A stretch of 64,000 nt of DNA from contig OMWB01000003.1 of the NCBI GenBank assembly GCA_900314645.1, forward strand, positions 1 through 64,000, given 5' to 3'. Origin of the DNA: an uncultured Actinomycetes bacterium. Its GTDB lineage: Bacteria > Actinomycetota > Coriobacteriia > Coriobacteriales > Atopobiaceae. A program made the position numbers and the translations under genes. Shown in pieces: positions 1-64,000 of the stretch. The notes below the pieces were generated by a model. The model made no database searches. It was not told the DNA's origin and saw nothing but the letters and a program-made list of their open reading frames with translations. Positions within the stretch are counted from its first letter, which is position 1; every line of letters starts with the position of its first letter.

Positions 1-10
1 CCCAATCCAT

Positions 11-38
11 AGGCGCGGGGCCCCTGCGCTTTGTTTCT
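11..38 (+). terminator. possible terminator of an upstream gene
   Basis: A short GC-rich dyad (AGGCGC at 11-16 against GCGCTT at 26-31, with GGGGCCCC between) is followed by TTGTTTC. It would end whatever gene lies to the left of the window, possibly argC, but that gene is not visible. The fold includes a G-T pair, so this is a weak call. Confidence 0.35.
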
Positions 39-62
39 ACTGGAAAACGCCTAGATGCAGCT

Positions 63-84
63 TTATGAATTGAACTATTCGTAT
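63..84. promoter_or_regulatory. candidate ArgR/AhrC operator upstream of argJ
   Basis: TTATGAAT and ATTCGTAT flank a 6-bp spacer, forming an imperfect dyad that resembles the ARG boxes bound by arginine repressors (core TGAAT...ATTCA). It lies 50-71 bp before the argJ start, a sensible place for arginine repression. The match is by eye, the spacer is longer than the usual 4 bp, and no arginine repressor gene is in the window. Confidence 0.35.
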
Positions 85-133
85 GCTACGGTTCTAGGAC
101 TACGTATTCGCGATTTTGCATAGGGAGTTTCTT

Positions 134-1423
134 ATGGCTGACGTACAGCCCATTTCGGTTACCCCGCCCGATGTGGATCCCGCCACTTTTGGGTTTGCCT
201 TTTGCGAGGGTGGCGTTTGCGCTGCTAAGGGCGTAAAGGCGTCCGGAACCCATGCTGGTTTCCGCGCTGACCCCAACCGCCTTGACCTTGCGGTTGTTGC
301 TGCTGACGAGGCGTGCGTTTGCGCGGCGACGTTTACCCAGAACCGATTCTGCGCTGCACCGGTGCAGGTGTCGCGTCCGCGCGCTGCTGCGGGCGTTGCG
401 CGTGCGGTGATGCTGAACTCGGGTAATGCGAATGCCTCAACGGGCGACCAGGGGCTTGCTATTGCCAAGGAGTCTGCAAGGCTGTTGGCGGACGCGCTGG
501 GCTGCCCTGAAGAGCAGGTCTTGGTTGCCTCGACAGGCGTGATTGGTCAGCAGCAGGCTATTGACCCCTACGTGGACGGTGCTGCTGCGGCAGTTGCCGC
601 GCTCGGTGCGGATGTTGACCACGCCCATGCGGCCGCGCGAGCGGTCATGACGACCGACACGGTTCCCAAGGAGGTCTCGCTTGAGGGCGTGCTCCCCGCC
701 GAGGGTGGCCAGCCGGCACGTACGGTGCACATGGGCGGCTTCTGCAAGGGCTCCGGCATGATCATGCCCAACATGGCAACCATGCTCTGCGTGCTCACCA
801 CCGATGCCCCGCTAACCGCCGAGGCTGCTCATGCGGCATTGCTTTCCGCGGTTCGTGCGAGCTTCAACAAGGTGACCGTTGACTCCGATACGTCCACCAA
901 TGACTCGTGCTTCCTGCTTGCCACGGGCAAGGCTGGAGGCGAGCCGATCGTTGAGGGAACCGCCGCCTTTGACGTGTTTGCTGGCGCGCTCCGCGTGGCG
1001 TGCGAGACGCTCGCCCGTAAGATCGCCGCTGACGGCGAAGGAGCCACCAAGCTGGTGACCGTGGACGTTTTGGGCTGCAAGACTGACGAGGATGCCGATA
1101 CCGTCGCGCGGACCATTGCCAATTCTCCGCTGGTCAAGACTGCCATCTTTGGTCATGACGCCAACTGGGGCCGCGTGGCTGCTGCCGCGGGCAGGAGCGG
1201 CGTGGAGTTTGACCAGTACGATGTGGACATTGACCTCTTGGGCGTTCCCGTGCTGCGTGCGGGCATGCCGGTACCCATGGACGAGGACGACATGCTTCGT
1301 CGCTTTGAGGGGCCCGAGGTTTCCATCGTCATCGATTTGGGGCAGGGCGACGCGAGCACGCGCATCTGGACCTGCGACTTCTCGTATGAGTACGTGAAGA
1401 TTAACGGAGACTATCGCACCTAG
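134..1423 (+). CDS. argJ: glutamate N-acetyltransferase / amino-acid N-acetyltransferase ArgJ
   Basis: ArgJ transfers the acetyl group from N-acetylornithine to glutamate (the cyclic arginine pathway). Bifunctional forms also make N-acetylglutamate from acetyl-CoA. The 429-residue protein carries the family signature KGSGMIMPNMATML. In this family the precursor cleaves itself between Ala and Thr (here A215/T216), making Thr216 the new N-terminal nucleophile. The start at 134 is chosen over an in-frame codon at 116 because GGGAG sits just upstream and residue numbering then fits the family. It heads argJ-argB-argD-proA on the same strand; argC and argF/G/H are not in the window. Whether it is mono- or bifunctional cannot be read from the sequence. 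Confidence 0.97.
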   Translation: MADVQPISVTPPDVDPATFGFAFCEGGVCAAKGVKASGTHAGFRADPNRLDLAVVAADEACVCAATFTQNRFCAAPVQVSRPRAAAGVARAVMLNSGNANASTGDQGLAIAKESARLLADALGCPEEQVLVASTGVIGQQQAIDPYVDGAAAAVAALGADVDHAHAAARAVMTTDTVPKEVSLEGVLPAEGGQPARTVHMGGFCKGSGMIMPNMATMLCVLTTDAPLTAEAAHAALLSAVRASFNKVTVDSDTSTNDSCFLLATGKAGGEPIVEGTAAFDVFAGALRVACETLARKIAADGEGATKLVTVDVLGCKTDEDADTVARTIANSPLVKTAIFGHDANWGRVAAAAGRSGVEFDQYDVDIDLLGVPVLRAGMPVPMDEDDMLRRFEGPEVSIVIDLGQGDASTRIWTCDFSYEYVKINGDYRT

Positions 1424-1484
1424 TCGCGCGGTCCCCACTTTGGTTAGCCCCTCACGGGGACGCATTGAGCGAGAGGAGTAACGC

Positions 1485-2369
1485 ATGGCGCTCAAGCGCG
1501 AACGCATTGATGATCAGGCCAACCAGCGGCGCGCCGCGGCACTTGCCGAGGCCCTGCCGTGGATCAATCAGTTCTCTGGCAAGACGTTTGTCGTGAAGTA
1601 TGGTGGCTCGGCCATGGAAGACATGGACCTGTGCAAGCAGGTCGTGGCCGATATCGTGCTTATGAAGCTGGTGGGCATCCGCGTGGTGCTCGTCCATGGT
1701 GGCGGAAAGGCCATTTCACGCCTGATGGACGAGCTCAACCTCGAGGTCCACTTCAAGGACGGTCTGCGCGTGACGGACGGTCCGGCGATGCGCGCCGTGC
1801 AGATGGCACTGGTGGGCGAGGTCAACCAGATGCTCGTCTCGCAGATCAACGCCTACGGCGAGTATGGCGTGAGCATCACTGGCGCGGACGGGCGCACGCT
1901 CGAGGCCGTGCCCCTCTCGAATGACCTCGGTCGCGTCGGCGCGGTGAGCCACGTGAACACCAAGCTCATCGAGACCGTGCTGGACGAGGGCTACATTCCG
2001 GTCATCGCGGGTGTGGGCTGGGCTCCCAGCGGCGCGTACAACATCAACGCTGACCTTGCTGCCAGCGAGATTGCCATTGCGCTGAAGGCCGACAAGCTCA
2101 TCTACCTGAGTGACGTCGATGGCCTATATCGCGACTTCTCGGACAAGGACAGCCTGTTTTCGACCCTCACCTTGGACGACGCTCAGGAGCTCATCGATTC
2201 AGGCGAGCTTGAGGGTGGCATGATTCCCAAGGTGAAGACTTCAGTTGCCGCGCTCGAAGCGGGTGTGGAGCGCGTCCACTTCCTGAACGGTACGTATCCG
2301 CATTCCATTCTGCTTGAGGTGTTCACTGACAGCGGTGTCGGCACCATGTTCAAGCAGAACGAGAACTGA
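1485..2369 (+). CDS. argB: acetylglutamate kinase ArgB
   Basis: Phosphorylates N-acetylglutamate in the second step of arginine synthesis. At 294 residues it is full length for the amino-acid-kinase family. VVKYGGSAM lies near residue 37 and the glycine-rich HGGGK loop at about 70-74. The protein begins with a helix of roughly 30 residues before the kinase core. In characterised kinases this N-terminal helix goes with hexamer formation and feedback inhibition by arginine, so I infer the enzyme is arginine-sensitive. GAGAGGAG precedes the ATG. It follows argJ by 61 bp and is followed by a compact hairpin and then argD. Confidence 0.97.
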   Translation: MALKRERIDDQANQRRAAALAEALPWINQFSGKTFVVKYGGSAMEDMDLCKQVVADIVLMKLVGIRVVLVHGGGKAISRLMDELNLEVHFKDGLRVTDGPAMRAVQMALVGEVNQMLVSQINAYGEYGVSITGADGRTLEAVPLSNDLGRVGAVSHVNTKLIETVLDEGYIPVIAGVGWAPSGAYNINADLAASEIAIALKADKLIYLSDVDGLYRDFSDKDSLFSTLTLDDAQELIDSGELEGGMIPKVKTSVAALEAGVERVHFLNGTYPHSILLEVFTDSGVGTMFKQNEN

Positions 2370-2373
2370 TCCA

Positions 2374-2398
2374 GACAAAAGGGGTTGCCCCTTTTGTC
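2374..2398. terminator. 11-bp perfect hairpin between argB and argD
   Basis: GACAAAAGGGG (2374-2384) pairs perfectly with CCCCTTTTGTC (2388-2398) around a TTG loop. It begins 4 bp after the argB stop and has no T-tract after it, so it may stabilise or process the arg mRNA rather than end it. It also resembles the larger hairpins elsewhere in the window in its GACAAAA/TTTTGTC ends. Confidence 0.6.
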
Positions 2399-2426
2399 CA
2401 GCCGAATGAGCGAGGAGGAGATTGCT

Positions 2427-3677
2427 ATGAGCCGCACGTTTGATGAGGCCGTCAAGCTCGACAACGAATACGTGATGCACACGTATGGCCGTCTGCCGGT
2501 GGAGTTCGTCCACGGTGCCGGTGCTGAGCTGATTGACGTTGATGGCAACCGCTACCTGGACTTTCTTGCGGGCATTGGCTGCACAAGCCTGGGCCATGCG
2601 CATCCCAAGGTGACCGAGGCCATCATGCAGCAGCTCGACCGCGTGTGGCAGGTGAGCAACTACTACTACGTGGAGAACCGTGGCGAGCTGGCCAAGCTGC
2701 TCTCTGAGCTGCTCTCCACCACAACTGACGAGCAGGGCAACATAACCGGTTCGACGGGAACGGTATGGAAGTCGTTCTTCTCCAACTCGGGCGCTGAGTC
2801 CAACGAGGGCGCCATCAAGGTTGCGCGCCGCTGGGGCGAGAAGCATCTCGACGGTGCTGCCGGTATCGTGTCCGCGCGCCAAAGCTTCCACGGCCGCACG
2901 CTCGCCACGCTGTCCGCGACGGGTCAGGATGTGTTCCACAAGAGCTTCGGCCCCATGCCCGCCGGCTTTGCCTCCGTGCCATTGAATGACAAGGATGCGC
3001 TGGTCGAGGCTATCGAGCATCCCAGCGAGGAGACGGGTCCCGTGTGTGCCGTCATGCTGGAGTGCGTGCAGGGTGAGGGTGGCGTATGGCCTGCCACCTT
3101 TGAATACCTGCGCTTTGTTCGCGATCTCTGCACGCGCAAGGGTCTCGCGCTCATCATCGACGAGGTCCAGACAGGCTTCTTCCGCTGCGGCGCGCCGTTC
3201 GCCTTCCAGCTTGCAGGCATCGAGCCAGACATCGTGAGCATGGCGAAGGGCATTGCTGACGGCTTCCCTGCAGGCGCCGTTGCCGCACGCGCCGAGCTTG
3301 CCGACCTCATGGTGCCAGGCGACCACGGCTCCACCTTTGGTGGAAACGCCCTCGCCGCAGCTGCTGCCCGAGCAACGGTGCAGACGCTGGTCGACGAGCA
3401 CATGGGCGAGCATGTCATCGCTACCGGTGCGCATCTGGCCGAGCGCCTTGCCGCGCTGCCGCATGTGACAGAGGTGCGTGGCCATGGCCTGATGCGTGGC
3501 GCTCAGCTCGATGTGCCTATCGCGACGCCGCTCGTTGAGCGTGGCCTTGAGGTGGGCCTCGTGCTCAACCACATCGGTGACAGCATCCTGCGTTTCCTGC
3601 CGCCACTGGTGGTGACCGAGGCACAAATTGACGAGATGTGTGACAGGCTTGGGAAGCTTATCGAAGAGCTTGCCTAG
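2427..3677 (+). CDS. argD: acetylornithine aminotransferase ArgD
   Basis: A class-III PLP aminotransferase of 416 residues that converts N-acetylglutamate semialdehyde to N-acetylornithine. The PLP lysine is K274 in SMAKGIADG. The motifs FSNSGAESNEGAIK (PLP phosphate binding) and DEVQTGFFR are also present. I start it at 2427 (MSRTFDEAV), directly after a strong GAGGAGGAG, rather than at the in-frame codon at 2385, which falls inside the preceding hairpin. The operon context supports acetylornithine. A second, related enzyme is encoded at 25677-26897, and either may also accept succinyldiaminopimelate or ornithine. Confidence 0.93.
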   Translation: MSRTFDEAVKLDNEYVMHTYGRLPVEFVHGAGAELIDVDGNRYLDFLAGIGCTSLGHAHPKVTEAIMQQLDRVWQVSNYYYVENRGELAKLLSELLSTTTDEQGNITGSTGTVWKSFFSNSGAESNEGAIKVARRWGEKHLDGAAGIVSARQSFHGRTLATLSATGQDVFHKSFGPMPAGFASVPLNDKDALVEAIEHPSEETGPVCAVMLECVQGEGGVWPATFEYLRFVRDLCTRKGLALIIDEVQTGFFRCGAPFAFQLAGIEPDIVSMAKGIADGFPAGAVAARAELADLMVPGDHGSTFGGNALAAAAARATVQTLVDEHMGEHVIATGAHLAERLAALPHVTEVRGHGLMRGAQLDVPIATPLVERGLEVGLVLNHIGDSILRFLPPLVVTEAQIDEMCDRLGKLIEELA

Positions 3678-3746
3678 GCGTACGACGGAAGGGAGAGCGC
3701 ACCACCGAGGTCTGTCCTGCGTGGTGCAGCAAAGGAGGGGGTTTGC

Positions 3747-5030
3747 ATGAGTGACATTGCACAGGTTGCGGCGCAGATGAAGCTTGAGAGTCCCGTGATG
3801 GCAGCCACCTCGCTTGAGGTGCGCAATGCTGCGTTGGCGGGTATCCGCGAGGCGCTGCTGTCCAGCGCAGACGAGATCTTTGCCGCCAACGCGCTCGATC
3901 TGGTCTCTGCGGAGGAGTCTGGTGTCGCGCCCGCCATCGTCAAGCGTCTGCGCTTTGACGAGCACAAGCTTGCCGACGTGTGCGCGGGTATCCAGGACCT
4001 CATCAGCCTGCCCGACCCAGTAGGCAAGACCCTGCTCGCTCGTGAGCTGGACGAGGGCCTGACGCTCTACCGTGAGTCGTGCCCCATCGGCGTCATCGGC
4101 GTCATCTTTGAGGCGCGCCCCGACGCGCTTGTGCAGATCAGCACCCTCTGCCTGAAGAGTGGCAACTGCGCCGTCCTGAAGGGCGGCCGCGAGACGGCCC
4201 ACACCAACAAGGCGCTTTTCCAGGTTATCCATGCCGCCGCCGTTGAGGCTGGCCTTCCCAACGGCTGCCTCTACCAGGTGGAAGCACGCGAGGAGATTGC
4301 CGAGCTTCTGGCCTGCGATACGAGTGTTGACCTGCTCATTCCGCGCGGCTCCAACGCCTTCGTGCGCTACATCATGGACAACACGCGCATCCCCGTGATG
4401 GGCCATGCCGACGGCATCTGCCATGTGTATGTCGACCGCGACGCTGACCTTGAGAAGGCTCTGCACATCGTGGTCGATGCCAAGACGCAGTACGTGGCCG
4501 TTTGCAATGCGGCGGAGACTCTGCTCATCGACCGCGCAGCCGCAGACGTCCTGGTGGCCCCGCTGGTGAAGGCGCTGCAGGACAAGGGTGTCGAGGTCCG
4601 TGGAACCGATGAGGTGCGTGCGCTTGCTGACTGTGAGCCCGCAACCGATGAGGACTGGGACACCGAGTATCTCTCGCTCACCATCTCAGTGAAGCTCGTG
4701 GACGGTGTGGATGAGGCAATCAACCACATCAACGCGCATGGCTCTCACCATACCGACGCCATCGTGACCGAGAATGCCGAGACGGCGGCACGCTTTATGC
4801 AGCTGGTTGACTCTGCGGGCGTGTATCAGAACTGCTCCACGCGCTTTGCCGATGGCTTCCGCTACGGCTTTGGTGCCGAGGTGGGTATCTCCACCAGCAA
4901 GCTTCACGCGCGTGGCCCGGTGGGTCTGGACGGTTTGGTGACGTACAAGTACAAGCTGTTTGGCGACGGCCATATCGTGGGCGATTACGCCAGCGGCGTT
5001 CGGAGCTTCCACTTCCGCGATTTGGCATAG
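3747..5030 (+). CDS. proA: glutamate-5-semialdehyde dehydrogenase ProA
   Basis: Reduces gamma-glutamyl phosphate to glutamate semialdehyde with NADPH in proline synthesis. At 427 residues it is normal length. The catalytic cysteine is C253 in AVCNAAETLL, and the GRETAHTNKAL region matches the family. GGAGGGGG precedes the ATG. It is the last gene of the arg cluster. ProB, its usual partner, is absent, which is unusual because proBA normally pair; proB must lie elsewhere. Placement next to argD suggests joint control of the arginine and proline branches from glutamate. Confidence 0.96.
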   Translation: MSDIAQVAAQMKLESPVMAATSLEVRNAALAGIREALLSSADEIFAANALDLVSAEESGVAPAIVKRLRFDEHKLADVCAGIQDLISLPDPVGKTLLARELDEGLTLYRESCPIGVIGVIFEARPDALVQISTLCLKSGNCAVLKGGRETAHTNKALFQVIHAAAVEAGLPNGCLYQVEAREEIAELLACDTSVDLLIPRGSNAFVRYIMDNTRIPVMGHADGICHVYVDRDADLEKALHIVVDAKTQYVAVCNAAETLLIDRAAADVLVAPLVKALQDKGVEVRGTDEVRALADCEPATDEDWDTEYLSLTISVKLVDGVDEAINHINAHGSHHTDAIVTENAETAARFMQLVDSAGVYQNCSTRFADGFRYGFGAEVGISTSKLHARGPVGLDGLVTYKYKLFGDGHIVGDYASGVRSFHFRDLA

Positions 5031-5069
5031 CTAGACGAGCATCTGAAGACTGCGAGGGGCTGTAACCTG

Positions 5070-5135
5070 ACCTGTCAGAAGGGGTAACCCCCTGTGCCAG
5101 CTACCTGGCACAGGGGGTTACCCCTTCTGACAGGT
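5070..5135. repeat. 31-bp perfect inverted repeat (hairpin class A)
   Basis: The arms 5070-5100 and 5105-5135 are perfectly complementary around a CTAC loop. Within each arm GGGGTAACCCC is itself a palindrome, so a nested cruciform is possible. It starts 40 bp after the proA stop and no T-run follows, which argues against a plain intrinsic terminator. A second element (5161-5194) lies immediately downstream. Confidence 0.93.
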
Positions 5136-5160
5136 AGCACGCTCCGCGTCCTTAGGGAGT

Positions 5161-5194
5161 AGTGCGCCTAGGGGGCTACCCCCGGGACGCACCG
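5161..5194. repeat. single arm of hairpin class B
   Basis: These 34 bases are identical to the right arm of the large inverted repeat at 45829-45904, including the GGGGGCTACCCCC core. Only one arm is intact here. The preceding bases (5141-5160) could be a decayed left arm, but the match is poor. The arm alone has a dyad (GTGCG near one end, CGCAC near the other). Confidence 0.9.
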
Positions 5195-5269
5195 TTCGCA
5201 CAAAGCATGATGGCGCGCTATAACAGATTTCGTATGATAATGCCATGACATGATTGGTGGGAGGAATCA

Positions 5270-6154
5270 ATGGAGCTCAGGACGCTGCGTTCGTTTTTGG
5301 CCGTGGCGCGTGAGGGGAACGTTACCCGCGCGGCACGCTCGCTGCACATCACACAGCCAGCGCTTTCACGGCAGCTCGCGGAACTCGAGCGCGAGCTCGG
5401 CTGCGAGCTGCTCATTCGTGAGAGCCGAGGCGTAACTCTGACGGACGAAGGCATGTTGCTGCGGAAGCGTGCCGAGGAGATCGTGCTTCTGGCCGACCGC
5501 GCGGAGCTCGAGATTCGTTCGCCTGAGGCGGACATCCAGGGCGACGTGTGGATCGGCGGGGGAGAGTCGCGTGGGATGGCACTGCTCGCAGATGCTGCGG
5601 TGGAGCTTTCGGAGCGTTATCCAGGGATCCGACTGCGCGTGCACTCCGGCAATGCGGATGACGTCATCGAACGCGTTGAGAAGGGGCTGCTGGACTTTGG
5701 CGTGATTATGGGTAGGGAGCCACTGAGGCACTACGACTCGATAGAGCTCCCGTGGGAAGACCAGTGGGGCGTTATCGTGCGCAGAGACGACCCGCTTGCC
5801 CAGCGCGAATCCTTGACGATGCAGGACTTGTACGGTTGCCGTCTCATCGTCAGCTCGCAAGGGGCGACGCCCGCGAGTGAAGAGGATGCGACGCTCGGGC
5901 TGTTTGGCCGCGAGGGATACGACGTCGTGGCTACCTACACGCTTGCCTACAACGCATCATTGATGGTAGAGCGCGGCCTGGGCGTCTGCGTGTCACTTGA
6001 CCAGCTCATCTACACGGGAGAGGATTCTCCCCTTGCCTTTGTGCCGTTGAGCGATCTTCCGCCGCTGCGCTCGCGCCTCATCTGGAAGCGCTACCAGCCG
6101 CTCTCGCGGGCATGTGACGTCTTCCTGCGCACGTTGCGAGCGCGTTGTTCGTAG
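5270..6154 (+). CDS. LysR-family transcriptional regulator
   Basis: A 294-residue LysR-type regulator. The N-terminal winged helix-turn-helix covers about residues 1-60, with the typical pattern RTLRSFLAVAREGNVTRAARSLHITQPALSRQ. A linker helix follows, then the periplasmic-binding-like effector domain (about 90-290). GGGAGG precedes the ATG, and TATGATAAT around 5233 is a possible -10. It is followed convergently by a HAD hydrolase 24 bp away. The target genes and the effector cannot be read from context; it is not divergent from any metabolic gene, the usual clue for this family. Confidence 0.93.
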   Translation: MELRTLRSFLAVAREGNVTRAARSLHITQPALSRQLAELERELGCELLIRESRGVTLTDEGMLLRKRAEEIVLLADRAELEIRSPEADIQGDVWIGGGESRGMALLADAAVELSERYPGIRLRVHSGNADDVIERVEKGLLDFGVIMGREPLRHYDSIELPWEDQWGVIVRRDDPLAQRESLTMQDLYGCRLIVSSQGATPASEEDATLGLFGREGYDVVATYTLAYNASLMVERGLGVCVSLDQLIYTGEDSPLAFVPLSDLPPLRSRLIWKRYQPLSRACDVFLRTLRARCS

Positions 6155-6178
6155 CGTTCTGGCAGCGCTTTTCGCACC

Positions 6179-6982
6179 TTAGAGACCGAAGAGCTCTTCC
6201 AAGGTGATGAGCACGCCTTGCTCCTCGTTGCTGGGACAGAGATAATTCGCTGCCGCCTTAGCCTCTTCGCTTGCGTTCGCCATCGCATAGCCATGGCCAG
6301 CCCAGCGCAGCATCTCGACGTCGTTGCCACCGTCACCGAACACGGCGACTTCCGATGGGTCGATACCCCAGCGTTCGGCAAGCTTTTGCAAGCCGCTTGC
6401 CTTGTGGCATCCGGGGACGATGAGGTCAATGGCGCCGTGGCCACTTGAGGTAGGCACAAGCCCAGCTGTCATGGTCGCACGAATCTCGTCGTAATACGCC
6501 ATCGTCAGTGGGTGGGGAACCGAAAGTGCGAACTTGAGGACTGGGTCCGTGATGTCGCGCAGGCTGTCAACCCACTCCATGCGGTGGTAGTAGGTGCGCA
6601 TGAACTCAAAGAAGTCCTCGCGCATGCGGCCGCGTTCGACATAGGCGCAGTTGAGGCAGCTCATCACGTTCTCGACGTCGGGATGCGCCTCAATCCACTC
6701 GAGGGTCTTGAGGACCACGTCGTGGTCTATGGCACCAACAAACACCACGTCTGCGTGGTCCTTCACAAAGGCGCCGTTCTCCGCCACAAATGAGATGCTC
6801 TCATCGTAGCCGGGGAAGTAGTCGCGCAGCTGCCAATACTGGTTACCGCTGGCGATAACAAACTCCGCGCCAACCTCGGTCATGCGTGCGAGGATACGCC
6901 GAAAACGCTCCTCGTCAAAGGTGTGGTTGTGTCTGACAAAGGTGCCATCGACATCAACGGCGACCATCTTGATCTGGGTCAT
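6179..6982 (-). CDS. Cof-type HAD phosphatase
   Basis: A 267-residue haloacid-dehalogenase phosphatase of the Cof/HAD-IIB group. It has the nucleophile motif VDVDGTF (D10, with D12 as acid/base), a mobile cap domain in the middle, and the C-terminal motif VFGDGGNDVEML that holds Mg2+. Members dephosphorylate sugar phosphates, PLP or nucleotide-related compounds, and the substrate here is unknown. GGGAGGA precedes the start. A second paralogue of the same type is at 61672-62502. Confidence 0.93.
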   Translation of the reverse strand: MTQIKMVAVDVDGTFVRHNHTFDEERFRRILARMTEVGAEFVIASGNQYWQLRDYFPGYDESISFVAENGAFVKDHADVVFVGAIDHDVVLKTLEWIEAHPDVENVMSCLNCAYVERGRMREDFFEFMRTYYHRMEWVDSLRDITDPVLKFALSVPHPLTMAYYDEIRATMTAGLVPTSSGHGAIDLIVPGCHKASGLQKLAERWGIDPSEVAVFGDGGNDVEMLRWAGHGYAMANASEEAKAAANYLCPSNEEQGVLITLEELFGL

Positions 6983-7027
6983 GCATCCTCCCGATGCCAG
7001 TGTTGGTACTGGCGTTGAACGGTGGCC

Positions 7028-7936
7028 TTACTGAATGATTCTCAGGGCGTTCTCAGCCTTAACCATGAGCGTGGGCTCTTCCACCTTGGTCCACTCGTAA
7101 TCACAGGTTGTGGTGCCTTGACTGGTGGTTGAGGTGGTGTGCGTGATGTTGCCGTTCTCGTCGTACTCAAAGTTGATGGTGCCTGAAGGCTCGCCGTCAC
7201 GAAGAATGCCGCAGCTTATGGGAAGCCCATTGGGGCCATAGTCGTAGACGTACTCGTTCGTGTAGGGCTCCACGTTGTCATCGACCTCAAAGGAAGTAAC
7301 AAATCCCTGCTTGTCGTAGGTGGAGACCATCTTGATGTCGTAGGAGTCGGGCGAACCGTCGTAGGACATGATGTACGTGCGCTCAACGATGTTGCCGTCC
7401 TCGCCATACACAAACTGCTCGTAGCCGGTGTTGCCCTCTATGCGGGTGATGACGCGACCTTCATCGTCGAGCTCGTAGGTGTAGGACGCAGTGCCCTGCT
7501 CCTCACCATTTGCAACGGAGGTCAGTTGAGATGGGTTTCCTTGCTCGTTGAACTGGTACGTATAGGTCCACGTGCTTTCATTGCCCGTTCCGTCAACGGA
7601 CTTGCCAACTTGCTCGGTGACATTGCCATGCTCGTCAAGCGTGTAGGAGACGACCTCCTCAAGAGAGTTCCCGTCGCTCTCCTCACGGTAGGTGCTCTTG
7701 GTGAGGACCCACGCGGCGTCCTCAAGCGTGCGAGCTTGATAACTTGGGGCCTCGGCATCGGGAGACGTGGCTTCCTCGTCTATCTCGGCCTCGCCCTCAG
7801 TGGGCCCTTCGGCCTCGGTCACGGCTGCAGGGCCCTCTGGCGCCTTCTTGCCACAGGCGGAAAGGGGGCAGAGTACGAGAGAAAGCGCGAGCATGCCGGC
7901 GGCAATGCGGCGAGAAGCGTTGCTTGATGCGGTCAT
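7028..7936 (-). CDS. lipoprotein with YD/RHS-like repeats
   Basis: The 302-residue protein has a basic N-terminus and hydrophobic segment ending in the lipobox LSAC (C28), so it should be anchored outside the membrane. An acidic, low-complexity linker (about 35-65) leads to a region with repeated tyrosine/aspartate/glycine units such as YTLDEHGNVTEQ, YQFNEQGNPSQ, YELDDEGRVITR, YGEDGNIVER and YDENGNITHT. These resemble single YD units of RHS proteins, but there are only about eight and no toxin or core domain. Function unknown; sugar binding or a beta-strand wrap is a guess from the repeat. It is divergent from the CobW gene. Confidence 0.8.
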   Translation of the reverse strand: MTASSNASRRIAAGMLALSLVLCPLSACGKKAPEGPAAVTEAEGPTEGEAEIDEEATSPDAEAPSYQARTLEDAAWVLTKSTYREESDGNSLEEVVSYTLDEHGNVTEQVGKSVDGTGNESTWTYTYQFNEQGNPSQLTSVANGEEQGTASYTYELDDEGRVITRIEGNTGYEQFVYGEDGNIVERTYIMSYDGSPDSYDIKMVSTYDKQGFVTSFEVDDNVEPYTNEYVYDYGPNGLPISCGILRDGEPSGTINFEYDENGNITHTTSTTSQGTTTCDYEWTKVEEPTLMVKAENALRIIQ

Positions 7937-8070
7937 GGTTACTCCTTTTGACCAAGCGCCACGCCCTTAGGACGGGCAACAACAATAGGCAGAGGATACC
8001 ATGCATTTTCTCGGACGATTCGTCCATGCTGCTACACTGCATAAGGTGCCGACAAGAAAGAAGGGATCAT

Positions 8071-9225
8071 ATGGCTGATAACACGGTAAGAATCGCGCTG
8101 ATCACGGGTTACCTCGGCGCTGGCAAGACCACGCTGCTGAACCACATCCTCTCCAACGAGGAGGGTATTCGCGCCGCCGTCATCGTGAACGACATTGGCG
8201 AGGTCAATGTTGACGCTCGCCTCATCGAGAAGACCGGCGTCGTCTCGCAGGTTAACGACACGCTGGTGCCGCTCACCAACGGCTGCATCTGCTGCACTCT
8301 GGCCGACGACCTTGCTCGCCAGCTCACCGAGCTTTCCGTCTCGGGCAAGTATGACCACATCATTATCGAGGCGAGTGGCATCTGCGAGCCGGTGCCTATC
8401 GCCTTCACCATCGACAACTTCTGCAAGCAGATGTCTGCGCAGGGCATCAAGGTGACGCTGGACAACATCATTGCCGTGGTGGATTGCGCCCGCATGTACG
8501 ACGAGTTCAACGGTGGCGAGGACCTGCTGGCCGACGACATCGACGAAGACGATATCGAAAGCCTGCTCATTCAGCAGATCGAGTTCTGCACCACCATGGT
8601 GCTCAACAAGGTGGACACCGTCACGCCCGAGCAGGTTGCCGAGCTGAAGGCGCTTGTCCGCAGCCTGCAGAAGGACGCCAAGATCATCGAGGCAACGCAG
8701 GGCAACGTCGATCTGGCCGACCTGCTCAACACGGACCGCTTCAGCTTTGACGAGGCGTACGGCTCTGCCGCATGGATTGAGGCCATGGAGCATCCTGAGG
8801 AGCATGAGGATCCGGAGGTGCTGGAGTATGACATCCAGACCTTCGTGTACCAGCGTCGCCAGCCGTTTGGCCTGGACAAGCTGGAGGGCTTTGTGCGCAC
8901 CTGGCCGGAGAGCATCATCCGCGCCAAGGGCCTTGCGTGGTTCAATGATGACCCCAACATGGCCTACGTGTTTGAGCAGGCTGGGCATCAGGTCCATCTG
9001 CAGGAGAACGGCCTCTTTGTGGCTTCGGCGCCGGAGGCAGAGTTCAAGCAGATCGTGGAAGACAACCCCGAGATTCTGGATGACTGGGACGAGGTCTACG
9101 GCGATCGCATGATTAAGATCGTCTTCATTGGCCGTCACATGGACCGCGCCGCCATCGAGGCGGGCCTCGACGACTGTCTGGTTGAGTGGACACCCGCTGA
9201 CGACGAGGACGAGGACTGGGCGTAA
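8071..9225 (+). CDS. CobW/COG0523 metal-chaperone GTPase
   Basis: A 384-residue G3E GTPase. It has a Walker A GYLGAGKTT at 13-21, the metal-binding CXCC motif (C72, C74, C75 in NGCICCTL), and a C-terminal CobW_C domain from about residue 265. Family members deliver zinc or cobalt to client enzymes using GTP. The acidic C-terminus (DDEDEDWA) may also bind metal. The start at 8071 has AAGAAGGGA upstream; longer in-frame extensions overlap the divergent lipoprotein gene and lack homology. No Zur-like box was found upstream, so the metal is not decided. Confidence 0.93.
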   Translation: MADNTVRIALITGYLGAGKTTLLNHILSNEEGIRAAVIVNDIGEVNVDARLIEKTGVVSQVNDTLVPLTNGCICCTLADDLARQLTELSVSGKYDHIIIEASGICEPVPIAFTIDNFCKQMSAQGIKVTLDNIIAVVDCARMYDEFNGGEDLLADDIDEDDIESLLIQQIEFCTTMVLNKVDTVTPEQVAELKALVRSLQKDAKIIEATQGNVDLADLLNTDRFSFDEAYGSAAWIEAMEHPEEHEDPEVLEYDIQTFVYQRRQPFGLDKLEGFVRTWPESIIRAKGLAWFNDDPNMAYVFEQAGHQVHLQENGLFVASAPEAEFKQIVEDNPEILDDWDEVYGDRMIKIVFIGRHMDRAAIEAGLDDCLVEWTPADDEDEDWA

Positions 9226-9239
9226 GCTTTTGTGACTCT

Positions 9240-9333
9240 AGCTAACGTTGACGCGAACGGCCGCCTCCCGGTCAACATCGGCAGAACCTTGCCGATGTTG
9301 ACCGGGGGGCGGCCGTTCGCGTCAACGTTAGCT
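9240..9333. repeat. 44-bp inverted repeat (hairpin class C)
   Basis: The arms 9240-9283 and 9290-9333 pair along 44 bp with a single T-G exception near 9266, around a 6-nt loop. The outer part reads AGCTAACGTTGACGCG and the inner part CGGTCAACATCGGCA. It fills the gap between the convergent CobW and lipoprotein genes (stops at 9225 and 9343). It is far longer than a bidirectional terminator needs to be. Confidence 0.93.
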
Positions 9334-9342
9334 TTGAAGTTC

Positions 9343-10242
9343 CTACAGCGTGAAGTCGTAGTGCGTAATCTCAATCGAGGTGTCGTTGGCGTCATAGAGG
9401 TGGAGGCTGCCGGTGATGTTAGCAAGTGCCTCGCCGTCTGCCAGCTCGCTCGCATCAAACCAGCCGATGGAGCCCAGCGTCTCGCCAGCGCGGATGACCT
9501 CGTAGAAGGTTGCCTTGTGTGTGGTGCCATCAATTGCCCAGTCGTTGCCGTCCATCACAAGGATGTCGGCTCCCGTCTTGTTGGTGATCTCAAAGAGGAT
9601 GCCTGGGTCGCCTACATAGTCGCCTGCTGCCACAGCCTTGATGGTGCAGGTGTCATCGTCGACGATGAGCTTGTCTATGTTCGTAACCTCATCAAGGTCG
9701 TCGATGGTGTCGCCACCAAAGTACTGAGCCCCGGAGGAATACGCTTCAGACTGATCTCCCCCCTCAGACTGAACTACCTTCTCGGACGGGTCGATGTGCT
9801 TGAAGGTCAGTGAGGAGTCACTTTGCGACATGACGAGCAGGCCGTCTGCAAGCCTCATCTTCGCGGGGTCTCCGCCCATCGATAGGGTGGCGCTGTCTTG
9901 CTCCTTGGCCTCCCAAGTGCCCGTCACGATTTCGCCAAACATGTCCAGCGCCGCGGTGCCATCTTCATTCAGGTCGAGGTACACGCAGTAACCAAACTCC
10001 TTCATGGCCTGCATGTCTTCCTCAGAGGTCTCCTCGCCTTCCTGCACCATGCTCACGAGCTCCCAGGAACCCTTGAAAGCCGCACCCAAATCAGCCTCTG
10101 CGCTGGGCTCTGCCGTTGTTTCGCTTGTGGATGTCGGTTTCTGGGGCGCCGGATCTCCGCTTGACGACTTGTTGCCGCCGCATCCTGTCAACGCAAGGCA
10201 AAGCGCAAGCATCACAACGAACACGGACCACATACGTTTCAT
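9343..10242 (-). CDS. hypothetical lipoprotein
   Basis: A 299-residue protein with the signal peptide MKRMWSVFVVMLALCLALTGC (lipobox cysteine C21) and a Ser/Thr/Pro/Glu-rich linker to about residue 55. Two probable beta-rich domains follow. The first, around GSWELVSM and DEDGTAALDMFG-like strands (about 60-135), looks like the lipocalin-like small domains of surface lipoproteins. The second (about 190-299) contains FEITNKTGADILVMDGNDW, as in DUF5067/DUF4352-like Ig folds. No enzyme motif is visible. GAGAGGAG precedes ATG 10242. Function unknown. Confidence 0.75.
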   Translation of the reverse strand: MKRMWSVFVVMLALCLALTGCGGNKSSSGDPAPQKPTSTSETTAEPSAEADLGAAFKGSWELVSMVQEGEETSEEDMQAMKEFGYCVYLDLNEDGTAALDMFGEIVTGTWEAKEQDSATLSMGGDPAKMRLADGLLVMSQSDSSLTFKHIDPSEKVVQSEGGDQSEAYSSGAQYFGGDTIDDLDEVTNIDKLIVDDDTCTIKAVAAGDYVGDPGILFEITNKTGADILVMDGNDWAIDGTTHKATFYEVIRAGETLGSIGWFDASELADGEALANITGSLHLYDANDTSIEITHYDFTL

Positions 10243-10271
10243 GGTTTGCTCCTCTCCCGTACGTACCCTCA

Positions 10272-12848
10272 TCAAAGGTCTAGCAGGTCTTCCACAAAGC
10301 CGACGCGGTAGTTGTCAAATACGACCGAGCCCTCGTCCTGAGTGGCATCGAGATCCACGTCAGCGGCAATGCCAAAGTCGCGGTCACCCTCGGGGTCATG
10401 GAAGGTCTGGCGCACGTGCCACACATGGTTGGTACGCTCGTCGCTCTCGTCAATCTCGAAGTAGTCTGCTGAGCGGGCGTCTCCGTCGAGCAGGACCTCC
10501 TCGTGCGCCTCAAAGTATTCGTCCATGATGCGCTGCCAGCGCGGAGCACGCCAGCCCCACTCGCCGTCGAGCTCACCCAGCTCGTCGTAGCGATCCTCGG
10601 CAGCAAGACGCACGCGTGCAAAGAGCGCGTTGCGTACCAAGAGGGTGATGGCGCGGCGGTCGTGAACCACCTCGTCGGGGTCCTCGGGCGGCGCTCCGGC
10701 ATCCAGCTCTTCGGAGTCCGCGCCTTCCCATTCGTCGACCAGACTGGAGTCAACCGTGCGCACCACGAGGCCAAGCCACGCGATGATGTCCTCGAGCCGT
10801 TCGTCACGCTTGTCAAAGGGAACCGTGCGGTCAAGCGCGCGGTATGCCTCGGAGAGGTAGCGCAAGAGGATGCCCTCTGCGCGTGCGATGCCGCATTTCT
10901 GCACGTAACCCTTGAAGTCCGAGGCCGTCTCGAGCATGTCGCGCAGGACGGACTTGGGGCGCGGGTCGTAGTCGCGTGCCCACGGCACCTGCTCGCAATA
11001 CTGTGCAAAGGCAGCGTCGATGAGCTCCTCGAGCGGCTTCTCGTAGGTGACCTCCTCAAGGCGCTCCATGCGCTCTTCGTACTCGATGCCGTCGGCCTTC
11101 ATCTCGGCGACGGCCTTGGCGCGCGCAGCCTTCTCTTGGGCCACAAGGATCTGGCGCGGGTCTTCAAGCGTGGCCTCTACCAGTGAGATTACGTCAAGCG
11201 CATAGGTCTCGCTCTCTGGGTCAAGCAGCTCGAGCGCGGCAAGGAGGAAGGGGGAGAGCGGCTGGTCGAGCGCGAACCACTCGGGCAGCTCGATGGTCAC
11301 CCAGTAGTCGTCGACGCCGTCCTCGTCGGGCTCGCACAGCACCACGCCAGCGTCCATCAAGGTAGCAAAGACCTCGTCCGCAGTTGCCTCGAGTTCTTCC
11401 TTCTGGGCGTCGGTCTGGATGGAGTCGGCAATCAGCTGGCTGACGCGTGCGCGGGCATCGCCACCCTGCTCGACCTCGGCAAGCACCATGGAGTGCGTGA
11501 TGCGCAGCCGTGGAATGAGGGCCTCCGGCGTCGCCTCGATGAGTCGCTCAAACGTCTGCTTGTTCCATCCCACGAAGCCCTCGGGCGGCTTGCGCGTCTT
11601 GGTGTTGCGTGCCTTTTTGGGGTCTCCGCCAGCCTTTTGCAGTGCGCGAGCACGCTCGATATCGTATTCGGTAGCCTGGGCGATGACGGTACCCTCGGTA
11701 TCAAAACCCGAGCGTCCGGCGCGGCCGGCGATCTGGTGAAACTCGCGCGCGTTGAGGCGCCGCTGGCGGCGGCCATCAAACTTTGCCAGAGCCGTAAGCA
11801 GCACCGTACGAATGGGCACGTTGATACCCACACCTAGGGTGTCCGTGCCGCAGATGACGGGCAGGAGGCCCTGCTGCGCGAGCTTCTCAACCAGCAGTCG
11901 ATACCGCGGCAGCATGCCGGCGTGGTGCACGCCCACACCCGAGGCAAGCAGGCGCTGGAGCGTCTTGCCGAAGGCCGTGGAGAAGCGCGTGCCCTTGCAG
12001 GCCTCCTTGATAGCGTCGCGCTGCTCGCGCGTGGAGACGCCGTAGCTCGCGAGCGCTTGTGCGCTCTTGAGGGCGGCGTCTTGGCTGAAGTGCACGGCGT
12101 AGATGGGCGCCTTGCCCTGACGTACGGCCAGCTCGACTGTGGCCTCGAGAGCCGTCTCCACAAACTCGAAGGTCAGAGGCACGGGGCGCGGCGCATCGAG
12201 CACGAGGTCAACATCGCGGTCGGTCTGTCGCTCCAGCACGCCTTCGATGGCCGAGACGTCACCAAGCGTGGCGCTCATCAGCAAGAACTGCGTGTGCGGC
12301 AGGGTAAGGAGGGGCACCTGCCATGCCCAGCCGCGGTCGTGATCGCCAAAGTAATGGAACTCGTCCATCGCCACGCAGGCTACGTCGCTGTATTCGCCCT
12401 CGCGCAGCGCCTGGTTTGCCAAGATCTCTGCCGTGCAGCAGATGACGGGCGCATCGGGGTTGATGGAGGCGTCTCCAGTGATCATGCCCACGTTGTCGCG
12501 GCCCAGGATGTCCACCAAGTCAAAGAACTTCTCGCTGACTAGCGCCTTGATGGGCGCCGTGTAGAAGGCACGGCCGCCGCTGCACATGGCCATGAAGCAG
12601 AGCCCCAGAGCCACCATCGACTTGCCCGATCCCGTAGGCGTGCCTAAGATGACGTGGTTACCGGCGGCTAGGGAGAGTAGGGCGTCCTCTTGGTGGGGCC
12701 ACAACTCAATGCCGCGCGATCCGACCCAGCTGAGGAAGAGGTCAAGCGACTGCTCTCCGTCGAGGGCGGGCATGTCCTCGTCCAGATAGGGAAGGTAGAG
12801 GGCGAGCGACCCCTTAGAGAAGGGGTTGACTTCGTAGCTATCAGACAA
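10272..12848 (-). CDS. DEAD/DEAH-box superfamily II helicase, DUF3516 family
   Basis: An 858-residue SF2 helicase. Motif I GTPTGSGKS lies at 69-77, motif II DEFH at 162-165, motif III SAT at 191-193, and motif VI QIAGRAGR near 395. The long C-terminal region (from about 500) matches the DUF3516 extension common in actinobacteria. DEFH rather than DEAD, with the Ski2-like layout, suggests an RNA helicase acting in RNA turnover or ribosome quality control, but this is inference from the family. It starts with TTG after CGGAG; no in-frame ATG lies nearby. It is followed 29 bp later by the lipoprotein. Confidence 0.9.
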   Translation of the reverse strand: MSDSYEVNPFSKGSLALYLPYLDEDMPALDGEQSLDLFLSWVGSRGIELWPHQEDALLSLAAGNHVILGTPTGSGKSMVALGLCFMAMCSGGRAFYTAPIKALVSEKFFDLVDILGRDNVGMITGDASINPDAPVICCTAEILANQALREGEYSDVACVAMDEFHYFGDHDRGWAWQVPLLTLPHTQFLLMSATLGDVSAIEGVLERQTDRDVDLVLDAPRPVPLTFEFVETALEATVELAVRQGKAPIYAVHFSQDAALKSAQALASYGVSTREQRDAIKEACKGTRFSTAFGKTLQRLLASGVGVHHAGMLPRYRLLVEKLAQQGLLPVICGTDTLGVGINVPIRTVLLTALAKFDGRRQRRLNAREFHQIAGRAGRSGFDTEGTVIAQATEYDIERARALQKAGGDPKKARNTKTRKPPEGFVGWNKQTFERLIEATPEALIPRLRITHSMVLAEVEQGGDARARVSQLIADSIQTDAQKEELEATADEVFATLMDAGVVLCEPDEDGVDDYWVTIELPEWFALDQPLSPFLLAALELLDPESETYALDVISLVEATLEDPRQILVAQEKAARAKAVAEMKADGIEYEERMERLEEVTYEKPLEELIDAAFAQYCEQVPWARDYDPRPKSVLRDMLETASDFKGYVQKCGIARAEGILLRYLSEAYRALDRTVPFDKRDERLEDIIAWLGLVVRTVDSSLVDEWEGADSEELDAGAPPEDPDEVVHDRRAITLLVRNALFARVRLAAEDRYDELGELDGEWGWRAPRWQRIMDEYFEAHEEVLLDGDARSADYFEIDESDERTNHVWHVRQTFHDPEGDRDFGIAADVDLDATQDEGSVVFDNYRVGFVEDLLDL

Positions 12849-12887
12849 CGTATGCTCCGTTCTGCGGGGAACGTACTGGCTGGCGCG

Positions 12888-13373
12888 CTATTTCTCCTGA
12901 ACGTGCTTGCCAGTCATGTGCTCGATCTTGAGCTCGAGCATCTTCACGCGGCGGCCGTTCTTGGCAATGTCTGCCTCGATGTCGGTGTCGGCAGGGAAGT
13001 ACTTGGAACCGAGCGCGTACAAAGAGCTATGGATGAGCTCAGGATCCTCTACGACGCAGATGCGCCCAAAGCAGATGACCGAGTTCACGTAGTACCACCA
13101 CTCGCCCTCGTTCCGCTCGCCTTCGTCCATGACCGTAAGGCTGGCCTTGTCGTGCGCGATGAGGGCGTCCAGCTTGTGGCCCTCAACTGCGGTATGGAAG
13201 AAAACGGAGCCCAGCTCGCCACGGGTGGGGTCGTATACGAAGTTCATGGGGACGCCGTAGGGATAGTCGTCGTCACCCAGCAGAGACAGCACCGAGCGCT
13301 TCTGTGTGGCCAGAATCTGCTGACAAGTCTCGATGGGCAAGAGCTGCTTGAACCTTCTCATTTGCCGAAACAT
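12888..13373 (-). CDS. pyridoxamine 5'-phosphate oxidase-like flavin-binding protein
   Basis: A 161-residue split-barrel protein of the PPOX/NimA-like family: LPIETCQQILATQKRSVLSLLGDDDYPYGVPMNFVYD, then FFHTAVEGHKLDAL and VCFGRICVVED-like strands. Members bind FMN or haem/F420 and reduce or detoxify small molecules; several nitroimidazole-resistance proteins belong here. The substrate is unknown. GGAG lies 7 bp before the chosen ATG at 13373. The longer open frame upstream runs into the divergent rlmKL gene and has no homology. Confidence 0.85.
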   Translation of the reverse strand: MFRQMRRFKQLLPIETCQQILATQKRSVLSLLGDDDYPYGVPMNFVYDPTRGELGSVFFHTAVEGHKLDALIAHDKASLTVMDEGERNEGEWWYYVNSVICFGRICVVEDPELIHSSLYALGSKYFPADTDIEADIAKNGRRVKMLELKIEHMTGKHVQEK

Positions 13374-13497
13374 GAGGTAACTCCAATCGTTTTTGGTGAG
13401 AAACCAAGGGTAACACACGCATGCTAACCCGATGCTTTTCCCACGATTCAGGATGGTTTTCGCTACCATCGGAAGCGGAACGTTGAGGGAGGATCGC

Positions 13498-15702
13498 GTG
13501 AAGGCTGCTGAACAAGAGCTTGTTGCCCGCTGTGCGGGTGGATTCGAGGACGTGTTGGCGCGTGAGCTGCGCGCTCTTGGCATGCGGCGCGTGCGGCCTC
13601 TGAACGGCTCGGTCGTCTTCTTTGGCACTCAGCGCGATGCGTATCGAGCCTGCCTGTGGAGCCGCGTGGCCACGCGCGTACAGCTGGTGCTTGGACGGGT
13701 CGCTGCAAAGGACGCTGACGAGCTGTACCAGAGCGTGGCTGCGTTTCCGTGGGAGCGTCATGTGCGTGACGGCGCGACGATTGCCATTCGCGCGCACGGC
13801 ACGAGCGAGACGTTGAGGAATACCCAGTTCACAGCGCTGAAGGTGAAGGATGCGCTGTGCGACCGCCTGCGCGAGGTTCGCGGCGTGCGCCCCGACGTTG
13901 ACGCGAAGCAGCCAGGCTTTTTGCTGCAGGTGGGGTTGCGTGGTGACCGGGCAACGCTCAGCCTTGACCTAACTGGCGAATCGCTCCATAGGCGTGGGTA
14001 TCGGCAGGAGGGCGTGCAGTCCGAGGCCCCGCTTAAAGAGACGTTGGCGGCGTCGGTGCTGCTCGCTGCTGGGTGGGACGAGTTGGCAGCCGATGGTGGC
14101 ATGCTGGTTGACCCCATGTGCGGCTCGGGAACCTTTGCCATTGAAGGTGCGATGATCGCGGCGGGTGTGGCACCAGGCCTTCTGCGTGAGCGCTGGGGCT
14201 TTGAGGGTTGGGTACGTCACGATGCCCAGGTGTGGAATGAATTGCTGGTAGAGGCCTATGACGAGCAGGCTGAGCCACGAGCGCGCGTGCGGATTGTTGC
14301 TGGTGACATCGACGCCGATGTGGTGGAGCTCGCGCGGGCCAACGCCGAGCGTGCCGGGGTGTCTGACCTCGTGAGCCTTCATGTGGACGACGCTTGCAAC
14401 TTGGCGCGGCACGTACGCGGTGCGCACGGGATGCACGGACTACTGGTGGAAAATCCGCCCTATGGCATGAGGCTGCTTTCGCAGGCCGAGCTTCCTGCGG
14501 TGCATGCGGCTCTTTCGGCTGCCGTGGATGCGGTGCCCAAAGGCTGGCGGGCATCCATCATCACCCCTGACCTTGGGATTGACACTGCGCTGGGAAGAGT
14601 GCCTCAGGAAGTGATCGCCTGCCACAATGGGCCCATCGAGGCGTGGGTGAGGCGCTACGACCTCTCTGCGAAACCACAGGAGTGCACGGTTACGACGTTC
14701 GCCGGAAAGCAGGTGGGAGTGCGCGTTGCCGATGCAGGGAGCGGGCAGTTTGCGAGCCGCCTGCGCAAGATGGCCAAGGAGCGTGCCCGCTGGGCGCGTG
14801 GCGAGGGAGTTACCTGCTACCGCCTCTACGATGCTGACCTGCCCGACTATCCCGTCTCGGTCGACGTGTACGCCGGGGCTGCGGAGGACGAGGGCAAGAC
14901 CTTTGCGGTGGTAGAAGAGCGTCCTCGGCCCCGCGCGGTTGACGTGCAGCGAGCAGGCCGTCACTTTGCCGATGCCGTCGCGCTGACGGCGGCGACGCTT
15001 GATGTGCCGATTGAGAATGTGGTGCAGAAGCCGTGGGCAACTGACGCCCTGTATCTGCGCATGAAGGATGCGGATTCGGTCGCAGCTTGGGCAACGGTGT
15101 CTGAGGCGGGCTGCCTCTTCAAGAGTGATTTGAGTGGAACCGTAGGAAAGAGCTTGCCTCTCGACCTGCGGCTTATTCGCGAGTTGACGGCAGAGCACTC
15201 GCGTGGCGCACGCTTTGCGAACCTCTTTGCAGCGGGAAATGCGGCTACGGTGCTTGTTGCCTCAGCGGGAGCGAAGAGCACAGTGACGATTGATGCCTCA
15301 AAGGAGCGCATTGCATGGGTAAATGAGACACTCCGTCTGAACGGGCTTGCCGGCGCGCAGAACACGCTTGTGTGCTCTGATGTCCGTGCGTGGCTTGCTC
15401 GGGAGATGCGAACAAAGCGCAGGTACGACCTTGTGCTCTGCTCGCCACCGGAACGACTTCAGGCGCATGGCGAAAGCAAGGCATGGGATCTAGAGAAGGA
15501 TTTATCAGGTCTCCTTGCGCAGCTTGAAGCCGTGCTTGCGCCGGATGGCACCGTGGTGTTGGTTCTGCCCGCTCATAGCGAGCTGCCGCGCTGCGGCTTT
15601 GCCGCGGAGGACGTGAGCGAGCGTGTGGTACCCCACGACTTCGAGCGTTCGCGCAATCATGTGCGTTGCTATCTACTGATGCGATCGAACAGAAGCGCAT
15701 AG
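13498..15702 (+). CDS. rlmKL: bifunctional 23S rRNA methyltransferase RlmKL
   Basis: A 734-residue fusion. An N-terminal THUMP domain (about 45-155) precedes an N2-guanine methyltransferase domain, with LVDPMCGSGTFAIEGAM (D205 region, SAM binding) and the catalytic ENPPYG near 318. A second Rossmann methyltransferase ends the protein, with LVLCSPPE near 646. In E. coli the halves make m2G2445 and m7G2069 in 23S rRNA during 50S assembly. The RlmK half here carries SPPE where E. coli has a DPPxF-type motif. The GTG start at 13498 has GGGAGGA at ideal spacing. Confidence 0.9.
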   Translation: MKAAEQELVARCAGGFEDVLARELRALGMRRVRPLNGSVVFFGTQRDAYRACLWSRVATRVQLVLGRVAAKDADELYQSVAAFPWERHVRDGATIAIRAHGTSETLRNTQFTALKVKDALCDRLREVRGVRPDVDAKQPGFLLQVGLRGDRATLSLDLTGESLHRRGYRQEGVQSEAPLKETLAASVLLAAGWDELAADGGMLVDPMCGSGTFAIEGAMIAAGVAPGLLRERWGFEGWVRHDAQVWNELLVEAYDEQAEPRARVRIVAGDIDADVVELARANAERAGVSDLVSLHVDDACNLARHVRGAHGMHGLLVENPPYGMRLLSQAELPAVHAALSAAVDAVPKGWRASIITPDLGIDTALGRVPQEVIACHNGPIEAWVRRYDLSAKPQECTVTTFAGKQVGVRVADAGSGQFASRLRKMAKERARWARGEGVTCYRLYDADLPDYPVSVDVYAGAAEDEGKTFAVVEERPRPRAVDVQRAGRHFADAVALTAATLDVPIENVVQKPWATDALYLRMKDADSVAAWATVSEAGCLFKSDLSGTVGKSLPLDLRLIRELTAEHSRGARFANLFAAGNAATVLVASAGAKSTVTIDASKERIAWVNETLRLNGLAGAQNTLVCSDVRAWLAREMRTKRRYDLVLCSPPERLQAHGESKAWDLEKDLSGLLAQLEAVLAPDGTVVLVLPAHSELPRCGFAAEDVSERVVPHDFERSRNHVRCYLLMRSNRSA

Positions 15703-15740
15703 AATACTGAATAAATGGCAATTGAAGGAGGGGAAGAGCC

Positions 15741-16061
15741 ATGGCTCAAGATAAGGTGAACCGCGTCGAGCGGATTCAGGCGATGGAAGAGGCGCTCAAC
15801 GTGTCACGCGATGCGGCTGAGCAGCTTTCTGAGGCCGTTGCTGCGCAGGTAGATGCCCTTGACGCATTGCGACAGCTCTCGATGTACTACGGGAGCCAGG
15901 ACTGGTACAAAGACCGCGAAGCAGATGAGCGGGGCAAGCTGCCGGATGACCTTGAGCGCGGTGTGCTGGGCGAGGACCTTCCGTACGAGGTTTTGGTGAG
16001 TGCCCGCGAGGCCGCTCTCGCCGCCCTCGAGGTTGCCACCTTGGTACTCAGGGCACTGTAA
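15741..16061 (+). CDS. DUF4298 family protein
   Basis: A 106-residue, probably all-helical protein matching DUF4298: RIQAMEEALN at the start, then the conserved YYGSQDWYKDREADERGKLPDDLERGVLGED. It has no signal peptide and is acidic. Function is unknown in the family. GGAGGGG precedes the ATG. It is 38 bp after rlmKL and 23 bp before the aldo/keto reductase, so likely co-transcribed with one or both. Confidence 0.85.
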   Translation: MAQDKVNRVERIQAMEEALNVSRDAAEQLSEAVAAQVDALDALRQLSMYYGSQDWYKDREADERGKLPDDLERGVLGEDLPYEVLVSAREAALAALEVATLVLRAL

Positions 16062-16084
16062 CGTCCAAAGGAGGGGAGAGGGCC

Positions 16085-17236
16085 ATGAACTACCGTCGTT
16101 TGGGGAAGACGGGCCTGATGGTGAGCGAGATTGGCTACGGCGGCGAGTGGCTTGACCGCATGAGCGCCGAGGAGGCCCGTGCCATCACCCTGCGTGCGGC
16201 TGAGCTGGGCGTCAACATCGTTGACTGCTGGATGAGCGATCCTGAGGTCCGCACGCGTCTGGGAGATGCCTGCGCGGAGAATCCGGGCCACTGGATTGTG
16301 CAGGGGCATATCGGCTCAACCTGGCAGGGCGGCCAGTACGTGCGCACGCGCGACGTCGAGGCGTGCAAGGTTGCCTTTGACGACCTGCTCACCCGCTTCC
16401 ACACTGACCATGTGGAGCTGGGCATGATGCACTACATCGACGACCTTGACGAGCTCAAGCGTTGCCTCGAGGGTCCGTACCGTGACTTTGTTGAGCAGCT
16501 TAAGGCTGAGGGCACCATCCGTCACATTGGCATGTCAACACACAGTGCCGTGTGCGGTACCTATGCTGTTGAGCAGGGCGCCGTTGAGATGATGCTCTTC
16601 TCCATCAACCCGGCCTATGACATGCAGCCAGGCGACTATGACATCAACACGCTGACGAGTGCCGCAGACGCGGAGTTCGCTGGCTTTGACGAGGGGCGCC
16701 TGAACTTCTACCGCCTGTGCGAGCGCGAGGACGTGGGTCTGACGGTGATGAAGGCCTTTGCGGGCGGTCGTCTGATGGACGCTGATCGTAGCCCCTTTGG
16801 CGTGGCGCTCTCCGCGACGCAGTGCCTCCACTACGCCCTGACGCGTCCCGCCGTGGCGAGCGTCATGGCTGGTTATGGTAGCGTGGCGGATCTCGAGGCC
16901 GACGTCGCGTACGAGACGGCAACGGAGGACGAGCGTGACTATGCGAGTGTGCTCGCCAACGCGCCGCGCAACAACGCGAGCGGCCTCTGCACCTATTGCG
17001 GCCACTGCGCTCCGTGCCCCATGGGCATCAACGTTGCGCAGGTCAACAAGTTCTACGACTTGGCGGAGGTGCAGGTGTCCAAGGGCGGAGAGGTGCCTGC
17101 CTTGGTGCGCGACCACTACCTCGCGCTTGACCACCACGCGGACGAATGCGTTGCGTGCGGCGGGTGCGAGAGCCGCTGTCCGTTTGGCGTGGGCGTCATC
17201 GAGCGCATGGAGCGTACGGCTGAGCTCTTCGCGTAA
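16085..17236 (+). CDS. Fe-S-containing aldo/keto reductase-like protein
   Basis: A 383-residue protein: an aldo/keto-reductase TIM barrel (about 1-290) followed by a two-cluster 4Fe-4S domain. The cluster cysteines are C302, C305, C308, C311 and C355, C358, C361, C365 (CTYCGHCAPCP and CVACGGCESRCP). The usual AKR tetrad is incomplete: Asp is present in NIVDCW and His in MMHYIDD, but the Tyr and Lys positions appear substituted. Such proteins occur in anaerobes and probably pass electrons between a flavin or ferredoxin and an organic substrate. The substrate is unknown. GGAGGGGAG precedes the start. Confidence 0.88.
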   Translation: MNYRRLGKTGLMVSEIGYGGEWLDRMSAEEARAITLRAAELGVNIVDCWMSDPEVRTRLGDACAENPGHWIVQGHIGSTWQGGQYVRTRDVEACKVAFDDLLTRFHTDHVELGMMHYIDDLDELKRCLEGPYRDFVEQLKAEGTIRHIGMSTHSAVCGTYAVEQGAVEMMLFSINPAYDMQPGDYDINTLTSAADAEFAGFDEGRLNFYRLCEREDVGLTVMKAFAGGRLMDADRSPFGVALSATQCLHYALTRPAVASVMAGYGSVADLEADVAYETATEDERDYASVLANAPRNNASGLCTYCGHCAPCPMGINVAQVNKFYDLAEVQVSKGGEVPALVRDHYLALDHHADECVACGGCESRCPFGVGVIERMERTAELFA

Positions 17237-17283
17237 GGAGCGTGGCAAGACCGCTAATCGAGGCACTCTAGGATATGTAATGA

Positions 17284-18843
<1,560 letters not shown>

Positions 18844-18853
18844 ACAAGCAATG

Positions 18854-18884
18854 CGGGCATTCGAGGGCTGGCCTCGAATGCCCG
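18854..18884 (+). terminator. 13-bp hairpin between GH1 and PTS EIIB genes
   Basis: CGGGCATTCGAGG (18854-18866) pairs perfectly with CCTCGAATGCCCG (18872-18884). The following bases (ACCTTTAAAGGAGG) hold the ribosome-binding site of the EIIB gene and no T-run, so the hairpin more likely sets mRNA stability or relative expression of the two genes than a full stop. Confidence 0.55.
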
Positions 18885-18904
18885 ACCTTTAAAGGAGGTT
18901 TCTT

Positions 18905-19234
18905 ATGCTTCATGTTCGTCTGTTCTGTGGTGCCGGTATGTCTACCAGCTTGCTTGCTCGTAGGATGCAGGATTACGCTGACGCGCAGGGTGTCGAGGTG
19001 ATGGTTGACGCTCGTCCGGTGTCGGCAATCAAGCAGTCATCTGTCGAGCAGCTGCGCGAGCTTGCCTGCGGGCTTCTGGGACCGCAGGTTGCCTTCGAGA
19101 TTCGTCAGTTCGAGCCTAAGTTCAAGGAGGCTGGCGTTCCCTTTGCGGTCATTCCCATGCAGGACTACGGCATGATTCGCGGTGACCGCGTGATGCAGAT
19201 GGCCCTCGACATGATCGAGGAAGCCAAGAAGTAG
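18905..19234 (+). CDS. PTS cellobiose-type EIIB component
   Basis: A 109-residue cytoplasmic EIIB of the lactose/cellobiose (chitobiose) PTS family. The phosphocysteine is C8 in RLFCGAGMSTSLLARRM. It accepts phosphate from EIIA and passes it to the sugar entering through EIIC. AAAGGAGG precedes the ATG. No EIIA gene is nearby, and the only EIIC in the window is 41 kb away and frameshifted, so this is an orphan by position. Its partner in use is probably the beta-glucoside system suggested by the adjacent GH1 gene. Confidence 0.92.
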   Translation: MLHVRLFCGAGMSTSLLARRMQDYADAQGVEVMVDARPVSAIKQSSVEQLRELACGLLGPQVAFEIRQFEPKFKEAGVPFAVIPMQDYGMIRGDRVMQMALDMIEEAKK

Positions 19235-19253
19235 GGCGCACGTCGCTCAAGAT

Positions 19254-19335
19254 GCAACAAAGGTGCCTGACACCAAAGTTGCGCTAAGGGACAGGTGTAC
19301 CTTAGCGCAACTTTGGTGTCAGGCACCTTTGTTGC
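19254..19335. repeat. 36-bp perfect inverted repeat (hairpin class D)
   Basis: The arms 19254-19289 and 19300-19335 are perfectly complementary, with a 10-nt loop (GACAGGTGTA). Each arm contains the near-palindrome GGTGCCTGACACC flanked by GCAAC and GTTGC, so each arm can fold on its own. It begins 20 bp after the EIIB stop, and no T-tract follows. The GGTGCCTGACACC core looks like extragenic palindromes I recall from unrelated bacteria, some linked to REP-associated transposases; that link is from memory. Confidence 0.93.
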
Positions 19336-19400
19336 GTGTACAGAGCTCTCATCCGACGGCAGCCCTTTGGAAGCTGGCGACTCATGCTCGAGAACGTTTA

Positions 19401-19440
19401 ATACTATAGATTGGTATACTATAGCAGCACATACTATAGG
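19401..19440. promoter_or_regulatory. three direct repeats ATACTATAG at exact 15-bp spacing
   Basis: ATACTATAG starts at 19401, 19416 and 19431, a strict 15-bp period in an AT-rich patch 23-62 bp before the ATPase start. Regular spacing on nearly the same DNA face points to cooperative binding, most simply autoregulation by the downstream product or a helper repressor. The repeats also contain TATACTATA, which may double as a -10 region. Confidence 0.75.
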
Positions 19441-19462
19441 TAGACATATGAATGGAGCTGAC

Positions 19463-20884
19463 ATGTTCGTCGCGAGAGATACGGAGCTTCAGATTCTCGA
19501 AGAGCTCTACCGAACGGGGACATTTCAGCTGATTCCGATGTGGGGGAGACGTCGTGTCGGAAAGACGCGCCTTCTGAATGAGTTCGTTTCGGGAAAACCT
19601 CGGGTTTACTTCTTCACGGCGGGGGAGACCACCGCGCGAGAGAACCTTGAACGTCTGAGCTCGTCGATTCTCGCTTGGTATGACCCCTTGGGAGCCGATG
19701 TTGGCTATGCGACTAACGCGCCCATTTTTCCCAGTTTTGACGCTGCGTTTGCGAGGGTGTTTGAAGAGGCACGCGAAGAACGTACCGTGCTGGTGATCGA
19801 CGAGTATCCGTATCTTGCCAAGTCATATCCGGGCGTTTCGTCGCTTCTGCAGCGTCTTGTTGATGCGTATAAGGATACGAGCAAGCTCATGCTCATACTC
19901 TGCGGCTCGTCGATGACGTTTATGGAACACCAGGTCCTCGGCGAGAAGAGCCCTTTGTATGGACGGCGCACTGCGCAGCTCAAGCTTGAGACCTTTGATT
20001 ATCTCGATGCCAGCAGGTTACTCGCGACAAAAGATCCTATCCGCGCGGTAGAGCTCTACTCGCTAGTGGGAGGAGTGCCGCTCTATCTTGAGCAGCTTGA
20101 AGCTGCTCACTCGACGGAGTGGAACATCGCCAACCGGATGCTTGGACAAGGAAGGTTTCTGTACGCCGAGCCCAAGAGCTTCTTGCTGCAGGAGGTGAGC
20201 TCTCCGGCACCTTATGCCGCGGTCATTGACGCGGTGTCATCAGGACGCTCTCGTCCTAACGAGATCGCGGATGCAACCGGTATTCAGGGGCCGAACGTGA
20301 ACGAGTATCTCAAGCGGCTTTCCGAGCTCGGGATCGTGCGGCGCGATACTCCCGTAGGCAGGGCAAACAAGAAGCAGGTCACCTATCGGATTGCCGACAA
20401 CCTCTTCCGGTTCTGGCACTCGTTTGTCCCGCGCTACGAGCAGGCTATCGACTTCGGCCAGACGGATGCAGTGGCAAAGCGTATATGCCATAACGACCTC
20501 GCCACCTTTGTGGGGCATGCGTTTGAGGACGTCTGCCGACAATGGGTGATACGGCGCATGGCGGAGGGAAGCATTGACGTGCTGCCCTCGCGCGTTGGCT
20601 CATGGTGGGGTACCGATGTCATTTCGCATGAGCAGGCTGACGTCGATGTTGTGGCCGCCGGCAGTGATGGAGAGCTCGTCTGTGGCGAGTGCAAATGGAC
20701 AAACGACGCTGTTGATGCGCGGGTGGTCGAGACGCTTGAGAGAAGGGCGCTATCGGTCATGGATCAGCCGAGCTCCGCTCACTTCTTTGTTTTCTCGAAG
20801 TCTGGATTTGCCGATTCTGCTCGTCGAGAGGCAAAGCGCGCTGGGAACGTACGGCTTGTGTGGATTGACGAGCTCTTCGAGTAG
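19463..20884 (+). CDS. AAA ATPase with C-terminal DUF234 nuclease-fold domain
   Basis: A 473-residue protein of the archaeal-type ATPase family. The Walker A is GRRRVGKT (28-35) and the Walker B VLVIDEYPYL (D113, E114). A winged-helix segment follows near 270-315 (RPNEIADATGIQGPNVNEYLKRLSELG). The C-terminal DUF234-like region has DVDVV (D393, D395) and GECKW (E409, K411), the spacing of a PD-(D/E)XK nuclease core. I choose ATG 19463 because GGAG lies 5 bp upstream; an ATG at 19448 is also possible. Function of the family is unknown; suggestions include mobile-element or toxin-like roles. No partner gene is adjacent. Confidence 0.88.
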   Translation: MFVARDTELQILEELYRTGTFQLIPMWGRRRVGKTRLLNEFVSGKPRVYFFTAGETTARENLERLSSSILAWYDPLGADVGYATNAPIFPSFDAAFARVFEEAREERTVLVIDEYPYLAKSYPGVSSLLQRLVDAYKDTSKLMLILCGSSMTFMEHQVLGEKSPLYGRRTAQLKLETFDYLDASRLLATKDPIRAVELYSLVGGVPLYLEQLEAAHSTEWNIANRMLGQGRFLYAEPKSFLLQEVSSPAPYAAVIDAVSSGRSRPNEIADATGIQGPNVNEYLKRLSELGIVRRDTPVGRANKKQVTYRIADNLFRFWHSFVPRYEQAIDFGQTDAVAKRICHNDLATFVGHAFEDVCRQWVIRRMAEGSIDVLPSRVGSWWGTDVISHEQADVDVVAAGSDGELVCGECKWTNDAVDARVVETLERRALSVMDQPSSAHFFVFSKSGFADSARREAKRAGNVRLVWIDELFE

Positions 20885-20907
20885 CCTTGCTGGGATGCGC
20901 CCATGCT

Positions 20908-23900
20908 TCACGCTCTGCTCGTGCCGTGATCTGTCGGTGCGCTCGAAAGATCCTGCAGGGCGTAGACGGGGAGGCCAGCGCTCTCGCGCAAGGTGGCCAG
21001 AGCCTGGAGCAGCGCGGTGGCGCCCGAGAGCGTGCTCACGAGTGAGATGCCCCTGTTCACCGCCTCGCTACGCAAGGCCTCGCCGTCTCCACGTGAGCCA
21101 TGGCCGTGTGGGGTGTTGATGATGAAGGATATGTCGCCCTCGGTAATCCTATCAAGCACGTTGGGATGGCCTTCACCGATGCGCATCAACACCTCGCAGG
21201 AAATGCCTGCTGCACGCAATGTCTTCGCGGTGCCCTTCGTCGCCATGATGCGATAGCCCATCTGAGCAAGCGCGAAGGCCACCGGCGCGATGGAGCGCTT
21301 GTCAGCGTCCCTCACGCTGATGAAGACCGAGCCTTCCGCTGGCATCTCGTAGTCGATGGCTTGCCGAGTCTTTGCATAGGCTTCGGGGAAGGTTGCCGCA
21401 ATGCCCATCACCTCGCCGGTCGAGCGCATCTCGGGGCCAAGGCGCACGTCAGAGCCCGGGAAGCGTGCCCAAGGCATGACCGCCTCCTTCACGGCAAAGT
21501 GGCTCGGCTCGCGCGTCTCAGAGGGAAGGCCTAAGCTACCGATTGGCTTACCTGCCATGATGCGCGCGGCGTGCTTTGCCAGCGCAACGCCGCTTGCCTT
21601 GCTGGAGAAGGGCACGGTACGGCTGGCACGCGGGTTGAGCTCAATCACATAGAGCTGCTCGTCCTTGACGGCATATTGCACGTTAAGCAGGCCACGAATC
21701 TCGCATGAGCGAGCAAGCTCCCTCGTTGTCTGCCGGATGCGCTCCACCATGACGTCAGAGAGCGAGAACGGCGGATAGCAGCAAGCAGAGTCTCCGGAAT
21801 GGATGCCACACTCCTCAATGTGCTCAAGCACGGCTCCCACATAGCAATCCTCGCCGTCTGCGAGTGCGTCGACATCGAGCTCAATCGCATCCTCCAAAAA
21901 GGCGTCGAGGTACACCGGGTGATCGGGCGTGATGTGTGCGGCCTCTTCCATGTAGGATGCAAGCGCCTCGTCACTATAGACGATGGCCATCCCACGGCCA
22001 CCCAGGACGTAGCTCGGCCGTACGATGAGAGGATATCCCAGTGTGCGTGCCGCCCCCCGCGCCTCTTCGGGAGTTGAGGCAACCGATGAAGGCGGATAGG
22101 GAATGGCCAAGCGGTCCAGCAGCGCGCTGAAGCGGTCACGATCCTCCGCAAGGTCAATCGCCTCAGAGCTCGTACCCATGAGGGGGACGCCTGCCTCCTC
22201 AAGGCGATGCGCCAGCTTGATGGGCGTTTGCCCTCCCAGCGTGACGATGACGCCCGCAGGCTGCTCCACCTCAATCACGTTCATGACGTCCTCAAAGGTG
22301 AGCGGCTCGAAGTACAGCCTGTCAGAGGTGTCGTAGTCGGTTGAGACGGTCTCTGGGTTGCAGTTGACCATGACGGTCTCGTAGCCCATCTCACGCAGCG
22401 CATAGGCGGCATGCACACAGCAGTAATCAAACTCGATACCCTGGCCAATGCGGTTGGGACCCGCGGATAGGATGACCACGCGGGGTTTGCCCGCCTCGAC
22501 GTGCTCAGAGGCGTTGCCATCCTCGTAGGTCAGGTAGTGATAGCTCGTTTGTGCGGCAAACTCGCCTGCGCACGTGTCTACGGTCTTCACAACGGGCAGG
22601 ACCCCAAGCGCCTCTCGCACCGCGCGAATGACGTCTTCCTTGCTGTGGACGAGGTGGGCAATCTGCGCGTCGGAAAATCCCATCTGTTTTGCTGCGAGCA
22701 GGCACCTCCTGTCCATTCCAGCCAAACCAAGGCGAGATATGGTGCGCTCCGCGGTGATGATGTCGGCAATGCGGTGCAGGTACCAAGGGTCGATGCTGCT
22801 CACCCGCGCTATGTGCTCAACCGTCCAGCCGCGGCGCAGGGCTTCTGCGACGTAATAGATGCGTTCGGCTGTGGGCCCAGCGACTAGCTCGTCAAATCGG
22901 TCTTCATCAAAGAGCTGTCCTTCATCACTGAGCCCATCGTGGCCATCCTCTAGGGAGCGAAGTGCCTTCTGCAGCGCCTCCTCAAAGGTGCGGCCAATAG
23001 CCATGGCCTCGCCCACGCTCTTCATGCGCGTGGTGAGCTCCTCGCTGGTGCCCTTGAACTTCTCGAAGGCGAAGCGCGGGACCTTGACTACGCAATAGTC
23101 TATGGAGGGCTCGAAGCAGGCGGGCGTCACGCGCGTGATATCGTTGGTGATCTCGTCCAAGGTATAGCCCACGGCAAGCAGGGCGGCTGCCTTGGCGATG
23201 GGGAAGCCGGTAGCCTTGGAGGCCAGTGCCGAGCTACGGCTCACGCGTGGGTTCATCTCGATGACGATCACGCGGCCGTCGCTTGGGTTGACCGCGAACT
23301 GCACGTTGGAGCCGCCAGTGGCCACGCCCACACGCTCGAGGCAGGCCAGCGAGTAGTCACGCAGACGCTGGAGCTCCATGTCGGAGAGGGTCTGCGCGGG
23401 TGCCACCGTGATGGAGTCACCGGTGTGGACGCCCATGGGGTCTACGTTCTCGATGGAGCAGATGACGATGCCGTTGCCCGTGGCATCGCGCATCACCTCC
23501 ATCTCGATCTCCTTCCAGCCCTCGATGGACTGCTCCACCAAGACCTCGGTGGTGGGGGAGAGCGAGAGTCCTTGGCTTGCAATGACGCGCAGCTCATTTG
23601 CGTTGTGGGCAATGCCACCGCCTGCGCCTCCCAACGTGAAGCTCGGGCGAATGACCACGGGGTAGCCAAGCTCCTCGGATGTGGCCAGCGCTTCGTCTAG
23701 CGTGTGGGCAAAGCCCGAGGCCGCCACCTCAAGCCCGATGTCGCGCATGGCGGCGGCGAAGAGCTCTCGATCCTCGCCGATGCGAATGGAGTCCAGGTCG
23801 CAGCCTATGACCTCCACGTCAAAGCGGTCAAGCACGCCGGCCTCGCCGAGGGCAACGGCGCAGTTGAGGGCCGTCTGGCCGCCCATGTTGGGAAGCAGCG

Positions 23901-24153
23901 CGTCAGGTCGTTCACGCTCGATGATCTTGCTCACGGCGTCAACGGTGATGGGTTCCACATAGGTGCGGTCGGCCGTCTCAGGATCGGTCATGATGGTCGC
24001 GGGGTTAGAGTTGACGAGCACGACCTCATACCCTTCCCGGCGCAGTACGCGGCAGGCTTGGGTACCAGAATAGTCAAACTCGCAGGCTTGGCCGATGACG
24101 ATAGGACCTGACCCTATGACCAGCACTTTATTGATGTCTTCACGCCTCGGCAT
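20908..24153 (-). CDS. carB: carbamoyl-phosphate synthase large subunit CarB
   Basis: At 1081 residues it is the full-length synthetase subunit, making carbamoyl phosphate from bicarbonate, ammonia (from CarA) and two ATP. It has the usual duplicated ATP-grasp halves: carboxyphosphate domain about 1-400, oligomerisation domain about 400-550, carbamate domain about 550-935, and an MGS-like allosteric domain at the end. It starts [24 protein letters not shown] and has the second-half equivalent [21 protein letters not shown]. Its ATG overlaps the 3' end of carA by 14 bp, giving translational coupling. The product feeds arginine and pyrimidines. Confidence 0.98.
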
Positions 24154-25468
24154 GGTGGGGCCTCCCCTCGCGGACGTCGATGGAAAGGTACGCGGGACTC
24201 ACGCGGGAAGCCCCATCGTCGCGCTCGCGCCATGCGTCCATGAGGCGCACGAACGCCTGGAAGAGGTAGCGGGAATCATGGGGTCCCGGCCGGCTCTCGG
24301 GGTGATACTGAACCGAGAACGCGGGTATGTCGAGGAACTGTATGCCCTCGGGCGTCCCGTCGTTGAGGTTTACGTGCGTCAGGCGCACGCGGCCGTGGTT
24401 CTTCGTCTCCACTACCGGCGCAATCCCTCGCTCTACCCAGTGGCGCAGGTCGTGCACATGCTCCGTCTCTGCGCCAGATAGCTCCGGGACAAGCGGCCCC
24501 ATGCTCTCGAAGACAAGGCCATAGTTGTGGTTTTGTGCCGTGACCTCCACCCTATGCGTCAGGAGGTTCATCACAGGTTCGTTGCCGCCATGGTGGCCGA
24601 AGGGAAGCTTCTCTATCTGCGCGCCGGCGGCCATGGAGACGAGCTGGTTTCCCAGGCAGATGCCAAAGACGGGCACCTTGCCCAGAATGTCCTTCGCGGC
24701 TTGTGCGGTCTGGGTGACCTGCTGAGGATCTCCAGGACCGTTGGAGAAGAACACGCCGTCCGGGGCAAGCGAGAGGACGCGTGAGGCAGGGGTGTCAAAG
24801 GGGACGCAGGTGACCGTGCAGCCCGCGACCGCAAGCTCGTCCTCAATGCCGCGCTTCTCGCCACAGTCGTAGGCAACTACGTGAAGCGCCGGCTTACCTA
24901 CAGCAAGCCGCTTCTCGAGAGCCTGCGCATCGGCGGGCACTTTGCGCTCTTGCCGAGGCGACACGTCCGCCACATAGTTGTGTGCACTGATGGCGGGGCT
25001 CGCGATAACGCGTGCGACCAGGCTCTCTGGGTTGAGGTCAACCGTCGAGATGGCCGCGCGCATCGCGCCCGTGTTGCGTATGCGCAGCGTGAGCGCTCGC
25101 GTGTCCACGCCCTCGATGGCCACGACATTGTGGGCACGCAGAAAGTCTGGAAAGCTGCCCGCTGACTGCCAGTGGGAGGGGATGTGGCACATATCCCGCA
25201 CGACGAGCCCCTTGAGCGCGGTCCCTGCAGACTGCATGGCAAGCTCGCTGACGCCGTAGTTGCCTACCTGCGGGTAGGTGAGCGTCACGATCTGGCCCGC
25301 ATAGCTGGGGTCAGTCACAATCTCCTGGTAGCCCACCATGGAGGTGTTGAACACCACCTCACCAAACGCCTCGCCCAAAGCGCCGCAGGCATATCCTCGC
25401 AGGCAGGTGCCGTCCTCAAGCGCGAGGAGGGCGGGAGGACGGGCGTCTTCGAAGGCGAGAGGATTCAT
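24140..25468 (-). CDS. carA: carbamoyl-phosphate synthase small subunit CarA
   Basis: The glutamine amidotransferase subunit that hydrolyses glutamine and channels ammonia to CarB. It has an N-terminal CPSase_sm_chain domain ([12 protein letters not shown]...TYPQVGNYG) and a class-I glutaminase domain, with catalytic C271 in [10 protein letters not shown] and the His/Glu pair in QYHPES. At 442 residues it is longer than the usual 360-390, with extra sequence inside the glutaminase domain (around [15 protein letters not shown]) and at the C-terminus. AAAGGAG stands before ATG 25468; an upstream in-frame ATG (25519) lacks a ribosome-binding site. Confidence 0.97.
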
Positions 25469-25529
25469 GTACGGACTCCTTTCGTGAGGCGTGGGCTTGT
25501 GACGACGTAGGGCATCCACACAACACCAG

Positions 25530-25551
25530 ATTCGAGTCTATTTATGAGGGA
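25530..25551. promoter_or_regulatory. weak ARG-box-like dyad upstream of carA
   Basis: ATTCGAG...ATTTATGA, read on the plus strand, partly matches the candidate operator before argJ (63-84), with the same half-site types at similar spacing, 62-83 bp before the carA start. It is a loose match. An overlapping hairpin (25553-25561 with 25573-25581) could instead serve as the argD-like gene's terminator. Confidence 0.25.
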
Positions 25552-25676
25552 AGCCGCTTGGACAAAACGTGCCCAAGCGGCCATGCCTTCGACTCTCATG
25601 CGTCACCCAGGGGAAGCGTCGCTGTATCACGTGTGCAAAGTGTCAGAAATGGAGTGGTCGGTCTTCGCACTCGTTC

Positions 25677-26897
25677 TTACGCCTTGACAAGGGCCTCGAT
25701 GGCGCTGCCGATGATCCTGCAGGCCTCATCGCAATCGTCTTCGTTGATGACGAGTGGCGGCACGAGGCGGATGACGCTGTCTCCGATAGCGGTCACCAGC
25801 AGGTGGCGCTCAAGGCAGCCATGCTTGACGTCTACTGCCCCAAAGCCCTCATCAAGCTCGATGCCAATCATGAGGCCTTGGCCCCTCACCTCACGTACGT
25901 GCGGCAGCGTGGCGAGCTTGTCCATGAGGTAGGCGCCCATCGTGGCGGCGTTTCCCGCGAGGTCGCGTGACAGCAGCTCTTCAATCTGCGCGAGGGCTGC
26001 AGCACAGCACACCGGATGCCCGCCAAAGGTTGATCCGTGCGAGCCAGGCGAGAAGGCACTGGCCACCTTGCTGGTGGCGCAGATGGCACCGATGGGCATA
26101 CCTCCGCCGAGGGCCTTTGCCATGGAGACGATGTCCGGCTTGATGCCATAATGCATGTAGCTCATGACCTTGCCCGTACGGCACCAACCGGTTTGCACCT
26201 CGTCGATAAGCAGGAGCATCTCCCTCTCGTCGCAGAAGGCGCGCAACCCCTGCATGAACTCTTGTGTTGCCGGATGCACGCCACCCTCTCCCTGGACGGG
26301 CTCCACCATGATGGCGATGGTGTTCTCGGTGCAAGCGTCCTTGAACGCCTGCAGGTCATTGAACGGCGCGTACGAGAATCCATAGGTCATGGGGCCAAAG
26401 CCAACTTGGCAGCCGTTGCCTGGCTGGCCCGTGGCGGACATGGAGCCAAAGGTCCTGCCGTGGAAGCCCATCTTTGCCGTGACGATGTGGTAGCGGTTGG
26501 GGCCATAGTTCTCGATGCCGTACTTACGAGCCATCTTGATCATGGCCTCGTTAGCCTCGGTGCCTGAGTTCTGATAGAAGATCTTGTCCATGCCGATGGT
26601 GGTGCATACCTTCTCAGCGAGGAGCGCCTGCGGGATGGTGTAGGGGTAGTTGAACGTCTGCATGAGGGTCTGTGCTTCGTCAATGACCGCCTCCACGACG
26701 CGGGGGTTGCAGTTGCCTGCGGAATTGACGGCAATGCCCGCATAGAAGTCAAGGTAGCGCTCGCCCTCGCTGTCGTAGAGGTACTGGTCCTTCGCGTATT
26801 CGGCCACGAAGTCGTAGCGCTCGTACGTGTCGATCATGTAGGTGCTGACGAGGTCCTTTATGTCGTGGGCTGTGCGCCCTGTGTCGATCAGTCTCAT
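25677..26897 (-). CDS. class-III aminotransferase (acetylornithine/ornithine type)
   Basis: A 406-residue PLP enzyme related to ArgD and ornithine aminotransferase. It has the PLP-phosphate site NSGTEANEAMIKMA, DEVQTGWCRTG, and the lysine in SMAKALGGGMPIG. It shares overall order with the ArgD at 2427-3677 but differs in sequence. Position upstream of carAB suggests arginine/ornithine metabolism, so it may serve as acetylornithine, ornithine or 4-aminobutyrate aminotransferase. Two copies of this family 22 kb apart suggest a biosynthetic and a catabolic or lysine-pathway enzyme. I do not assign a gene symbol. Confidence 0.88.
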   Translation of the reverse strand: MRLIDTGRTAHDIKDLVSTYMIDTYERYDFVAEYAKDQYLYDSEGERYLDFYAGIAVNSAGNCNPRVVEAVIDEAQTLMQTFNYPYTIPQALLAEKVCTTIGMDKIFYQNSGTEANEAMIKMARKYGIENYGPNRYHIVTAKMGFHGRTFGSMSATGQPGNGCQVGFGPMTYGFSYAPFNDLQAFKDACTENTIAIMVEPVQGEGGVHPATQEFMQGLRAFCDEREMLLLIDEVQTGWCRTGKVMSYMHYGIKPDIVSMAKALGGGMPIGAICATSKVASAFSPGSHGSTFGGHPVCCAAALAQIEELLSRDLAGNAATMGAYLMDKLATLPHVREVRGQGLMIGIELDEGFGAVDVKHGCLERHLLVTAIGDSVIRLVPPLVINEDDCDEACRIIGSAIEALVKA

Positions 26898-26914
26898 TTT
26901 CTGCCTACTTTCTC

Positions 26915-27571
26915 TTATTTGCTCTGCCCAATCTCGCTAGGCTCTATGAGGCCCTTTATCACGAGGTAGTCTTCAATGAGCCGAACACAGCTGGCAATCC
27001 CCACACGCTCGCTGTTGAGCGTCATGTCGTAGTTAACGGGATTGGTCCAATAATTGCCGTTGGTGTAGTAGGCGTAGTAGTCAGCGCGGAACTGGTCGGT
27101 CTGTTCGATGGTGGCATGCGCGACGCGCTCAGTGACGCCCATGTGCTCTATGGTCCGTTCCACGCAGAAGGCCCTGGGTGCCTCGATATACACACTCACT
27201 ACGTTCTCCCGGTCCCTGAGGACCCAATCGGCGCACTTGCCCACGATGACGCAGGGCTCGGTGTCTGCCAGGTTGTTGATGATGGCACACTGATACTCGA
27301 ACAGCTGGTCATCTGATACAAACCGCTCGTTTCGCGAGATGTAGCTGCGTGCCCGTGGGAGGCCGCGCATCAGGCTTGAGAACCCACCGTTGGAGCGAAT
27401 CTTCTCGTTGACCTCGTCGAACAGCCGCTGGTCAAGTCCGCTCATCTGGCTTGCCAGCGTGAGAATTCGGTTCTCGTAGCAATGGATGCCAAGGTCTGCC
27501 GCAAGAAGCGAGGCAATTTCCTTACCGCCTGACCCGAAGCCTCGGGCGAATGTCACCACAAACCTTTCCAC
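26915..27571 (-). CDS. cytidylate kinase-like family protein
   Basis: A 218-residue P-loop protein of the Cytidylate_kin2-like family: FARGFGSGGKEIASLLAADLG at the N-terminus replaces a standard GXXXXGKS loop, and a LID-like region with VYIEAPRAFCVERTIE follows. Such proteins are common in gut anaerobes and lack the residues expected of true CMP kinases; their substrate is unknown. The start is taken as GTG 27571, preceded by GAAGGGAAG; upstream codons run into the ABC gene. It sits 17 bp before the aminotransferase and 40 bp after the ABC ATPase, so a joint transcript is likely. Confidence 0.8.
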   Translation of the reverse strand: MERFVVTFARGFGSGGKEIASLLAADLGIHCYENRILTLASQMSGLDQRLFDEVNEKIRSNGGFSSLMRGLPRARSYISRNERFVSDDQLFEYQCAIINNLADTEPCVIVGKCADWVLRDRENVVSVYIEAPRAFCVERTIEHMGVTERVAHATIEQTDQFRADYYAYYTNGNYWTNPVNYDMTLNSERVGIASCVRLIEDYLVIKGLIEPSEIGQSK

Positions 27572-27611
27572 TAATACCGCTTCCCTTCTCGTTCGTTTGA
27601 CATGCCGTGTG

Positions 27612-28352
27612 TTAGCCAGCCAGATATCGGCTGAGGAACTCCCTTGTGCGCGGGCTCTTTGGGTTGGTGAAGAGCTGACTGGGCGGCGCGTCTTCCACAA
27701 CGAAGCCGCGATCCATGAAAATGGTGCGAGTGGACACATCCCGGGCAAATGCCATCTCGTGCGTCACGACAATCATCGTTAGGCCGGTTTCCACTAGGTT
27801 TTGCATGACGGCGAGTACCTCGCCAACCATCTCGGGGTCAAGCGCCGAAGTGGGCTCATCAAAGAGCAGAATCTCTGGGTTCATGCAGAGCGACCGAGCA
27901 ATGGCGACGCGCTGCTTCTGACCGCCCGAGAGCTGCGCGGGCTTCGCGTTAATGAAAGGCGCCATGCCCACCTCCTTGAGGTGCGCGATCGCCCGGTCGA
28001 AGGCCTCCTCCTTGGGGAGATGCAGGACCTTGCGCGTGCAGAGCATGCAGTTCTCAAGTACCGTCATGTTGCTGAAGAGATTGAATGACTGGAACACCAT
28101 ACCCACCTTGGAGCGATACTCGTTGACTTCGCGTTGGATATCGCGCACCTCTTTGTCGTGGTAGAAGATCTTGCCTGAGGTCTGTCGCTCAAGGCGGTTG
28201 ATGCAGCGCAGAAGGGTGGACTTGCCTGACCCAGAGGAGCCTACAATGCAGATGATCTCGCCCTTTTGGACGTCGAGGTCAATCTTGCGCAGCACCTCGT
28301 GGTTGCCAAAGGACTTGCTGAGGCCCTGGATGCTGAGAATAGCCTTCTCCAT
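27612..28352 (-). CDS. polar amino-acid ABC transporter ATP-binding protein
   Basis: A 246-residue GlnQ/HisP-type ATPase with Walker [12 protein letters not shown] (from 38), signature [15 protein letters not shown] (about 140) and Walker [15 protein letters not shown]. It powers import through the permease encoded 8 bp upstream. GGGGGAA stands before the ATG. It forms a three-gene operon with the permease and the binding protein. Amino-acid specificity is not visible, though the neighbours (nitrogen and arginine genes) favour a polar or basic amino acid or glutamine. Confidence 0.95.
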
Positions 28353-28360
28353 GGTTCCCC

Positions 28361-29131
28361 CTAGTCGTTTTCCAGATACTCGACGGCCAGCGCGTAGTCG
28401 TCGGTGTCCTTGAGATGGCGTTCACCTATAAGGAAGAGCCTGTTGAAGGCGAAGCACAGGACGAAGTAGATGACCGCGATAACGAGGTAGCTCTCGAAGT
28501 ACTTGTAGTAGTTGCCGCCGACGGTCTTTGCCGCCATGAAAAGCTCCTGCACCGCGATGACGTTAAGGACCGATGTCATCTTGAGGTTGGTAAGGAAGGT
28601 GTTGGCCATCTCGGGGATGATGTTGGCAAACGCTTGGGGTAGCACCACATAAACCATGGTCTTCATGGGCGACATGCCCATGGAAAGAGCTCCTTCGCGC
28701 TGGCCGATGTCTATCGATCCAATACCGCCACGTACCGTTTCTGCCATGTATGCGCCGGTGTTGAGCAAGGTGACCAGGATACCTGCTGCCACGGGTGTGA
28801 TGGCCACGTCAGCCTGCCTCAGCCCGTAGTAGACGATCATTGCCTGCACAATCATCGGGGTGTTGCGGAAGAGCTCGACATAGGCCGACGTTACAAGCTT
28901 AAGAGTCTTGATCAAAGCCTTCACGATGGGAAGGTCATCAGCGCTCATGTCGAGATCCTGGATGATGCCGATGGCAAATCCCAGCACAAACCCGAGGACG
29001 GTGCCTACCACTGCGATGTAGAGCGTGTTGATGGTTCCTTCTATGAACATCCCGAAGTATTTGGATGCAAGGAACGCCATCCATTCAAAGGTGTTTTCTG
29101 GATTCTCCAAGACGGGGAAATCAAAAGGCAT
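28361..29131 (-). CDS. amino-acid ABC transporter permease
   Basis: A 256-residue membrane protein of the HisMQ/GlnP family. Several hydrophobic helices flank the EAA-like coupling loop ([27 protein letters not shown]). An N-terminal segment near residues 35-60 ([21 protein letters not shown]) is the first strong membrane helix. As the only permease gene, it probably works as a homodimer with the ATPase. GGGAGGGG precedes the ATG. Confidence 0.95.
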
Positions 29132-29199
29132 GCAAGCCCCTCCCTTCCATATGCGCGGTCCTAGGTAGGGACGCCAAGAGACACTTGGTCTCGCAAGGG

Positions 29200-30099
29200 C
29201 TAGTTGGCAGCCGGTTGTTGCGTGATGACACGGGCCATAAGCTCATCCATGATTGCCTTCTCATTCCAACCAAGCCCCGTGAGGGCGTCCTGAATCTTGT
29301 CGCGAAGTTCGGTGTCATCCTTGCGGGTGGCAATGCAGACGTTGACCATCTCGTCATCACCGATGAAGGTGTCATCTTTTGCCAGCGTGATGATGATCAG
29401 ATCAGGGTTGGTAAGCAGCGCTGACTGGGCAGTCGGTAGGTCTACGATGCAGACATCGGCCACGCCGTTGGTGACCGCCATAAAGCATTCCGAGGTGGTC
29501 TCGTAGTTGCTTCCGGTGTCTGCCCCCTCGATCTGGTCGAGCAGGGGGATCCACCCTGTTCCCAGCTGCGTCGTGACCTTGCAGCCTGTCCCTGCAAGGT
29601 CGGAGAGGCCCTTCACGCTTGCGTAGGGACCATCCTTCCTCACCACGATGCAGTTGTCGCGGTAGTAGTAGGGGTCGGTGAACGCATAGGCCATCTCACG
29701 CTCTGCGGTACGTCCCATGCCTGCGATGATGCAGTCGTAGTCACCCGAGTCCATGGAGATTCCGATGGAGGACCACTCCACCTTGTGAATCTCTAGTCCC
29801 ATGCCAAGCTCCTCGGCAATCATCTGGGCTACTGCGACGTCGTAGCCGTACGCATAGTAGTCAGACCCGTAGATCGGCACGGCCTTGCTTCCGTCAGGCG
29901 TGGTTGGCGCGTCCTGCGTCCAGTTAAACGGTGCGTATGCGCACTCCATGCCTACGCGCAGGGTGTTAGCCGAAGCCTCTGCCACAAGGGGCTCTCCTTG
30001 AGTGGAGCCACCATCCGACTGACCGCAGCCACCCAATACGCTCACGACCGGAAGCGTCGCGCCGGCCAGGGCAAGCCTGAGAAAGTCTCTTCTGTCCAT
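29200..30099 (-). CDS. amino-acid ABC transporter substrate-binding lipoprotein
   Basis: A 299-residue periplasmic-binding-type protein (SBP_bac_3). The N-terminus has a twin-arginine-like RRDFLRLALAG followed by the lipobox LGGC (C25), so it may be exported folded and then lipid-anchored. The mature part begins NTLRVGMECAYAPFNW, typical of polar amino-acid binders, and contains GMGRTAEREMAYAFTDPYY. It is the promoter-proximal gene of the importer operon, and a 12-bp palindrome lies 63 bp upstream. Confidence 0.94.
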   Translation of the reverse strand: MDRRDFLRLALAGATLPVVSVLGGCGQSDGGSTQGEPLVAEASANTLRVGMECAYAPFNWTQDAPTTPDGSKAVPIYGSDYYAYGYDVAVAQMIAEELGMGLEIHKVEWSSIGISMDSGDYDCIIAGMGRTAEREMAYAFTDPYYYRDNCIVVRKDGPYASVKGLSDLAGTGCKVTTQLGTGWIPLLDQIEGADTGSNYETTSECFMAVTNGVADVCIVDLPTAQSALLTNPDLIIITLAKDDTFIGDDEMVNVCIATRKDDTELRDKIQDALTGLGWNEKAIMDELMARVITQQPAAN

Positions 30100-30161
30100 G
30101 TCTCTCCTTTCGTCGTTTGCACGCTTGTGACGAAAGGCATGGTCAAGGATTGCCGTTTCGG

Positions 30162-30173
30162 CGCCATATGGCG
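30162..30173. promoter_or_regulatory. 12-bp palindrome upstream of the ABC importer
   Basis: CGCCATATGGCG is a perfect dyad 63-74 bp before the binding-protein start. The half-sites (GCGCCA/TGGCG) resemble the TGCGCCA...TGGCGCA dyad at 35500-35517 before glnA, hinting at one shared nitrogen or amino-acid regulator. Both are short and the spacers differ. Confidence 0.35.
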
Positions 30174-30300
30174 TTTGTTGCGGAGAAACGTTTTGTGGGT
30201 TACGTTTGGTTACCAGCGGTATTTCTTCCCACGGGCGAGTTTGTTGAGGGAAGGTAACGAGACCTTTTCCAGCGGGGACATCGTTTGGGCGGAGAGGTCC

Positions 30301-31719
30301 TCAGCTTGCCAACACCTCAGAGAGGCGTTGCTCGAAGCGGTCCTTGCCTTGCGATGTGTGAATGTCCGTGGGGTAGTTGCCACTGAAGCATGCGTCACAG
30401 TATCCGTTTCCGCACGTCAAATGTCCTAGCGCCTCCAAGGGCAGGTAGCCAAGGCTGTCGGCGCCAATGACGGCTGCAATCTCGGTCACGCTGTGTCTGC
30501 AGGCAATCAGGTGCTCTTCCGAGTCTATGTCAGTGCCGTAGAAGCAGGGATGCAGAAACGGTGGGGCGGAAATTCGCATGTGGACCTCGCGTGCGCCGGC
30601 ATCGCGAAGCAACTGAACGACTCTCCTGCTGGTGGTGCCTCGCACGATCGAGTCGTCCACCAACACGATGCGCTTGCCGGCAACCGCCGCCTCAATGGCG
30701 GCGAGCTTCATTCTGACTTGGCCCTGTCTGCCTGTTGGGGCAATGAAGGTGCGGCCGATGTACTTGTTCTTGATGAGCCCTATCCCGTAAGGAATGCCAG
30801 ATTCGCGGCTGAAGCCGAGCGCTGCGTCAAGTCCAGAGTCCGGTGCTCCGATGACGACATCCGCATCAACTGGGTGGGTGCGTGCCAGAACCTTGCCTGC
30901 GGCGATGCGCGACGCATGGACCGAGACGCTGTCAATCACCGAATCGGGCCGTGCGAAATAGATGTACTCGAACACGCAGAGACGCTTGGATGCCCGTCCG
31001 CAATGCTCCCTGCGAGAGGTGATGCCGTCTTTGCTGAACACGATGATTTCGCCAGGATCGACATCGCGGACAAACGTTGCTCCCAACGCTCGGAGGGCGC
31101 AGCTTTCTGAGGCAATAACGTATATGCCGTCGGAGGTCTTGCCATAGCAGAGCGGCCTGAAACCATGGGAGTCCCGCGCGCAGATGAGCTTTCGCGGAGA
31201 CATGAGAACAAGCGAATATGCACCCTCCAACGTGTCCATGGCCTTGCTGAGCGCCTCTTCGATGGAGAGGGCAGAGAGACGTTCCCGCGTTACGACATAG
31301 GCGATGGTCTCGGTGTCACTCGAGCTGTGAAAAATGGCGCCTGACAGCTCAAGCGCTATTCTCAGCTCTGTCGCATTCGACAGGTTGCCGTTATGGGCAA
31401 GCGCCATGCGACCCTTTAGGTGATTGACCTCTATGGGTTGACAGTTGGCGCGACTGTTGGAACCCGTCGTCCCATACCGCACGTGCGCGACCGCCATCGT
31501 CGCGGTGGGAATAGACTCCAGCTCTCGTCCTCCAAACACCTCGCTGACAAGCCCCAAATCTTTGTGCGAGAGAAACACTCCGTCATCATTCACCACGATG
31601 CCGCAGCTTTCCTGCCCACGATGCTGGAGCGCCTGAAGGCCGATGCGGCAAAGGGCCGCCACATCCATCGGTCGAGGCGCAAAGATGCCAAAGACCCCGC
31701 ATTCCTCATGGATGTCCAC
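30301..31719 (-). CDS. purF: amidophosphoribosyltransferase PurF
   Basis: Starts purine synthesis by converting PRPP and glutamine to 5-phosphoribosylamine. The 472-residue protein has the N-terminal nucleophile glutaminase domain (catalytic Cys in HEECGVFGIF, residue 7, exposed after a short propeptide is removed) and a C-terminal phosphoribosyltransferase domain with the PRPP loop VLVDDSIVRGTTSRR. The start is GTG at 31719, inside GGGGAGTAACCAGTG, 3 bp after the asnB stop, so translation of asnB and purF is probably coupled. Confidence 0.97.
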   Translation of the reverse strand: MDIHEECGVFGIFAPRPMDVAALCRIGLQALQHRGQESCGIVVNDDGVFLSHKDLGLVSEVFGGRELESIPTATMAVAHVRYGTTGSNSRANCQPIEVNHLKGRMALAHNGNLSNATELRIALELSGAIFHSSSDTETIAYVVTRERLSALSIEEALSKAMDTLEGAYSLVLMSPRKLICARDSHGFRPLCYGKTSDGIYVIASESCALRALGATFVRDVDPGEIIVFSKDGITSRREHCGRASKRLCVFEYIYFARPDSVIDSVSVHASRIAAGKVLARTHPVDADVVIGAPDSGLDAALGFSRESGIPYGIGLIKNKYIGRTFIAPTGRQGQVRMKLAAIEAAVAGKRIVLVDDSIVRGTTSRRVVQLLRDAGAREVHMRISAPPFLHPCFYGTDIDSEEHLIACRHSVTEIAAVIGADSLGYLPLEALGHLTCGNGYCDACFSGNYPTDIHTSQGKDRFEQRLSEVLAS

Positions 31720-31722
31720 TGG

Positions 31723-33306
31723 TTACTCCCCGCTCTTGCCATAGTTTGCCAGTACGCGGGCAGACGGATCGTTCACGTCGCAACCCTCCCACGTTCGGTT
31801 GGGCATCCAGAAGTCGGCAACCATCTGCGCCTGCCCGGGGTAGTGCCTCTCAAAGAGCTCGCGATAGAGGAGCGACTCCTTGGTGAAGGGCTGGGCAAAC
31901 GGGTAAGCCTGGCGCCGCTCTTCAAACTCTTCGTCCGTGTAGCGCTGCTCGGCATAGTCCTTGAGGTAGTCCACCATCGAGTGGCCCACCGCGTCAGAGA
32001 AGGCTGCCTTCTCGCGCCAGAGGATGTCGTCGGGCAGAAGCCCCGTACCCTCGAAGGCGTGGCGAAGCAGGTACTTACCCTTGCCATAGGTGTTGAGCTT
32101 GAGACGCGGATCAAGCGCCATCACGTAGCGCACAAAGTCAAGGTCGCCAAAGGGCACGCGTGCCTCCAAGGAGTTGACTGAGATGCAGCGGTCGGCGCGC
32201 AGGACGTCGTACATGTGGAGCTCGCGCAGCCGCTTCTCCGCTTCCTGTTGGAAGGCTTCGGCTGAAGGCGCGAAGTCCGTGTACTTGTAGCCAAAGAGCT
32301 CGTCGGAAATCTCTCCCGTGAGCAGGACCCTGATGTCAGTTTGCTCGTGGATGTACTTGCAGACGAGGTACATACCCATGCTCGCGCGGATGGTGGTGAT
32401 GTCGTAGGTGCCGAGCAGCGCAATGACGTCCTCTAGGGAACCGATGACCTCTTCGGGCGTCATGGTCACCTCGGTGTGGTGGCTTCCGATGAAGGCGGCC
32501 GTCTCACGTGCGTACTTGAGGTCGATAGGGTCTTCCTCCATGCCGATGGCGAAGGTCTCGATGGGGTGGTCGAGCTCCCGCGCGGCGATGGCGCAGACGA
32601 GCGAGGAGTCGAGCCCACCCGATAGCAGAAAGCCTACCTTGGCGTCAGACACCAGGCGCTTGCGGACGCCCCCTACGAGCTTCTCGCGGATGGTGGCGCA
32701 AGCGGTCTCGAGACTGTCATGACAAACCGTCTCCACCGCCGCGATGTCGCAATAGCGGACGAAGCGTCCGTCTTTCCAATAATGACCAGGTGGGAAGGGG
32801 AGGATAGTGTGGACGAGCCCCGCGAGGTTCTTAGCCTCGCTTGCAAAGACGATGTGGCCGCGAGGGTCAAAGCCATAGTAGAGCGGCCTGATGCCAATGG
32901 GGTCACGTGCCGCGATAAAGCTCTCGCTCGGTGCGTCATAGATGATGCAGGCAAACTCGGCGTCGAGCATGGCAAAAAGGTCCGTGCCGTGCTCTCGCCA
33001 CAGCGGCAGCAGGATTTCGCAGTCACTGTCGCTTTGGAAGACGTAGCCCTTCGCGCGAAGATCGTCGCGCATGCTCTCAAAGCCATACAGCTCCCCGTTG
33101 CATACCGCATAGCTTCCGCCCAGCTCAAACGGCTGCATGCCTGACGCGGTGAGGCCCATGATGGAGAGCCGGTGGAAGCCCAGCAAGCCATGACCCGTAT
33201 CAACGATTCGCGAGCAGTCTGGGCCACGAGAGACCGTTCGCTCAAAACCTTCCATGAAGACGCTGAGATCCACATCAGCGCCAGAGTAACCCATGATGGA
33301 GCACAT
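31723..33306 (-). CDS. asnB: asparagine synthase (glutamine-hydrolysing) AsnB
   Basis: A 527-residue class-B asparagine synthetase: N-terminal glutaminase domain with Cys2 (MCSIMGYSG) and a C-terminal synthetase domain with the PP-loop motif LLSGGLDSSLV near 245. It makes asparagine from aspartate, glutamine and ATP. GAGGAGGAAGG precedes the ATG. It shares an operon with purF, so two glutamine-consuming enzymes are expressed together, downstream of the glutamine synthetase gene. Confidence 0.96.
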   Translation of the reverse strand: MCSIMGYSGADVDLSVFMEGFERTVSRGPDCSRIVDTGHGLLGFHRLSIMGLTASGMQPFELGGSYAVCNGELYGFESMRDDLRAKGYVFQSDSDCEILLPLWREHGTDLFAMLDAEFACIIYDAPSESFIAARDPIGIRPLYYGFDPRGHIVFASEAKNLAGLVHTILPFPPGHYWKDGRFVRYCDIAAVETVCHDSLETACATIREKLVGGVRKRLVSDAKVGFLLSGGLDSSLVCAIAARELDHPIETFAIGMEEDPIDLKYARETAAFIGSHHTEVTMTPEEVIGSLEDVIALLGTYDITTIRASMGMYLVCKYIHEQTDIRVLLTGEISDELFGYKYTDFAPSAEAFQQEAEKRLRELHMYDVLRADRCISVNSLEARVPFGDLDFVRYVMALDPRLKLNTYGKGKYLLRHAFEGTGLLPDDILWREKAAFSDAVGHSMVDYLKDYAEQRYTDEEFEERRQAYPFAQPFTKESLLYRELFERHYPGQAQMVADFWMPNRTWEGCDVNDPSARVLANYGKSGE

Positions 33307-33331
33307 GCCAGCTGCCCTTCCTCCTCTTCAA

Positions 33332-33375
33332 CGCGCAGGGCGGGCGCAACGTTTCCGCTGCGCCCGTCCTGCGCG
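33332..33375 (-). terminator. hairpin between glnA and asnB
   Basis: CGCGCAGGGCGGGCGCA (33332-33348) pairs with TGCGCCCGTCCTGCGCG (33359-33375) with one G-T pair and a 10-nt loop. On the minus strand it lies just after the glnA stop, before asnB. There is no long T-run, so it may only attenuate read-through. Confidence 0.6.
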
Positions 33376-33384
33376 CGGATTGTC

Positions 33385-35475
33385 TTACACGTAGAAGAGC
33401 ATCTGGTTATAGCTGGGGACGGGCCACCAGTCCTCGCCGCAGAGGCGCTCCATGGCGTCAACTGCAGCACGCAGAGCATCCATGGCCGGAATGACCTCGT
33501 CACGACAGAGCGCGCAGCACTCGGTGGGATTGGCCTTGGAGGCGGCGCGGGTGGCCAGCTCCTCAAGCTTTGCCGTGAGATCGTATACCTCATCAATGCC
33601 TGCGGTGATCTTCTCCACGACGTCCTTCTCGGCTTTGCCCGCTATGCCAAGTCCGGCCTTTGTGGCGACGGTCTCTGCCAGGTCTCCCGAGTAGCTCATG
33701 AGTGCGGGCAGGTACATGTGACGTGCCATGTACGACATGGTGTTGGCCTCGATGTTGATGAGCTTGGCATACTGCTCAGACTTCGCGATATAACGCGCGT
33801 GCAGTTCCGCCTCGTTCAGCACGCCGTACTTCTCGAAGAGCGCGATGTTATCGGGATCCATGAGGGCGCCGAGGGCGTCGGGCGTGGTCTTGAGGTTGGG
33901 TAGGCCGCGCCGCAGGGCCTCCTCCTCCCAGTCGGAGGAGTAGCCGTTGCCGTCGAAGATGATGCGCTGGTGGTCGCGGAAGGTGTGGCGCACGAAGCGC
34001 ATGGCCACGATGGTGAAGGGTTCGTCAGAGCGTGCGGCCACGTAGTCGCAGAAGCGCTCGCACTGCTCGGCAACGGCTGTGTTGAGCACCACGTTGGGAT
34101 CGGACAGGTTCTGCTGGCTTCCGCACATGCGGAACTCGAACTTGTTGCCCGTGAAGGCAAACGGCGAGGTGCGGTTGCGGTCGGTGTTGTCACGAAGAAC
34201 CGCAGGTAGCTGAGGGATACCCAGGTCGATGAGTTCGCGCTCTGCGACGTCGGCATGCTCCTTGTGGATGAGCGCCTCGACGACGGGGGAGAGGTTGTCC
34301 CCCAGGAAGATGGAGACGATGGCTGGTGGTGCCTCGTTTGCGCCCAGACGGTGGTCGTTTCCGGCCGAGGCAACGGACATGCGCATGAGGTCCGCGTGCT
34401 CGTCGACGGCTGCCACCAGGCAGGCGAGGAACACCAAGAACTGCAGGTTGTGCTCAGGGTCAGGGCCAGGCTCAAGGAGGTTGCGGTCATCGGCGCTAAT
34501 GGACCAGTTGTTGTGCTTGCCGGATCCGTTGACGTACTCGAAGGGCTTCTCGTGCTGCAGGCAGACGAGGCCGTGATGGCTGGCCAGCAGGCGCATCTTC
34601 TCCATGGTGAGGAGGTTGTCATCCACGGCTGTGGAGCCCTTCTCAAAGACGGGTGCAAGCTCGTGCTGGCACGGAGCGACCTCGTTGTGCTTGGTCTTTG
34701 CGGGGATGCCCAGCTTCCACAGCTCGTCGTCGAGTTCCTTCATGAACTCACTGACGGTGGGACGGATGGCGCCGAAGTAGTGCTCCTCCAGCTCCTGGCC
34801 CTTTGCCGGTGCGCAGCCAAACAGGGTACGTCCCGTCAGGATGAGGTCAGGACGGGCCTTGTAGTCCTCTTCCCGGATCAAGAAGTACTCCTGCTCGGGT
34901 CCGACGGTGGTGAAGACACGCTTTGGTTTGCGACCAAACAGGGCGAGCACGCGCTTGGCCTGTACCTCAAGGGCGTTCTGCGAGCGTAGCAGCGGTGTCT
35001 TCTTGTCGAGTGCCTCACCGGTGTAGGAGATGAACGCGGTGGGAATGCAGAGCACCTCGTCCTTGATGAAGGCGGGGCTCATGGGATCCCACACGGTGTA
35101 TCCGCGGGCTTCGAAGGTGGCCCGGAGGCCTCCCGAGGGGAACGAGGAGGCATCCGGCTCACCCTGAACCAGTTCCTTGCCGCTGAATGCCATGAGAATC
35201 GAACCATCTGAGCGCGGCGTCAGGAAGCCGTCGTGCTTCTCCGAGGTGATGCCGGTCAGCGGCTGGAACCAGTGCGTGAAGTGCGTGGCACCCTTCTCAA
35301 GCGCCCACTCCTTCATGGCGTGGGCCACCTCGTTGGCGATGTCGAGGTCAAGCGGTGCGCCGTCATCAATGACCTGCTTAAGCTGCTTGTACGTGGGCCT
35401 CGAGAGGCGCTCTTGCATATCGGCGTCGGTGAAGAGCAGTTCCCCCCACTCCGCGGTGACCTTATCTAGGGCCAT
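33385..35475 (-). CDS. glnA: type III glutamine synthetase
   Basis: A 696-residue GSIII, about 1.5 times the length of the classical GSI enzyme. The features are the GSIII N-terminal domain, GPEQEYFLI (metal and glutamate binding), [30 protein letters not shown], and a C-terminal helical extension. It makes glutamine from glutamate, ammonia and ATP as a dodecamer. It has no GSI adenylylation site, so control is probably transcriptional or by small proteins. A dyad TGCGCCA-TCAT-TGGCGCA lies 25-42 bp before the start. No GSI gene is in the window. Confidence 0.95.
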
Positions 35476-35499
35476 GGCCGTTCTCCCTTCTTACGTTCG

Positions 35500-35517
35500 T
35501 GCGCCATCATTGGCGCA
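35500..35517. promoter_or_regulatory. dyad upstream of glutamine synthetase
   Basis: TGCGCCA and TGGCGCA flank TCAT, a perfect 7-bp dyad 25-42 bp before the glnA start on the minus strand. It could be a repressor site or part of the leader RNA. The half-site resembles the one before the ABC importer (30162-30173). Confidence 0.35.
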
Positions 35518-35649
35518 ACATTTGACAGTAGAGAGCCTACCTGCGGTTTATTTCCCTGAAGTGAGAGGTCGTGCCGTGCTTGGCGGCAAACGTGTTAAGG
35601 CAAGATTGCGCCACCGTAGCATCTGGATTTCGGCGCTCGCAGGTCGTGC

Positions 35650-36834
35650 TCAGGAGAATAGCGCGATCAGCCTGCGTGCCGCCTCTTGCGTGTCCACGCG
35701 GCCCCCGAAGGTGGAGAAGCGGAAGTATCCCTCACCGCATGCGCCAAAACCTTCGCCAGGCGTTCCCACGATCTGCGCCTCATTCAGCAGATAGTCAAAG
35801 AAATCCCAGCTACGCATGCCGCCAGGGCACTCAAGCCAAACGTACGGAGCATTTCTCCCGCCGCAGTACCAGATGCCTGCGCGGTCGAGTGCCTGCATGA
35901 GGATGCGCGCGTTCTCCTTGTAGTAGCTCAGGTTCTCCTGTATCTGGCGTTGGCCCTCTGGCGTAAAGACTGCCGCGCCGCCACGTTGGATGACGTATGA
36001 GACGCCATTGGTCTTGGTCGTGCGATTTCGTACCCACATGTCATTGAGGCTCATGCTCGCACGTACGAGCGCCTTGGGTACTACCGTGTAGCCAAGCCGC
36101 GTGCCTGTGAAGCCGGCGGTCTTAGAAAGCGAGCAGATCTCGATGGCGCAGGTTTTCGCTCCCTCGATCTCCATGATGGAGTGGGGGAGATCAGAATCTT
36201 CAATAAATGCCTCATAGGCGGCATCAAACAGAATCACGGAGCCATGCTCGTTGGCAAAGTCCACCCAGCGTTGAAGCTGCGCACGGCTAAAGGTTGCGCC
36301 CGTGGGGTTGTTGGGCGAACAAAGGTATATGAGGTCTGCTCGTGCCTCTTCGCTCGGTTCGGGAAGAAAGCCGTCACTTTTGTTTGACGGCAGGTGGACT
36401 ATGCTGCGGCCCGCCATGACGTTGGCGTCTACGTAGGCGGGGTAGGCGGGCTCGATGACGAGCGCGGAGCTCGAGCGGTCAAACAAATCGAGGATGTCGC
36501 CCAGCTCGTCGCTTGCTCCGCTTGAGACAAAAACCTCGTCTGGGAGGAGCTCGACACCGCGTGCGTGGTAGTGCGCGGCAATTGCCTCACGGAGGAAAGG
36601 CGCCCCACACTCTGGAAGATAGCCTTGAAAGCGGTCCTTGGTTGCTTGGTCATCCACCGCTTGGTGCAGGGCCTCGATGACAACGTCGCACAACGGAAGG
36701 GACACATCGCCAATGCCCATGCGTAGAAGGTGCGCGTCTGGGTGGTGAGCCTGATAGTCGCTTACCTTCTGAGCGATACGCGCGAAGAGATACGAGTCCT
36801 TGAGCTCGGCATAGTGACGATTGGGAGTGATCAC
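35650..36834 (-). CDS. dapL: LL-diaminopimelate aminotransferase DapL
   Basis: Converts tetrahydrodipicolinate directly to LL-diaminopimelate with glutamate, skipping the acylated intermediates of the DapC/D/E route. The 394-residue class-I PLP enzyme has GIGDVSLPLCDVVIEAL and the PLP lysine in SLSKTAGFTGTRLGY. It starts with GTG and overlaps the dapF stop by 4 bp (GTGA), so the two steps of the lysine/peptidoglycan pathway are translationally coupled. It is the last gene of the gltB-gltD-dapF-dapL series, which supplies its glutamate donor. Confidence 0.95.
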   Translation of the reverse strand: MITPNRHYAELKDSYLFARIAQKVSDYQAHHPDAHLLRMGIGDVSLPLCDVVIEALHQAVDDQATKDRFQGYLPECGAPFLREAIAAHYHARGVELLPDEVFVSSGASDELGDILDLFDRSSSALVIEPAYPAYVDANVMAGRSIVHLPSNKSDGFLPEPSEEARADLIYLCSPNNPTGATFSRAQLQRWVDFANEHGSVILFDAAYEAFIEDSDLPHSIMEIEGAKTCAIEICSLSKTAGFTGTRLGYTVVPKALVRASMSLNDMWVRNRTTKTNGVSYVIQRGGAAVFTPEGQRQIQENLSYYKENARILMQALDRAGIWYCGGRNAPYVWLECPGGMRSWDFFDYLLNEAQIVGTPGEGFGACGEGYFRFSTFGGRVDTQEAARRLIALFS

Positions 36835-37640
36835 AGGGCAACCTCGCCTTCGTAAACGGTGCTGGCGGGACCGGTCATAAGTACCTCTCCGTTTGCTTGG
36901 ACGGTTATCTGCAGCGCCCCGCCATCAAGCTGTACGGTGATGGGCTCATCTTTGGGGCAGAATCCCTTGCTGACAGCCGCGGCAACCGATGCGCAGGCGC
37001 CGGTACCGCAAGCCAACGTGATGCCGCTCCCGCGCTCCCATACGCGCATACGAAGCTCATGCGATGAAAGTACCTGAACGAACTCGGCATTAACGCCACC
37101 GGGGAAGGACTCGTGGTGCTCGATGCGTGGTCCGAGGGTGGCAAGGGGAACCGCTTCAGCGTCTGACACGAAGAACACCGCGTGGGGGTTACCCACGTTG
37201 ATCGGCGTGCAGACAAGCATGGAGTCCTCGCCGCAAGACTCAATCTGCACGGGCAACTCGTCGCTTACGACTACGTGACCCATGCTTACGGTTGCTCCAC
37301 ACGCATTGCCGTCCTCTATCTGCAGTACGAGGTGCTTGATGCCCGAGAGTGTGTCGATATCGATTGAGGTCTTGTCGGTCAACCCCTTGTCATAGACGTA
37401 TTTTCCCACGCAGCGAATGCCGTTTCCGCACATCCGGGCCTCACTGCCGTCGGCGTTGAAGATGCGCATCGTGAAGTCCGCGGCTGGTGACGCGGCGGGC
37501 GTGATGAAGATCATGCCGTCTGATCCTGCACCAAAGTGACGATCGGACAAGCGTATCGAAAGGTTTGCGACATCGCTGGGGACCTCTCCATATACGTAGA
37601 GGTAGTCGTTGCCCAAGCCGTGCATCTTGGTGAAGTGCAT
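36831..37640 (-). CDS. dapF: diaminopimelate epimerase DapF
   Basis: Epimerises LL-diaminopimelate to the meso form used for lysine and peptidoglycan. The 269-residue protein has the two catalytic cysteines C71 (RMCGNGIRC) and C211 (LACGTGACAS) and starts MHFTKMHGLGNDYLYV. GGGAGG precedes ATG 37640; the longer frame upstream overlaps gltD and has no homology. It lies 14 bp after gltD and overlaps dapL by 4 bp. Confidence 0.96.
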   Translation of the reverse strand: MHFTKMHGLGNDYLYVYGEVPSDVANLSIRLSDRHFGAGSDGMIFITPAASPAADFTMRIFNADGSEARMCGNGIRCVGKYVYDKGLTDKTSIDIDTLSGIKHLVLQIEDGNACGATVSMGHVVVSDELPVQIESCGEDSMLVCTPINVGNPHAVFFVSDAEAVPLATLGPRIEHHESFPGGVNAEFVQVLSSHELRMRVWERGSGITLACGTGACASVAAAVSKGFCPKDEPITVQLDGGALQITVQANGEVLMTGPASTVYEGEVAL

Positions 37641-37654
37641 GTGAGGAGCCTCCC

Positions 37655-39118
37655 TTACAGGCCAATCGTCTGGGCCAGCTCTGTGGCGCACGCGATTCCG
37701 TCAGCGATGGCGTTTACCACGAGTGACGAGCCCGTGCGGCAGTCTCCCGCAACAAAGACGGGGGTGGAGCCCTGTGAGACAGCGGCGTGCGAGCCGCCCT
37801 TCGTCAGGGGTAGGCCGCGGATATCGTCTGCGCGCGTTACGCCAAACGCCTCGAACACCTGGCCTTCAGGGCCTAGGAATCCCATTGCCAGCAGCACGAG
37901 CTGCGCCGGAATGACTCGCTCCGTCTCCGCAAGACGCTCGGGCTTGCCAGAAGACCAGTCAAGCGACACAACGCGCAGCCCGCTGACGCGTCCCTCGTCG
38001 TGCAGCACTTCCAACGTATCGACCCCCCACTGCCGCGGGTCGTGTCCTTGTAAGGCCGCAGCCTCGAGCTGGCCATAGTCATCCTTGCGCACCTTGGGCC
38101 ATTGTGGCCAGATGTCGCCCTTCATACGAGATGCGGGCGGCTCGGGAAGGAACTCTAGCTGTGTCACGCTACGCGCCTCTTGCCGCAACGCCGTTGCTAC
38201 GCAATCGGTGCCAGTATCTCCTCCACCAATCACCACGACGTCAAGGCCCGCAGCACTGACCTGCGGTTCATTGTCAGCGAGGAGCGCCTTTGTCGCAGAA
38301 GTGAGATAGTCGACGGCCAAGATAACGCCAGAAGCCTCCGAGCCTGGCACGTTCAGCCGCCGTGCGTTGCGGGCACCAGTAGCGATGACGACGGCATCAT
38401 GGGTGGAGACGAGTTGGTGCGCTACAGCGGGATCAGTCACGTCGGTACTGCAGAGCACGTTGATTCCGCTAGCCGACATCAATGACGTGCGTCGCTCCAC
38501 AACCTCCTTGGGCAGCTTCATGTTAGGAATGCCGTACATGAGTAGGCCACCCGCGCGGTCATCACGTTCCACCAAAGTTACCTGGGCACCGTGTCTCGCA
38601 AGCTCCCAGGCGCTGGCAAGGCCGGCAGGTCCCGATCCGATGACGGCAACTATTGGCGCGTCTTTTGATGGCGTCTCAAGGCTGAGCGTACCGAGGCCTT
38701 GCGCCCACGCATGGTCGGAGATGGCTCGCTCGTTGTCCCTGATGGTGGTTGCTCCATCATGCAGGCCCAAATTGCATGCCGCTTCGCAGAGCGCGGGGCA
38801 CACCCTGCCCGTGAACTCAGGGAACGGATTGGTAAGCGCGAGCCGTTCTGCGGCTTCGTCCCATAGCCCGCGGTATACGAGGTCATTCCATTCAGGTATG
38901 AGGTTATGGAGCGGGCAGCCCGATGGGCGGGCGCCCCCAAAGCTTGCCCCCACCTGGCAAAAGGCGACGCCACAGTACATGCAGCGGCTTGCCTGCGCCT
39001 GTTGCGCTTCGGCAGTTAGTGGCAGCGCCAGCTCGTGGTAATCATGCACAGCCTCGCTTGGCGCACGCGTGGCATGTTCCTGTCGGCTGACCGTGAGGTA
39101 GGCTCCTGGCTTTCCCAT
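37655..39118 (-). CDS. gltD: glutamate synthase small subunit GltD
   Basis: The NAD(P)H-oxidising beta subunit of glutamate synthase. At 487 residues it has an N-terminal region with Fe-S cysteines (CMYCGVAFCQ...GCPLHNLIPEWNDLVYRG and CPALCEAACNLG), FAD binding at VIGSGPAGLASAWELARHG, and NAD(P)H binding at VVIGGGDTGTDCVATALR. It passes electrons to GltB to make two glutamates from glutamine and 2-oxoglutarate. Only 4 bp separate it from gltB. Confidence 0.96.
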   Translation of the reverse strand: MGKPGAYLTVSRQEHATRAPSEAVHDYHELALPLTAEAQQAQASRCMYCGVAFCQVGASFGGARPSGCPLHNLIPEWNDLVYRGLWDEAAERLALTNPFPEFTGRVCPALCEAACNLGLHDGATTIRDNERAISDHAWAQGLGTLSLETPSKDAPIVAVIGSGPAGLASAWELARHGAQVTLVERDDRAGGLLMYGIPNMKLPKEVVERRTSLMSASGINVLCSTDVTDPAVAHQLVSTHDAVVIATGARNARRLNVPGSEASGVILAVDYLTSATKALLADNEPQVSAAGLDVVVIGGGDTGTDCVATALRQEARSVTQLEFLPEPPASRMKGDIWPQWPKVRKDDYGQLEAAALQGHDPRQWGVDTLEVLHDEGRVSGLRVVSLDWSSGKPERLAETERVIPAQLVLLAMGFLGPEGQVFEAFGVTRADDIRGLPLTKGGSHAAVSQGSTPVFVAGDCRTGSSLVVNAIADGIACATELAQTIGL

Positions 39119-39122
39119 GGTC

Positions 39123-42100
39123 CTATGCCTCCTTCCTCAGCGATTCAAACGCAAGCTCTATGGCTTCCTCTCGGCTTACGCCGCTCGCCTGTTCGAGGTC
39201 TGCGCGATCCATGATCTGCTGGTACTCGTGAGGCACCACCTTCAGGAAGTGCCTGCGTGCGTCGGCAAACTGGTAGAGCAGCTTGATTCCGCGTGGGCTT
39301 GCCGTCCGCTCCACATGCTCCTCGATGAGCTTTCTGATCTGCTCAAGCTCGGCGTCGGTGGGGCGGGTGATTTCGACCATGTCCTTGTTGCATCGCGCCT
39401 CAAACGTGCGCAGTTCGTCGTAGACATAGGCCGTGCCGCCGCTCATGCCCGCGGCAAAGTTCTGGCCCACCTCTCCAAGAATGAGGACGGTGCCGCCCGT
39501 CATGTACTCGCAGCCGTGATTGCCCACGCCCTCTACCACCAGCGTCGCGCCGGAGTTGCGCACGCCAAAGCGCTGACCGGCGAGGCCGTTGACAAATCCC
39601 TTGCCGCTTGTCGCCCCATAGAAGGCGACGTTGCCTACGCTTACGTTTTCGTCAAACTTGTAGGTCGCATCAGTGTGAGGACGCACGGAGACGATTCCTC
39701 CCGAGAGCCCCTTTCCCACGTAGTCGTTTGCGTCTCCCTCGATATTGAGCGTGATGCCCCGTGGGAGGAATGCCGCAAAGCTCTGTCCGCCCGAGCCCTC
39801 GCAGTCAATGGTGACGGCGCCCTCAGGCAGCCCCTCGGGATGAGCCTTGGTCACGGCCGCACCCAGCATGGTCCCCACGCAACGATTGACGTTGTCGATG
39901 TCCGCATGGAAGCGCACGGGAACCATGTGCTCGCGGGCGCTTGTGGTGTATGGGACGAAGAGCGTGGCGTCGAGCGTCTGCTCGAGGTGAAGGTCTGCGG
40001 CCATCTCGGGGAAGAAGCGGACGCCGGCAGCACCTGGTATGGGCTCTGCGAGCTGTGGCGTCGCCTGATAGAGGAGGGCGGAAAGGTCGCAGGAGTTGGC
40101 CTTCGGGTGACCATCGACCGTGCGCTGTCGCAGGCATTCGGGATGACCTACCATCTCGTCAACCGTGCGGAAGCCCAGGCGCGCCATGTGCTCGCGCAGG
40201 CTTTGCGCCACAAAGGTCATGAAGTTGACCACATGCTCGGGCTTGCCGGCAAAGCGCCTCCGTAGGCACTCATCCTGGGTGCAGATGCCCACGGGACACG
40301 TGTCCTGGTGACAGTCGCGCTGCATGAGACAGCCTATGGCCACGAGCGGCATGGTGGCAAACCCAAATTCCTCGGCTCCCAACAGGGCCGCGATGGCCAC
40401 GTCTCGCCCGTCCATGAGCTTGCCATCGGTTTCGAGCGTCACACGAGAGCGCAGGCCATTCATGAGCAGCGTTTGCTGCGCCTCGGCCAGGCCCAGCTCC
40501 CACGGGAGTCCCGCATGGTAGATGGAGTCGCGCGGTGCGGCACCAGTACCGCCGTTGGAACCAGAGATCAGGATCTTCGCGGCTCCGCCCTTGGCAACTC
40601 CGGTTGCGATGGTGCCCACGCCCGCCTCGCTCACGAGTTTGACACTGATGCGCGCCTGAGGATTGGCGCACTTCAGATCAAAGATGAGCTCGGCGAGGTC
40701 CTCGATGGAGTAGATGTCGTGATGCGGCGGAGGAGAGATGAGCCCGACACCAGGCGTTGAGTGGCGGATTCGCGCAACCCACGGCCACACTTTCCGTCCA
40801 GGGAGATGGCCGCCCTCGCCAGGCTTCGCGCCTTGGGCCATCTTGATCTGAATCTCGGCCGCACTTCCCAGATAACGGCTCGTCACGCCAAAGCGCCCCG
40901 ACGCCACTTGCTTGATGGCGGAGTTCATGGAGTCGCCGGATGCCAGTGGCGTCTCGCGGGCGGGGTCCTCTCCGCCCTCGCCCGTGTTGGAACGTCCTCT
41001 CAGGCGGTTCATGGCAACGGCGAGGCACTCGTGGGCCTCCTGGCTGATGGAGCCAAAGCTCATCGCGCCCGTGTTGAAGCGCCGTACGATGGAGGAGGCA
41101 GACTCCACCTCGTCGAGCGGAACCGGTCCGGTTGCCAAGGGGACCAGCTCGAGCAGATCACGTAGTTGCGTCGTCTTGCTGGAACGGTGCACTTCGGCAC
41201 AGTATTGTCCAAAGAGGCCGTAGTCGTTCTCGCGGCAGGCGCGCTGCAGAAGGTAGATGGCTTGCGGCGTGATGAGGTGTTCCTCGCCCGCAGGCCGCCA
41301 TTTGGTAATGCCCGAACTTGGCAGTTGCCACATGGTTGACAATCCACGGGCATGCGCCTGGCGGTATCGCTCGTCCGCCTCGCGTTGAATGCCCTGCAGG
41401 TCAATACCGCCAATGCGGCTCGTCGTACCCGCAAAGCAGCGACTCACCACCGAGTCGGCGAGCCCCAAGACCTCAAAGATCTGGGCGGAGTGGTATCCCT
41501 GCATGGTGGAGATGCCCATCTTGCTCATGATTGAGACGATGCCTGCGGTCACCGCCTGATCATAGTTCGCTTTTGCCTCGCTGGGGCTCAGCGTAATCGC
41601 GCCTTGGGCGGCGAGGGCATCAATGCATGCATGTGCGAGATATGGATGGATGCCGCTTGCAGAGTAGCCCACCAGCGCGGCAAAGTCGTGCGGCGAGATG
41701 GCATCGCCCGTCTCGATGATAAGGTCCGTGCGCATGCGAACGCCAACCCTGATGAGGTGGTTGTGCACGCTGCCCAGCGCAAGCAGGGATGGGATGGGGA
41801 CCTCGCCCGGACACGTGCGGTCTGAGATGATGACGATGTTGGACCCTTCTCGCACCGCATGTTCTACGGCTTTGTCTAGCTGGTCGAGCGCCTGCTCGAG
41901 TGCTCCGGTGGCACCGCCGGAAGGGTAGGTTGCGCTGAACGTTGCAACGCGGAATCCGACGCGGTCGACGCTGCGAATTCGCTCGAAGTCCTCGTCCGAG
42001 AGGATTGGCCCCCCAAGGCGGATGAGGCGACAGGTGTCGCGGCAATCCTCGAGCAGGTTGCCGTGGTTACCCAGGTAAAGTACTCCCGAGGTCACCAGGC

Positions 42101-43712
42101 TCTCGCGTAGGGCGTCGATGGGCGGGTTGGTTACCTGTGCAAAGAGCTCATTGAAGTAGTCGAAGAACGATCGGCAGTGACGCGAGAGGATGGCGGGCGG
42201 CACATCGGTGCCCATAGAAGCGAGCGGCACCGCGCTCGTCTGCGCCATGGGCCTCACGACCTCCTCGATGTCATCGAAGTGATAGCCGTGGCAGGCAAGG
42301 CGGGAGGCCAGGGACATCTCATTGTCTGGTTCCTCGTCTGCAGGACCGCGCAGCGGCAGGTCGGAGACTTCGACTGTCTCGGTGTCCAGCCAGGTGCGGA
42401 AGGGCTTCTGGGCGGCATAGCTGTCGCGCAGCTCGTCGTTCCAGATGACACGTCCCTGATTCGGGTCAACCACCAGCATCTCTCCCGGTCCCAGACATCC
42501 AGCCTGCAGGATGATCGCAGGATCGACGTCGATGGCACCCACCTCGCTTGCGAGAATGAGGCGGTCGTCACGGGTTACGTAGTAGCGAGCCGGACGCAGG
42601 CCGTTTCGGTCAAGTGCGGCGCCCATGCGCACGCCGTCAGAGAAGGCTATCGCGGCAGGTCCGTCCCAAGGCTCCATCAGCATGGACTGGTAGGCGTCAT
42701 AGCTACGTCGTGCGTCAGAGAGCTGTGCATTGCGTTCCCAAGGTTCCGGAATCATGAGGGTAACGGATCGTGCGAGGTCTCGTCCGTTCATCACGAGAAA
42801 CTCGAGCACGTTGTCCAGAATGGCAGAGTCTGAGCCTTCTCGGTTTATGACGGGGAGCACCTTGCGGATGTCTGACCCAAGGATGGGCGAGTAGAGATGT
42901 GGCTCACGCGCGCGAAGCCAGTTAACGTTACCGCGCAGGGTGTTGATTTCTCCGTTATGGATGATGAGGCGGTTGGGATGCGCACGCTCCCAGCTGGGAG
43001 TGGTGTTGGTGGAATAGCGCGAGTGCACGAGAGCGAGCGAGCTTTCTACAGCTGCGTCGTTCAGGTCGAGATAGAAGCCACGCATCTGCGTTGCCACGAG
43101 CATGCCCTTGTATACGATGGTTCGGGAGCTCATCGAGCAGATATAGAAGATCTTACCCTCCAGCTCATGGGATGCGTCTCCCCGCTTTTCTATGGTTCTG
43201 CGGCACACATAGAGCTTTCGCTCAAAGCTGTCTCCCGGGTCTATCTCTGCGGGGCGTGCTACGAATGCCTGCAGGATCGTGGGCATGCAGGCCCGAGCGG
43301 TGGCACCGAGGTCATGGTCATCAACGGGAACCTCGCGCCAGAAAAGCACGGGCACGCCCTCCGCTGCGCAGCCGTCCTCAAAGATGCGGCGCGCATCTGT
43401 GACGCCCTGGGAATCTTGGGGACAGAAGAGCATGGCTACACCGTAGTCGCCCTCGTCAGGCAACAGATGGCCGCACTTCTGGGCTTCCTTTCGGAAGAAT
43501 CGGTGTGGTACTTGGAAGAGAATGCCCGCGCCGTCACCGGTGTTCGCCTCAAGACCCTTGCCTCCACGATGCTCGAGGTTGACCAGCACGCTGAGGGCGT
43601 CATCCACCATACGGTGGGATCGCTCTCCCTTGAGATGTGCAAGCGCCCCGATGCCACAGGCATCATGCTCGAACTCCGGCCGATACAGGCTGCTTGTCTC
43701 GGTCTGCTTCAT
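39123..43712 (-). CDS. gltB: glutamate synthase large subunit GltB
   Basis: A 1529-residue alpha subunit: N-terminal glutaminase domain whose nucleophile is C19 (FEHDACGIG), exposed by removal of a short propeptide, then the central domain, the FMN-binding synthase domain with GEGGEDPARE, the 3Fe-4S loop (CLMQRDCHQDTCPVGIC), and a C-terminal beta-helix of glycine-rich repeats. The ATG at 43712 has GGAGAGG upstream. It heads the gltB-gltD-dapF-dapL series. With GSIII it forms the GS-GOGAT cycle. Confidence 0.97.
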   Translation of the reverse strand: MKQTETSSLYRPEFEHDACGIGALAHLKGERSHRMVDDALSVLVNLEHRGGKGLEANTGDGAGILFQVPHRFFRKEAQKCGHLLPDEGDYGVAMLFCPQDSQGVTDARRIFEDGCAAEGVPVLFWREVPVDDHDLGATARACMPTILQAFVARPAEIDPGDSFERKLYVCRRTIEKRGDASHELEGKIFYICSMSSRTIVYKGMLVATQMRGFYLDLNDAAVESSLALVHSRYSTNTTPSWERAHPNRLIIHNGEINTLRGNVNWLRAREPHLYSPILGSDIRKVLPVINREGSDSAILDNVLEFLVMNGRDLARSVTLMIPEPWERNAQLSDARRSYDAYQSMLMEPWDGPAAIAFSDGVRMGAALDRNGLRPARYYVTRDDRLILASEVGAIDVDPAIILQAGCLGPGEMLVVDPNQGRVIWNDELRDSYAAQKPFRTWLDTETVEVSDLPLRGPADEEPDNEMSLASRLACHGYHFDDIEEVVRPMAQTSAVPLASMGTDVPPAILSRHCRSFFDYFNELFAQVTNPPIDALRESLVTSGVLYLGNHGNLLEDCRDTCRLIRLGGPILSDEDFERIRSVDRVGFRVATFSATYPSGGATGALEQALDQLDKAVEHAVREGSNIVIISDRTCPGEVPIPSLLALGSVHNHLIRVGVRMRTDLIIETGDAISPHDFAALVGYSASGIHPYLAHACIDALAAQGAITLSPSEAKANYDQAVTAGIVSIMSKMGISTMQGYHSAQIFEVLGLADSVVSRCFAGTTSRIGGIDLQGIQREADERYRQAHARGLSTMWQLPSSGITKWRPAGEEHLITPQAIYLLQRACRENDYGLFGQYCAEVHRSSKTTQLRDLLELVPLATGPVPLDEVESASSIVRRFNTGAMSFGSISQEAHECLAVAMNRLRGRSNTGEGGEDPARETPLASGDSMNSAIKQVASGRFGVTSRYLGSAAEIQIKMAQGAKPGEGGHLPGRKVWPWVARIRHSTPGVGLISPPPHHDIYSIEDLAELIFDLKCANPQARISVKLVSEAGVGTIATGVAKGGAAKILISGSNGGTGAAPRDSIYHAGLPWELGLAEAQQTLLMNGLRSRVTLETDGKLMDGRDVAIAALLGAEEFGFATMPLVAIGCLMQRDCHQDTCPVGICTQDECLRRRFAGKPEHVVNFMTFVAQSLREHMARLGFRTVDEMVGHPECLRQRTVDGHPKANSCDLSALLYQATPQLAEPIPGAAGVRFFPEMAADLHLEQTLDATLFVPYTTSAREHMVPVRFHADIDNVNRCVGTMLGAAVTKAHPEGLPEGAVTIDCEGSGGQSFAAFLPRGITLNIEGDANDYVGKGLSGGIVSVRPHTDATYKFDENVSVGNVAFYGATSGKGFVNGLAGQRFGVRNSGATLVVEGVGNHGCEYMTGGTVLILGEVGQNFAAGMSGGTAYVYDELRTFEARCNKDMVEITRPTDAELEQIRKLIEEHVERTASPRGIKLLYQFADARRHFLKVVPHEYQQIMDRADLEQASGVSREEAIELAFESLRKEA

Positions 43713-43958
43713 GTCCCTCTCCTTGCGCGCCTTGCCACGATGGCAGCTGGCTGTCAATAAACCGCACGTGAAAAGGGTAGGCGCTAAGCGTTCCCAACTT
43801 TGGCGTTTGAACCAAACCGTCTACCTGCGTGCCATTCAACTGTCACCCGTATGACATACATGCGTATTCGGTCATAAACGCTCTCGAAATACTTGAAAAC
43901 CCACTTGGCTTTCTGATACGTCACAATGAAGTGAAAGCTTGCGCAGAGGAGGTGGCAC

Positions 43959-44888
43959 ATGATAGAGACGGTATTCTCGGCAGCGCTGCCCGTGGGCGAG
44001 CGACTCATCGTGAAGAAGAACCGTATAGAGGGACGCGGTGGACGCGGTCCGCGCATTGCCGTGGTGACGGGAATCCATGGTGATGGCCTTGAGGGACAGT
44101 TTGTCGCCTTCGAGCTTGCGCAGCGCCTGCGCGAGCGCATCGGTGACCTGCGAGGCATTGTCGACATCTACCCGGCACTGAATCCGCTGGGCATCAGCGC
44201 CTCCGAGCACGGGGTGCCGCTCTTTGACCTCGATCTTGACCGGACCTTTCCTGGCAACGCAAAGGGCAACATGAACGAGGCCCTTGCCGCAGCCATCGTG
44301 GCTGACATCAAGGGTGCCAACGTCTGCGTTGATATCCACACGCCCGATGCGTACTTGCGCGAAGTATCGCAGGTACGGATTGAGGAGCAGTTTTCTAGGA
44401 CGCTTCTGCCCCTTGCGCAGTTCTTGAATACGCAGCTGGTATGGGTTCACGGATCGACGGACCCCCTGCGCTCGACGTTGGCCCACACGCTCAATAGCAA
44501 GCGCACGCGTACGTTGGTGGTGGAGATGGGGGAGAGCCTGCGTATCACTGAGGACGCCGGAAGTTGGTTGACCGAGGGAATCCTGCGTCTTGTTGAGCAC
44601 TTGGGCGGCTGGACCAGCTCGTCGGTCGCGCTGCCGTTTCCGCGTCTGGTTCGTGACAGCAACGTCACTTCGGCGTCGGCTGAGGTCCCGGGAATCTTTC
44701 TACCGCGGATTGAGCTGGGCACCATGGTGCGTTCCGGACAGACAATCGGCGTGATTGCCGATCCTTTGGAGGCGGAGGTGAAGGCCGAGGTCTGCGCGCC
44801 TGCTGAGGGAACCGTGATATCGCTGAGATCGCAGCCGCTCGTCTATCCAGGCACGTTGCTCGCCCGAGTCTTGGGAGGTGCGCGATGA
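43959..44888 (+). CDS. succinylglutamate desuccinylase/aspartoacylase-like protein, first of a pair
   Basis: A 309-residue M14-like zinc hydrolase-fold protein. Compared with the family HGDE...E, H40 is present in GIHGDGLEG, but the following Glu position is Gly43; E45 lies two residues further. The second zinc His is intact (H127 in VDIHT), as is the catalytic Glu (E189 in VVEMGES). The C-terminal part (about 225-309) is a biotinyl-lipoyl-like barrel. It may deacylate N-acyl amino acids; the substrate is unknown. GAGGAGG precedes the start. It overlaps the second member by 4 bp (ATGA). Confidence 0.85.
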   Translation: MIETVFSAALPVGERLIVKKNRIEGRGGRGPRIAVVTGIHGDGLEGQFVAFELAQRLRERIGDLRGIVDIYPALNPLGISASEHGVPLFDLDLDRTFPGNAKGNMNEALAAAIVADIKGANVCVDIHTPDAYLREVSQVRIEEQFSRTLLPLAQFLNTQLVWVHGSTDPLRSTLAHTLNSKRTRTLVVEMGESLRITEDAGSWLTEGILRLVEHLGGWTSSSVALPFPRLVRDSNVTSASAEVPGIFLPRIELGTMVRSGQTIGVIADPLEAEVKAEVCAPAEGTVISLRSQPLVYPGTLLARVLGGAR

Positions 44889-45829
44889 GAAGGCTTACTG
44901 TGTACCGGCTCGACGTGCCCTATCGGGAGCCCCTGCGCGTGGAGGCGTTTGAGTTTGGCGAGCATCAGGGCGTGCCAACGTGCTCGATTGTCGGCTCCAT
45001 GCGCGGTGACGAGGTACAGCAGGCCTACGCCTGTGCGCGCGTGGTGGAACGGCTGGAGCATGTTGAGGAGCGCGGAGGGCTGCGCAAGGGCGTGCGCATC
45101 CTGGTTATTCCCTGCGCAAATCCGCTCTCGATGAACGTGGCCAGCCGCTTTTGGCCTGCCGATGGTACTGACATCAACCGCCGCTTTCCGGGCGATGCCC
45201 ACGGTGAGACCACCGAACGGGTGGCTGCGGGCATCTTTGGTGCCGTACACGGTAGTGCCTATGGCATCCAGTTTGCGAGCTTCAACCAGCAGGGTGACTT
45301 CTTGCCGCATGTTCGTGTGATGAGGGTTGGAGCGGTGAGCGACGAGTCGCTTGCGATGGCCGAGGACTTCCGACTTCCGTGCGTGGTCTCACGTGATGCG
45401 CAGCCCTTTGATACCGGCACGCTCAACTACAGCTGGCAGGAGTGGGGCACGCACGCCTTCTCGGTGTATAGCCGAACCACTGACCGCATCGACAGGCCAA
45501 GCGCCACGCTGGTCGGCAATGCGGTGATGCGCTTTTTGGGTACGCGAGGCCTCATTTCTGGCCGTGTGAGCGGAGGTACCGATGGCGTACGCCTTGACGA
45601 GGCGGAGCTGGTTGACGTGCGTACCGAGGGGTCTTCGGGTTACCTGGACGGCCGCGTCAAGCCGGGCGACTTCGTTGAGAAGGGTCAGGAGCTGGGGCTT
45701 GTGCTTGATGCCTTTGATGCCCATGTACGAGAGCGTCTCGTTTCTCCTGTCGCAGGCCAAGTCTTCTTCTGCCGCGTAAAGGCCTTGGTGCAGCAGCGGA
45801 TGGTTGCCTACCGTATCGTCCCGCTGTAG
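44885..45829 (+). CDS. desuccinylase-like protein, second of pair, probably inactive
   Basis: A 314-residue paralogue of the preceding protein, with the same fold and C-terminal barrel. Its zinc and catalytic residues are replaced: SMRGDEVQQ has R40 where the His should be (E43 kept), IQFAS has Q129 and A131 where VDIHT has Asp and His, and FSVYS has Y195 where VEMG has the catalytic Glu. It therefore looks like a pseudoenzyme that may pair with the first protein, whose own Glu at the complementary site is missing. The genes overlap by 4 bp. The alignment is by eye. Confidence 0.82.
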   Translation: MRRLTVYRLDVPYREPLRVEAFEFGEHQGVPTCSIVGSMRGDEVQQAYACARVVERLEHVEERGGLRKGVRILVIPCANPLSMNVASRFWPADGTDINRRFPGDAHGETTERVAAGIFGAVHGSAYGIQFASFNQQGDFLPHVRVMRVGAVSDESLAMAEDFRLPCVVSRDAQPFDTGTLNYSWQEWGTHAFSVYSRTTDRIDRPSATLVGNAVMRFLGTRGLISGRVSGGTDGVRLDEAELVDVRTEGSSGYLDGRVKPGDFVEKGQELGLVLDAFDAHVRERLVSPVAGQVFFCRVKALVQQRMVAYRIVPL

Positions 45830-45904
45830 TGCGGTGCGTCCCGGGGGTAGCCCCCTAGGCGCACTTTAGTGCGCCTAGGGGGCTACCCCCGGGACGCACC
45901 GCAC
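45829..45904. repeat. 37-bp perfect inverted repeat (hairpin class B)
   Basis: The arms 45829-45865 and 45868-45904 pair without mismatch around a TT loop, starting at the last base of the preceding stop codon. Each arm holds GGGGGTAGCCCCC with GTGCG and CGCAC at its ends, so each arm can fold alone. The right arm is repeated exactly at 5161-5194, 40 kb away. No T-run follows. Confidence 0.95.
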
Positions 45905-46056
45905 CCAAGCAGGCTGCGTTTCGCAAGAGTTGCGTTTTCTGACACGTGCTTGTGAATCCGTCGAAGCCTTCCAGAAACCGATGCAAAACGGTTTCGTATC
46001 GTTGCGTCTGCATAATCGGCGAATCATATGTCGAATCGCAGCAAAAGGGGGCTCTC

Positions 46057-47904
46057 ATGTGCGGAATCGTTGGGTATACGGGCAGCAAGCAGGCGGCTCC
46101 GTGGCTGCTTGAGGGGCTTCAGACGCTCGAGTACCGCGGATACGACTCCGCGGGCGTCTCGGTGGTGTCTCCCTCGGGCAACCTCCATGGCGTGAAGTGC
46201 GCCGGCCGTGTGGCGCATCTGGTGGAGCGCGCGAAGGTGGCCAACCTCAATGGCATGTGCGGCATCGGCCACACGCGTTGGGCCACGCATGGAGCCCCGA
46301 CTGACCGCAACGCGCACCCGCACTACGACTGCTCTGGCCGCATCGCGGTGGTTCACAACGGCATCGTGGAGAACTACCAGGCACTCAAGCGGCAGTTGAT
46401 GCTCGATGGTCATGCGTTTGCAAGCGACACTGACTCTGAGGTCATCGCGCACCTCATCGAGGAGGCGTGGAACGGCCCTGCCAAGGGAGACCTCGCCTCT
46501 GCCGTGCGCAATGCGTGTGACCGGCTCGAGGGCTCGTGGGCGCTTGCTGTGGTATGCGCGGACGTCCCCGGTGAGCTCGTGGTTACGCGCTGTGGTTCGC
46601 CGCTGGTGGTGGCTTCCACTGATGACGGTGCCTACGCGGCTTCCGACGTCATGCCGCTTGCCTCGGTGACGAGCCACGTGCTTCAGCTCGAGGACTACGA
46701 CGTGGCCACGCTGCACGCCGACGGCTCCATTGCCATCGTCGACCGCGATGGCCGCGCGGTGGAGCACCCCACGGCCATTGACATCGACTGGGATGCCTCT
46801 GCGGCCAAGCTGGGCGGCTACTCCGACTTCATGGCCAAGGAGATCAGCGAGCAGCCCGAGGCAATCGAGCGCCTGCTCGCGGGGCGTCTGGGCGAGCACG
46901 GCATCGAGATGGACGAGCTCACGCTGACGCGCTCGGAGCTCGCTGCGGTGGATCGCGTGTTCATCATTGCGTGCGGCACGTCCTACCACGTGGGCCTCAT
47001 TGCCAAGACGGTCATCGAGAAGTGGGCAAGGATTCCCGTCTCGTGCGAGTACGCGAGCGAGTTCAACTACTCTGACGTGCTCGTGACTGACCACACGATG
47101 TGCGTGGTCATTACGCAGTCAGGCGAGACGGCTGACACGCTGACCGCGGCGCGGCGCATGCGCGGCATGGGCTGCAACGTGTTTGCGATCACCAACGTGT
47201 TGGGCTCGACGGCTGCGCGTGAGGCTGACGGTGCGCTCTACATCCAGGCCGGTCCCGAGGTAGCCGTGGCGTCAACCAAGGCCTACACCGCGCAGATGGT
47301 GGCGGCGTTCCTGCTGGCGCTGCGCCTTGCGCTGGCGCATGGCAGGATGGACATCAACGAGGTCAGGCGCCACTACGAGGATCTGTGTCAGGTGCCGGAC
47401 CTGATGCGTCAGGTGCTGAAGCGTCGGTGGCAAGACAAGCAGGCGGCGCGCCTCTTCAGCGGCAAGACCAGTGCGCTCTTCCTAGGCCGCAACGTAAACT
47501 CCACGTCGGCCTACGAGGGCGCGCTCAAGCTGAAGGAGATCAGCTACCTGCATGCCGAGGCGTACCCAGCGGGGGAGATGAAACACGGCCCCATCGCGCT
47601 TCTGGAGCCAGGGTTCCCCGTGGTGGCTATCGTGCCGGCCGACCACGTGCACGACAAGACCGTCTCCAACATCCAGGAGTGCCTGGCGCGCGGTGCCGTG
47701 GTGGTGGGCGTTGCGACCGACGGCGACGAGCGCGTGGCCAAGATGTGCCAGGCGGTCCTGTGGGTGCCGCCCTGCCCGGACGAGCTCATCGTTCCGGTGG
47801 TTGCGGCCCTGCATCTGCAGCTGCTTGCTCGCTACGTGGCACGCGACCGCGGCTACGACGTGGACAAGCCACGCAACTTGGCCAAGTCCGTGACGGTCGA
47901 GTAG
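46057..47904 (+). CDS. glmS: glutamine-fructose-6-phosphate aminotransferase GlmS
   Basis: Makes glucosamine-6-phosphate from fructose-6-phosphate and glutamine, the entry to cell-wall amino sugars. The 615-residue protein has the N-terminal nucleophile glutaminase domain (MCGIVGYTG, Cys2) and two SIS isomerase domains (CGTSYHVG and ITQSGETADT, then LGRNVNSTSAYEGALKLKEISY), ending in the conserved KSVTVE. AAAAGGGGG precedes ATG 46057; the longer frame from 45946 is not conserved. No glmS ribozyme-like structure was seen in the short leader. Confidence 0.98.
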   Translation: MCGIVGYTGSKQAAPWLLEGLQTLEYRGYDSAGVSVVSPSGNLHGVKCAGRVAHLVERAKVANLNGMCGIGHTRWATHGAPTDRNAHPHYDCSGRIAVVHNGIVENYQALKRQLMLDGHAFASDTDSEVIAHLIEEAWNGPAKGDLASAVRNACDRLEGSWALAVVCADVPGELVVTRCGSPLVVASTDDGAYAASDVMPLASVTSHVLQLEDYDVATLHADGSIAIVDRDGRAVEHPTAIDIDWDASAAKLGGYSDFMAKEISEQPEAIERLLAGRLGEHGIEMDELTLTRSELAAVDRVFIIACGTSYHVGLIAKTVIEKWARIPVSCEYASEFNYSDVLVTDHTMCVVITQSGETADTLTAARRMRGMGCNVFAITNVLGSTAAREADGALYIQAGPEVAVASTKAYTAQMVAAFLLALRLALAHGRMDINEVRRHYEDLCQVPDLMRQVLKRRWQDKQAARLFSGKTSALFLGRNVNSTSAYEGALKLKEISYLHAEAYPAGEMKHGPIALLEPGFPVVAIVPADHVHDKTVSNIQECLARGAVVVGVATDGDERVAKMCQAVLWVPPCPDELIVPVVAALHLQLLARYVARDRGYDVDKPRNLAKSVTVE

Positions 47905-47936
47905 GGGAGCAGAAGAGAGACCCGGACGATCAGGAC

Positions 47937-47998
47937 GGGACGATCAGGACGGAGGCTTTTGTCCGCACGCGGACAAAAGCCTCCGTCCTGATCGTCCC
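47937..47998. repeat. 30-bp perfect inverted repeat (hairpin class E, copy 1)
   Basis: The arms 47937-47966 and 47969-47998 are perfect complements around AC. The core TCAGGACGGAGGCTTTTGTC is shared with the hairpin at 61591-61647. The outer part is preceded by a tandem duplication of GGACGATCAGGACG (47924-47937 and 47938-47951). It begins 32 bp after the glmS stop. Confidence 0.94.
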
Positions 47999-48077
47999 AC
48001 GGGCTTAGCACGCAAACGCCCCGAGCCGATAGCTCGGGGCGCCGTATCCTTCGGGAGAAAGCTGTATACCGCAGTGC

Positions 48078-48659
48078 TTACTTGTCCTTGGAGTGACGCT
48101 CGCCAATCTGGAACTCGTCAGCATGCTCGAACATGTACTTGACGGTAAGGGCATCGGCGCCGGTGAGCTTCTTGAAGTCATCGGTGAACTTGTCCATCTT
48201 GCCCTCGCGAATGGCCTGCGCAAAGGTGACCATGCCGTCGGAGCTGAACGGAGCCTCGGAGCCCTTCTGGAAGACGCCGTCGGTGGTGCGGGGCACGCCT
48301 ATGGCGTCGAAGATCTGGTAGTTCTCCTCGTCAGTGACTTCCTGATAGGTGATGTGGTTGCCCGTGGCCTCGTTACCAATCTCGATGAACGTGCTGATGG
48401 TCATGAGCTCGGGGCCATTGATGTCAAGGGCAGCCTCGTGGTACTCATCGCCACGGAAGAGCGCGTAGGCAACGGCCTTGGCGCAGTCCTTGCGGGAGAT
48501 GTAGGCCATGAGGCCGTCACCCTGCGAGTTGGTGAGCACGCCCGTGGTCTTCACGTAGGTGAAGTAGTTGGTGATCAGGCCTAGCGCATACGAAGCTTGT
48601 GGACTGATGACTACAGCTATATTCGTGTTTGCCCGTAATGACTGCGGCCATCGCTGCGT
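48078..48659 (-). pseudogene. 5'-truncated NmrA-type SDR oxidoreductase
   Basis: The reading frame matches the C-terminal half of NmrA/azoreductase-like SDR proteins: LITNYFTYVKTTGVLTNSQGDGLMAYISRKDCAKAVAYALF...ALDINGPELMTISTFIEIGNEATG, then a helical C-terminus. The N-terminal NAD(P)-binding GXXGXXG domain (roughly 100-120 residues) is missing. The frame is open back to a stop at 48660-48662, and homology fades near 48600-48650, where the next gene's leader begins, so I place a rearrangement junction there. A GTG at 48554 could still start a 158-residue fragment. Confidence 0.8.
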
Positions 48660-48671
48660 TTACCTCAGCAA

Positions 48672-49703
48672 GTGTCGTGTCCCCGTAGGGATTTCATGCA
48701 AGGGTTGGGCTTTGCGCTTGGTATGCTGGGCTTGGCCGCCTGCGGCGGTACCGCCGCAAAGGAGGAATCGGCTGCCGCTGAGCAGCCCGCTGAAACTGAG
48801 GAGGCACCAGTGGAAACCGCAGCAGCGCAGGGTATCAGCTCACCAATCCTGACCGAGCTTGCCTATCGCACCTACCAAATCAGCGAGTATGGTATGGACT
48901 CCCTCTTCTGGATTGAGGGTGACGACAAAGCCATCTTGCTTGACACCGGCACTGGCACCTTCGATGTCCCGGGCTTCATTGCTGCTAACTTTGGTGATAA
49001 GCCCTACGACGTGGTGCTTACCCACGGTCATGTGGATCATGCGGGTGGCATGTTCCAGTTTGATAAGGTCTACCTGCATGAGGTTGACTATGAGCTTGCG
49101 TTGGGCAACACCGTCGACGAGCGCAAGGGCTACGTGGAGATGATGATTGGTAATTCCATGGGTCTCTATGCGCTGTCACCCGACATGGTCATCGGCGGCG
49201 AGGACACGCATGCCGATGCGCCAGAGTTCCTGCCGCTCAACGAGGGCGACGTGTTTGATCTGGGTGGACGCAAGCTTGAGGTTTACTTTACGCCGGGCCA
49301 CACCGCTGGTAGCTGCTCGTTCCTTGATCGGGAGAACCGCATTCTCTTCTCTGGCGATGCCTGCAACCAGAATACCCTGCTGACCCCGTTTGGCGGTGCT
49401 GGCGAGGACGAGGTCTCCGCCGATCAGTGCATCAGCGGCCTCAAGGCGAGCGCCGAAAAGATGCTCTCACTGCAGGATGCTTTCGACCGCAACATCAACG
49501 GTCATGTGGGCTGGGGTCCGTACCTTTCATTTACTTCCCAGAGCCCACTCGTGATTCCCGAGTGTGTCCAGCTTTGCCAGGACATTCTTGATGGCAAGGT
49601 TGTGGGCTCGGAGCAGCCTGGTATGGGCGGCGTGATGAACCTTGTGGCGCAATCTGAGACTGGAGCAATGCAGATTCAGTACATGGACTGGCAGGTCAAG
49701 TAA
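48672..49703 (+). CDS. metallo-beta-lactamase-fold lipoprotein
   Basis: A 343-residue secreted hydrolase. It begins with a twin-arginine-like RRDF (residues 5-8), a hydrophobic stretch and the lipobox LAAC (C24). After an acidic linker the MBL domain holds THGHVDHAGG (H118, H120, D122, H123), GHTAGSC and FSGDAC motifs for a di-metal site. The substrate is unknown. The GTG start at 48672 lacks a clear ribosome-binding site; ATG 48696 is possible but would cut the signal peptide. The 5' end abuts the junction with the SDR pseudogene, so promoter and start may have been altered. Confidence 0.85.
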   Translation: MSCPRRDFMQGLGFALGMLGLAACGGTAAKEESAAAEQPAETEEAPVETAAAQGISSPILTELAYRTYQISEYGMDSLFWIEGDDKAILLDTGTGTFDVPGFIAANFGDKPYDVVLTHGHVDHAGGMFQFDKVYLHEVDYELALGNTVDERKGYVEMMIGNSMGLYALSPDMVIGGEDTHADAPEFLPLNEGDVFDLGGRKLEVYFTPGHTAGSCSFLDRENRILFSGDACNQNTLLTPFGGAGEDEVSADQCISGLKASAEKMLSLQDAFDRNINGHVGWGPYLSFTSQSPLVIPECVQLCQDILDGKVVGSEQPGMGGVMNLVAQSETGAMQIQYMDWQVK

Positions 49704-49735
49704 GCTAAACAATTAGAGCTTTTAGCGGCTGTTTC

Positions 49736-49772
49736 CGCGTGCGGGCAGGGGATCGTCTCCTGCCCGCACGCG
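49736..49772 (+). terminator. intrinsic terminator after the MBL lipoprotein
   Basis: CGCGTGCGGGCAGG (49736-49749) pairs perfectly with CCTGCCCGCACGCG (49759-49772) and is followed by TTTAA. It lies 33 bp after the stop codon. The rest of 49704-49975 (272 bp) holds no gene I can support; the last 100 bp should contain the promoter of the small peptide gene. Confidence 0.8.
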
Positions 49773-49975
49773 TTTAACCGAGGTTGGAAGCAATTGTGGC
49801 AATCTCTCAACTCAGGCGCCTATAGGTGAAGAAGCATGCAGTGGCTGACGCGATGTGAGGCAGAAGAGAAGATGTGGCGAAAAAGAATACAAGTTGCTCT
49901 ATTATTGAGACAGAACGTCCTGTGATGCATATAAGTAAGCGTAAGGCAAGCGGGCACAAACGAAAGGAAGCAATC

Positions 49976-50203
49976 ATGGCAGAGAACGAGTTCACCGGTA
50001 CCGAGATCCCCGAGGATCTCCTTCAAGCCATCGCCGGCGGCATGACCGAGCTGGAGAAGTTCAACATCGATTCGTTCGTCTACTCCTGGAAGAAGTCCGG
50101 CATGACCCTCGAGCAGGTCCTCGGCAAGTTCTCCTTCCTCGAGGGAAACGAGAATGCCGACGAGTATTTCGACTACATCATCAAGTACTACAACTCCATC
50201 TAG
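49976..50203 (+). CDS. small peptide with double-glycine leader
   Basis: A 75-residue peptide after AAAGGAAG. Residues 1-22 (TGTEIPEDLLQAIAGG) form a textbook double-glycine leader: acidic, amphipathic, ending GG. The 53-residue remainder is acidic-aromatic, has no cysteine and few Ser/Thr, and ends DEYFDYIIKYYNSI. It could be a bacteriocin, pheromone or modified peptide precursor exported by a C39-peptidase ABC transporter, but none with that domain is here. A terminator follows, and an ABC exporter remnant and an intact exporter lie downstream. No modification enzyme is adjacent. Confidence 0.72.
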   Translation: MAENEFTGTEIPEDLLQAIAGGMTELEKFNIDSFVYSWKKSGMTLEQVLGKFSFLEGNENADEYFDYIIKYYNSI

Positions 50204-50230
50204 TTCTAGGCTTCGACGGAGTACGGCAGC

Positions 50231-50256
50231 AAGCGCTCGCAGCAATGCGGGCGCTT
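50231..50256 (+). terminator. intrinsic terminator after the leader-peptide gene
   Basis: AAGCGCTCGC (50231-50240) pairs with GCGGGCGCTT (50247-50256), with one G-T pair and a 6-nt loop, followed by TTCT. It ends the peptide transcript alone, so the peptide is expressed as a single-gene unit. Confidence 0.8.
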
Positions 50257-50283
50257 TTCTATGCGGATCCAGCTGGTTCGCGT

Positions 50284-50526
50284 CTACTCCGCTTCGAGGA
50301 AGGCGCCGGTCTGGCGGTCCCAGAGGGACTCGTAGGTGCCGCCTGCCCGGCTGAGCTCGGCGTGCGTGCCGTCCTCCACGATGCGGCCCTCCTGCATGTT
50401 GCGGTCCACCAACGGTCCCCGATCGGTCCACCAGGCCCGTAGCGGCACACCGCGGAATCGGTGGGCGACAGTCCACCTGCCGGGCATGTTGGTGGACTGC
50501 ACCGTCCTGCGAATCAGGCGCCGCAC
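50284..50526 (-). pseudogene. truncated 3' end of an ABC exporter gene
   Basis: The last roughly 40 codons (RIVEDGTHAELSRAGGTYESLWDRQTGAFLEAE) match the C-terminus of the ABC exporter at 52107-53912. By eye the DNA differs at about 6 of the first 93 bases. Upstream, homology falls off within VAHRF, and the ATPase domain and membrane part are gone. This suggests a tandem exporter pair of which this copy was truncated. The bases to 50794 hold no recognisable gene, only a short unassigned patch and the repeats upstream of the next ATPase. Confidence 0.75.
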
Positions 50527-50705
50527 TGTGCGAACGAAGCGGCATTAGATTGAGGTGCCGATGCCGGTTGTTCTTGACCGGGATAGGGTGCGCATGGCAT
50601 TTCAGGTAGGCCCCATCGGACTTCTGGTGCTTGGCTGCCGATGATCTTCTCGGATTTCTTCCTCAAGCTGATGTATGTGAAAGAGGGCAAAAACAGAGTT
50701 ACGTG

Positions 50706-50761
50706 ATTTGGTAAGATAAAATAGCTGCAAATGGTAAATCAGTATTACCACAAATGGTAAA
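50706..50761. promoter_or_regulatory. GGTAA direct repeats at 23-bp spacing upstream of the ATPase
   Basis: GGTAA occurs at 50710, 50733 and 50756, exactly 23 bp apart. The last two are part of the identical 11-mer CAAATGGTAAA (50728-50738 and 50751-50761); the first is degenerate. An inverted TTACC lies between at 50745. The arrangement is an operator candidate for the ATPase gene that starts at 50795. Confidence 0.65.
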
Positions 50762-50794
50762 GTACCGAGCATAACGGGCTAGAGGAGACTTGCC

Positions 50795-52051
50795 ATGGAA
50801 TACCTGCCGAGAGTCGCGGACGTGCTGCTGCAAGAGAAGCTGTCCCACGCAGGTGCGGTCTGCATACGCGGCCCAAAGTGGTGCGGGAAGACCTCGACCG
50901 CCCTTCAGAGGGCAAAGAGCGCACTCTTTCTGCAGGATCCCGATACCCGCGCGAACAACCTCAGGCTGGCGGTCGAGAAGCCCTCGCTGCTGCTCAGGGG
51001 CGAGCGTCCCAGGCTGCTGGACGAGTGGCAGGATGCGCCTCAGCTCTGGGACGCGGTGCGCTTTGCGGTGGACCGTGCTGGGGAGCTGGGGCTCTTCCTG
51101 CTCACGGGCTCGTCCACGCCCGGGAAGGACCCGATGCACTCCGGGGCGGGGAGGTTCAGCTTCCTCGACATGCGCACCATGTCTCTCTCTGAGTCGGGAG
51201 ACTCGACCGGAGAGGTCAGGCTCGGCGACCTGTTTGACGGGGAGCGCGAGCCGGAGGGCTACTCGGAAGTCGACATCGAGAGTATTGCGTATCTCGTGTG
51301 TCACGGCGGCTGGCCGCAGATAGCCGGCAGAAAAGACGCTGGCGCGCTCGAGGTGGCCCACGACTACGTGGGCGTCATAGCCGAAGAGGACATCTCGAGG
51401 GTCGATGGGGTGCAGAGGAGCGCCGACTACGCCCGCCTCCTCATGGCCGAGTACGCGCGTTGCACCTCGACGATGGCGAGCATGAACTCCATCAGGGCGA
51501 ACGTCGCTCACCACGGGAGGGAGGTGTCGAGGCCGACGATGGAGGCCTATGCTGCGGCGCTGAGAAGGCTCTACGTGCTGGAGGACCTCCCGTCCTGGTT
51601 CCCCTCCCTGCGGGCGAAGTCACGCATAACGAGTACGCCTGGCCGCTTTATGGCCGACCCGTCGATTGCCGCCGCGTCCCTCGAGGCCGACCCGTCCCAG
51701 CTCCTGAACGACCTCTCAACGCTCGGGGTGCTTTTCGAGTCTCTGTGCGTGCGCGACCTGAGGGTGTACGCGGAGGCGCTGGGCGGCAGGCTGTACCGCT
51801 ACCACGACAGCACCGGGCTCGAAGCAGACGCCGTCATCGTGCTGCGCGGTGGGCGCTACGCGCTCGTCGAGGTGAAGCTCGGCGCATCCGAGGTGGACGA
51901 CGGGGCAAAGAGCCTGCACGCGGTGAGCGAAAAGATCGACCAGGGCGTCATGGGTGCCCCCTCGTTCTGTGCTGTCGTCACGCCGGGCGGCTATGCCTAC
52001 AGGAGATCGGACGGCATCCTCGTCCTGCCAATCAGCTGCCTGAAGCCGTAA
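50795..52051 (+). CDS. AAA ATPase with C-terminal DUF4143 nuclease-fold domain
   Basis: A 418-residue protein of the AAA_14/DUF4143 family: Walker A GPKWCGKT (26-33), Walker B RLLDEWQ (D76, E77), a middle helical region, and a C-terminal DUF4143-like domain with D345 and EVK (E359, K361) in the PD-(D/E)XK spacing. Family function is unknown. GAGGAG precedes the ATG. Many arginine codons are AGG or AGA, unlike the CGC/CGT of most neighbours, pointing to foreign origin. It lies, on the opposite strand, between the truncated and intact copies of an ABC exporter 3' end. Confidence 0.87.
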   Translation: MEYLPRVADVLLQEKLSHAGAVCIRGPKWCGKTSTALQRAKSALFLQDPDTRANNLRLAVEKPSLLLRGERPRLLDEWQDAPQLWDAVRFAVDRAGELGLFLLTGSSTPGKDPMHSGAGRFSFLDMRTMSLSESGDSTGEVRLGDLFDGEREPEGYSEVDIESIAYLVCHGGWPQIAGRKDAGALEVAHDYVGVIAEEDISRVDGVQRSADYARLLMAEYARCTSTMASMNSIRANVAHHGREVSRPTMEAYAAALRRLYVLEDLPSWFPSLRAKSRITSTPGRFMADPSIAAASLEADPSQLLNDLSTLGVLFESLCVRDLRVYAEALGGRLYRYHDSTGLEADAVIVLRGGRYALVEVKLGASEVDDGAKSLHAVSEKIDQGVMGAPSFCAVVTPGGYAYRRSDGILVLPISCLKP

Positions 52052-52106
52052 GACGACCTATACCCATACCACCTGCGTCTTCGATCGTGACAAAACCTCG
52101 CGACGC

Positions 52107-53912
52107 TCACTCCGCCTCGAGGAAGGCGCCGGTCTGGCGGTCCCAGAGGCTCTCGTAGGTGCCGCCGGCCTGGCTGAGCTCGGCGTGCGTGCCGTCCTCG
52201 ACGATGGCGCCGTCCTCCAGGACCACGATGCGGTCGAGGGCGGCCACGGTTGAGAGGCGGTGGGCCACCACGATCGACGTGCGGTCGCGCATGAGGTTCT
52301 CGAGCGCGCCCTGCACGAGCGCCTCGGACTCGCTGTCGAGGGCGCTCGTGGCCTCGTCGAGCACCAGGATCGGGCAGTCGGCCAGGATGGCCCTCGCGAT
52401 GGCCACGCGCTGGCGCTGGCCGCCGGAGAGCTTCACGCCGCGCTCCCCGACCATGGTGTCGAGCCCCTTGGGAAGGCGGTCCACGAACTCGAGCGCGTTG
52501 GCCAGGCGCGCGGCCTCGCGTATCTCCTCGTCGGTGGCGTCGGGCCTGCCGTAGGCGATGTTCTCGCGGATGCTCCGGTGGAAGAGCAGCGCCTCCTGCG
52601 GCACGTAGGCGACCTGCCGGCGCAGGCTCTGCTGCGCGCACGCGCTGATGTCCTGCCCGTCCACGTAGATGCGCCCCTCCTGCACGTCGGAGAGGCGGAG
52701 CAGCAGCTTGGTGAGCGTGGTCTTGCCCGACCCCGACCGTCCCACCAGGCCCACGCGCTGCCCCGCCGGGACGCGCAGCGTCAGGTCGCGGAACACGTAG
52801 TCGCCCTCGGCGGCGTCCTCGTAGCGGAAGGCCAGGCGCTCGAAGTCCACCGCGCCCTCCGTCACCTGCAGCTCCGGCGCCCCCGGCGCGTCCTCCACCA
52901 GGCGCGGCTCGTCCAGGACCTTGGTCATCTCGGCCGCGTCGCCCACGGCGCGGTTCATGCGCGCCATCATCGAGTTGATGTAGTTGAACCGCATGCTCAG
53001 GTTGTAGGTGTAGGTGAACATCATGACAAGCGTGCCCGCGCTGATGCCGTACCATGCATTGCCACCCACCACAAAGATGCTGGTCACGAACATGATGAAC
53101 GTGATGAGCGTGCTCGTCATGGCTCCGCGACGCATCATGGCGTTCATGCTTACGCGCTCTGCCGCCATGGCCTCTCGGTCCGCTGCATCAAAGAGCTCCC
53201 GCTCGTAGTCCTCTCGTCCGCAGGTCTTGACGGCCAGGATGTTAGTGACGGCATCCGAAAGCACGCCCGAGAGCTTGCTCTGCGCAGCGCTTGTTGCTGC
53301 AGAGAGCGGGAGAATGCGCTGGTACATGGTGTAGGCAACCACCACATACACCGTCAACATCACAAAGAGGATGCACACGAAGAGCGGGCTCGCCGGCCAG
53401 AGCAGCACGATGGTGCACACGATGGACGCCAGCGTTGGGATGAGCGAGTACACCACCACGTCAACAAGTCCCACGTAGCCACCCATGAAGCGTGAAGTCT
53501 GACTTACCAGGCTTCCGCCAAAGCGACTCGTATGGAACGTCATGGACTGGTTGGAGAGCGTATCAAAGCAGAGCCGTGCAAGGTGGTAGTTGCCGTTCAT
53601 CTCAAGCTGCATGACCGACCAGTCTTGCAGCTTGGAGCACGTCTGGCCCACCGCATTCACCACCAGCAAGGCAATGACGTACGGGGCGAACACCGAGAAG
53701 ACCTGTGCCGCGGGTACCGCCTCAGCTGAGATGCGGTCCACGATGCGGCTCATGACGTACGTGTTGGCATAGTTGAGCAGCGCTGTGTAGGCAACGCTCG
53801 TGAACACAGCCATGAAGGCTGCGAACGGGCGCTTCTTTGTCACCCACCAGAACCAGTGCAGGGTACGACGAATAAGCTTTGGGTCACGCGGTGCGGTAGA
53901 GCGCTGTGCCAT
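52107..53912 (-). CDS. ABC-type exporter, permease fused to ATP-binding domain
   Basis: A 601-residue half-transporter. The N-terminal six-helix membrane domain covers about 1-310 and the ATP-binding domain has GRSGSGKTTLTKLLLRL (about 385), LSGGQRQRVAIARAIL and CPILVLDEATSALDSESE. There is no C39 peptidase domain. It probably exports lipids, drugs or peptides as a homodimer, or once as a heterodimer with the truncated copy. The ATP-binding half is much more GC-rich than the membrane half (about 77% versus 52-58% in sampled 60-bp lines), suggesting a recombined, mosaic gene. Confidence 0.93.
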   Translation of the reverse strand: MAQRSTAPRDPKLIRRTLHWFWWVTKKRPFAAFMAVFTSVAYTALLNYANTYVMSRIVDRISAEAVPAAQVFSVFAPYVIALLVVNAVGQTCSKLQDWSVMQLEMNGNYHLARLCFDTLSNQSMTFHTSRFGGSLVSQTSRFMGGYVGLVDVVVYSLIPTLASIVCTIVLLWPASPLFVCILFVMLTVYVVVAYTMYQRILPLSAATSAAQSKLSGVLSDAVTNILAVKTCGREDYERELFDAADREAMAAERVSMNAMMRRGAMTSTLITFIMFVTSIFVVGGNAWYGISAGTLVMMFTYTYNLSMRFNYINSMMARMNRAVGDAAEMTKVLDEPRLVEDAPGAPELQVTEGAVDFERLAFRYEDAAEGDYVFRDLTLRVPAGQRVGLVGRSGSGKTTLTKLLLRLSDVQEGRIYVDGQDISACAQQSLRRQVAYVPQEALLFHRSIRENIAYGRPDATDEEIREAARLANALEFVDRLPKGLDTMVGERGVKLSGGQRQRVAIARAILADCPILVLDEATSALDSESEALVQGALENLMRDRTSIVVAHRLSTVAALDRIVVLEDGAIVEDGTHAELSQAGGTYESLWDRQTGAFLEAE

Positions 53913-53997
53913 GGGTCTCCTTCCAGGTTGCCAGCGCTCACCATTGTGGCACGAAAGCCCTCTTCAGTTTTGGAGTGTCGATCCTTGTCCAGCTTTC

Positions 53998-55518
53998 CTA
54001 CTCCGGGCACCTCATGCTGATGTTGCTGAACTCGGCATTGCACCCATCGGCAAAGACACCAATATGCGCGCCATCAATTGAATGGGCGATGCGGGAGCTC
54101 AGGGCCTTCACGTCGTCGACGTACATGATCACGATCTCGTTCTCGCAGACCAGCTTCACGTGATGGGTCGAGCTCTGGGAGAAGTCAAAGAGCGTGAACA
54201 TCGCGGGGTCGAACTCCCTGATTTGGTCGATGTAGTAGCCCTCGTAGTGCAGCATGCCCGTGCGTGCGTCCAAGCAAAGCTCGGTCCACGTCTCGTCTGC
54301 CTCGCTGCCACCGAATGAGAAGCCGGCGCATCCGCCCTCATCAAAGGTCACGTCACACTCGAGCATCATGGTAGCCGGACGCGTTCCCATGTCAGCAAGC
54401 GCGTAAGAGTCCGCGCTCGCCTTGAGGGTAATGGTGTTGTCCTTCACCTTGACGTCCCCTTCCTTCTTCACTGCGCGGAACGGCTGCTCCTGGGTGAAGT
54501 AGTTGGCAAACGTCTCGGGCTCGCGCACGCCAAGGGTGTCGTCGTCGTGATGGACCAGCTGATGGTTGAGGAGATTGCCAGCCCACTGATAGATGGCCGA
54601 ATCCGAGGTCAGGCCAGCGCGGCCAACCCATCCGCAGAGGTAGCGCACCCCGTTGAGCTCCGCGGTCTTGGCCGCGTAGAACACAAAGTTGTTGCCGTCC
54701 AGTACGTTGTAACGCGGCGCCTTGAAGGGGCCATTCATGGAGTCGCCCATGGCGTAGTAGGTCACGCAGTCCCAGCTATAGGTGAGGTACCACTTGTCAC
54801 CCATCTGGAAGAGGTCGGGGCATTCAAGCATGTACTGATCCATGGGGGCGAAGAGGGGGTCGGTCAGCTCCCAGTTCTTGAGGTCGGTAGAGGTGAACTT
54901 GGCTACGACGCCACCCTGCGTGTTACTGCGCGCAGCGATGAGCATCCAGTAGCACCCCTCTTCCTCAACCCAAAACACCTCGGGATCGCGGAAGTCATCC
55001 TTCGAATAGCCCTCGGGGGCGTAGAACGTGTCTTCCGGCACCTTCGTCCACGTCTCGCGATCGGTGCTGGTGGCATGCATTACGCATTCCTTGCCCTTGC
55101 CATTGTTGCCCGTGTCGTTGTGACCGGTGTAGAAGAAGTGGTACAGACCGTCTTGCCCCTTGAGGACCGACCCTGTTCCGATTGCGGGGTCGGGGTCCGA
55201 TAGCAGGCCAAAGTTCATGACCATGCCGTGGTCCTCGTATCCGCAGAGGTCCTTGGTCGAGTACTTGTAGATGGGGTGGTAGCCCTGGCCGTTGTGGTCG
55301 GTCTCATACAGGTAGTAGAGCTCCAGCTCGCCCTCGTCGGTCACGTAGGGCATGGTGTCGCCCACATAGCCGCCGTCAGGAGCAGGGAAGAGCCGATACT
55401 CGACGGGCTCATAGGGATCGTCGGGCAGGGTCTTCGGTGCCCCACAGGCTCCGAGGGTCAACAGTGCCGCAAAGATGGCAATCAGTGCAAACCAAGTGGC
55501 TACTCTTTTGCGTTCCAT
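53998..55518 (-). CDS. glycoside hydrolase family 32-like lipoprotein
   Basis: A 506-residue secreted enzyme: lipobox LGAC (C25), then a five-blade propeller with D54 (GDTMPYV, nucleophile position), RDP (R177-P179) and EC (E232-C233 in LECPDLF) of GH32, followed by a C-terminal beta-sandwich (about 375-506). GH32 enzymes split sucrose, levan or inulin-type fructans. As a lipoprotein it would act on the cell surface. No fructose transporter or regulator is adjacent, and the exact substrate is open. It is read toward the ABC exporter. Confidence 0.88.
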   Translation of the reverse strand: MERKRVATWFALIAIFAALLTLGACGAPKTLPDDPYEPVEYRLFPAPDGGYVGDTMPYVTDEGELELYYLYETDHNGQGYHPIYKYSTKDLCGYEDHGMVMNFGLLSDPDPAIGTGSVLKGQDGLYHFFYTGHNDTGNNGKGKECVMHATSTDRETWTKVPEDTFYAPEGYSKDDFRDPEVFWVEEEGCYWMLIAARSNTQGGVVAKFTSTDLKNWELTDPLFAPMDQYMLECPDLFQMGDKWYLTYSWDCVTYYAMGDSMNGPFKAPRYNVLDGNNFVFYAAKTAELNGVRYLCGWVGRAGLTSDSAIYQWAGNLLNHQLVHHDDDTLGVREPETFANYFTQEQPFRAVKKEGDVKVKDNTITLKASADSYALADMGTRPATMMLECDVTFDEGGCAGFSFGGSEADETWTELCLDARTGMLHYEGYYIDQIREFDPAMFTLFDFSQSSTHHVKLVCENEIVIMYVDDVKALSSRIAHSIDGAHIGVFADGCNAEFSNISMRCPE

Positions 55519-55641
55519 AGCTCTGGCCCTTTCTCAGAGTTTTCATTTGCACCTTTATGATATGTATGAATATGTGTTTGACCACTTGCAAATGCCTAAT
55601 TTCAGGTAGGTGGTTGTCGGGACGCTGTCGGTATCGCACAG

Positions 55642-55681
55642 CGAAGGCCGGCCCATCCTCGTCAGGATGGGCCGGCCTTCG
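55642..55681. terminator. 18-bp perfect hairpin
   Basis: CGAAGGCCGGCCCATCCT (55642-55659) pairs without mismatch with the mirror sequence 55664-55681 around CGTC. It stands between the start of the GH32 gene (minus) and the 3' end of the SDR gene (minus), so it probably ends the SDR transcript. A short stretch (CCTTAG) follows instead of a T-run. Confidence 0.75.
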
Positions 55682-55715
55682 CCTTAGTCGATGCGACGGT
55701 GCCTGGGGGCTTGTC

Positions 55716-56552
55716 TTATGCGTCGAAGTCGGTGGTCTTGGATACTTCGGCCCACTTCTCGAGCTCCTCGAGGCGGGCGTTGAGGGCGCCGCGCACGGCC
55801 GTCAGGGCGTCGGAGCCCAGGTAGAGGCGAAGCGGGGTGTCGTCGGCCTCGATGGCCTTGATGATGGGGTAGCCGGCCTTCAGCGGGTCGCCCGGCTGCT
55901 TGCGGGCGTTGACGTTCTGGGCAACGGAGCGCAGGTGGGCGGTCTGGGCGTAGTCGCCCACAGTGTTGTCGGAGCCCTTGAGGGAGGTGTCGTAGAAGTG
56001 CGTACGGAAGGCGCCCGGCTCCACGATCATGGCCTTGATGCCCAGCGGAGCGACCTCGGCGCGCAGGCCTTCGGTCATGAGCTCGACGGCAGCCTTGGTG
56101 GCGGCGTAGTAGCCCGAGGCGGCACCGGTGCGCACCGCGCCGATGGAGCTAACGTTGACGATGGCGCCGTCGCGACGCTCGCGCATGGCGGGGAGCACCT
56201 TCTTGATCATGGCCACCATGCCGAAGAAGTTGGCGTCGAACATGGCTTGGACACCCGCGGGGTCCGCCTCCTCGACGGAGCTGCGGTAGCAGTAGCCCGC
56301 ATTGTTGACGAGCACGTCAACCTGACCGAACTTGGCAATGGCCGCGTCGTAGGCGGCGTCAATGGAGTCCTGCTGGGTCAGGTCGAGCGCCACGGCGAGG
56401 GCCGTCTCGGGGTAGTCGGCCACGATGCCCTCGACCTTTGCGGTGGTGCGGGCGGTCACGATGGCGTTGTCGCCCTTCTCCAGAACCGCGCGGGCGATGC
56501 CCTCGCCAATGCCGCCCTCGGAGCAACCAGTGATGAGCCACGTCTTCGCCAT
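55716..56552 (-). CDS. short-chain dehydrogenase/reductase
   Basis: A 278-residue classical SDR: WLITGCSEGGIGEGIARAVL (NAD(P) binding), VLVNNAGYC, the active-site Ser in IVNVSSIGAVRTGAASGYYAATKAAVE and the YxxxK motif (YYAATK). The substrate is unknown; the sequence resembles the retinol-dehydrogenase/oxidoreductase subgroup. AAGGGA precedes ATG 56552; the longer reading frame adds basic residues with no homology. Confidence 0.92.
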   Translation of the reverse strand: MAKTWLITGCSEGGIGEGIARAVLEKGDNAIVTARTTAKVEGIVADYPETALAVALDLTQQDSIDAAYDAAIAKFGQVDVLVNNAGYCYRSSVEEADPAGVQAMFDANFFGMVAMIKKVLPAMRERRDGAIVNVSSIGAVRTGAASGYYAATKAAVELMTEGLRAEVAPLGIKAMIVEPGAFRTHFYDTSLKGSDNTVGDYAQTAHLRSVAQNVNARKQPGDPLKAGYPIIKAIEADDTPLRLYLGSDALTAVRGALNARLEELEKWAEVSKTTDFDA

Positions 56553-56751
56553 GATGAGTCCCTTCTCTCGTGCGAGCGTCTTCGTTCGCCTTTTCCTTGA
56601 GTTCATTATGCGAGCGAAATGCCATCATGTACACTGCAAGGAAAGAAACCCAGCTTGCATCAGACGCAAGCTGATGTGTACGTCATGGCACGTAAGCAGC
56701 TGCGACGGTAGAGAGCCGTTGCGTAGTGTGGGAAGTTGAAGGCAGTTGTTG

Positions 56752-57318
56752 ATGTCGAGCGAGACACCCTCAATCAACTATGTCAGCCTGAGCAAGGCAA
56801 TGTCCAAGGCGTTGCGCCACCGCCCTGAACGCATCGGCATCACTCTGGCACCCGACGGCAGTGTCGAGCTGTCTGTGCTTCTCGCCGCACTCAACCAGCG
56901 TGGCGGATGGCCACGCACGCTGACCGAGGCAGACATCATGGAGGTGGTGGAACACGGCTCAAAGCAGCGCTTTGCCGTAGAAGATGGTCGTATCAGGGCA
57001 CGTTATGGGCACTCAATCTCGCTCGACGAGGCCTACGTTCCCGACGCGCCTCCAGCCGTGCTCTACCATGGCACCTCACAGAGGTTCTTGGACTCGATCA
57101 TGTCCGAGGGTCTGCTTCCCATGGGGCGTCAAATCGTGCATCTTTCCACGGATGTAGAGACCGCTTGGGCAGTGGGAAGGCGCCACGGCGGCAAGACGGT
57201 GATTCTTACGGTTGATGCCGAGCGTGCTGCGAAAGAAGGCGTCACCTTCTACCGAGGCAATGAAAGCACCTGGCTTGCCGACTGCGTTCCTGTGACCTAT
57301 CTGAGCGTCACGGAGTAA
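56752..57318 (+). CDS. kptA: RNA 2'-phosphotransferase (KptA/Tpt1 family)
   Basis: A 188-residue NAD+-dependent RNA 2'-phosphotransferase. The family's catalytic Arg-His-Arg-Arg set is visible: R22-H23 in LRHRPE, Arg in RIRARYGHS, and Arg in GRRHGG, with YHGTS binding NAD+. In yeast Tpt1 removes the splice-junction 2'-phosphate from tRNA; bacterial members can do the same chemistry, and their role (RNA repair or nucleic-acid ADP-ribosylation) is unsettled. ATG 56752 lies 10 bp after GAAGG. No RNA ligase is adjacent. Confidence 0.93.
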   Translation: MSSETPSINYVSLSKAMSKALRHRPERIGITLAPDGSVELSVLLAALNQRGGWPRTLTEADIMEVVEHGSKQRFAVEDGRIRARYGHSISLDEAYVPDAPPAVLYHGTSQRFLDSIMSEGLLPMGRQIVHLSTDVETAWAVGRRHGGKTVILTVDAERAAKEGVTFYRGNESTWLADCVPVTYLSVTE

Positions 57319-57412
57319 GAAGCCGGTCGGTTGAACGCCCCAGGCGTTGCGGTGTCACGCCGACGGATACAATGAGATTCGTAACTCGTCTTAGCTGGAC
57401 ACAGGGAGCGTC

Positions 57413-58276
57413 ATGCATAGCCAGTTTGTCGCTGCATCGATCTTCGACTCGCTCAGGCAGACCTACGGTGAGCTGCCCATTGACATCGTGGTGGCTGTCA
57501 TAACCATCTCAGGTGCTTTGATCGGCGGCCATTTGCTCAACCACCTGCTGCGTACGCACCTCAAGGGTTCGAGCATTGGGGCCATATCGCTGCTCACCAA
57601 TATCGTGCGTGCGGTCATCGCCATCCTTGTGGTGTTCTTCCTCGGCGAGGGCGTGTTTGACATTCAGATGGGCGGCGTTGTTCAGGCGCTCGGGGTCACG
57701 ACGCTTGTCGTCTCACTGGGCTTGCAGGACCTCATCAAGAGCGTGGTCGCAGGCATGCTGATCGTGGCTGGCGACATCGTCTCCGTTGGCGACCAGGTCA
57801 TCATGGGAGACCATCGCGGCGAGGTCATGGACATCGACTGGCACCAGATCACGCTCCGAGACCGCGACGGAATTCCCCACGTCGTACCGAACTCCAAGAT
57901 CATGGGCGACAACTTCATGCGCCTGTCTGGCAGGATGGCCTGTCGGCACATGTTCGAGTGCGACATCGTGCCGGGTGTGAACCTTCCTATGGTAAAGACT
58001 GACATAGAAGCAATCGCGGCGCGCGTGTTGACGCAGTCCGGCTGGATTGCCACAGGCTACATGCCTCAAGTGATGTTCATTGGGTCGAGCGCCTTTGGCA
58101 CCAGGGCATCGATACGTATCTTCATCTCTGACATCGAGTATGCCGTGCGTTCCATGGACGCGGTCATGTGTGCTATCTCGGAACGCGGTTACCTTGCCGA
58201 CTGCACGCACGAGGTGAATCCTGGTTGGAAGCAAGCGGGGAGTGTGGGAGACGTTACCAAAGGCTTGTTTGAGTAG
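57413..58276 (+). CDS. small-conductance mechanosensitive channel (MscS family)
   Basis: A 287-residue membrane protein. Two to three hydrophobic helices (about 22-48, 57-80, 85-110) lead to the pore-lining TM3 pattern (QALGVTTLVVSLGLQDLIKSVVAGMLI) and a cytoplasmic beta-domain with GDQVIMGDHRGEVMDIDWHQITLRDRDGIPHVVPNSKI. Such channels open under osmotic down-shock. AGGGAG precedes the ATG. It lies 95 bp after kptA and is probably a separate unit. Confidence 0.92.
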   Translation: MHSQFVAASIFDSLRQTYGELPIDIVVAVITISGALIGGHLLNHLLRTHLKGSSIGAISLLTNIVRAVIAILVVFFLGEGVFDIQMGGVVQALGVTTLVVSLGLQDLIKSVVAGMLIVAGDIVSVGDQVIMGDHRGEVMDIDWHQITLRDRDGIPHVVPNSKIMGDNFMRLSGRMACRHMFECDIVPGVNLPMVKTDIEAIAARVLTQSGWIATGYMPQVMFIGSSAFGTRASIRIFISDIEYAVRSMDAVMCAISERGYLADCTHEVNPGWKQAGSVGDVTKGLFE

Positions 58277-58354
58277 CCGCCAACGGGCTGAACCTTCCGC
58301 GGCTACGCGATTCGTACGGCAGTTACGGCAACTAGAAACCCGGGGCCTTTGTGT

Positions 58355-58852
58355 TTATGCGAGCTTCTCGAAGGCGAGACGCGGGTCGTTGTCCTCGTGC
58401 ACGTAGATTGTCCCACAGTGAATAAAGCCCAGCTTGCGAAGCAAGTTCTGCATGACAACGTTGTCTTGATGGGTATCGATGCGCAAGTGCCTGCACTGCG
58501 AGAAGGCCCACTCGAGACAGTGCTGTCCTGTGCCCTTGACGGTGCCGTCCGAGGCGATGCGATGCACCACGCCGTAGGTCTCATCACCAATCCAGGACCC
58601 GTCGTCAATCTGGTCGTAGGTGGATTCCACATGCGGGCCTTGGTCGAAGAAGAAGACGCCAACTACGCGGCCGTCGTGCTCGCACACATGCCCCTTGCCA
58701 GTTGCTATGTCGTGCTCAATAAGACTTTGCGGGGGCCACTGGTTGGGACCCCACTGGTTGGGGTTGCCGGTCTCGGCCATGAAGGCGCGTGCGTGCGCGT
58801 ATATCTGCATGATGCGGTCGAGGTCCCGGGTGGTCGATGTGCGGATGAGCAT
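58355..58852 (-). CDS. GNAT-family N-acetyltransferase
   Basis: A 165-residue acetyl-CoA transferase of the Acetyltransf_1 type: IRTSTTRDLDRIMQIYAHARAFM at the start, then GKGHVCEHDGRVVGVFFF and a C-terminal acetyl-CoA-binding helix region GTGQHCLEWAFSQCRHLRIDTHQDNVVMQNLLRKLGFIHCG. The substrate is unknown. AAGGAGG precedes ATG 58852; upstream in-frame codons overlap the divergent hydrolase leader and are not conserved. Confidence 0.93.
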   Translation of the reverse strand: MLIRTSTTRDLDRIMQIYAHARAFMAETGNPNQWGPNQWPPQSLIEHDIATGKGHVCEHDGRVVGVFFFDQGPHVESTYDQIDDGSWIGDETYGVVHRIASDGTVKGTGQHCLEWAFSQCRHLRIDTHQDNVVMQNLLRKLGFIHCGTIYVHEDNDPRLAFEKLA

Positions 58853-58965
58853 AGGGCCTCCTTGCGTGACACGTATAGCCGTTGACAAGGTTGAGCATAC
58901 CTCACAAGCTGTCTTCTCCCGTATGATGTGACGCGTACGCAAAAGAGCGTGAAGGAGGAGCATTT

Positions 58966-59901
58966 ATGGAGCTCAAAGCTTGGGAGTATGACGAGTTTCC
59001 GGCATTCGACGAAGATGTTGCGGGCGCCACGTGGTTGGACACCACAGGCGACGAGGTCGGCGTGATGTACGTGCCAAACGTTGAGTACGAGTGCATCGAT
59101 GGGGTATCTCGAGTGCTGCAGATTCTCATTCCCACCAGCAGAAACGCTAAGGCGCCTCGAGAGGGGAGACCTGCCTCGAAGAAGTATCCCTGTGTGGTGT
59201 ACGTCCAGGGCTCTGCGTGGATGACGCAGCATGTCTATGCCAACCTGCCTTGTATTGCGCGGCTCGCAGCCATGGGCTATGTGGTTGCCATCGTCCAGTA
59301 TCGCGAGAGTGGGATCGGCATCTTCCCTGATCCAGTTCGCGATGCCCGAAACGCCATCCGTTTCATGCGCGTGCATGCGGATGAGTACGCGGTTGACGCC
59401 GCGCATGTTGCGGTGATGGGCGACTCCTCGGGCGGACACACGGCAAGCTATGTGGGCATCCTGCATGACGACGATACCGAGCACAACCTGTTCCCTGGGG
59501 TTTCCGGCGAGGTGAGCTGTATCGTCAACTACTACGGCTCGACTGACTTCACCTTTGAGGATGCCAATCCGTCTACGCCCAACCATAACCGGCCAGACTC
59601 GCCTGAGGGCATGATCATGGGCGGCGTTGACCTCAACGAGGACCAAAAGGCCCGGGAGCTGCTGACGGTTGCCTGCAACATTCATGATGACACACAGGTT
59701 GCCCCCATGCTCGTCATGCACGGAACCAAAGATCGCACCGTCAACACGCGCTGCAGCGTGAACCTCTATCAGCGCCTGATTGAGACGGGACATGAGTGCT
59801 CCCTCTACCTGCTGCGTGGCGCTGACCATGGTGGACCGGAGTTCTGGACCGAGCAGGCACTGACCATTGTTGATGCGTTCCTGAGAGAGCATCTCGGATA
59901 G
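58966..59901 (+). CDS. alpha/beta hydrolase (esterase-like)
   Basis: A 311-residue hydrolase with the nucleophile elbow GDSSGGH (S154) and a C-terminal His in GADHGGPEFW; the catalytic Asp lies in HGTKDRTVN. The usual oxyanion HGGGW is replaced by QGSAWMT. It resembles the BD-FAE/carbohydrate-esterase branch that removes acetyl or feruloyl groups, but the substrate is unknown. GAAGGAGGAG precedes the ATG. It is divergent from the acetyltransferase. Confidence 0.9.
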   Translation: MELKAWEYDEFPAFDEDVAGATWLDTTGDEVGVMYVPNVEYECIDGVSRVLQILIPTSRNAKAPREGRPASKKYPCVVYVQGSAWMTQHVYANLPCIARLAAMGYVVAIVQYRESGIGIFPDPVRDARNAIRFMRVHADEYAVDAAHVAVMGDSSGGHTASYVGILHDDDTEHNLFPGVSGEVSCIVNYYGSTDFTFEDANPSTPNHNRPDSPEGMIMGGVDLNEDQKARELLTVACNIHDDTQVAPMLVMHGTKDRTVNTRCSVNLYQRLIETGHECSLYLLRGADHGGPEFWTEQALTIVDAFLREHLG

Positions 59902-59925
59902 GAATTAATGATGCACATTAGCTCG

Positions 59926-59958
59926 GGTGGGAGGCTGCCGTGAAGGTGGCCTCCCACC
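59926..59958 (+). terminator. hairpin after the hydrolase gene
   Basis: GGTGGGAGG (59926-59934) pairs with CCTCCCACC (59950-59958) around a 15-nt loop, 25 bp after the hydrolase stop, with TGTCGTTTAG following. It is a plausible but not strong terminator. The rest of the 275-bp gap to 60176 holds dyads and the leader of the PTS gene. Confidence 0.6.
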
Positions 59959-60084
59959 TGTCGTTTAGTTCAACGAAGTCCTTGTGCGGGCCGCAGTGAC
60001 AATGGGCTCGTTCGTCAAAAAAGTGACACACTTTCGTCACATAACCCACAAATTTGTTATATGCTTTCCTATACGCATATTAGT

Positions 60085-60102
60085 GGTGACCGGTGTGTCA
60101 CC
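60085..60102. promoter_or_regulatory. dyad upstream of the PTS EIIC gene
   Basis: GGTGAC and GTCACC flank a 6-bp spacer, 75-92 bp before the ATG. Other dyads nearby include ACAAATTTGT (60048-60057) and GTGAC...GTCAC (60023-60040). TTGTTA (60054-60059) and CATATT (60076-60081) at 16-bp spacing are a possible promoter, which would place the GGTGAC dyad just downstream of the start point as an operator. Confidence 0.4.
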
Positions 60103-60176
60103 TCACCATGCGATCGTTGGCGCACATGCGCCGCTGGGAAGGAAGCATCGTCAAGAGTCAAAGGAAGGGGAAGCAC

Positions 60177-61513
60177 ATGCAAGAGTTCTTCGGTAACAAA
60201 GTACTGCCGCCGTCATGTGGTTCGTCAACACCAAGCCGATCCGCGCCATCAAGGACGGCCTCGTCTACTCCATGCCGCTGATTATCGTCGGCGCCGTCTA
60301 CCTGCTGCTGTTCCAGCTGCCCGTCCAGGCGCTGGCCGACATGGTCACCGCCACCGGCTTCGTGCCTGCGCTCCGCCAGGGCTACACTTCGTCGTTCCAG
60401 ATTGTCGCTCTTATCGCGGCTCTGGGCATTGCCTATCAGTGGGCAAAGAACGACGGCTTTGAGCCGCTGTCCGCCGGCATCATCGCCATCGCTCTGTTCC
60501 TGATCTTCATTCCGTCCACCGTCACCGTCGACCTGCTCGACGCCGAGGGCAACGCGGTCACCTCCGTCGCCGGCCTCAACAAGACCTGGCTTGCCGGCCA
60601 GGGCATGATCGGTGGCATCATCGCCGGCCTGCTCACCGGCATCTGCTACAGCTGGTTCCTCCACAGGGACATCCGCATCAAGATGCCGGACGGCGTGCCC
60701 GACGGCGTCGCGGCCGCCTTCACGGGCCTCATCCCCGCCGCTGCCATCCTCACCGGCGGCATCGTGATCTACCACATCTGCCTGCTCATCTCTGGTGGCA
60801 CCCCCATCGAGCTCATCTACAAGTTCCTGCAGGCCCCGCTGCAGAGCCTCGGCGACACCTTCGTCGGCGTGGCCGTCCTCGAGGGCCTCGTGCCGTTCCT
60901 GTGGTGGTTCGGCGTCCACGGCGCTACCGTCGTCAACTCCGTGGCCGATCCTATCGCCACCTCCAACATGCTTATCAACCAGGAGATCTTCGACAGGCTG
61001 ACCGCTGAGGGCATGACCCGCTCCCAGGCCATCGCCGCCCTTGGTGCCAACGGCGCGCATATCTTCACCAACCCCTGGCGCACTTGCTTCCATGCCATCA
61101 CCGGTTCCGGCATCACCGTCGGTATGGTCATCTACATGGTCTTCTTCGCCAAGTCCGAGCAGTTCAAGACCGTCGGCAAGCTCGGCGTCGGCTGCGGCAT
61201 CTTCAACATCAACGAGCCGATCCTCTTCGGCACCCCGATCGTCATGAACCCGAAGCTGTTCATCCCGTTCGTCCTGGCCCCGCTGTTCTCCAACCTGTCC
61301 GCCTACATCATGACGGCCATCGGCTTCATCCCCTACACCACGGGCGTTACCGTTCCTTGGACCACGCCTCCCATCGTCTCCGGTCTGATCTGCTGCGGCT
61401 GGCAGGGCGCCCTGTGGCAGGTCGTCTGCCTCGCCGCCTCGTTCTTCATCTACCTGCCGTTCGCTCGCTCCGTGGACAACGAGCTCTACGAGAACGAGCA
61501 GGCTGCCGCCTAA
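60177..61513 (+). pseudogene. cellobiose-type PTS EIIC with an apparent frameshift near its start
   Basis: The long frame from 60215 (433 codons) is the EIIC permease of the lactose/cellobiose PTS: many hydrophobic helices, GVHGATVVNS, NINEPILFGTPIVMNP. Residues before that start (MQEFFGNKVLPP) are encoded in another frame from ATG 60177, which has a strong GGAAGGGGAAG. Family members begin in one frame like this. A single missing base near 60210-60213 would join them. It may be a sequencing error, a true mutation or a recoding site. EIIB (18905) lies far away. Confidence 0.85.
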
Positions 61514-61542
61514 TCACCAACCCGTAGCGCTTCCTTCCCTTT

Positions 61543-61582
61543 AAGGGAGAGGGGCTGTCACAACTGCCAGCCCCTCTCCCTT
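61543..61582 (+). terminator. intrinsic terminator after PTS EIIC
   Basis: AAGGGAGAGGGGCTG (61543-61557) pairs without mismatch with CAGCCCCTCTCCCTT (61568-61582), followed by TTCT. It is a classical terminator and directly precedes the class E hairpin, which is therefore not needed for termination. Confidence 0.88.
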
Positions 61583-61590
61583 TTCTGTTA

Positions 61591-61647
61591 CGGACAATCA
61601 GGACGGAGGCTTTTGTCCTGGACAAAAGCCTCCGTCCTGATTGTCCG
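61591..61647. repeat. 28-bp perfect inverted repeat (hairpin class E, copy 2)
   Basis: The arms 61591-61618 and 61620-61647 pair perfectly around a single T. Each arm begins GGACAA and ends TTGTCC, so each can fold alone. The core matches that of the hairpin at 47937-47998, 14 kb away. It lies 24 bp before the convergent HAD gene's stop. Confidence 0.94.
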
Positions 61648-61671
61648 GGATGGAGTGTTAGGCGCACTCAC

Positions 61672-62502
61672 TTATGAAAGGACGTACTGCTCCAGGTAGA
61701 GGCCCAAGCCGTCTTCGGTGACGGGGTACTCGGTGATGGCCTTGGCGACGGCTTTTGCGTCAGCGCAGCCATTGGCCATGGCGACACCCCAGCCAGCGGC
61801 GGCAATCATGGCAACGTCGTTGTCCATGTCACCCACCGCTATGATCTCGCTGAGGGGGATGTTGTTGCGTTCCGCATAGCGGCGCAGGCCAACGCCCTTG
61901 TCGAGCCCGGGCGTCATGAACTCGACGGTGCCCTTGAAGGTGCGCACGTCAGCCCAGTTGGGAGACTGGTGTGCCGCAACAACGGCCTCAATCTCCTCCA
62001 CCAGGGCGGGGTTGTCGCCGTCGTACTGAATCTCAATCTTGCCGGTGTCCTTCGCGGCCATGATGGCGGGCGTTGAGAGTTCTACGATGGAGCCGTTGCG
62101 GTAGATGCTCTGCTCGAGGCGCTCGTCACGACGCTTCACCAGCACGTGGTCATACGCGTTTTCGTACACGATGACGTTGCAGTCAAGCGGCCACATGAAC
62201 TCGCAGATCTCCTGGATGTAGTCCTTGCTCAGCATCATGATGTGCTCGACGCCCTCATGGTCCTTGTCCCACACATCGCCACCGTTCATGCCGATGGCGA
62301 GGTCAAACTCAAAGTTGAGACCCCACTCATGTGCCTTGTCGAGCGAACGATGGTCGAGTGGGCGACCAGAGGCGGTCCCAAACAAAATGCCCTGTTCGTG
62401 CAGGCGATTGAGAGCGGCAAGGGTATGCGGCATGGGCTTTGAGCCCTTGATGTTGATGGTGCCGTCCACGTCGGCGATGACGGCCGTGACCTTCTCGAGC
62501 AT
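61672..62502 (-). CDS. Cof-type HAD phosphatase
   Basis: A 276-residue HAD-IIB phosphatase: nucleophile motif VIADVDGTI (D11, D13), a middle cap with the PLDHRSL region, and GDMDNDVAMI near the C-terminus for Mg2+. It shares order and length with the phosphatase at 6179-6982 but is divergent in sequence. Substrate unknown, probably a sugar phosphate. It lies 64 bp before the altronate-dehydratase-type genes on the same strand and may be expressed with them. Confidence 0.93.
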   Translation of the reverse strand: MLEKVTAVIADVDGTINIKGSKPMPHTLAALNRLHEQGILFGTASGRPLDHRSLDKAHEWGLNFEFDLAIGMNGGDVWDKDHEGVEHIMMLSKDYIQEICEFMWPLDCNVIVYENAYDHVLVKRRDERLEQSIYRNGSIVELSTPAIMAAKDTGKIEIQYDGDNPALVEEIEAVVAAHQSPNWADVRTFKGTVEFMTPGLDKGVGLRRYAERNNIPLSEIIAVGDMDNDVAMIAAAGWGVAMANGCADAKAVAKAITEYPVTEDGLGLYLEQYVLS

Positions 62503-62566
62503 GTGTTCCTCCCCTTGGAAAACGTGCCATCCTGTTGAGCTGCTTTTCGTGCTATGGCCTCTGAGT

Positions 62567-63733
62567 CTAGATTACTGGACCCAAACAGTGAATATCGATG
62601 GCGCTGAAGTAACCGATAGCCTCGTTTTTGGTCATCTCGCCGCCAAGCACCCGGATGATCTTGGCAAATACCTCGTCAGCAACCTCTTCGATACTGCGCT
62701 CGCCCGTGATAACAAGGCCCGCGTTAATGTCCATGTCCTCCTCCATGCGCTCGAAGGTATGGGGATTGCCGCAGATCTTGATGACGGGCATGCTGGGGAA
62801 CCCTTGCGGGGCGCCAAGTCCAGTGGAAAAGCACATGAGCTGCGCCCCAGTTGCAGCCATTCCCGTGAGTATCTCAGGCTCCCTGCCCGGGGTGTCCTTA
62901 ATCCAGAGGCCCTTCTCGGTTGTCACGAATGCAGGGTAGTCGAGCACGCCTTGGATGGGCCGGGAGCCGCTCTTCGCGATGGCACCGAGGCTCTTTTCCT
63001 CAATGCTTGAGAGTCCTCCGGCGATGTTTCCAGGGGTAGGCTGGCCGCGGCGCATGTCGCATCCAATACTCTTCGCGCGTGTCTCCATCGCGTTCACGAT
63101 GTCATAGATTTGTTGCCCTACCTGCCCGTTTATTGCTCGGCGCGCAAGAAGATGCTCACCACCAATAAACTCGGTGGTCTCACCGAAGACAACCGTTGCG
63201 CCAAGGTCTACCAAACGATCCGACACGGCGCCGATTACGCAGTTTGAGGCAATGCCGCTGGTCGTGTCCGATGCTCCGCACTTGATGGACATGACGAGGT
63301 CCGAGATGTCCGCCTTCTCACGTTGCAGGCCTGACACGCGAATGGCGAGGCGACGTGCGATGTCGGTTCCTTCGCGAATGGCCTTGGTTACACCACCGAG
63401 CTCTTGGATGTGAATGATCTCCACTGGCTTGCCGGTTGCACAAAGCTCCTCGTACATGCGGGCGTGGTCGGTTCCCTCGCATCCCAGGCTCACGATGAGC
63501 ACAGCAGCAACATTGGGGCCTTTGCCCAAGCTGATGAGTGTGTCCGTCACACGATCGAGGTCGGGAGGCAACTGGCAGCAACCTTGATGGTGCAGGTACG
63601 CCACGGTTCCATTCACCTGGCGCGAGATGGCTTGCGCCACATCGTTTGCGCAGGTCACGCTTGGAACGATGGCCACAAGGTTGCGTGCTCCGTACCGTCC
63701 GTCTGGTCGCTTGTATCCCATGAAGCTAGGCAT
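62567..63733 (-). CDS. UxaA-family dehydratase, large subunit
   Basis: A 388-residue protein of the altronate/galactarate dehydratase and sulfolactate lyase (UxaA/SuyB) family: YGARNLVAIVPSVTCAND, HHQGCCQL, VSLGCEGTD, SIKCGASDTTSGI, GETTEFIGGEHLLARRA and a C-terminal GNPHTFERMEEDMDINAG. It removes water (or sulfite) from an acid sugar or related hydroxy acid using a metal. The partner SAF subunit is a separate gene overlapping by 8 bp. Which substrate cannot be told from this window. Confidence 0.88.
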   Translation of the reverse strand: MPSFMGYKRPDGRYGARNLVAIVPSVTCANDVAQAISRQVNGTVAYLHHQGCCQLPPDLDRVTDTLISLGKGPNVAAVLIVSLGCEGTDHARMYEELCATGKPVEIIHIQELGGVTKAIREGTDIARRLAIRVSGLQREKADISDLVMSIKCGASDTTSGIASNCVIGAVSDRLVDLGATVVFGETTEFIGGEHLLARRAINGQVGQQIYDIVNAMETRAKSIGCDMRRGQPTPGNIAGGLSSIEEKSLGAIAKSGSRPIQGVLDYPAFVTTEKGLWIKDTPGREPEILTGMAATGAQLMCFSTGLGAPQGFPSMPVIKICGNPHTFERMEEDMDINAGLVITGERSIEEVADEVFAKIIRVLGGEMTKNEAIGYFSAIDIHCLGPVI

Positions 63734-64000
63734 TGGACGCCTCCTTCTCTAGGTCGCCTCTGCCGCGCATGCTGTCCAAGTTGTGCACGTGAACGTATTC
63801 GCCTGCGCGGATATCATGCGTTGCCACACCGATTTCCTCGCCATACTTGGTGATCTGTTCGCCTTTGGCGATGTCCACAAGGGCGACTTTGTGTCCGTAA
63901 GGCACATCTCCAATTACGGTGAGTGACGTTCGCTTGCCTGAGGAGTTCAGAACGGTCACCTGTATCCCGTCAACGATGCCCTCGGCAAAAATGGTTGCCA
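63726..64000 (-). CDS. UxaA-family dehydratase SAF-domain subunit, partial
   Basis: The C-terminal about 90 residues of the small SAF-domain subunit: VTVLNSSGKRTSLTVIGDVPYGHKVALVDIAKGEQITKYGEEIGVATHDIRAGEYVHVHNL. The frame is open to the window edge and the start lies outside; a GTG at 63957-63959 is not believed to be the true start because homology continues upstream. Overlap with the large-subunit gene indicates coupled translation. The enzyme is split into two genes, as in SuyAB. Confidence 0.85.
   Translation of the reverse strand, partial: ATIFAEGIVDGIQVTVLNSSGKRTSLTVIGDVPYGHKVALVDIAKGEQITKYGEEIGVATHDIRAGEYVHVHNLDSMRGRGDLEKEASNA

Follow-up and report, generated by a model that had tools for sequence, protein, structure and literature searches.

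An AstE/AspA-like gene pair of Coriobacteriia with a constant pseudoenzyme and a variably degenerate partner

The stretch of DNA analysed here (the window; 64,000 nucleotides from a genome of the Coriobacteriia) encodes two adjacent proteins, A and B, of the AstE/AspA (M14-like) fold. Both fail the active zinc-hydrolase signature (HxxE with the His ligands and a catalytic Glu), A by being without Glu43 and B by being without either His or the catalytic Glu. Our best explanation, which we hold with a probability of roughly 55%, is that an active enzyme and its pseudoenzyme partner were freed from their ancestral partners and now form a non-hydrolytic, probably ligand-binding pair near ammonia assimilation. 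The heteromer, the ligand, the loss of activity and the link to nitrogen assimilation are each something that we infer. The relatives of A and B range, as a natural series, from an intact enzyme accompanied by a pseudoenzyme to a pair that is conserved although degenerate in both members, and the genomic setting switches along with it; this series makes the retention of a pseudoenzyme subunit testable.

Features of the window discussed in the text
Feature	Coordinates	Strand	Remarks
A, AstE/AspA-like, degenerate metal site	43959..44888	+	309 aa; HGDG; retains His127, Glu189 and R95; D in place of N94; AF2 pLDDT 85; best PDB match 3cdx
B, AstE/AspA-like constitutive pseudoenzyme	44885..45829	+	314 aa; RGDE; second His is Ala, catalytic Glu is Tyr, NR motif kept; AF2 pLDDT 85.5; best PDB match 2qj8
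ATGA stop/start overlap of A and B	44885..44888	+	4 bp
gltB, glutamate synthase large subunit	39123..43757	-	divergent neighbour of A-B
gltD, glutamate synthase small subunit-like	37655..39118	-	
glmS, glutamine-fructose-6-phosphate transaminase	46057..47904	+	downstream of B, past the palindrome
Palindrome	45820..45913		near-perfect, 46-nt arms, between B and glmS
Small ORF	49874..50203		close to an ABC-transporter-like ORF

The family assignment is clear for both proteins. The PF24827 (AstE_AspA_cat) profile scores 64.5 bits for A and 43.7 for B against a Pfam cut-off of 25; the DoeB/EutE equivalog TIGR02994 is not reached (43.2 and 31.4 bits; cut-off 402.7). AlphaFold2 single-chain models (mean pLDDT 85) match 3cdx, 2qj8, DoeB and CphZ, the predicted fold of A giving a TM-score of 0.78 with 3cdx and that of B 0.70-0.74 with 2qj8/3cdx; confidence in the model of A is lowest at residues 41-43 and 75-87, at and near the degenerate motif. 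The motifs of A are HGDG, DIH and VVEMG. Alignment to solved relatives identifies the missing ligand as Gly43, formerly Glu, with His40, His127 and Glu189 retained and Asp42 and Asp125 also kept. B has Arg40 in place of His and retains Glu43, and alignments to 2qj8 place Ala131 at the second His position; Tyr195 stands at the position of the catalytic Glu. Translated ORFs and alignments to relatives thus confirm the HGDG and RGDE motifs reported in the initial annotation, and the further losses in B and the 4-bp gene overlap were likewise correctly described. HGDG is found again in independently assembled genomes of the clade (L031-L035, L037 and L149), which rules out a sequencing error; the change from Glu to Gly is recent and lineage-specific.

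A search of 396 Coriobacteriia genomes, most of them MAGs, with the B profile found full-length relatives of B in 44, and in all 44 A is adjacent. Those matches that carry a name are Atopobiaceae/Olsenella-like MAGs, and several of these come from ruminant guts. With the same profile, a search of the phylum returned just weak, general family matches outside Coriobacteriia and a search of viral contigs no relative, while the plasmids searched held distant family members only and no A-B pair. A and B fall into two separate, well supported clades in their trees, so the pairing is old and did not arise by a recent tandem duplication. In relatives the junction is mostly an overlap of 1-7 bases, while in the majority of the others a few bases separate the genes; the gene order is inverted in one genus. 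Inheritance as one unit of two anciently diverged subunits is the best reading of these data. B homologues standing alone with intact motifs, which would have refuted the interpretation of the initial annotation, were not found. The sole lone B (L108, on G012:C132) lies beside gltB and keeps RGDE; its host is a fragmented MAG carrying two further pairs. At another locus of that MAG (L109, on G012:C37, identical to L038) the first-motif segment of A is swapped for a stretch resembling a RimO/MiaB-type N-terminus, probably through misassembly or recombination. In two members of one genus (G005 and G008) neither the pair nor a gltB match was found.

The degeneracy of B is constant. Its motif is RG[DN]E in 54 of 54 sequences, including those in which A is fully intact, and Arg40, Gly41, Glu43, Asn98 and Arg99 are invariant in the same set; the second His position always holds a small residue, and the catalytic Glu position mostly Tyr. 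Since RG[DN]E persists even beside an intact A, B is a constitutive pseudoenzyme, in which Arg40, at the former His position, would form a salt bridge to the retained Glu43. The view that the two proteins had suffered complementary losses therefore does not hold as a property of the pair, being a snapshot of one lineage: the loss in B is fixed, that in A lineage-specific.

Two genomic contexts distinguish the pairs. In 23 of the 24 genomes with Alpha-E, A-B ends a cluster of circularly permuted (CP) ATP-grasp, Alpha-E and transglutaminase genes; in the 24th (G038), a fragmented MAG, Alpha-E lies on another contig. Neither Alpha-E nor CP-ATP-grasp was found in the 20 other pair genomes, the window's included, and there the pair nearly always adjoins glutamate synthase and/or glutamine synthetase III: its neighbours are gltB/gltD, in many cases type III glnN and sometimes asnB, L125 being a locus with neither enzyme as a neighbour. 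The MAG with the lone B has pairs of both kinds and is counted among the Alpha-E genomes. Where genomes with the ATP-grasp cluster were checked, gltB is elsewhere and the pair is not beside it. A look for a hydrolase that might replace A-B in pair-less ATP-grasp clusters covered homologues of A and B at 14 Coriobacteriia Alpha-E loci, and none was seen. On both the A and the B tree the context has switched at least twice, and the AU test rejects a single clade for the second context (p = 4e-69 and 2e-4). The repeated adjacency to GS/GOGAT genes points to ammonia assimilation, although neighbourhood alone is no proof.

The catalytic site of A follows the context. It is complete (H40, E43, N94, R95, D125, H127, E189) in 24 of 24 Alpha-E genomes. 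Where Alpha-E is absent, N94 is Asp or Glu in all 20 genomes, R95 is unchanged throughout, and 18 of the 20 have an altered catalytic or metal residue. These losses differ: the window's clade has E43G, G009 has H127Q, four genomes of a single genus combine H40Y with D125V, G564 and G713 carry E43G, H127Q and E189R together, G605 carries E43A and E189K, G683 is changed at both H127 and E189, G610 has E189D, and another, separate branch has E189K. The remaining two (G014 and G609) keep all four catalytic residues despite having no ATP-grasp cluster. The association of Alpha-E with an intact A is strong over 45 pairs (Fisher p = 9e-11), but this value ignores kinship: there are only 2-3 independent switches behind it, fewer than a phylogenetic correction would need, and some of the relatives with a common loss are close kin.

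Despite the decay of A, both proteins are under strong purifying selection. Pairwise dN/dS in the HGDG clade is 0.04-0.09 for A and 0.03-0.04 for B (rough ratios, dS being near saturation), the same as or below the values of intact branches, and both frames are open in all relatives of the clade. Under such selection the pair most probably has a function that does not involve hydrolysis; together with the changed Asn and the variously decayed catalysis, the selection is what one expects of a protein retained for its binding, and suggests an enzyme pair turned into a binder rather than a cutter. We propose that the ancestral A would have been a Zn amidohydrolase and the ancestral B its pseudoenzyme partner, serving the CP-ATP-grasp/Alpha-E/transglutaminase cluster, probably through hydrolysis of an amide that the cluster makes or handles. 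According to the PDB entry names, the substrate of CphZ is a beta-Asp-Arg dipeptide and that of DoeB an N-acetylated diamino acid, which makes a product of the ATP-grasp cluster a reasonable candidate for the ancestral substrate. The window's lineage is without the cluster: here the pair adjoins glutamate synthase, the substrate-contact Asn of A has turned into Asp and its metal site has decayed. The present role may be the binding of an acidic or N-acyl amino-acid ligand, or of a partner protein in ammonia assimilation. A more specific and distinctly tentative version has a heteromeric amidohydrolase turning, at least two times independently, into a ligand-sensing complex devoid of catalysis; placed next to glutamine synthetase III and glutamate synthase, or between the two, this complex would tune the assimilation of ammonia in gut Coriobacteriia.

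Alternatively, the pair might still be a hydrolase, with metal held by His40 and His127 of A and a replacement ligand (Asp42, water or the substrate) and with B structural. The retention of His40, Asp42, His127 and Glu189 makes a weakened or altered metal catalysis by A possible, and the HGDG clade does keep all of His40, Asp125, His127 and Glu189 under strong selection. However, sisters that share this context are without His40, His127 or Glu189, sometimes without two or three residues together (L114, L116, L126); such varied losses in close sisters make catalysis appear dispensable in this branch, and we consider continued hydrolysis unlikely. The proposal of the initial annotation that one subunit is active and the other structural survives in part: B is a fixed pseudoenzyme beside A in 44 of 44 genomes, with closely coupled genes, which for relatives with an intact A fits a heteromer of a catalytic A and a structural B, but "one active" is doubtful for a lineage whose A is without a canonical metal ligand.

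The same annotation had offered a shared site as another option, in which Glu43 of B and His40 of A would form one metal site across the interface. The invariance of Glu43 in B and the absence of that Glu from A would suit such a site, but Glu43 of B is just as invariant, within the same RGDE motif, where A has a Glu of its own. In sister lineages of A, moreover, either of the two His residues or the catalytic Glu is gone; B has none of these residues, and its Glu could not stand in for them. In solved AstE/AspA relatives, the active site lies inside a single chain. Because the motif of B is independent of that of A, we rejected the complementary or shared active site, which we regard as very improbable. 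Least credible of all is that A and B are decaying, functionless relics: such decay would fit the repeated loss, in genomes without the ancestral cluster, of one catalytic residue or another, but dN/dS of 0.03-0.09, open frames throughout the clade and conserved coupling speak against it.

Among known systems, the AstE/AspA-like M14 hydrolases DoeB/EutE (6twm), Mlr6093 (2qj8), 3cdx and the beta-Asp-Arg hydrolase CphZ (8ein) share with A-B the fold, the domain order and the ancestral HGxE...DxH...E signature of A. Unlike A-B, they are single-gene proteins, and the aligned 3cdx and 2qj8 have complete motifs; A-B instead always pairs two homologous chains, one of them without any canonical site. 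Our literature search found nothing on pseudoenzymes in the AstE/AspA family. An analogy, and only that, is offered by the M16B proteases, homologous subunit pairs with the zinc motif in one chain only (PMC12731061), and by the mitochondrial processing peptidase; yet their fold is unrelated, whereas A-B is known from genes and has its catalytic subunit itself disabled in one branch. The CP-ATP-grasp/Alpha-E/transglutaminase operon has been described, in some bacteria with Anbu (PMC6376114). The same three gene families accompany A-B in 23 relatives, where A-B is an extra companion of these genes; the window's own genome is without Alpha-E and CP-ATP-grasp. The pair provides a new lead both on this poorly understood system and on the control of ammonia assimilation in gut Actinomycetota.

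Elsewhere in the window, the palindrome between B and glmS belongs to a dispersed palindromic element; the genome contains dozens of matches to it, complete or partial. No Rfam families were found in the window. The small ORF farther downstream has no Pfam match and contains a leader-like IPEDLLQAIAGGMTE stretch; it could be a modified-peptide precursor.
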